Virus record (IMG/VR): IMGVR_UViG_3300044614_000534
Span: 1-24,211 of that record
Reading direction: 5' to 3' (one strand)
DNA length: 24,211 nt
DNA from: a virus
In this document: positions 1 to 24,211 of the stretch, in pieces
Position numbering within the stretch: position 1 is the first letter of the stretch
Layout of the letters: every line of letters begins with the position of its first letter
Notes under the pieces: generated by a model
The model's input: only the letters and a program-made list of their open reading frames with translations
Database searches by the model: none
Told to the model about the DNA's origin: nothing
Position numbers and translations under genes: made by a program

Positions 1-963
1 GAGCCCATCATCCTCCGCGCCGGCGAGGGCATCGCACTCGTCCAGGAGGTGTTCGGCCTGCCGCATTCGATGATCGTCTCGGCGGTGGTCACGAACACGA
101 CGACGGGCGCGACCTACGTCTGCCGCTCGACCGATGTCGGCACCGACCGCACGATCGGCGGGGCGCTGTACGCCATCATGAACGGCAGCGGTTCGGGCGT
201 GACGCTGGCCGTGAAGCTGATTTTCCTGCCGATGGACGGCGAGTCTGCCCTGACTCCCAGCCTGCGCTTGATGCGGATGGACGGGTACTCGATGCGCGGC
301 GATGCGGCCACGGTCATCAGCGCCGACACCTCGAAGACCGCGCCGAGCAGTCTCAAGGTGTCGGTCGGGCCGATGCAGATTCGCCTGCCCGGCGAGTGGC
401 AACCCGACATGTACACCACGCACGGTCTTGCGTATCAGGGTACTGGCGCATTGTTGCAGGCGTGGTTGAACGCGCAGCTCAACGCCGGGGTGTTCACCCG
501 CAAGACGTACACCAACATCTTCCCGAACGTCGGCATCGGTAACGCCATCGGATTCCAGTCCTCGACGATGGACGATTGCTTGATGCTCGACGCTGCGCCG
601 GGGAGTGGCATCATCGTGACGCCGGGGCAGGGCTTGGCGCTGGTCGGTGGAAGGTTTCAGGAACTTTCGCAAGAACCGTTGCGCGGCGCGGCCTCGACGT
701 TCCACAACTACGACATCGAGGCGACCATCCTCTACTACCCGCCCACAGTGAGCGGCACCTATCCCGCGACTGGCGACGTCGATCAGGGCGTGCTGTACGG
801 CCCGAATGGCAACGACTACACCGGCACGCTCGAGCAGCCTGCCGAGGCCGACGTGAAACTCGGTGTATCCTATGGCGCGAACGGGACGGAGTTCACCGGC
901 ACCTATTCTGGCGGTGGTGGCGGCAACACCTACTCGAAGTCGCGAGTCGTGAACAAGGGATAG
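1..963 (+). CDS. Phage virion structural protein, 5' end cut by the window edge
   Basis: The frame is open from base 1, so the gene starts upstream of the window. A GTG at 49 is possible but lies inside a continuous conserved-looking beta-domain, so I do not take it as the start. The visible 320 residues look like two related beta-rich domains: the first, truncated one contains ILRAGEGIALV near its end, and the second contains IIVTPGQGLALV around residues 203-214 followed by a similar strand run. The C-terminus carries two 25-residue repeats with YGxNG and TGT signatures, then a glycine-rich linker and a basic tail. This pattern is common in phage appendage or tail-associated proteins. It stops 3 bases before the next gene, so it is probably in the same operon. 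The exact role is not recognised. Confidence 0.75.
   Translation, partial: EPIILRAGEGIALVQEVFGLPHSMIVSAVVTNTTTGATYVCRSTDVGTDRTIGGALYAIMNGSGSGVTLAVKLIFLPMDGESALTPSLRLMRMDGYSMRGDAATVISADTSKTAPSSLKVSVGPMQIRLPGEWQPDMYTTHGLAYQGTGALLQAWLNAQLNAGVFTRKTYTNIFPNVGIGNAIGFQSSTMDDCLMLDAAPGSGIIVTPGQGLALVGGRFQELSQEPLRGAASTFHNYDIEATILYYPPTVSGTYPATGDVDQGVLYGPNGNDYTGTLEQPAEADVKLGVSYGANGTEFTGTYSGGGGGNTYSKSRVVNKG
766..915 (+). repeat. Two in-frame 75-bp repeats encoding DVxxGVxYGxNGxxxTGT units
   Basis: Units at 766-840 and 841-915 are exactly 25 codons apart. The shared residues are D-V-x-x-G-V, Y-G-x-N-G and T-G-T. The unit resembles short repeats often found at the ends of phage appendage proteins. The function is unknown. 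Confidence 0.75.
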
Positions 964-966
964 ACC

Positions 967-1971
967 ATGCTCAAGCAGTCCACAGCCCGAAATGTGATGG
1001 TCTTCCTGACCGACTCGACCGACCACGTCACCGGGCTGGCGGGCGCGACCCTGACCATCACGCTTTCCAAGAACGGCGCGGCCTTCGCCTCCATCACCCC
1101 GACCGTGACCGACCGCACGAACGGCTGGTACAGCGTCGCCCTCACCACGGCACACACCGACACGCTCGGGGATCTGGTGCTGCGGGCGACGGCTGCGGGC
1201 GCCGACCCCATCGACCTGCGCGAACAGGTGTTCGCCGGTCTGCCTGGGGAATCCGTCACGGTGTCGAGCATCGGCACGGACGTCATCACCTCGACGGCGC
1301 TTGCCGCCTCGGCGGTCACGGAGATCGCCACCGGGGTGCGCTCCGAGCTTGCCACCGAGCTCGCCCGCATCGACGTCGCCACCTCGACGCGGCTCGCGAC
1401 CTCGGGCTACACGGTGCCGCCGACGGCTTCGGCCAACGCGACCGCCGTCCGCTCCGAGCACACGACCGAGCTGGGCCGCATCGATGCGGCCGTCTCGACC
1501 CGGCTTGCCACCTCCGGTTACACCGCCCCCGCTTCGGCGGCGACCATCGCTGGTGCAGTCTGGGACGAGGTTCTGTCCGGCCACACCACGGCAGGCACGA
1601 CCGGCAAGGCCCTCGACGATGCGGCTGCAGGCGGCGGCGGTGGCGGCACGGACTGGACTGCCGGGGAACGGGAGCAGATTCGCAACCGGCTCGGCATCGA
1701 CGGCACGGCCAGCGCCCCGAGCGCGACCCCGACCCTTGCGACCCCGGCCTCGGTGCGGACGGAGCTCACGGTCGAGCTCTCGCGCATCGATGTGGCGACC
1801 TCGAGCCGCCTTGCCACGGCAGGCTATACCGCTGCGCCGACCGCTTCGGACAACGCCACGGCGGTCCTGCTCGCGGCTGAGACGACGCCGATCCGCAGCG
1901 ACATCCGCAAGGTCAACAACTACGCGGTCAAGGGTTCCGGCACCCTGCTCGACCCGTGGGGTCCTGTGTGA
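967..1971 (+). CDS. Phage structural/appendage protein with N-terminal beta-domain and 37-residue repeats
   Basis: This is a 334-residue protein with an ATG start and an AAGGGA ribosome site a few bases upstream. Residues 1-95 look like a single beta-sandwich (Ig-like) domain opening with LKQSTARNVMV, a type I recognise from many phage structural clusters. Residues 125-161, 162-198 and 264-300 are three copies of a 37-residue unit built around an E-L-x-R-I-D helix and an R-L-A-T-x-G-Y-T strand. Residues 195-215 hold an AVWDEVLSGHTTAGTTGKAL stretch also common in phage proteins. A glycine run near 222-227 separates the repeat groups. The C-terminal GTLLDPWGPV resembles an appendage end. It is likely a fibre-like or tail-tip component made with its two neighbours, but no enzymatic motif is visible. 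Confidence 0.8.
   Translation: MLKQSTARNVMVFLTDSTDHVTGLAGATLTITLSKNGAAFASITPTVTDRTNGWYSVALTTAHTDTLGDLVLRATAAGADPIDLREQVFAGLPGESVTVSSIGTDVITSTALAASAVTEIATGVRSELATELARIDVATSTRLATSGYTVPPTASANATAVRSEHTTELGRIDAAVSTRLATSGYTAPASAATIAGAVWDEVLSGHTTAGTTGKALDDAAAGGGGGGTDWTAGEREQIRNRLGIDGTASAPSATPTLATPASVRTELTVELSRIDVATSSRLATAGYTAAPTASDNATAVLLAAETTPIRSDIRKVNNYAVKGSGTLLDPWGPV
1339..1866 (+). repeat. Three in-frame 111-bp repeats in the appendage gene
   Basis: Units lie at 1339-1449, 1450-1560 and 1756-1866; the first two are directly adjacent. Each encodes 37 residues with conserved R-x-E, E-L-x-R-I-D, S-x-R-L-A-T and G-Y-T positions. The second unit diverges at its end, running into the AVWDEVLSG stretch. 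Duplication within a fibre shaft is the simplest reading. Confidence 0.85.
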
Positions 1972-2435
1972 GTGCATGGGGCCAGTCCTGGGGCCTGTCA
2001 TGGGGCTCAGGGTGGGGGCCGCTACAGAACAGCGTCTGGGGGAACTCGTGGGGGTTCTCATGGGGCTTCTCGTGGAACGCGCAGGTGGTCGTCCCGGTCA
2101 ATCTGCCGGGTGTCAACCTGCTCGGCGTGGGCGGCGGCGGCGGGTGGACAGGCCTCCCGAGATACGGCGAGGAGCCGCCCGTCATACGGCTGAATCCCTC
2201 GCTTCCGGGGTCGAAAGCGCTTAGACTTGGCGACACAGAGCAGCCGTTCGGGTCAGAGCAGGCCGTGAGGCTTTCGTCCCGTGGTGGACTCGGCGGCGCG
2301 GTCGGCAGGGTGCAGCGGGTGGTCCGGCCTTCGGTCGGTGTCGCCGCTGCGGGACTCGGTGGCCCGACACCTACGCCGGTACCGGGTGGCCCGGGTGGAC
2401 GGCCAAGAGAGCCGGGAGACGTGAACGTCGTATGA
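1968..2435 (+). CDS. Tryptophan-tetrapeptide-repeat protein, unknown function
   Basis: I chose the GTG at 1968 because it overlaps the upstream stop as GTGA, the coupling used elsewhere in this operon; GTG 1956 is an in-frame alternative. The 155-residue product begins with a striking Trp repeat: W at residues 4, 8, 12, 16, then 24, 28, 32, 36, nearly always followed by Gly. Residues 38-60 are hydrophobic and Gly-rich (VVVPVNLPGVNLLGVGGGGG). The rest is low-complexity and rich in Gly, Pro, Arg and Val, with no domain I recognise. It ends in an ATGA overlap with the next gene. Its place beside two appendage-like genes suggests a small virion component, but this is inference only. Confidence 0.7.
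   Translation: MSAWGQSWGLSWGSGWGPLQNSVWGNSWGFSWGFSWNAQVVVPVNLPGVNLLGVGGGGGWTGLPRYGEEPPVIRLNPSLPGSKALRLGDTEQPFGSEQAVRLSSRGGLGGAVGRVQRVVRPSVGVAAAGLGGPTPTPVPGGPGGRPREPGDVNVV
1977..2075 (+). repeat. 12-bp periodic repeat encoding S-W-G-x units
   Basis: TGG codons recur every 12 bases at 1977, 1989, 2001 and 2013, then at 2037, 2049, 2061 and 2073. One position (2025) is replaced by a Gln codon. The period is exact with no indels, and Ser usually precedes and Gly usually follows each Trp. Confidence 0.9.
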
Positions 2436-2728
2436 AGACCGCCGCATGGCAACGCAAGGCAGGGCAGAACCCGAAGGGCGGTCTCAACGAGGCCGGTCGC
2501 CGCTCTGCCAAGGCCGAGGGGATGAACCTCAAGGCCCCGGTGAAGTCAGGGGATAACCCGCGCCGCGCATCATTCTTGGCGCGAATGGGAAACATGCCCG
2601 GCCCGATGGTCGGGAAGGACGGCAAGCCGACCCGCCTCGCCCTCGCCTTGAAGGCATGGGGCGCGAGCTCGAAGGAAGACGCCAAGGCGAAGGCCAAGGC
2701 GATCAGCAACCGCAACAAGGGGAAGTGA
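2432..2728 (+). CDS. Conserved phage protein of unknown function (DUF6321-like)
   Basis: A 98-residue, very basic protein starting with ATG in an ATGA overlap with the preceding gene. The central run includes NPKGGLNEAGR, LKAPVKSGDNPRR and SFLARMGNMPGP, followed by RLALALKAWGASSKEDAKAK. From memory this matches a small conserved phage family annotated DUF6321; I could not search to confirm. The Lys/Arg-rich composition and Ala/Lys helical C-terminus suggest nucleic-acid contact, but no motif proves it. It sits directly upstream of the terminase genes, with a second small basic protein between. Confidence 0.75.
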   Translation: MKTAAWQRKAGQNPKGGLNEAGRRSAKAEGMNLKAPVKSGDNPRRASFLARMGNMPGPMVGKDGKPTRLALALKAWGASSKEDAKAKAKAISNRNKGK

Positions 2729-2730
2729 CC

Positions 2731-2901
2731 ATGCCGCTCAAGCAGGGCTACAGCCAGAAGACCATCAGCCGCAACATCTCAGCCGAGGTCCGCGCCGGCC
2801 GGCCGCAGAAGCAGGCCGTCGCCATCGCCCTCGAGACCGCCCGACGCTCGGCCAAGAGCGCCGGGAAGGGTGCCGCCGCCCGCCGCCTGATGGCTAAGTG
2901 A
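2731..2901 (+). CDS. Small basic phage protein (DUF6496-like)
   Basis: A 56-residue product starting at the ATG at 2731, two bases after the upstream stop, with a GGGGAAGTG ribosome site just before it. It opens MPLKQGYSQKTISRNISAEV, then GRPQKQAVAIALETARRSAK, and ends in a Lys/Ala-rich helix. This N-terminal pattern is widespread in phage genomes near terminase genes and resembles what I recall as DUF6496. The function is unknown. The stop overlaps the start of the small terminase gene as TGATG. Confidence 0.75.
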   Translation: MPLKQGYSQKTISRNISAEVRAGRPQKQAVAIALETARRSAKSAGKGAAARRLMAK

Positions 2902-3302
2902 TGCCAAGGGGAAGACCGTCCATCTACTCGCAGGAACTGGCCGACCGCATCTGTGAGCGGCTGGCCTCCGGCGAGTCCCTGCGCTCCATCTGTGGGGATG
3001 ACGGGATGCCATCGTGGCCGACCATCTCCAAGTGGCTGAACGAAAAGCCAGACTTTGTTACACAGTACGCACGCGCACGCGAAGACCAAGCCGAGGCCCA
3101 CGCCGACCGCATCATCGAGATCGCGGACGACGAGACCATCGACGCGAACCACAAGCGCATCATGGTGGACGCCCGCAAGTGGGTGGCCTCCAAGCTCAAG
3201 CCCAAGCGCTACGGCGACAAGCTCGACCTCGAGCACAAGGGCGAGGTAGGCCTGACCGTCAATGTCGTGCGGTTCACCGATGCCGATAAGCCTTCCGGCT
3301 AA
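2901..3302 (+). CDS. terS: Terminase small subunit
   Basis: This 133-residue protein probably recognises phage DNA and recruits the large terminase to start packaging. Residues 4-50 form a helix-turn-helix region (GRPSIYSQELADRICERLAS, then SLRSIC and SWPTISKWL), characteristic of Sf6-type small terminases. A helical middle segment rich in Glu, Asp and Ala follows (YARAREDQAEAHADRI), ending in DARKWVASKLKPKRYGDK, a signature I know from this family. I use the ATG at 2901 (TGATG overlap); GTG 2898 is an alternative giving one extra residue. The 3' end overlaps the large terminase by 23 bases, supporting the pair. Family assignment rests on motif recognition, not a search. Confidence 0.88.
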   Translation: MPRGRPSIYSQELADRICERLASGESLRSICGDDGMPSWPTISKWLNEKPDFVTQYARAREDQAEAHADRIIEIADDETIDANHKRIMVDARKWVASKLKPKRYGDKLDLEHKGEVGLTVNVVRFTDADKPSG

Positions 3303-4647
3303 CGGCTGGTCTCCCCGCCCCTACCAGTTGGAGGCGTGGGGCGCTCTGGAGAAGGGCTGCAAGCGTCTCGCCTTGGCGTGGCACCGCCGTTCCGGCAAAG
3401 ACGACATCTCCCTGCACTGGGCGGCTGTGTCTGCCATGACCCGGGTGGGCGGTATCTGGCACATGCTTCCCCAGGCGAACCAGTCGCGGAAAGCCATCTG
3501 GGACGCGGTGGACCCGCACACCGGGCGGCGGCGCATCGATGCTGCCTTCCCGCTCGAGCTGCGCGAGACCACCCGCGAGCAGGACATGTTCATCCGGTTC
3601 AAGAACGGCTCGACGTGGCAGGTCGTGGGGTCGGACAACTACAACAGCCTGATCGGCTCGCCGCCCATGGGGGTCGTGTTCTCCGAGTACGCCCTCGCCG
3701 ACCCGAATGCCTGGGCGTTCCTGCGTCCCATCCTTGCCGAAAACAACGGCTGGGCGATATTCATCTCGACCCCGCGTGGGCGGAATCACTTTGCCCGTCT
3801 GGTGGACTACGCCCGCAAGGACCCGGCGTGGTTCGGTCAGGTGCTGACGGTCGAGGATACGAAGTCCATACCGATGGCGACCATCGATCGCGAGCGCAAG
3901 GAGCTGCGGGTCGAGCGCGGCGACAAGGAAGCCGAGGCCATCATCCGGCAGGAGTACTACTGCGACTTCGACGCCGACATCCCCGGTGCCTACTACGGCG
4001 ATGCCATCCTCAAGGCCGAGCAGGGCGGGCGGGTGGACGAGTTCCCGCACGTCATCGGCCAGCCGGTCGGGACCGCGTGGGACATCGGCATCGGCGACTC
4101 GACGGTGGTCTGGTTCTACCAGCTCATCGGCCAGAAGGTGCGCATCATCAACGTGCTCGAGGGCTCCGGCGTCGGGCTCGACTGGTACGCGAAGAAGCTC
4201 CTCGCCATGGACTACGTCTACGCCGACCACATCTGGCCGCACGACGGGGCGGTGAAGGAGTGGGGGTCTGGCAAGTCCCGGCTGCAGACGGCGGCGGGCT
4301 ACGGCCTCAACCCTCGGGTGCTGGAGGCTGACTCGGTGGACGATGGCATCCAGGCGGTGCGCCAGATGCTGCCGGTGGTCGAGTGGAACAAGCGGCCTGA
4401 CCCGTTCCCCGGCGAGACGGCAGACGAGGCGGCGGCGCGGATGACCCGGGCCATGGACGCCATCCGGCAGTACCGGCGCGAGTACGACGAGCGGCTGCAG
4501 CGGTTCAAGGACCGCCCGCTGCATGACTGGACGAGCCACTACGCTGACGCCCTGCGGTACCTTGCCAAGGGTCGCAGGCCGTTCCGAGGGACGGTGCGCC
4601 GGGGTGGCCCCGGGGTAGCGGTAGCAGATTACTCGGTGTTGGGCTAG
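3280..4647 (+). CDS. terL: Terminase large subunit (packaging ATPase/nuclease)
   Basis: This motor subunit translocates DNA into the prohead and cuts the concatemer. Counting from the ATG at 3280 (455 residues), the Walker A-like HRRSGKDD lies at 35-42, Walker B VVFSEY with the catalytic Glu at 132-137, and the coupling motif STPRG at 163-167. Candidate metal ligands of the C-terminal RNase H-fold nuclease are D268 and D273 (AWDIGIGD), D322 (PHDG) and D423 (SHYADALRYL). An ATG at 3262 would add six residues and more overlap with the small subunit; I prefer 3280. The length is normal for a podovirus large terminase. No damage to the motifs is visible. Confidence 0.95.
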   Translation: MPISLPANGWSPRPYQLEAWGALEKGCKRLALAWHRRSGKDDISLHWAAVSAMTRVGGIWHMLPQANQSRKAIWDAVDPHTGRRRIDAAFPLELRETTREQDMFIRFKNGSTWQVVGSDNYNSLIGSPPMGVVFSEYALADPNAWAFLRPILAENNGWAIFISTPRGRNHFARLVDYARKDPAWFGQVLTVEDTKSIPMATIDRERKELRVERGDKEAEAIIRQEYYCDFDADIPGAYYGDAILKAEQGGRVDEFPHVIGQPVGTAWDIGIGDSTVVWFYQLIGQKVRIINVLEGSGVGLDWYAKKLLAMDYVYADHIWPHDGAVKEWGSGKSRLQTAAGYGLNPRVLEADSVDDGIQAVRQMLPVVEWNKRPDPFPGETADEAAARMTRAMDAIRQYRREYDERLQRFKDRPLHDWTSHYADALRYLAKGRRPFRGTVRRGGPGVAVADYSVLG

Positions 4648-4678
4648 ACTCGCGCCAACATCGACCGCGAGGTGCGTT

Positions 4679-4879
4679 ATGTCCGGCCTGTTCAAGCCCA
4701 AGATGCCCAAAATCGAACCGCCCCCGCCTGCCCCCGAAACCGACATGGCGAAGCAGCGCGAGATCGAGTCTGGCCGGATGCGCCGTCGGCGCGGTCGTGC
4801 TGCGACGATGATGTCCACGCCTGAGACCCGGGCGCAGGGCGGTGTCGGTACCACGAGGCTGCTCGGCGGCGGCATGTAA
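4679..4879 (+). CDS. Small phage protein upstream of structural genes, unknown function
   Basis: A 66-residue product with an ATG start after a GAGGTG ribosome site. The N-terminus is Pro/Lys-rich (FKPKMPKIEPPPPAPE), the middle strongly basic (RMRRRRGRAA), and the end is TRLLGGGM. I recognise this layout (MSGLFKPK start, RGRA then an LLG end) from small proteins between terminase and portal in many phages. Their function is not established. The stop overlaps the next start as TAATG, so the two are likely coupled. Confidence 0.75.
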   Translation: MSGLFKPKMPKIEPPPPAPETDMAKQREIESGRMRRRRGRAATMMSTPETRAQGGVGTTRLLGGGM

Positions 4880-5553
4880 TGGCGACGAAGAAGATCAGCC
4901 AGTTCAACTCGCTGGCGCAGACCGACCTCGACTCGGCTGCGGACGTCCTCGCCATCGTTGACACCGGCTCGTCGGAGACGAAGAAGATCACGGCCAAGGC
5001 GCTGGCCGGTGGTGCGGTGGCTGACCTCGTGGCGGTCTGGAACAACGTTGCCACGACCTTCTCGGCCATCAAGATGGACGTCACCGACACGGCCTCTGCT
5101 GCCGGGTCGTTCCTGCTCAACCTGCTCGTCGGCGGTGCTGCGCGGTTCCAAGTGACCAAGGCCGGTGCTGTGACTGCGGCGAGTTCCATCCGCTCGACCT
5201 CGGCCTCTGGCGGCGTGGGGTACGCGACCGGTGCGGGTGGTGCGGAGACGCAGCTCACGAGCAAGGCGACCGGCGTCACGCTCGACAAGATCTGCGGCAC
5301 CATCACGATGCACAACGCGACTCTGGCGCACCAGACCCCTGTCGCATTCACGCTGACGAACAGTGCCATCGAGGCGACCGATGTGGTGGCCGTATGCGTG
5401 AAGTCGGGCGGCACTGCTGGTGCGTATCTGGTGAGCGCAGGCGCTGTCGCGGCTGGTTCGTGCTCGATCACCCTGTTCAACTGCCAGACCTCAGGCAACT
5501 TGTCTGAGGCCGTGGTGCTCCAGTTCGCAGTCATCAAGGCCGTGGCGGCTTGA
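4879..5553 (+). CDS. Putative phage virion structural protein (beta-rich)
   Basis: A 224-residue protein rich in Ala, Thr, Ser and Val with few charges, typical of exposed beta-structured virion proteins. Residues 1-50 (MATKKISQFNSLAQ, DVLAIVDTGSSETKKIT) form a small N-terminal unit common in phage fibre or tail proteins. Residues 105-224 carry GGVGYATGAGG, KATGVTLDKICGTITM and AVVLQFAVIKA, a beta-domain I know from phage proteins of undefined role. A decoration or tail-associated protein is plausible. No catalytic motif is seen. It lies between the terminases and the duplicated small structural pair. Confidence 0.72.
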   Translation: MATKKISQFNSLAQTDLDSAADVLAIVDTGSSETKKITAKALAGGAVADLVAVWNNVATTFSAIKMDVTDTASAAGSFLLNLLVGGAARFQVTKAGAVTAASSIRSTSASGGVGYATGAGGAETQLTSKATGVTLDKICGTITMHNATLAHQTPVAFTLTNSAIEATDVVAVCVKSGGTAGAYLVSAGAVAAGSCSITLFNCQTSGNLSEAVVLQFAVIKAVAA

Positions 5554-5561
5554 GGTAATCC

Positions 5562-5849
5562 ATGAAGACGGCATACACCCTGCTTTCCAATGCCAGTGCG
5601 ACGGGCAACTGGTTCCCTTGGCCCGGTGGTCGTGGTGACTTTCGTGTAGAGGCGACCTTCGGCGGCGGCAGCGTGACGCTCCAATGCAAGGGTCCGAACG
5701 GCACGGCCATCGCGGTGGCTACTGCGACGACGCTCACGGCGAACGGTCGCGGCACCTTCGAGCTCGGGCCGGGTGAGATTCGCGCAGCGGTGGCGACGGC
5801 GACTGCCGTCTACGCTCAGGTTCTGCGCATCGCGGACTCCGGGTACTGA
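5562..5849 (+). CDS. Small beta-rich phage protein, first of a tandem duplicated pair
   Basis: A 95-residue protein with a TTGAGGTAATCC leader before the ATG. The sequence alternates hydrophobic and polar residues, as in a compact beta-barrel: NASATGNWFPWPGGRGDFRV, VTLQCKGPNGTA, FELGPGEIRAAV, TAVYAQVLRI. It aligns without gaps to the next gene at about 65 of 95 identical positions by hand count. It resembles small virion surface proteins, but I do not recognise a family with a known role. Confidence 0.75.
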   Translation: MKTAYTLLSNASATGNWFPWPGGRGDFRVEATFGGGSVTLQCKGPNGTAIAVATATTLTANGRGTFELGPGEIRAAVATATAVYAQVLRIADSGY

Positions 5850-5850
5850 C

Positions 5851-6138
5851 ATGGCTACGGGCATCGTCCTTGCATCCAACGCCAGCGCCACGGGTTCGTG
5901 GTTCGCATGGCCGGGTGGTCGTGGCGAGTTCCGTGTTGAGGCGACCTTCGGTGGCGGCACGGTCAAGTTGCAGTGCAAGGGGCCGAACGGCACCGCGCAG
6001 GATGTGGGTGCAGATGTGACGCTGACTGCGGCTGGTGGTGGCATCTTCGAGCTGGGTGCCGGTGAGATCCGCTGCAGCATTGCGACCTCGACTGCTGTCT
6101 ATGCGGTGGCGCTGCGCATCCCGAGCCCTGGATTCTAA
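5851..6138 (+). CDS. Small beta-rich phage protein, second of a tandem duplicated pair
   Basis: A 95-residue paralogue of the preceding gene, starting one base after its stop. It keeps the SNASATG, WPGGRG, FRVEATFGGG and LQCKGPNGTA cores and the FELG-GEIR segment. The differences cluster at residues 50-56, 75-80 and the C-terminus. The true start is taken at 5851 because homology with the paralogue begins there; upstream in-frame codons belong to the paralogue's DNA. Its stop overlaps the next small gene as TAATG. Role unknown, probably structural. Confidence 0.75.
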   Translation: MATGIVLASNASATGSWFAWPGGRGEFRVEATFGGGTVKLQCKGPNGTAQDVGADVTLTAAGGGIFELGAGEIRCSIATSTAVYAVALRIPSPGF

Positions 6139-6287
6139 TGCGCACTTGGCCGCGAAGTCAGGAGCGCACGACTGGCCGCGCATTGCGACGCGACGGAACG
6201 GGTGATGACCAGAGTGCTGGCAACCTCGTGACTGAGATCGACGAGAACATCACGCTGGAAAACGGCGCGTTCCTGCTCTGGGAGTAA
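6138..6287 (+). CDS. 49-residue phage protein, unknown function
   Basis: A short gene below common length cut-offs. The ATG at 6138 overlaps the upstream stop as TAATG, and the stop is two bases before the portal start, so it exactly fills the space. The N-terminus is basic (MRTWPRSQERTTGRALRRD). The acidic, hydrophobic C-terminus TEIDENITLENGAFLLWE resembles a short ITLENG-FLL-E tail motif seen in small phage proteins next to structural genes. The function is unknown. Confidence 0.6.
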   Translation: MRTWPRSQERTTGRALRRDGTGDDQSAGNLVTEIDENITLENGAFLLWE

Positions 6288-6289
6288 CG

Positions 6290-7948
6290 ATGGACTCACG
6301 CGCACAAGATGTCCTGCAAGGCTACGACCGGCTCAAGGGTGCTCGTGGCACTTGGGAGTCGCACTGGCAGGAGGTAGCTGAGCGGGTCTGGCCGTCGATG
6401 GCCGAGATGACCGGTCAGCGCACACCGGGCGAGAAGCGGTCGGAGAAGATATTCGACTCGACCGCGCAACGTGCGCTCCCCCGCTTCGCCGCTGCCATGG
6501 ACTCGATGCTGACCCCGGCCACGCAGATGTGGCACGGCCTGCACACCGGCATCCCCGAGCTCGACGAGAACGTGATGGTGCAGCGGTGGTGCGACTCCCT
6601 GCGCGACATCCTGTTCCGGCAGCGGTACGCCCCGACGGCGAACTTCGCCTCGCAGGCCTTCGAGTGCTACATGAGCCTTGGTGCGTTCGGCACCTCGGCG
6701 CTGTTCATCGACGAGATCCCCGGCGTGACGCTGCGGTACCGCGCCATCCCGCTCTCTGAAATCGTCATCGACCTCGACCACACGGGGCGCGTGGACACGG
6801 TGTACCGCTGCTTCCAGCTGACGGCGCGGCAGGCGATGCAGGTCCCGGGCTGGGCTGACAATCTCCCGCGTGGCATCAAGTCCGCTGCGGGCGACCGTGC
6901 GAACACCCTGTTCGAGTTCATCCACTGCGTCAAGCCGAACGACGGGTACAAGGCGGGCAAGGCAGGCGCGGAGGGGATGCAGTACATGTCGCGGTACGTC
7001 GCCCGTGAGGGTGACGCGCTGCTCGCCGAGTCGGGCTATCGCTCGATGCCGTATGCGGTGGGTCGGTATGTGACCGGCCCGCGTGAGATTTATGGGCGGT
7101 CCCCTGCGATGGAGGCTCTGGCCGACATCAAGTCCCTGCAGGAGATGGAAAAGACCATGCTTCGGATGGCGCACCGCATGGTCGATCCGCCGCTCATCCT
7201 CTCCGAGGAGGGGGCCCTTAATGCCTTCTCGGTGCGCCCTAATGCCCTGAACTACGGCTACCTCCGAGAGGACGGGACGCCGCTGGTTCAGCCGCTCATG
7301 ACGGGCGGCAACCTGCCGATCGGCATGGAGATGTCCGACCAGAAGCGCAAGGCGGTGAACGACTCGTTCCTCGTGACGCTGTTCCAGATTCTGGTCGAGA
7401 GCCCCCGCGTGATGACGGCGACCGAGGTGATGCAGCGAGCCCAGGAGAAGGGTGCGCTGCTCGGCCCCACGATGGGTCGGCAGCAGTCGGAGTTCATCGG
7501 TCCCATCATCGAGCGCGAGTTGGACCTGCTCTCGGCGTCGGGTGGGTTGCCTGAGCCGCCGCCGCAGCTGCTCGACTACGTCATGTCGGGCGGCGAGATT
7601 CTGCCCAAGTACACCGGGCCGCTTGCCCGCCTGATGCGTGCCGAGGAGGCTGCGGGCATCCTGCGCACCATCGAGGCCATCCTGCCGGTGGCGCAGGCGT
7701 CGGGCGACATGAAGGTCCTGCGTCGCATCAACGCCGATCAGGCGGTCAAGGTCATCGCCGAGGCGAACAACGTCCCGGCCAAGGCGCTGCGCTCGGACGA
7801 GGAGCTCGAGGCCATGGATGTGGCCGAGCAGGAAGCCGCGCAGATGCAGTCGCTGCTCGCCGCTGCCCCGGTCGCGGGTCAGGCTGCGGAGCGGTTCGCG
7901 AAGGCCGAACAGATCGCGGCCTCTGCGCCCCGGCGTGAGGTCTTGTGA
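6290..7948 (+). CDS. Portal (head-to-tail connector) protein
   Basis: A 552-residue protein expected to form the dodecameric ring at one capsid vertex through which DNA enters and leaves. The N-terminus (YDRLKGARGTWESHWQEVAE, then RVWP) and the later RYVTGPREIYGRSPAMEALADIK and NYGYLREDGT blocks match the podovirus head-tail connector family (Pfam Head-tail_con, T7 gp8 type) as I know it. The C-terminal third is helical and Ala/Glu-rich (RAEEAAGILRTIEAILP, ELEAMDVAEQEAAQMQ), consistent with the crown region. The ATG at 6290 is two bases after the small upstream gene. The length is normal for the family. Confidence 0.93.
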   Translation: MDSRAQDVLQGYDRLKGARGTWESHWQEVAERVWPSMAEMTGQRTPGEKRSEKIFDSTAQRALPRFAAAMDSMLTPATQMWHGLHTGIPELDENVMVQRWCDSLRDILFRQRYAPTANFASQAFECYMSLGAFGTSALFIDEIPGVTLRYRAIPLSEIVIDLDHTGRVDTVYRCFQLTARQAMQVPGWADNLPRGIKSAAGDRANTLFEFIHCVKPNDGYKAGKAGAEGMQYMSRYVAREGDALLAESGYRSMPYAVGRYVTGPREIYGRSPAMEALADIKSLQEMEKTMLRMAHRMVDPPLILSEEGALNAFSVRPNALNYGYLREDGTPLVQPLMTGGNLPIGMEMSDQKRKAVNDSFLVTLFQILVESPRVMTATEVMQRAQEKGALLGPTMGRQQSEFIGPIIERELDLLSASGGLPEPPPQLLDYVMSGGEILPKYTGPLARLMRAEEAAGILRTIEAILPVAQASGDMKVLRRINADQAVKVIAEANNVPAKALRSDEELEAMDVAEQEAAQMQSLLAAAPVAGQAAERFAKAEQIAASAPRREVL

Positions 7949-7950
7949 TC

Positions 7951-8226
7951 ATGACTTTCGAGGACCCGACCTTGACGACGAATCCCGGCGACTGGCCCGC
8001 GAGGCTGCGCGAGGTGGAGGGCCGTCTTCGCTCGCACGAGGACGTGTGCGCCGAGCGGTACAGCCGCCTGCGTGATGACCACATCGAGCTGCGCACGACC
8101 ATCGCATCGAGCCGCATCGACATGAACAAGCGCGTGGACACCATCCAGCATCTGCTCATCAAGATCGCCCTCGCCCTGCTCACCGGCATGGCCGGGATTC
8201 TGGCGACCATCGTCTTCTTCAAGTGA
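7951..8226 (+). CDS. Coiled-coil protein with C-terminal membrane segment, possible holin-like or lysis accessory protein
   Basis: A 91-residue product from ATG 7951; a GTG at 7945 overlapping the portal stop is an equally possible start adding two residues. Residues about 12-65 form a charged helix with heptad-like spacing (REVEGRLRSHED, YSRLRDDHIELRTTI). The last 25 residues contain one hydrophobic helix (LLIKIALALLTGMAGILATI) ending FFK. This coil-plus-TM layout recalls XhlA-type or other lysis-associated membrane proteins. It overlaps the endolysin start as GTGA, supporting a lysis role. No family assigned with certainty. Confidence 0.7.
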   Translation: MTFEDPTLTTNPGDWPARLREVEGRLRSHEDVCAERYSRLRDDHIELRTTIASSRIDMNKRVDTIQHLLIKIALALLTGMAGILATIVFFK

Positions 8227-8645
8227 GCAGCCGCCGTCTCGAAGACCTGCACCCGCTGATGCGTCCGCTCGTGGATGCGTTCCTGGCGGCGTGTGCGCGT
8301 GAGGGTATCGACCTGCTCGTGACCTGCACCTATCGCAGCGACGAGGAGCAGGCGCGGCTCTACGTTCAGGGGCGCACCCGTCCCGGCCCCCGGGTGACGA
8401 ACGCCAAGCCCGGCCAGTCGATGCACAACTTCCGCTTCAACGGCAAGCCTGCGAGTCTGGCCGTGGACGTCGTCCCGATGGTGAGCGGCAAGCCGGTCTG
8501 GTCTGCGACCGCCCCGGTCTGGCAGCAGGTCGGGAGACTCGGCGAGGCGGCGGGCCTCGAGTGGGCGGGCCGGTGGAAGCGGTTCCGCGAATTCCCCCAT
8601 TTCCAACATCCTCACGCGAAATCTGTCCGGTTATCCGTCAACTGA
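8223..8645 (+). CDS. Endolysin, M15-family peptidoglycan peptidase
   Basis: A 140-residue enzyme predicted to cut the peptide stem of peptidoglycan (L-alanyl-D-glutamate or D,D-type peptidase) at lysis. Likely zinc ligands are H68 (GQSMHNF), D82 (LAVDV) and H126 (FPHFQHP), with the substrate-side Arg in TYRSDEEQARLY at 37-47. A NGKPAS insertion between the first His and the Asp is familiar in phage M15 endolysins. There is no signal peptide, so it should depend on the downstream holin. The start GTG overlaps the preceding stop as GTGA. Complete and of usual length. Confidence 0.92.
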   Translation: MSSRRLEDLHPLMRPLVDAFLAACAREGIDLLVTCTYRSDEEQARLYVQGRTRPGPRVTNAKPGQSMHNFRFNGKPASLAVDVVPMVSGKPVWSATAPVWQQVGRLGEAAGLEWAGRWKRFREFPHFQHPHAKSVRLSVN

Positions 8646-8670
8646 TCGTATTCACAGAGAGAGGTGAACC

Positions 8671-8850
8671 ATGACTGCTGAACAAGTTGCTGGCATCGTC
8701 CGCGCTGTCGTCGCCGCCATCGGTGGCTATCTGGTCGGGAAGGGCATCGCTGACGCCGAGACCGTCGCTGCGGTGGGCGGCGCTGTCGCCACGATCGCCG
8801 CTGCGGTGTGGTCGGTGCTGTCCAAGCGCAAGGGCGAGCCGCAGGCGTGA
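8671..8850 (+). CDS. Small holin (Pam3 gp28-like)
   Basis: A 59-residue protein with a strong GAGAGGTG ribosome site. It carries two hydrophobic stretches: residues 6-23 (VAGIVRAVVAAIGGYLVG) and about 33-50 (AAVGGAVATIAAAVWSVL), joined by a short polar loop (KGIADAET), with a basic tail SKRKGEPQA. This arrangement and sequence style match the Pam3-gp28-type small holins I recall. It would permeabilise the inner membrane to release the endolysin. It lies directly after the endolysin and overlaps the spanin start as GTGA. Confidence 0.85.
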   Translation: MTAEQVAGIVRAVVAAIGGYLVGKGIADAETVAAVGGAVATIAAAVWSVLSKRKGEPQA

Positions 8851-9293
8851 AGGTCTGGGCGGCGGTTGCCGTCGCCCTACTCGCTGCCGGGTGGTTCGGG
8901 TTCTCGCATGCGTACCGGGCTGGCTATAAGGCCGGTTCGGCGGTCACCGAGGCCGAGTGGTCTGCTGCCATGGCGAAGGTCCGGCAGGAGTCCACAGCGG
9001 TCATCGTCGCGCAGTACGAGAAGCATCGTGCCGATGTTCTGCGCAGAGAGGGGGTGGAGCGTGACCTGCAATCGAAGTTGGGTGCTGCCGATCGGCGTGG
9101 TCGCGACCTTGCTCGGCGGCTGCGTGACGCCGCCTCTGGTCTGCCCGGAGCCTGTCCCGCCGCCCCCGTCCCTGATGCTCCCACCGGAGAGCCCGGCGAC
9201 GCGGGAGAGGTTGGAGAGGCTATTGCCGCCCACCTCGCCGCCTGCGAGCGAGACGCGACCCGGCTCGCCGAGCTCCAGGACTGGCTGAGATGA
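8847..9293 (+). CDS. Rz: i-spanin (Rz-like inner-membrane spanin subunit)
   Basis: A 148-residue product from GTG 8847, chosen because it forms a GTGA overlap with the holin stop and puts a hydrophobic helix right at the N-terminus (VWAAVAVALLAAGWFGF). A long Ala/Arg/Glu-rich periplasmic helical region follows (AEWSAAMAKVRQESTAVI, ERDLQSKLGAADRRGRDLAR), ending AACERDATRLAELQDWL, a typical Rz end. Together with the embedded lipoprotein it would fuse inner and outer membranes in the last step of lysis. The o-spanin lies within this gene in the +1 frame. Its presence implies a Gram-negative host. Confidence 0.88.
   Translation: MKVWAAVAVALLAAGWFGFSHAYRAGYKAGSAVTEAEWSAAMAKVRQESTAVIVAQYEKHRADVLRREGVERDLQSKLGAADRRGRDLARRLRDAASGLPGACPAAPVPDAPTGEPGDAGEVGEAIAAHLAACERDATRLAELQDWLR
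9061..9288 (+). CDS. Rz1: o-spanin (Rz1-like outer-membrane lipoprotein) embedded in the i-spanin gene
   Basis: This gene lies entirely inside the i-spanin gene in a different frame and ends five bases before it. The GTG at 9061 follows a GAGAGGGGGTGGA ribosome site. The 75-residue product starts MTCNRSW, then a hydrophobic signal LPIGVVATLLGGC with lipobox LGGC and lipidation Cys21. The mature part is proline-rich (VPPPPSLMLPPE, LLPPTSPP), the hallmark of Rz1-type o-spanins. Start, lipobox and nesting agree, so I consider the call firm although the gene is easily missed. Confidence 0.88.
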   Translation: MTCNRSWVLPIGVVATLLGGCVTPPLVCPEPVPPPPSLMLPPESPATRERLERLLPPTSPPASETRPGSPSSRTG

Positions 9294-9613
9294 ACCGCCA
9301 CGTCCGGCTGCAGATACCGCGCCGGTTCCAGATGCACGGTCACCAGCTCGCCGTGCGCATCATCCCTCGCACCCGCTGGCCGCACCCGATGGACACCGTC
9401 GGGATGTACGACCCGACCCGCCACCGCATCGACCTGCGCGGCGATCAGGGCGACACCGAGCTGCAGCAGACATTCTGTCACGAGTGGGCGCATGCCCTGC
9501 TCGACGAGATGAACCATCCCCTGACACACGATGAGGTCTTCGTGGACAACTTGGCGAGCCTGTTGCACCAGTCCCTGACCACCTTCGACTCGGGAGCCAA
9601 GCCGTGCCGCTGA
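9290..9613 (+). CDS. Putative zinc metallopeptidase (HExxH protein)
   Basis: A 107-residue product with an ATGA overlap to the i-spanin stop. Residues 62-71 read FCHEWAHALL: a HExxH zinc motif with H64, E65 and H68. E82 in HDEVFVDNLASLLHQSL is a candidate third ligand, giving a gluzincin-like arrangement as in small phage and ImmA-like peptidases. The N-terminal half appears to be beta-strands (VRLQIPRRF, LAVRIIPRTRW, HRIDLRG). It overlaps the next gene by 10 bases, so peptidase and phosphoesterase are probably co-translated. Substrate unknown; not needed for typical virion assembly. Activity is inferred only from the motif. Confidence 0.75.
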   Translation: MNRHVRLQIPRRFQMHGHQLAVRIIPRTRWPHPMDTVGMYDPTRHRIDLRGDQGDTELQQTFCHEWAHALLDEMNHPLTHDEVFVDNLASLLHQSLTTFDSGAKPCR

Positions 9614-10599
9614 CCGCATCGGACCAAGAGTTCATCGCCGCGTGGCAGCGCCTGAAGAAGGCCCCGCTCGTCGCCAAGGCGCTCGACATCAACCTGCGCA
9701 GCGTCTACAGCCGCCGCCGCTCGATGGAGTCGAAGTACGGCATGGCGTTGGAATCCATCACTCCCATTCGCGGCTCGAGCGACCGAAGCGCAGCCGGACG
9801 TCGCGCCAACGCCCTCGCCGCCGAGCGCGCCGAGCGGTACGAGGGCGAGATGCACGACACGCTCGAGGACGGCGTGGTGCTCGTGGCCTCCGACTGCCAC
9901 TACTGGCCCGGCATCGTCACCGTCGCGCATGAGGCCTTCTGCCGTCTCGCTAAATCGCTAAAACCTCGCATAATCGTGCTCAACGGCGACATCCTCGACG
10001 GCGCTCGCATCAGCCGACACCCGCGCATAATGTGGGAACAGCAGCCGCAGCTGAAGGACGAGATCCACACCGTCCAAGACCGCTGCGCCGAGATCGAGCG
10101 GGCGGCAGGCTCGGCCAAGCTCGTGCGCACCATCGGCAACCACGACGCCCGCTTCGAGAACTACCTATCCGGTCGCGTCTCGGAGGTCGAGGGGATGCCG
10201 GGCTCGACCCTGCTCGACTTCCTGCCCCGCTGGCGGGCTGGATGGGCGCTGCACTTGAACGCCCGCACGGACGGGTGGGTCTGCATCCGGCACCGCCCGG
10301 TGAACGGTGGCATCCATGCCGCCTATAACTCGACCCTCAAGGCTGGCGTGTCCTACGTCCACGGCCACCTCCACCAGTTGAAGGTGACCCCATGGGCCGA
10401 CTACCGGGGCCGTAGATACGGCGTAGACACCGGCACCATGGCCGACATCACCGGTCCGCAGTTCACCTACGTCGAGGCGGGGCCGGTCAACTGGGCGTCG
10501 GGCTTCGCCGTCCTGACCTTCCGCGAGGGTCGGCTGCTGCCGCCCGAGATCGTGGTGGTGGACGGTGGCAAGGCGTGGTTCCGTGGCGAGGCCGTGTGA
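9604..10599 (+). CDS. Calcineurin-like metallophosphoesterase with N-terminal helix-turn-helix
   Basis: A 331-residue protein from GTG 9604. Residues 5-45 look like a helix-turn-helix unit (DQEFIAAWQRLKKAPLVAKA, then NLRSVYSRRRSM). From about 90 a metallophosphoesterase fold carries the dimetal motifs in order: D97-x-H99 (SDCHYWPG), D129 (NGDILDG), GNHD at 178-181, H230, and GHLH at 254-257 preceded by H253. The catalytic set looks complete. Substrates of this family include phosphodiesters, nucleotides and nucleic acids; the HTH suggests a nucleic-acid substrate, but that is inference. It sits between lysis and head genes, coupled to a metallopeptidase upstream and a Cys/His-rich protein downstream. 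Confidence 0.87.
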   Translation: MPLTASDQEFIAAWQRLKKAPLVAKALDINLRSVYSRRRSMESKYGMALESITPIRGSSDRSAAGRRANALAAERAERYEGEMHDTLEDGVVLVASDCHYWPGIVTVAHEAFCRLAKSLKPRIIVLNGDILDGARISRHPRIMWEQQPQLKDEIHTVQDRCAEIERAAGSAKLVRTIGNHDARFENYLSGRVSEVEGMPGSTLLDFLPRWRAGWALHLNARTDGWVCIRHRPVNGGIHAAYNSTLKAGVSYVHGHLHQLKVTPWADYRGRRYGVDTGTMADITGPQFTYVEAGPVNWASGFAVLTFREGRLLPPEIVVVDGGKAWFRGEAV

Positions 10600-10778
10600 G
10601 CGATACCACAAGCCGGAATCCATCATCGACCCTGCTCTGCCGCCTGTGCTGGTGGGCGGCTGGCATCACCCAGAAGCAGGAACGGGTCTGGTGCTCTCAT
10701 GCGGTGCATCACGGGTGGTACACTGAGGCCCCCGGCTGCGGTGGCAAGGCCTTCCGGCAGGACGACAATCGCACATGA
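10596..10778 (+). CDS. Small Cys/His-rich protein, possible zinc-binding
   Basis: A 60-residue product from GTG 10596 in a GTGA overlap with the phosphoesterase stop; ATGA overlap with the next gene. It contains CRLCWW (CxxC) near 22-27, WCSHAVHHGWY near 39-49 and GCGGKAF near 53-59. The spacing of four Cys and three His could bind one metal ion, as in small phage zinc-ribbon-like proteins, but the pattern fits no named motif exactly. Partner and role unknown; position suggests it works with the phosphoesterase or head assembly genes. Confidence 0.65.
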   Translation: MSDTTSRNPSSTLLCRLCWWAAGITQKQERVWCSHAVHHGWYTEAPGCGGKAFRQDDNRT

Positions 10779-11068
10779 ATCACATGCTGGCGCGTATCCG
10801 TCAGATCCTGTGGAGGAGCCGCGCCTACAAGCGGCTGTTCCTCAACCCCCAGAGCAACGAACTGTCAGACGATGGCCGGATAGTGGTCGCGCACCTGAAG
10901 CGGTTCGCGAGGCTCGGGAAGCCCCCTGCCGCCCCCGGTTCGCAGGCGGACATGTTCCAAGTTGGCCGGATGGTTGGCCGACAGGAGACGGTGCAGATGA
11001 TTGTCGAGGCGCTGCACCTGGACGAACGAACCTTGACCAATCTGCAAGAGGATTTCCGTGATGAGTGA
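10775..11068 (+). CDS. Bbp19-like phage protein
   Basis: A 97-residue protein starting in an ATGA overlap. Residues 17-95 (AYKRLFLNPQ, DDGRIVVAHLKRFARLGK, FQVGRMVGRQETVQMIVEAL) match what I know as the Bbp19 family of Bordetella phage BPP-1 and related podoviruses: a short domain with a conserved F-x-x-G-R-x-x-x-x-x-x-I-x-x-x-L core. The family has no firmly established function and usually lies just upstream of scaffold and capsid genes, as here. It overlaps the scaffold gene by eight bases. Confidence 0.8.
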   Translation: MNHMLARIRQILWRSRAYKRLFLNPQSNELSDDGRIVVAHLKRFARLGKPPAAPGSQADMFQVGRMVGRQETVQMIVEALHLDERTLTNLQEDFRDE

Positions 11069-11918
11069 CGATCAAGGGTCTGCATCCGCAGGCAACCCGA
11101 CTGCTCCGGCAGCGGCTCCCGTGTGGTACGCGCCGGAAGGTCTCGACCCCGCCACGACTGGTCAGCTCGGCGAGCTGGTCAAGGCGAAGGGGTGGAAGGG
11201 ACCGGCTGACGCGCTCCTGTCCTATCAGAACCTCGAGAAGGTGTTCGGCGCTGACAAGGCCGGTCGCACCATTCTCGCCCCCAAGTCGGACGATGACGCC
11301 GACGGCTGGAGCGCGGTGTACAACCGGCTCGGTCGCCCGGAGAGCGCCGACAAGTACGAGTTGCCGGTGCCGGATGGCGATGACGGCTCGTTCGCGCAGG
11401 CTGCGGCCCCGGTGCTGCACGAGCTCGGGCTGACCACGAAGCAGGCCAAGGGGCTCGCCGAGTGGTGGAACAAGGCCTCGACCTCGCGCATCGAGGCGGC
11501 AGACGAGGCGTTCTCCAAGCAGTCCGAGGCCGAGTACGCGGCGCTCAAAGGCGAGTGGGGCGCGGCGGCTGCGCAGAACGAGGAGCTCGCCAAGCGTGCC
11601 GTCCTCAAGTTCGGCAAGGAGGCGGGGCTCGATGAGGCGACCTTCGACTCGCTCGAGCGTGCGATCGGCACCGCCAAGGTGATGAAGCTGTTCCACGCGA
11701 TCGGTGCCAAGTTCGGCGAGGCTGACTTCGTGGGCAGCGATGCCCCGACGGGCGGTGCGCTGACCCCGGCGCAGGCCAAGAACAAGGTGGCCTCGCTGTT
11801 CGCCGACAAGGAGTTCATGGGGCGCTACATGCACCAGGACTCGCGTGTCCGTCAGGGTGCCATCGACGAGATGATGGCGCTGAACCAGATGGCGAATCCG
11901 GGGCTGACGGACGAGTAG
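11061..11918 (+). CDS. Capsid scaffolding protein
   Basis: A 285-residue protein from ATG 11061 (GTG 11058 directly before it is an alternative). The layout is a low-complexity Ala/Pro start, a segment WYAPEGLDPATTGQLGELVK, a long helical Ala/Glu/Lys middle (SRIEAADEAFSKQSEAEYAA, LAKRAVLKFGKEAGLDEAT), and a C-terminus ending in NKVASLFADKEFMGRY and VRQGAIDEMMALNQM. This end and the position directly before the major capsid gene are typical of podovirus scaffolds, where the C-terminus contacts the coat. It is expected to guide procapsid assembly and then leave. No protease motif is present. Confidence 0.88.
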   Translation: MSDDQGSASAGNPTAPAAAPVWYAPEGLDPATTGQLGELVKAKGWKGPADALLSYQNLEKVFGADKAGRTILAPKSDDDADGWSAVYNRLGRPESADKYELPVPDGDDGSFAQAAAPVLHELGLTTKQAKGLAEWWNKASTSRIEAADEAFSKQSEAEYAALKGEWGAAAAQNEELAKRAVLKFGKEAGLDEATFDSLERAIGTAKVMKLFHAIGAKFGEADFVGSDAPTGGALTPAQAKNKVASLFADKEFMGRYMHQDSRVRQGAIDEMMALNQMANPGLTDE

Positions 11919-11974
11919 TTGCATCCGTCAGATGGTCGCAGTACCATCTCCCCGTGTCTTCCTCTGTGTGTCTT

Positions 11975-12003
11975 GCCGGGAGGGTCAAACCTCCCGGCTC
12001 TTT
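11975..12003 (+). terminator. Hairpin terminator between scaffold and major capsid genes
   Basis: A perfect 9-bp stem, GCCGGGAGG (11975-11983) with CCTCCCGGC (11990-11998), loop GTCAAA, followed by TCTTT. The stem is strong. The T-tract is short and interrupted, so termination may be partial, or the hairpin may act as an RNA processing or stability element. The 3' arm can also pair downstream (11993-12001 with 12007-12016). Confidence 0.7.
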
Positions 12004-12135
12004 CCCAGAGGCCGGGTAAGCCGCGAGGCCCCGCTGACAGCCGGAAAGACGGTCGCTCGGCTCGAGCGGAACGGGCAAGGGTTCGGCCCCGGTAACGGAC
12101 AAGCCATCCGAGAACATCGTCATCTAATGTTTTCT

Positions 12136-12140
12136 GGAGG
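12136..12140 (+). promoter_or_regulatory. Strong ribosome binding site of the major capsid gene
   Basis: GGAGG lies six bases before the ATG at 12147. It is one of the best Shine-Dalgarno matches in the window, as expected for the most abundant virion protein. Confidence 0.85.
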
Positions 12141-12146
12141 GCTATC

Positions 12147-13007
12147 ATGGCCGACAACATCGCATCCGTTTATGCCGTTCAGTACGGCACGAACATCTCG
12201 CTGCTCCTGCAGCAGAAGGGTTCCAAGCTGCGCCAGGCGGTGCAGACTGGCTCGTACAAGGGCAAGCAGTCCGAGGTCGTGACGCAGTACGGTGCCACCA
12301 GCGCCCGCGCCGTCTCGACCCGCTACCAGCCGATCGTCCCGGTCAACACCCCGAACAACCGTCGGTGGGTGTTCCCCGAGGACTACGACTGGGCCGACCT
12401 GATCGACAACTTCGACAAGCTCCGTCTCCTCGCCGACCCGCAGTCTGCCTACTCGCAGAACGGGCTCTACGCGATGGGCCGTGCGATCGACGACGTCATC
12501 ATCTCGGGCATCTTCGGCACCAACAAGACGGGCGAGGCCGGTGGCACGAACACCACGTTCGACACCGTCAACCAGCAGGTCGCTGTGAACTACGCTGCCG
12601 CTGGCAACGTGGGCCTCACGGTGGACAAGCTGCGTGAAGCGCGTCGCATCCTGATGGAGAACGAGGTGGATCTCGACGCCGAGCAGCACGACGATCTCCT
12701 CGGGCAGCTGCAGGTCACGAACGCCGACTTCAACACCGATGCTCCGGTGCTGCAGGACGGCAAGGTGACCCGCTTCCTCGGGATCAACTTCATCCACACC
12801 GAGCGTCTTCCGACGTCGAGCGGTCACCGTCGCTGCCCTGTCTGGGTGCCGTCGGGCGTCCACCTCGGCATGTGGAACGACATCCAGTCCAACGTCACGC
12901 AGCGTCGTGACCTGTCTTCGCATCCCTTCCAGGTGTACCTGATGGGGACCTTCGGTGCCACGCGCACCGAGGAGAAGAAGGTCGTCGACATCCTGTGCGC
13001 CGAGTAA
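12147..13007 (+). CDS. Major capsid protein
   Basis: A 286-residue protein expected to form the icosahedral shell. Recognisable segments include ASVYAVQYGTNISLLLQQKG at the N-terminus, RYQPIVPVNTPNNRRWVFP, DKLRLLADPQSAYSQNGLYA and GRAIDDVIISGI in the middle, and FGATRTEEKKVVDILCAE at the C-terminus. This matches the compact podovirus capsid family with the HK97 fold found in BPP-1-type phages, as I recall it. Supporting context: scaffold immediately upstream, strong ribosome site, and a putative decoration gene 14 bases downstream. No protease gene is near and the N-terminus lacks a long delta domain, in line with a separate scaffold. Confidence 0.9.
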   Translation: MADNIASVYAVQYGTNISLLLQQKGSKLRQAVQTGSYKGKQSEVVTQYGATSARAVSTRYQPIVPVNTPNNRRWVFPEDYDWADLIDNFDKLRLLADPQSAYSQNGLYAMGRAIDDVIISGIFGTNKTGEAGGTNTTFDTVNQQVAVNYAAAGNVGLTVDKLREARRILMENEVDLDAEQHDDLLGQLQVTNADFNTDAPVLQDGKVTRFLGINFIHTERLPTSSGHRRCPVWVPSGVHLGMWNDIQSNVTQRRDLSSHPFQVYLMGTFGATRTEEKKVVDILCAE

Positions 13008-13021
13008 GGGAGTAACCAACC

Positions 13022-13519
13022 ATGGCTATCGAATTCCGCAGTTCCTCCCTCGTCACCAACGCTGACACGGTCCCTGCCGTGCTCAACAGCCCCCGTGTGG
13101 ACGGTGGCGCCGAGCGCGTCAAGGTCGCCACCATCTCGGTGGTGAACGCCGACAGCATCGCCAGCGTCCTTCGCCTGTTCCGTGTTCCTTCGAACGCGGT
13201 GGTGACGGACCTCAAGCTGTACTGTCCGGCGATCACGACCGCTGCGGCGGACATCGGCCTCTACCGCACCGCGAAGGATGGTGGCGCGGTGGTGGACGCT
13301 GACCTGTTCGCTTCGGCGCAGGTCCTCACCTCGGCGCTCAACGGCACCGATGTCCTGCACGAGTCGGGCGTGTTCTCGCTCACGAACGCAGGGCAGGAGC
13401 TCTGGCAGGCCCTCGGCCTGACCAGCGACCCGTCGGTGTCCTACGACGTGGCGATGACCCTGACCGCCGCTGCCGGTTCGACCGGCGTGGTCAAGGTGAT
13501 CGGTCGCTACACGGCGTGA
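13022..13519 (+). CDS. Putative capsid decoration (cement) protein
   Basis: A 165-residue beta-rich protein with a GGGAG ribosome site. Strands such as VKVATISVVNA, VLRLFRVPSNAVVTDLKLYC, AADIGLYRTA and VSYDVAMTLTAAAGSTGVVK suggest a jelly-roll-like fold with low charge. It follows the major capsid gene and precedes a strong terminator, the usual place of a cement protein; in BPP-1 the gene next to the major capsid gene encodes the cement protein. I assign the role from position and fold type, not a recognised signature, so a minor head protein remains possible. Confidence 0.68.
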   Translation: MAIEFRSSSLVTNADTVPAVLNSPRVDGGAERVKVATISVVNADSIASVLRLFRVPSNAVVTDLKLYCPAITTAAADIGLYRTAKDGGAVVDADLFASAQVLTSALNGTDVLHESGVFSLTNAGQELWQALGLTSDPSVSYDVAMTLTAAAGSTGVVKVIGRYTA

Positions 13520-13525
13520 CCAACC

Positions 13526-13559
13526 GGGGCGGGCCGGGTGACCGGCTCGCCCCTTCTTT
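13526..13559 (+). terminator. Rho-independent terminator after the capsid/decoration genes
   Basis: A 12-bp stem, GGGGCGGGCCGG (13526-13537) with CCGGCTCGCCCC (13542-13553), contains one G-U wobble. It closes on a GTGA loop, a GNRA-type tetraloop, and is followed by TTCTTT. It sits seven bases after the decoration gene stop and 12 bases before the next start. This is the strongest terminator in the window. Genes downstream must be reached by readthrough or a separate promoter, which I cannot see in the short gap. Confidence 0.85.
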
Positions 13560-13571
13560 CGGGAGAGAGAC

Positions 13572-13760
13572 ATGGCAGACCGTTTCTACGGCATCGATCG
13601 CGGCAACGCCGGGGTCCGCAACGTGACCGAGAGTGCTTCCACGACCAGCCTCGACGTCGAGGTCCGGGTCGATCTCATCGGCATGAGCAAGCTCGAAGTG
13701 CTCACGCTGCTCGACACGCTCAAGGAAGCGATCATCCAGGACACTTGGCCGCCAGCCTAA
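13572..13760 (+). CDS. 62-residue phage protein of unknown function
   Basis: ATG 13572 follows a GGGAGAGAG ribosome site placed directly after the terminator hairpin. The product starts MADRFYGIDRGN, has a Ser/Thr-rich turn (VTESASTTSLDVEVRVDL) and a helix (LEVLTLLDTLKEAIIQD), and ends TWPPA. Small proteins with this MADRFYG start and WPPA end are familiar from phage capsid-to-tail regions, but I know no function. It may be a minor head-completion protein. An 18-base gap precedes the tail adaptor gene. Confidence 0.75.
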   Translation: MADRFYGIDRGNAGVRNVTESASTTSLDVEVRVDLIGMSKLEVLTLLDTLKEAIIQDTWPPA

Positions 13761-13778
13761 TAGCTGCGGGAGGAGCCC

Positions 13779-14381
13779 GTGGCTACGAGTGACGTCGCAA
13801 TCGCGAACCTTGCGCTCACCAAGATTGGTGACCTGCGCATCGGTTCGCTGACTGAGAACACCAAGCCTGCGCGTGAGCTGAACGCCATCTATGGGATGCT
13901 GCGCGACAAGCTGCAGCGCACCTACAACTGGCGGTTCTGCGTGAAGCGGGCGAACCTTGCGGCTGACGTCGCGACGCCGGTCTTCGGCTACTCGTACCAG
14001 TACACGCTGCCGTCCGACTGCCTGCGCATCCTGCAGGTTGGTGCGTACTTCCCGGCCCCTGACCTGTCCGACCTGATCGGCGGCGGTGGGCAGGAGTACC
14101 AGCTCGAGGGCGGCAAGATCCTGACCAACTCGTCCGGGCAGATGAACCTGCGCTACCTTGCGCGGGTGTCTGACCCGACCAAGTTCGACTCGGCATTCGA
14201 CGAGGCGTTCGCGGCCCTGCTGTCGTACAACGTCGCTGAGGCCTTGACGCAGTCGGACGCCAAGAAGAACGCGGCGCTGCGAGACTATCGCCTGTGCCTG
14301 ACTGAGGCGGTCCGTTCGAACGCCATCGAGAACCCGCCGGAGAGCATCGCCGACACGACTTGGCTGTCCGTGAGGCTCTGA
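13779..14381 (+). CDS. Tail tubular protein A-like adaptor (T7 gp11 type)
   Basis: A 200-residue protein from GTG 13779, preceded by GGGAGGAG. It forms the ring connecting portal to nozzle in T7-type virions. The N-terminus (TSDVAIANLALTKIGDLRI) and the block ARELNAIYGMLRDKLQRTYN followed by WRFC are hallmarks of the gp11 family. YTLPSDCLRILQVG and LRYLARVSDPTKFD are further family-like segments. The length equals T7 gp11 (about 196 residues). The stop overlaps the nozzle gene start as TGATG. Confidence 0.93.
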   Translation: MATSDVAIANLALTKIGDLRIGSLTENTKPARELNAIYGMLRDKLQRTYNWRFCVKRANLAADVATPVFGYSYQYTLPSDCLRILQVGAYFPAPDLSDLIGGGGQEYQLEGGKILTNSSGQMNLRYLARVSDPTKFDSAFDEAFAALLSYNVAEALTQSDAKKNAALRDYRLCLTEAVRSNAIENPPESIADTTWLSVRL

Positions 14382-17242
14382 TGCCGAGCGTCAATCCAGC
14401 CATCGTCAACTTCAACGGGGGCGAGGTCGGGTCGCTGATGAGCGGCCGCACCGACTTCGACAAGTACGCATCCTCGGCCTATCGCATGCGGCGGTTCATC
14501 CCGACCGCTCAGGGTCCGGCGAAGCGGTGTCCGGGGACGAAGTACGTCCTGCAGGCGCGGTACCCCAACAAGCGGGTGTGGCTGCAGCGGTTCGAGTTCG
14601 CCTTCGACCAGGCGTACATCATCGAGTTCGGCGACTACTACTGCCGGTTCTACACCGACCGAGGCGTGGTGCTCGAGGACCCGCTCGACATCTCGAACAT
14701 CACGCAGGCGAGTCCGGGCGTGCTGACCTATGTCGGCGCAGATCCGTCGAACGACGACTGGATGTACGTCTCGCTCGTCAACGGCATGTCGCAGGTAAAT
14801 GGCCGGTATGTGAAGGTGACGAACGTCAACGTGGCGGCGAAGACCTTCGAGCTGTACGACATCGACGGCGGGGTCATCGACACGACCGGGTACACGGCCT
14901 ACAACGGCGGCGGCGATGTGGCGCGGGTCTACACGGTCGTGAGTCCGTATGCCGAGGAAGACCTGTTCACGGCTGAGAACACGTCCTCGCTGTCCATTGC
15001 GCAGTCTGGCGATGTGCTCTATGTCGGGTGCGAGGGGTATGCGCCGCAGACCCTGACGCGCAGCGGGAACACGAGTTGGGCGTTCGCGGACTATGCGCCG
15101 ACCGATGGCCCGTTCCAGCGCGAGCCGGACACGAAGGTGGACTTCTCGCTCTCGGCGACGACCGGCAACGTGACGGTGACCTCGAGCGCGGCCATCTTCG
15201 ACAACGACTCGGTGGGAATGCTCCTGCGGTTGCAGCCGGTGAACATCACCACGACGCAGTGGGAACCGGCGAAGTCCATCACGGCGGGCAACATCCGCAA
15301 GTCCTCGGGCAAGTTCTACGAGGCGATGAACAGCGCCACGACCGGCGCGATTCGGCCCATCCACGAGGAGGGGCAGGACTACGACGGCAACACGGGCGTG
15401 CTGTGGAAGTTCCTGCATCCGGGCTACGTCATCCTCAAGATCACGGCGGTGACGAGCACGACACAGGTGAGCGCCGACGTGGTCGGCCCCGGTGTCGCGC
15501 CGTCGGAACTGCTCTCGACGACCTCCTGCTCGTACCGTGTGGGCGCGTGGGGGCTCGGCATGGGCGGGGCGTACCCGTACAAGACGGCCTTCTGGCGCGA
15601 CCGGCTGTGGTGGGGCGGTGGTCAGAACCTGTACGCCTCGGTGGCGGGGGACTACTCGTCGCACGCGGTCGACACCTTCGGTGAGATTCTGGCCGACAAC
15701 GCGCTGAACCTGACGCTCGCGGTCGGAAATGTGGACAAGGTGCGCTGGCTGCGCCCGGGTAATGCGCTCATCGTCGGGACTGCGGGGGCTGAGATTGCCG
15801 TCCGCGAGAACGTGACGACCGCCCCTCTCGGCCCGGAGAACGTGAAGTTCGACTTGCAGTCGGCTGAGGGGTCGATGGAGCTCGAACCCGCCTTGGTCGA
15901 GGATGCGGTCATCTTCGCCCGCGTGGGTGGGCGGCGCATCATGGAGCTGCGGTTCGACCTGCAGGTCGATGCGTGGGTGCCTCGGGACATGAACGTCCTG
16001 TACCCCGAGATCACGAAGTCCGGCATCGTGGACCTCGAGTACCAGAAGGAGCCGGACGACATCATCTGGTGCGTGCTCGGGGATGGGCGGCTCATCGGCC
16101 TGACCTACGACCGCGAGCAGAACATCTACGGCTGGCACCAGCATCCGGTCGCAGGCCGGGACGCGAAGGTCGAGGCGGTGCAGATCATCCCGAGCCCCAA
16201 TGGGGACTTGGACGACGTGTGGCTGGTGGTCTCGCGCACCATCGAGGGTGACTTCCCCTACGAGCTCGCGCTCGAGGCCGGTGGCAACCTTCTGACCGAG
16301 GGGTCTGACCAACTGGTCATCGAGACCGATGTCACCCGCACGCAGCGGTTCATCGAGTACATCGGTCAGTCGCTGGAGGAAGGCGAGGACATCCAAGGGG
16401 CGGGGTATCTCGATGCCTCGCTCGAGTTCAACGCGGTGGTGTTTGCCGACCTGTTCCTCGGGGACGGGTACCAGACTGCCGGGTCAACCGACGTGTCGGC
16501 CACGGTGACGTCGAGTCTCGAGATCGCGAGCGAGGCAGACGAGTTCATCATCGCGGAGAACGGCGACTTCATCAGCATCAACGACCCGGTGTTCCTGCCG
16601 GGCGACGTCGGGCGCGAAATCGTGTATCGCTACTACGACGAGACGAACGAGCTCTGGCGCTCGGCGCGTGCGGAGATCACGACCGTCATCGACCAGGAGT
16701 CGGCGCTGGTGACCATCGTCGCGGCGTTCCCGGACGATGACGTGCCGTTCAACGAGTGGCGGCTGACGGCGACGACCCTGCGCGGGCTGTGGCACCTCGA
16801 GGGCGAGACGGTCTCGGCGCTTGCGGACGGGCAGGAGGTCAAGAACCTCGTGGTGACGGACGGCGCGGTGACGATGCCGTTCCCGACCTCGCGTGCGACA
16901 ATCGGCTATCCGTACACCTCCACGCTCGCGACGCAGCGCATCGAGGCCGGGTCGGCGCTCGGGACGGCTCAGGCCAAGGTGAAGCGCATCCACAAGTGCG
17001 GGTTGCGGCTGTACTCCAGCCTCGGCGGCAAGGTGGGGCCGGGGCCGACGAACCTCGACCTCATCCAGTACCGGACGCTGAACGACTTCATGAACGAGGT
17101 GCCGCCCCTGCTGACAGGTGACACGGACGTGTTCGCCTTCCCGGGCGGGTACGAGACGGACGGGCGCATCTGGGTGGTGGCTGACCAGCCGCTCCCGATG
17201 ACCGTCATCGCGCTGTACCCCGAGATGGAGACGCAGGGATGA
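14381..17242 (+). CDS. Tail tubular protein B-like nozzle (T7 gp12 type)
   Basis: A 953-residue protein from ATG 14381; an in-frame upstream start at 14360 would overlap the adaptor coding region and I reject it. The N-terminus (NPAIVNFNGGEVGSLMSGR, YASSAYRMRRFIPTAQG, then PAKRCPGTKYV) is diagnostic of podovirus nozzle proteins. The body is beta-rich, with many Trp/Tyr/Asp loops as in a propeller-like nozzle (FWRDRLWWGGGQNLYASVAG, EQNIYGWHQHPVAG). It is longer than T7 gp12 (about 794 residues); the extra length falls around residues 660-780, in an acidic Ser/Glu-rich stretch. It would form the tail tip channel to which the tailspike attaches. Confidence 0.93.
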   Translation: MPSVNPAIVNFNGGEVGSLMSGRTDFDKYASSAYRMRRFIPTAQGPAKRCPGTKYVLQARYPNKRVWLQRFEFAFDQAYIIEFGDYYCRFYTDRGVVLEDPLDISNITQASPGVLTYVGADPSNDDWMYVSLVNGMSQVNGRYVKVTNVNVAAKTFELYDIDGGVIDTTGYTAYNGGGDVARVYTVVSPYAEEDLFTAENTSSLSIAQSGDVLYVGCEGYAPQTLTRSGNTSWAFADYAPTDGPFQREPDTKVDFSLSATTGNVTVTSSAAIFDNDSVGMLLRLQPVNITTTQWEPAKSITAGNIRKSSGKFYEAMNSATTGAIRPIHEEGQDYDGNTGVLWKFLHPGYVILKITAVTSTTQVSADVVGPGVAPSELLSTTSCSYRVGAWGLGMGGAYPYKTAFWRDRLWWGGGQNLYASVAGDYSSHAVDTFGEILADNALNLTLAVGNVDKVRWLRPGNALIVGTAGAEIAVRENVTTAPLGPENVKFDLQSAEGSMELEPALVEDAVIFARVGGRRIMELRFDLQVDAWVPRDMNVLYPEITKSGIVDLEYQKEPDDIIWCVLGDGRLIGLTYDREQNIYGWHQHPVAGRDAKVEAVQIIPSPNGDLDDVWLVVSRTIEGDFPYELALEAGGNLLTEGSDQLVIETDVTRTQRFIEYIGQSLEEGEDIQGAGYLDASLEFNAVVFADLFLGDGYQTAGSTDVSATVTSSLEIASEADEFIIAENGDFISINDPVFLPGDVGREIVYRYYDETNELWRSARAEITTVIDQESALVTIVAAFPDDDVPFNEWRLTATTLRGLWHLEGETVSALADGQEVKNLVVTDGAVTMPFPTSRATIGYPYTSTLATQRIEAGSALGTAQAKVKRIHKCGLRLYSSLGGKVGPGPTNLDLIQYRTLNDFMNEVPPLLTGDTDVFAFPGGYETDGRIWVVADQPLPMTVIALYPEMETQG

Positions 17243-17667
17243 CGTTCGAAGTGCTGCCCTTCACGCCTGCCGACCTTCGGGAGTTGAGCCTGCAGCCCTC
17301 GCAGGAGTTCCTGTCGGCGTTCATCGGGCGTTCCGGGTACGGGCAGGAGTTGGTCGAGGCTGGCCCCTGCTACACGGCGCGGGCGGGCGGGCGGATTGTC
17401 TGCTGCGCCGGGCTCGTGAACCTCTGGGAGGGGCGGGCGTCGGCGTGGGCGCTGCTCTCTGCGGACTCAGGCCGGTGGATGGTCCCGCTGCATCGGGCGG
17501 TCGCGGAGTTCTTCGACGGCTGCGGGATCGAGCGTGTCGAGGCCTATGTGGTGCCGGACTTTATGCCCGGTCACCGATGGGCGAGAATGCTCGGGTTCGA
17601 GCGTGAAGGCCGGATGCGGGCCTTCCAGCGAGGTCAGGATATGGACATGTACGCGAGGGTGCTCTGA
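17239..17667 (+). CDS. GNAT-like phage protein (T7 gp13 family)
   Basis: A 142-residue product with ATGA overlap to the nozzle gene. The fold pattern is that of a small N-acetyltransferase: strands FEVLPFTPADLR, YTARAGGRIVCCAGLVNLWE, SAWALLSADSGRWMV, a helix AVAEFFDGCGIERVEAYVV, then RWARMLGFEREGRMRAF. The classic acetyl-CoA loop (R/Q-x-x-G-x-G/A) is not evident, so enzymatic activity is doubtful. T7 gp13-type proteins in this position are small internal or assembly proteins needed for ejection-protein incorporation, and the gene order here (gp12-, then gp13-, then gp14-like) is the same. Confidence 0.82.
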   Translation: MTFEVLPFTPADLRELSLQPSQEFLSAFIGRSGYGQELVEAGPCYTARAGGRIVCCAGLVNLWEGRASAWALLSADSGRWMVPLHRAVAEFFDGCGIERVEAYVVPDFMPGHRWARMLGFEREGRMRAFQRGQDMDMYARVL

Positions 17668-18218
17668 TGGCAGACCCAGTGACGATGGCGGTGGTGGCAG
17701 CGGCAGCGGCTGCGGGGTCGTCCCTGATGGCGACCGGCCAGCAGCGGCAGGTCGGCGCTGCGCAGGCTCGTGCGCTCGAGGTCGAGGCCGGTGTCGCTCG
17801 GCGGCAGGCTGGTCTTGAGACCGAGGCGCTTGGCCGGGAGACGCGGCGGCAGTTCGGCGAACTTCGGGCGGCGGGCGCTCAGGCGGGGCTGCTCGACTCG
17901 GTGTCCTTCGGGGACGTCTACAAGCAGGCGGCGACGGCTGCGGAGTTGGACGCTTTGTCCTTGGCGTATCAGGGTGAGACGCAAGCCGGGGGCCTTCTGA
18001 CCGAGGCTCGGATTGTCCGCGCATCCCGCCCGTCGTGGGTGCAGGGCATCCTGCAGGCTGCTTCTGCCGGTGCGGGCGGGTATGCCGGTGCGGGCGGTAC
18101 GCTGCCCTCCCGATCCCCGAGGCCGAGTCCGTCGCAGTTGACCGGGGTGAACGTGACGGGACGGCGCGTCCCGACCACGCTCACCACCACGACCAGCCGA
18201 TACTCGGGGCCGAGGTAA
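17667..18218 (+). CDS. Internal virion protein B-like (T7 gp14 type ejection protein)
   Basis: A 183-residue protein starting in a TGATG overlap. The N-terminal hydrophobic Ala/Gly stretch (VTMAVVAAAAAAGSSLMA) is followed by a long Gln/Ala/Arg-rich helix (QQRQVGAAQARALEVEA, ARRQAGLETEALGRE, RRQFGELRAAGAQAG). This is the usual composition of gp14-type proteins, which leave the virion first and form an outer-membrane pore. The C-terminal 60 residues are Gly/Ser/Thr/Pro-rich and probably disordered. The length is near T7 gp14 (196 residues). Position before gp15- and gp16-like genes supports it. Confidence 0.82.
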   Translation: MADPVTMAVVAAAAAAGSSLMATGQQRQVGAAQARALEVEAGVARRQAGLETEALGRETRRQFGELRAAGAQAGLLDSVSFGDVYKQAATAAELDALSLAYQGETQAGGLLTEARIVRASRPSWVQGILQAASAGAGGYAGAGGTLPSRSPRPSPSQLTGVNVTGRRVPTTLTTTTSRYSGPR

Positions 18219-18221
18219 GCC

Positions 18222-19748
18222 ATGGCGAAGCTTGAGTTCTACCGTCAGCAGGTTGTCCCGCGCATCGCTACGCCGAGTGCGCGTGGGCTCGCTGCTGTCG
18301 GCACTCAGGCTGCGGAGACTGCCGAGGCCGTGGCGCGTGGTGCGCAGGCGTTCGCGCAGATGCAGCAGCTCTCCGAGCGCGTGGGGCAGGCCGAGCGGGC
18401 GCAGAAGCTGACGCAGTTGAACGCAGCGGCGATGCAGTCGCTGAACGAGTTCGAGCTCGGGCTCGAGACCGACACTGATTACGGCACCTACGAGTCTCGT
18501 TACGACAAGCAGCTCCAGAAAATCCAAGACGACGTGGCGAAGGTCACGGACGGTGACAACGCGCTGTTCGAGGCGTGGCGGTCGGACTTCGCCAAGACGG
18601 CCATCGACAAGCGGTTCAACGTGCGCCGCGCTGCGGTCAAGGGTCGCATCGGCGTGGCGCGTGCGGACCTCGACCAGTCGCTCGGCATCTATGCGGGACT
18701 GGCCGGGTCGGACGACCCCGCGAAGGATGCGGACGTCTCTGCGCGGGCGAACCTCGCCATCCAAGACGCGCTGGCGGCGGGCATCATCTCGCCGCAGGAA
18801 GCGGTGGACAAGTCGCAGAAGTTCAACAGCTCGGCCATCACCAACCGGGTGAACCGCGACATGTTCAACAACCCGATCGCCACGCGGCAGCGGCTCATCG
18901 ACAACGCCTACCCCGGCCTCGACGAGCCGACCCGCACCAAGCTCTTGAACCGTGCGACGGACGAGGCGACGCAGGCCATCACCCGCCAGAACGCTGTCGA
19001 GGAGCGTGCCGACCGTCAGGCGCGGCGTGCGCGGGACGACATGGAGCGCAACCTCGGGGCCCAAGTGGACCAGATGATTGCCGATGGCCAACTCGATGAC
19101 TTGCAGGGGTTCCTGTCGAGAAACGGGCGGCTGATGAGCGCATCCGACCGGACGCGAGCCATGAAGGCCGTGCGACGTCAGGACATCGTGACGGACCCCA
19201 CGGCTTACTTCTCGCTTTCCGAGCGTGCGGCAAGCGGCGAGAATATCTCTGCCGATGTGAAGGATGCGGTCGATCAGGGGCTGATTTCGTTCGCCGACTC
19301 GCGGGTCCTGATCAACGACTCTCGTGCGAATGGCTGGCGCAAGCGCGGATACTCGTTCATCACGAACAACCTCAAGCCGAGCGACGTCGAGAAAAAAATC
19401 GGCAACGTGGCGACCATCCGTTCGGCCAATGCCATGCGCGACTGGGACAACTGGGTGCGTGAGAACCCGAATGCGACCGACGCGCAGGCTGACGCTGAGG
19501 CCAAGCGCATTGTGGCGGATTACAGCAACGCCGCGCAGACGCAGAGCGTCGCGACCCTGCGCCGCCCGACCTACCTTGTCTCGACCGGCCCGAGTTCGTT
19601 CGACCTGAAACAGACGTTCGCCAGGACGAAGCAGGCCTTCGACAAGGGGCAGATTCCCAAGGCCGAGTACGAGAAGCAGGCCGCGCTCATCCGGCAGTGG
19701 ATGCAGGTCTACAAGCCCCCTGCGCCGCGTCCGCAGCCCGCGAAATAA
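18222..19748 (+). CDS. Internal virion protein C-like (T7 gp15 type ejection protein)
   Basis: A 508-residue, almost entirely helical protein rich in Ala, Asp, Arg and Gln. Typical segments are GTQAAETAEAVARGAQAFAQ, YGTYESRYDKQLQKIQDDVA, the Asn/Arg-rich AITNRVNRDMFNNPIATRQR, and KRIVADYSNAAQTQ. The C-terminus is Pro-rich (YKPPAPRPQPAK). Its place between gp14- and gp16-like genes and its helical-repeat nature match gp15, which builds the periplasmic tube of the ejectosome. It is shorter than T7 gp15 (about 747 residues). Sequence recognition alone would be weak; the call depends on synteny. An A7 run at 19392-19398 gives in-frame Lys codons and no sign of frameshifting. Confidence 0.8.
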   Translation: MAKLEFYRQQVVPRIATPSARGLAAVGTQAAETAEAVARGAQAFAQMQQLSERVGQAERAQKLTQLNAAAMQSLNEFELGLETDTDYGTYESRYDKQLQKIQDDVAKVTDGDNALFEAWRSDFAKTAIDKRFNVRRAAVKGRIGVARADLDQSLGIYAGLAGSDDPAKDADVSARANLAIQDALAAGIISPQEAVDKSQKFNSSAITNRVNRDMFNNPIATRQRLIDNAYPGLDEPTRTKLLNRATDEATQAITRQNAVEERADRQARRARDDMERNLGAQVDQMIADGQLDDLQGFLSRNGRLMSASDRTRAMKAVRRQDIVTDPTAYFSLSERAASGENISADVKDAVDQGLISFADSRVLINDSRANGWRKRGYSFITNNLKPSDVEKKIGNVATIRSANAMRDWDNWVRENPNATDAQADAEAKRIVADYSNAAQTQSVATLRRPTYLVSTGPSSFDLKQTFARTKQAFDKGQIPKAEYEKQAALIRQWMQVYKPPAPRPQPAK

Positions 19749-19760
19749 CAGAGGCACAGC

Positions 19761-22700
19761 ATGGCAACCCCTGACCTGCGAAACGACGATGCCCAAGGCG
19801 CGAACGCCTTCATGGCCTATCGCGACGAAGCGAGCAACCAGAGCGCGGCGGCAGAGCTCGAGGCGATGTTCGCCGACGAGAACGCTGCTCCCGCGCAGCC
19901 CGCTCCCGCGCAGGCCCCGGTTGCTCCCGGTCGCTCGGTGGTGGGCGATGTGGCGCGTGGCGTGGTCGAGTTGCCGCGTGCGCTGTTCACGGGCGTCCGC
20001 GATGCGGCTCAGGAAACGCTGAACCTGTTCGGCGACATCGGCGACTGGGTCGAGAACCAAGTCCAGACGGGCGGCTTCGAGATCTCCCGCGAGGGCATCA
20101 AGCCGATCTCCTACGAGGAGCTGCGGACGCTGCGTGCGCAGGGTCGGGACGTGTCCTCACAGGTGACGCTCAAGCGCATCACGGGCGGGGTGGAAGACCC
20201 GCAGTCCACGACCGGCAAGGCGGTGAAGGGCATCTCGCAGTTCGTCGCCGGGTTCGTCGGCGCGAGCAAGGCGGTCAAGGCGCTGAAGCCTGCGACCCGT
20301 GCGGGCCGCGTGGCGAAGGCTGCGGGAACCGGCGCGGTGGTGGACTTCACCGTGTTCGACCCGCAGGAGGAGCGCCTGTCCAACCTCTTGCAGGAAGTGC
20401 CGGTCCTCAAGAACCCGGTCACGGACTTCCTCGCCGCCGACCCCAAGGACAGCAACGCCGAAGGGCGGTTCAAGAACGCCATCGAGGGGCTGGGCGTGGG
20501 CGTGGCCGTGGACGGTCTCATGCTCGGGCTCAAGACCCTGCGTCAGGCCCGCATCGCCCGGCTGCGGCAGGAGGAGATTGCCAAGGCCCGCGAGGCGGCG
20601 GGGGTCGAAGCCCAGCGCCCAGCGGTGGACGAGACGGCCTTCCGCAACCTCGGGGACGATGCCCCGGACGCGCCCCTCGTCGGGGTGGCCAAGCGGCAGG
20701 AGGCTCCCAAGGCCCCGGAGACGCCCGCTGCGGCCCCCGGCGTCCCGGTGGCAGGCGGAGCCCAGCCCGTGCAGTTGAAGGCCGCACGCGCCGCAGCAGC
20801 GACCGAGGGCGTGACCCCTGCTCAGGTGGTCGGCGAGGGTGGCACCGGGGTTCCGCGTGGAACCGAGCCGGGGCAGGTCTATGTGAACTTCGCCCGCATC
20901 AACGCGCCGGAGGACGTGCAGACCGTCATCAAGGACATGGCCGACAAGTTCGCCCCGCAGGTCGAGACGGCCCAGCGCGGGGTGCGCTCGTTCGCCGAGA
21001 TCGAGCTCGACGCGCAGCAGGTCAACGCCTGGGACGTGCTCATGGCGCGGCGCAAGGGCGACCCGCTGAACGCCGAGCAGTCTGTTGCGGCGCGGCAACT
21101 GTGGGCGGCGTCGGGGTCGAAGCTCTCCGAGGTGGCGAAGGAGGCGGCGACCAACCCGAGCGAGGCGAACCTGTTCGCCTTCCGCAAGATGCTGGCGACG
21201 CACTACGCCATCCAGAACGAGGTCATCGCTGCGCGGACGGAGACGGCCCGTGCGCTCGCCTCGTGGCGCATCCCTGCCGGCGGGTCTGCCGAGCGGTTCC
21301 GTGACATCAGTCAGGCCATCGAGGCCAACGGCGGCGCGGCGGTCACGCGGGACATGGCCGACCGTGTGGCGAAACTCGCCAACGCCGGGATGTACCAGGA
21401 GCTCGACACCTTCGTCCAGCGCGGCGTCTTGGCGCGGACTGGCGATGCCATGCAGGAAGCGTGGATCATGGGCCTGCTCTCTGGCCCGAAGACGCACATC
21501 GTCAACGTGATGTCGAACTCTGCCGTCGTGTTCATGCAGATGTACGAGCGCAAGGTCGCCTCGACCGTCTCGAACATCCTCGGCAACAGCGGCGGGGTGC
21601 AGGCTGGCGAGGCGATGACGCAGTGGTTCGGCCTCACGCAGTCCTTCAAGGACGGCCTGCGGTATGCCGCCAAGGCCGCGAAGACCGGCGAGACCGGCTT
21701 CGGCATGAACAAGATCGAGCTCCCGCAGACTGCGGCCATCACCTCGGACGCCTTCAACCTGAGCAGCCAGACATGGGCTGGCCGCGCTGTGGACGGGCTC
21801 GGGAACATCATCCGCATCCCGGGCCGTGCGCTCGCGGCGCAGGACGAGTTCTTCAAGACCATCGGGTACCGGATGGAGCTCAACGCGCAGGCGCTGCGGC
21901 AGGCGGCGGGCGAAGTCCACTCCGGGCTCATCCCGGCTGACGGCCTCAAGGCCCGCGTGGCCGAGCTCCTCGAGAACCCGCCCGAGAACCTGCGGATGTC
22001 GGCGGTCGATCAGGCGCTGTACCAGACGTTCACGAACAGCCCCGGCAAGCTCGCGCAGTCGCTGCAGAGCCTCAAGGCGCAGTACCCGGCGCTGACGGTC
22101 ATCCTTCCGTTCGTCCGCACCCCGGCGAACATCCTCAAGTTCACCTTCGAGCGCACCCCGCTTGCCCCGCTGATGGCGAGCGTCCGTGCCGACCTCTCGG
22201 CGGGTGGTGCGCGGCAGGAGCTGGCCCTTGCCCGGCTCTCGACCGGCACGGCGCTGATGATGGTCGCGGCTGACATGGCGATGTCCGGCATCGTGAGCGG
22301 CAGCGGCCCGAAGGACACCCGCGAGCGGCAGGCGCTCGAGCGCACCGGCTGGCAGCGCAACAGCATCAAGATCGGCGAGCGGTGGTATGCGTACAACCGG
22401 CTCGACCCTGCCGGGTCGCTCCTTGGCCTCGCTGCGGAGATGGTCGAGATCCTGAACAACTCCGAGGACGAGGACACCGAGGAGAGCGTCGGCGAGGCGG
22501 CGGTGGCTGCGGTCGCGTCCATCTCGGCGACGGTGATGAGCAAGACCTACCTCTCCGGCCTTGCCGACCTGTTCGAGGCCATCTCCGACCCGAAGCGGTA
22601 CACGGAGAGCTTCGTCCAGCGGCTCGTCGGCTCGACCGTCCCGGCCATCGTCGGCGAGGCGGCGCGTGCGGCCGACCCGTACGGGCGCGAGGTGTTCAAC

Positions 22701-23249
22701 ATGCTCGATGCCATCAAGCGGCGCGTCCCCGGCCTCTCGGACGACCTGCCCCTGCGGCGCGACCTGTGGGGCCGTCCGGTCAGTCACCAGTCCGGCCTCG
22801 GCTGGGCGTATGACGTGTTCAGCCCCATCTACACCAAGCCCGCCAGAAACGAGCCCATCGACGAGGAGATGCTGCGCCTCGGCAAGGCCGTCTCGATGCC
22901 GAGCAAGAAGGCGACCTTCCAAGGCGTAAACATCGACCTGAACGCCTACCCCGGCGCGTACAGCCGCTACGTCGAACTGGCGGGCAACGAGCTGAAGCAT
23001 CCGAACTACGACATGGGCGCGAAGGACCTGCTCAACGCCGTGGTGAACGGCGAGCACTTCCTGTCGGAGATCTACAACCAAGGCACCGACGGCGTGGACG
23101 GGACGAAGGCCGAGATCATCGACGCCATCGTCGGGGAGTACCGCAAGCTCGCCCGCGAACAGGTGCTGCAAGAGTTCCCTGAAATCCAAGGCGAAATCGA
23201 TTACTTTATGCAGGCGCAGCAAGAGATGCTGTCCGGCGCTGTGAGGTGA
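19761..23249 (+). CDS. Large internal virion protein D-like (T7 gp16 type ejection protein)
   Basis: A 1162-residue protein, the largest gene here, after a GAGGCACAGC ribosome site. Residues 45-60 are an Ala/Pro linker; 150-185 and 235-265 have Gly/Ala/Val-rich helices that could be membrane-active (ISQFVAGFVGASKAVKALK, LGVGVAVDGLMLGLKTLRQA). The middle contains AWIMGLLSGPKTHIVNVMSN around residue 570, a block shared with other large phage and mobile-element proteins (LPD38-like in memory). C-terminal hydrophobic stretches include TALMMVAADMAMSGIVSG and AVASISATVMSKTYLSGL. No lysozyme or transglycosylase motif like that of T7 gp16 is evident near the N-terminus. Position and size support the role of inner-membrane channel for DNA entry. 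Confidence 0.8.
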   Translation: MATPDLRNDDAQGANAFMAYRDEASNQSAAAELEAMFADENAAPAQPAPAQAPVAPGRSVVGDVARGVVELPRALFTGVRDAAQETLNLFGDIGDWVENQVQTGGFEISREGIKPISYEELRTLRAQGRDVSSQVTLKRITGGVEDPQSTTGKAVKGISQFVAGFVGASKAVKALKPATRAGRVAKAAGTGAVVDFTVFDPQEERLSNLLQEVPVLKNPVTDFLAADPKDSNAEGRFKNAIEGLGVGVAVDGLMLGLKTLRQARIARLRQEEIAKAREAAGVEAQRPAVDETAFRNLGDDAPDAPLVGVAKRQEAPKAPETPAAAPGVPVAGGAQPVQLKAARAAAATEGVTPAQVVGEGGTGVPRGTEPGQVYVNFARINAPEDVQTVIKDMADKFAPQVETAQRGVRSFAEIELDAQQVNAWDVLMARRKGDPLNAEQSVAARQLWAASGSKLSEVAKEAATNPSEANLFAFRKMLATHYAIQNEVIAARTETARALASWRIPAGGSAERFRDISQAIEANGGAAVTRDMADRVAKLANAGMYQELDTFVQRGVLARTGDAMQEAWIMGLLSGPKTHIVNVMSNSAVVFMQMYERKVASTVSNILGNSGGVQAGEAMTQWFGLTQSFKDGLRYAAKAAKTGETGFGMNKIELPQTAAITSDAFNLSSQTWAGRAVDGLGNIIRIPGRALAAQDEFFKTIGYRMELNAQALRQAAGEVHSGLIPADGLKARVAELLENPPENLRMSAVDQALYQTFTNSPGKLAQSLQSLKAQYPALTVILPFVRTPANILKFTFERTPLAPLMASVRADLSAGGARQELALARLSTGTALMMVAADMAMSGIVSGSGPKDTRERQALERTGWQRNSIKIGERWYAYNRLDPAGSLLGLAAEMVEILNNSEDEDTEESVGEAAVAAVASISATVMSKTYLSGLADLFEAISDPKRYTESFVQRLVGSTVPAIVGEAARAADPYGREVFNMLDAIKRRVPGLSDDLPLRRDLWGRPVSHQSGLGWAYDVFSPIYTKPARNEPIDEEMLRLGKAVSMPSKKATFQGVNIDLNAYPGAYSRYVELAGNELKHPNYDMGAKDLLNAVVNGEHFLSEIYNQGTDGVDGTKAEIIDAIVGEYRKLAREQVLQEFPEIQGEIDYFMQAQQEMLSGAVR

Positions 23250-23253
23250 TGAC

Positions 23254-24211
23254 ATGACCGTATCCTCGACCACGAGCAAGGCCAGCTACACCGGCAACGG
23301 CCTGACCACCTCCTTTGCGGTGCCGTTCTACTTCCTCGAGGCGGCTGACCTGCAGGTCATCCTGCGCTCTGGCACGACCGAGACCGTCCAGGCGCTGACC
23401 ACCAACTACACCGTGAGCGGTGCCGGGAACGAGGCGGGCGGTACGGTGACGATGCTTGTCGCCCCTGCCTCTGGGACGACGCTCACCATCCGGCGCAGCA
23501 TCGCGGCGACGCAGGGGACGGACCTGCTGCCGAACGACCGGCTCCCGGCTGAGGACCTCGAGGACGGCCTCGACAAGCTGACGATGATCGCGCAGCAGCT
23601 CGGCGAGGAGTCCGACCGCTCCATCAAGTTCCCGGCCTCGGACGCGGCGGTCTCGGCGCAGCTTCCTGCGGCCAGCGCCCGGGCGAGCAAGTTCCTGTCC
23701 TTCGACGCGAACGGCCTGCCGGTGGCGACGGTCGGGGTCGATGCCACGACAGACATCTTCACGCAGGCCGGGGCCGGTGCGGTCGCCCGGTCGGTCAACG
23801 CGAAGTTGCGCGACACGGTGAGCGTGAAGGACTTCGGCGCGGTCGGCGACGGCGCGACGAACGACACCGCCGCCATCCAGAGCGCGGTATCGTCGCTGTC
23901 TGCCAACGGCGGCGAGGTCTACATCCCGCCCGGTACCTATCGCGTGGCCTCGCCCATCCTCGTCCCCGCCAAGGTGGTTGTGCGCGGCGCGGGCATCGGC
24001 GTCACGTTCCTCTCGGCCACGACGGCCATGACCAACCTGCAGGCGGTGTTCTACGCTGCAACGGCCAACACGGTCGGGTTCCAAGACTTCAGCATCCTCG
24101 GCAACACGAACGGGACGCTCGGCGCGGGTACGGGCATCCACGTCAAGAGCGGCTCGGGCGCGAAGATCCAGCGGGTCTACATCAGCAACACCACTCAGGC
24201 CGGTATCCGGC
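23254..24211 (+). CDS. Tailspike/tail fibre with pectate-lyase-like beta-helix, 3' end cut by the window edge
   Basis: The frame is open from ATG 23254, four bases after the ejection gene, to the right edge (319 residues visible). Residues 1-120 resemble the T7-type fibre N-terminus that docks on the nozzle (SKASYTGNGLTTSFAVPFYF, TTNYTVSGAG, ASGTTLTIRRSIAATQGTDL, then LPAEDLEDGLDKLTMI). After a linker, SVKDFGAVGDGATNDTAAIQ at about 191-210 is the classic opening of a pectate-lyase-superfamily beta-helix, followed by GEVYIPPGTYRVASPI. Such domains usually bind and depolymerise surface polysaccharide. Substrate and active site lie beyond the window. No stop or frameshift is visible. Confidence 0.92.
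   Translation, partial: MTVSSTTSKASYTGNGLTTSFAVPFYFLEAADLQVILRSGTTETVQALTTNYTVSGAGNEAGGTVTMLVAPASGTTLTIRRSIAATQGTDLLPNDRLPAEDLEDGLDKLTMIAQQLGEESDRSIKFPASDAAVSAQLPAASARASKFLSFDANGLPVATVGVDATTDIFTQAGAGAVARSVNAKLRDTVSVKDFGAVGDGATNDTAAIQSAVSSLSANGGEVYIPPGTYRVASPILVPAKVVVRGAGIGVTFLSATTAMTNLQAVFYAATANTVGFQDFSILGNTNGTLGAGTGIHVKSGSGAKIQRVYISNTTQAGIR

Follow-up and report, generated by a model that had tools for sequence, protein, structure and literature searches.

In modular polyketide synthases, each protein finds its partner through docking domains, a C-terminal peptide on one gene product and a matching N-terminal peptide on the next. In T4-type phages, gp38 or Tfa, a chaperone or adhesin encoded just 3′ of the fibre gene, acts on the C terminus of the fibre, and the capsid targeting sequence is a short N-terminal tag that is cleaved by the head protease and serves packaging inside the head. 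In fibre I of the podophage GP4, a rope protein reportedly links gp80 dimers. The neck fibre of the Anabaena myophage A-1(L) is a chain of beads in the order gp82–gp81–gp80, and in the authors' model, as given in the part of that report used here, N-terminal hairpins of gp81 contact the C-terminal domain of gp82 (PMC10966104). The window analysed here is a whole stretch of 24,211 bases from a virus record, with an Sf6-like small terminase, a large terminase and a Head-tail_con portal (PHROGs and Pfam searches). In it, a gene ending in a conserved C-terminal tail is followed by a gene beginning with a ladder of evenly spaced tryptophans. On the evidence of sequence, we give a probability of about 0.6 to the reading that tail and ladder form a matched docking pair, which would join consecutive virion proteins through coupled translation.

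The tail and the ladder in the window

Read from its GTG at 1968 (another in-frame GTG lies at 1956), the ladder protein begins VSAWGQSWGLSWGSGWGPLQNSVWGNSWGFSWGFSWN... and carries Trp at residues 4, 8, 12, 16, 24, 28, 32 and 36, with the codons at 1977–2075 in one register. The first-pass annotation had described these eight Trp at a period of four, and both the residues of the reading frame and shuffling confirmed them. In 100,000 shuffles of the whole protein, at most 6 Trp fell in one register, compared with the 8 observed; in 100,000 shuffles of the first 36 residues, 7 did so 16 times and 8 never. The register is far beyond chance. The S-W-G-x setting that had been called usual holds for Gly, which follows W in 7 of 8 beats, and less well for Ser, which precedes it in 5 of 8. 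TRF found the underlying 12-bp repeats to be weak (82–85% matching).

Among 14 relative loci, two four-beat blocks are present in L002–L009 and L014 and one in L010–L013, and no ladder was seen in L015. Counted from the last Trp of one block to the first of the next, the blocks stand 8 residues apart in the window, L002 and L003, and 9 apart in L004, L008, L009 and L014. Because the gap can be 8 or 9 and some relatives have a single block, the conserved unit is the four-beat block and not an eight-beat lattice, and the ladder of the window is a duplicated four-beat module. The earlier description of a single eight-beat lattice with one missing beat is therefore replaced (L010 and L011 are single-block), and exact periodicity without indels fails as a rule, because the inter-block gap varies among relatives. 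Selection on spacing was nevertheless borne out, and the relatives had neither disrupted frames nor random Trp spacing. The remainder of the protein, set down as low-complexity, is not merely so: dN/dS between the window gene and eight relatives was 0.07–0.56, and in the body of the protein GGGWTxLPR is kept in 7 of 8 relatives and PPVIR in 8 of 8. The whole ladder gene is under purifying selection. No PHROGs or Pfam family matched the ladder protein, tblastn against 50,697 phage records returned no match for it or for that of L039, and AlphaFold2 gave no usable model of the ladder (pLDDT 49, pTM 0.15).

The upstream gene ends ...VKGSGTLLDPWGPV*. A profile of 75 such endings gives the tail consensus N-I-x-x-V-N-x-x-x-V-x-G-x-G-T-x-x-D-P-W-G-P, in which GxGTxxDPWGP was fixed by the search pattern itself. 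AlphaFold2 placed strands in residues 8–87 of the upstream protein and long helices after them, at low confidence (pLDDT 46), and gave no usable model of the tail either. The protein had no PHROG match, one sub-threshold Pfam match and no Gp80 domain. Foldseek matches of its model, which do not enter our argument, were Ig/filamin-like (best E 0.014) and included the phage baseplate entry 4v96 (E 0.47), which we take to be the BppU complex. PDB searches with the tail and ladder alignments and with two single proteins reached a best E of 0.38, and in general no Pfam or PHROG family was seen covering tail or ladder. Literature searches on the motifs and more broadly returned nothing relevant, most subscription papers lying outside their scope. 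The tail consensus, searched by tblastn against the 50,697 phage records, found a single record, MW202621.1, at E = 1; with both MW202621.1 proteins as queries, that record was again the only match.

Table 1. Positions of the tail, the ladder and adjoining features in the window
Feature	Position	Strand	Remarks
Gene before the pair	1..963	+	Cut by window edge; no family match
Upstream partner gene, 334 aa	967..1971	+	Beta-strand N-domain (predicted), helical stalk, C-terminal tail DPWGPV*
C-terminal tail motif IRSDIRKVNNYAVKGSGTLLDPWGPV, consensus ..NIxxVNxxxVxGxGTxxDPWGPx	1891..1968	+	Profile of 75 endings, alignment, scan
GGGG from tail Trp-Gly codons, possible embedded Shine–Dalgarno	1958..1961	+	6 nt 5′ of GTG start; DNA, spacing statistics
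Ladder protein gene, 155 aa, GTG start	1968..2435	+	4-base overlap (GTGA) with stop of upstream gene
Ladder block 1 VSAWGQSWGLSWGSGWG, four Trp, period 4	1968..2018	+	
Ladder block 2 WGNSWGFSWGFSW, four Trp, period 4	2037..2075	+	Missing from L010–L013
Ladder protein body	2076..2432	+	No family match
Next gene, DUF6321 / phrog_4689	2432..2728	+	4-base overlap
Terminase small subunit (context)	2898..3302	+	

Elsewhere in the window, at 5562–5849 and 5851–6138, two adjoining genes of ~95 aa are near-parallel in sequence (SNASATGxWFxWPGGRGxFRVEATFGGG), apparently a tandem duplication.

Endings and the ladders that follow them

Viral contigs contain 74 stretches that match a DNA pattern of three SWG units. 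The small proteins encoded by many of these stretches start M-A/S-S-A-W-G-x-S-W-G-x-S-W-G-x-S-W-G but are otherwise unlike one another, and the genes 5′ of SWG-ladder proteins end in a common tail. After removal of 22 duplicates, visual inspection of the remaining 52 set aside 20, L057 among them, as low-complexity, shadow-frame or internal matches. A WxP-ending gene lies directly upstream of 30 of the 32 distinct ladders judged real. As for the other two, the L025 locus contains no sequence upstream of the ladder gene and L087 has no WxP ending, a narrow pattern (one residue after WxP, then TAA or TGA) being unmatched in its 18-kb record. The expectation that SWG ladders recur near appendage genes held, in that they stand at protein starts beside virion- or appendage-looking genes; overall, the interpretation in the first-pass annotation is partly supported.

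The converse scan, with a GxGTxxDPWGP pattern blind to the next gene, gave 97 stretches. Across 96 loci, 93 of 96 matches lie at most 2 residues from the protein end, the others being L104, L118 and L160; in L104 and L118 the DPWGP is internal, the final tail is DPWRP and a ladder is present. By this ending-only scan, a ladder comes next in 75 of 77 distinct rows, as a scripted run of at least four beats in 73 and as four Trp with one altered step in L100 and L166. Of the two rows without one, L160 matched internally by chance, and the contig of L091 stops after MSSAWGASWGASWG. In a control with the same start-picking and loci, other ORF ends (at least 100 aa, 84 loci) were followed by a flexible four-beat ladder in 30 of 1810 cases, with strict period 4 in 2 and strict period 5 in 4. 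Strict period 4 holds in 69 of 75 rows after DPWGP (exactly four beats in 67, five in 2); of the six others, three are period-5 ladders (L088, L145 and L154), two are L100 and L166, and one is the truncated L091. Frames that match a loose aromatic pattern also arise by chance, ten of them in A-1(L) and one in MW202898.

Pooling all loci, with the junction of the window itself and the SWG-selected loci taken in, a ladder is present at 76 of 76 distinct full-motif DPWGP junctions, 75 W-type and 1 mixed W/F. The steps are 4,4,4 in 61 and 5,5,5 (Trp) in 4, with one altered step in 4 and more than four aromatic beats in 7 under the flexible rule. This pooling left out 2 DPWGP and 6 LWRG matches that do not have the full motif, one of the 6 having an F-type ladder. 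In GTDB genomes, GxGTxxDPWGP gave 23 matches, of which three were judged real (L176, L185 and L193), each with a ladder next; the other 20 are internal or without the full motif, and no ladder was seen after them. Variant DPW[SR]P endings are followed by a ladder in 5 of 7 distinct cases. Both without one, L336 and L340, are full-motif DPWRP endings whose records have no triple TGGGG repeat, and the Arg for Gly there may mark a different partner.

The kind of ladder follows the kind of ending. A search with the upstream N-domain alone found 163 relatives, of which 80 were kept, with 34 distinct endings. The 22 WxP endings are followed by a period-4 ladder in 22 of 22, and the 7 LWRG endings by a period-5, F-type four-beat ladder in 7 of 7 (for example, VSFSSSAFSTSAFSTSAW); 3 run off the contig, and 2 are of another kind with no ladder. 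A scan for LWRG endings (93 loci from 94 stretches) gave 39 distinct C-terminal matches, with a period-5 ladder next in 26, none under the strict rule in 13 and a period-4 ladder in 0. Of 29 pooled full-motif LWRG junctions, 27 have an F-type ladder next and none has a W ladder; in the exceptions, one beat of the ladder is Leu (L438) or the ladder is missing (L500). Among 143 junctions, chosen because a ladder is present, WxP endings precede 114 ladders of period 4 and 4 of period 5, and LWRG endings precede 25 of period 5 and 0 of period 4. Upstream proteins that are homologous to one another can have either ending, with the matching ladder each time (for example, L385 and L408, E 1e-55), and repeat-rich homologous downstream bodies can have either ladder, with the matching ending each time (for example, L168 and L403, E 1e-24). 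The downstream bodies are otherwise varied, 135 of them falling into 82 BLAST clusters, and the ladder is thus a short shared N-terminal tag on unrelated bodies, a feature of the T4-type capsid targeting sequence.

Because different endings go with different ladders, a joint between them would be specific. Tail and ladder could instead be two independent tags, the ladder docking its small protein to capsid, portal or neck, the tail doing a separate job and the match reflecting DNA neighbourhood. Their codons are only tens of bases apart, so the two would be co-inherited by linkage even if they bound different things; linkage over such distances can also give type matching, which therefore supports, but does not prove, binding. 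Head and packaging genes make up 10 of the 20 downstream neighbours scanned singly, and L057 has its ladder inside another protein, as this explanation would allow. Against it, tail and ladder stay adjacent even where the flanking bodies differ, and LWRG endings pair with a different ladder. We regard independent tags as unlikely, although they deserve real weight.

The ladder of L057, SSWGLSWGDSWGDAWGD, has four beats and lies on the minus strand inside a 619-aa protein, presumably a P22-gp10-like tail stabilization protein; the tail pattern had no match in its 44-kb record. Further ladders of other kinds were found. MW202621.1 (L195) encodes a protein that starts MFGRHYFGGAYYGARYWG and ends GDTWGPE*, then a protein starting MSGSAWGNSWSMAWGDSWG, and has a YFG ladder at 3815–4078. 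A YFG scan gave 9 stretches, whose YFGxR ladders repeat every five residues over four beats (three of them fixed by the pattern). In the loci examined, L199–L207, the YFGxR ladder is doubled in L206, and AVTLDxT endings lie upstream in L200, L201 and L202, with other endings in the rest. Among the matches listed, AFQ ladders (xAFQxxAFQxxAFQ; L211–L330) have period 5 and often stand near protein starts, and 110 of the 116 distinct ones have exactly three beats. The genes 5′ of them share no single ending and have several other recurrent ones, such as TVTVSSGSRWVVL and ITATKFVGVSGGTF. We rejected AFQ ladders as part of the same system because of these other endings and because PW occurs in 3 of 119 rows, 20 of which have no upstream frame, again among the matches listed.

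Probable coupled translation and genomic setting

Predicted ladder starts lie at −4, −1, 0 or +3 from the upstream stop in 72 of 74 cases, and in 70 of 74 the GGGG of the Trp-Gly codons ends 6–10 nt 5′ of the start, distances that the start-picking script favours when short, because it prefers ATG and nearness to the stop. The −4 overlap occurs in 0 of 23 tails without a residue after DPWGP versus 16 of 51 with one (P = 0.0016); without the extra residue, this overlap would cut the GGGG-to-start distance to 3 nt. The spacing suggests that the GGGG acts as an embedded Shine–Dalgarno sequence for the ladder gene, which may be one reason for the conserved W-G, but not for the remaining tail. A programmed frameshift fusing the two genes was discarded, because the frame relation between upstream stop and ladder varies.

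The repeats could also matter as nucleic acid, whether as 12-bp repeats, a G-quadruplex or a packaging or recombination site near the terminase. In the window, the Trp codons do keep a 12-bp register, with GG after 7 of 8, a few hundred bases before the terminase. Codon use led us to reject this idea. In and just before 69 ladders taken from the DPWGP scan, which does not select on ladder DNA, Ser is encoded by 134 TCN and 58 AGY codons with all six in use, which places selection on the protein. Phe replaces Trp in 20 of 276 beats (12, 5 and 3 of 69 at beats 2, 3 and 4) under a strict pattern that admits only W and F, and the third bases of Gly codons vary. With dN/dS below 1, and with the leading families of small and of large terminase each matched by 3 of 90 neighbours (best 25 of 126 families), a DNA element is scarcely credible.

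Of the 118 genes that lie first or second downstream of a ladder gene, 90 were scanned with PHROGs, and the commonest families were major head protein, head scaffold, terminase, head–tail adaptor and head protease (best 25 of 126). Twenty such downstream genes, hand-picked with a bias to longer ones and scanned singly, comprised 10 head or packaging genes, 1 tail fibre, 1 endolysin, 1 metallophosphoesterase, 1 glycosyltransferase/methyltransferase, 1 family of unknown function and 5 without a match. Just before the tail gene, 7 families were matched in 49 genes, two of them portal proteins, and the rarity of family matches for the gene before the pair counts against an established fibre operon. 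Of 70 upstream DPWGP proteins (from 71 listed), 4 match a head decoration PHROG and 1 a head protein PHROG, L119 alone carries the Gp80 domain of GP4 fibre I (PF23140), and weak matches were to RepB_primase_C (2) and Invasin_D3 (2). Head genes near the pair, the matches of the upstream proteins and the model together lead us to assign the pair tentatively to an appendage near the head or neck.

Among 75 ladder proteins, matches were scattered over 7 families, and these few included no named chaperone or adhesin family. This bears on the possibility that the ladder protein is an assembly chaperone or distal adhesin for the upstream fibre, analogous to T4-type gp38. Its gene does lie directly 3′ of a gene that appears fibre-like, paired with the C terminus of its product; however, the window protein has no PHROGs or Pfam match, and the bodies of ladder proteins are highly diverse. 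We think such a role improbable.

Some ladder proteins (for example, those of L093, L124, L162 and L055) end in an acidic stretch and a short hydrophobic tail (DDEDVLLLL, EDEEMLLMLMAA), as do 18 of 69 by a loose pattern that catches a few others too. The first-pass annotation had raised a membrane-active or glycan-binding Trp surface, with which the Trp-rich ladders and these loosely defined ends would be compatible. No result supports such a surface, which leaves unexplained the near-fixed number of four beats, the place at protein starts and the match to the upstream ending, and we consider it very improbable.

Proposed docking and its relation to known systems

In the docking reading that we prefer, the two genes overlap or abut and the tail Trp-Gly codons lie 6–10 nt before the next predicted start, at the Shine–Dalgarno position, so that the ladder would emerge from ribosomes beside freshly finished tails. 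Its four aromatic side chains, on a Gly/Ser/Ala backbone, would then pack onto the tail, linking the two proteins. The joined pair would be part of a head- or neck-proximal appendage, with the upstream protein as its fibre-like part and the ladder protein as a connector to the virion or to the next link. A broader proposal, which we hold as possible but more doubtful than the pair itself, is that a matched set of clasps and four-beat ladders (DPWGP–SWGx, LWRG–SAFxx and perhaps AVTLDxT–YFGxR) chains virion proteins in gene order through coupled translation. Such a joint would be portable, so fibre heads could be exchanged among virion connectors, and MW202621.1, in which a YFG-ladder protein has a WGP clasp at its own end and an SWG-ladder protein comes after it, would be a three-link chain.

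If true, this would let the binding partners among phage structural proteins be read as a sequence code from raw metagenomes. It would cover proteins that are mostly unnamed by Pfam and PHROGs, so that partners could be assigned across a large class of phage genes now without annotation, and would provide a short, portable and possibly orthogonal pair of peptide tags.

The likeness to polyketide synthase docking domains is one of description only, because those are helical, sit on enzymes and belong to an unrelated setting. T4-type gp38 and Tfa have no family match to the ladder proteins, which share a short N-terminal ladder and differ in the rest. The Gp80 domain of podophage GP4 fibre I (gp80, PF23140) had no match in the upstream protein of the window and is present in 1 of 70 DPWGP proteins. 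The closest architectural parallel is A-1(L), although its gp80, gp81 and gp82, when checked, had neither an aromatic ladder nor a WxP or WRG ending. In the part of the A-1(L) report used here, operon neighbours encode neck-appendage proteins joined head to tail (PMC10966104). The two genes of the pair in the window adjoin, and genomic context points to a possible role of their products in the virion.
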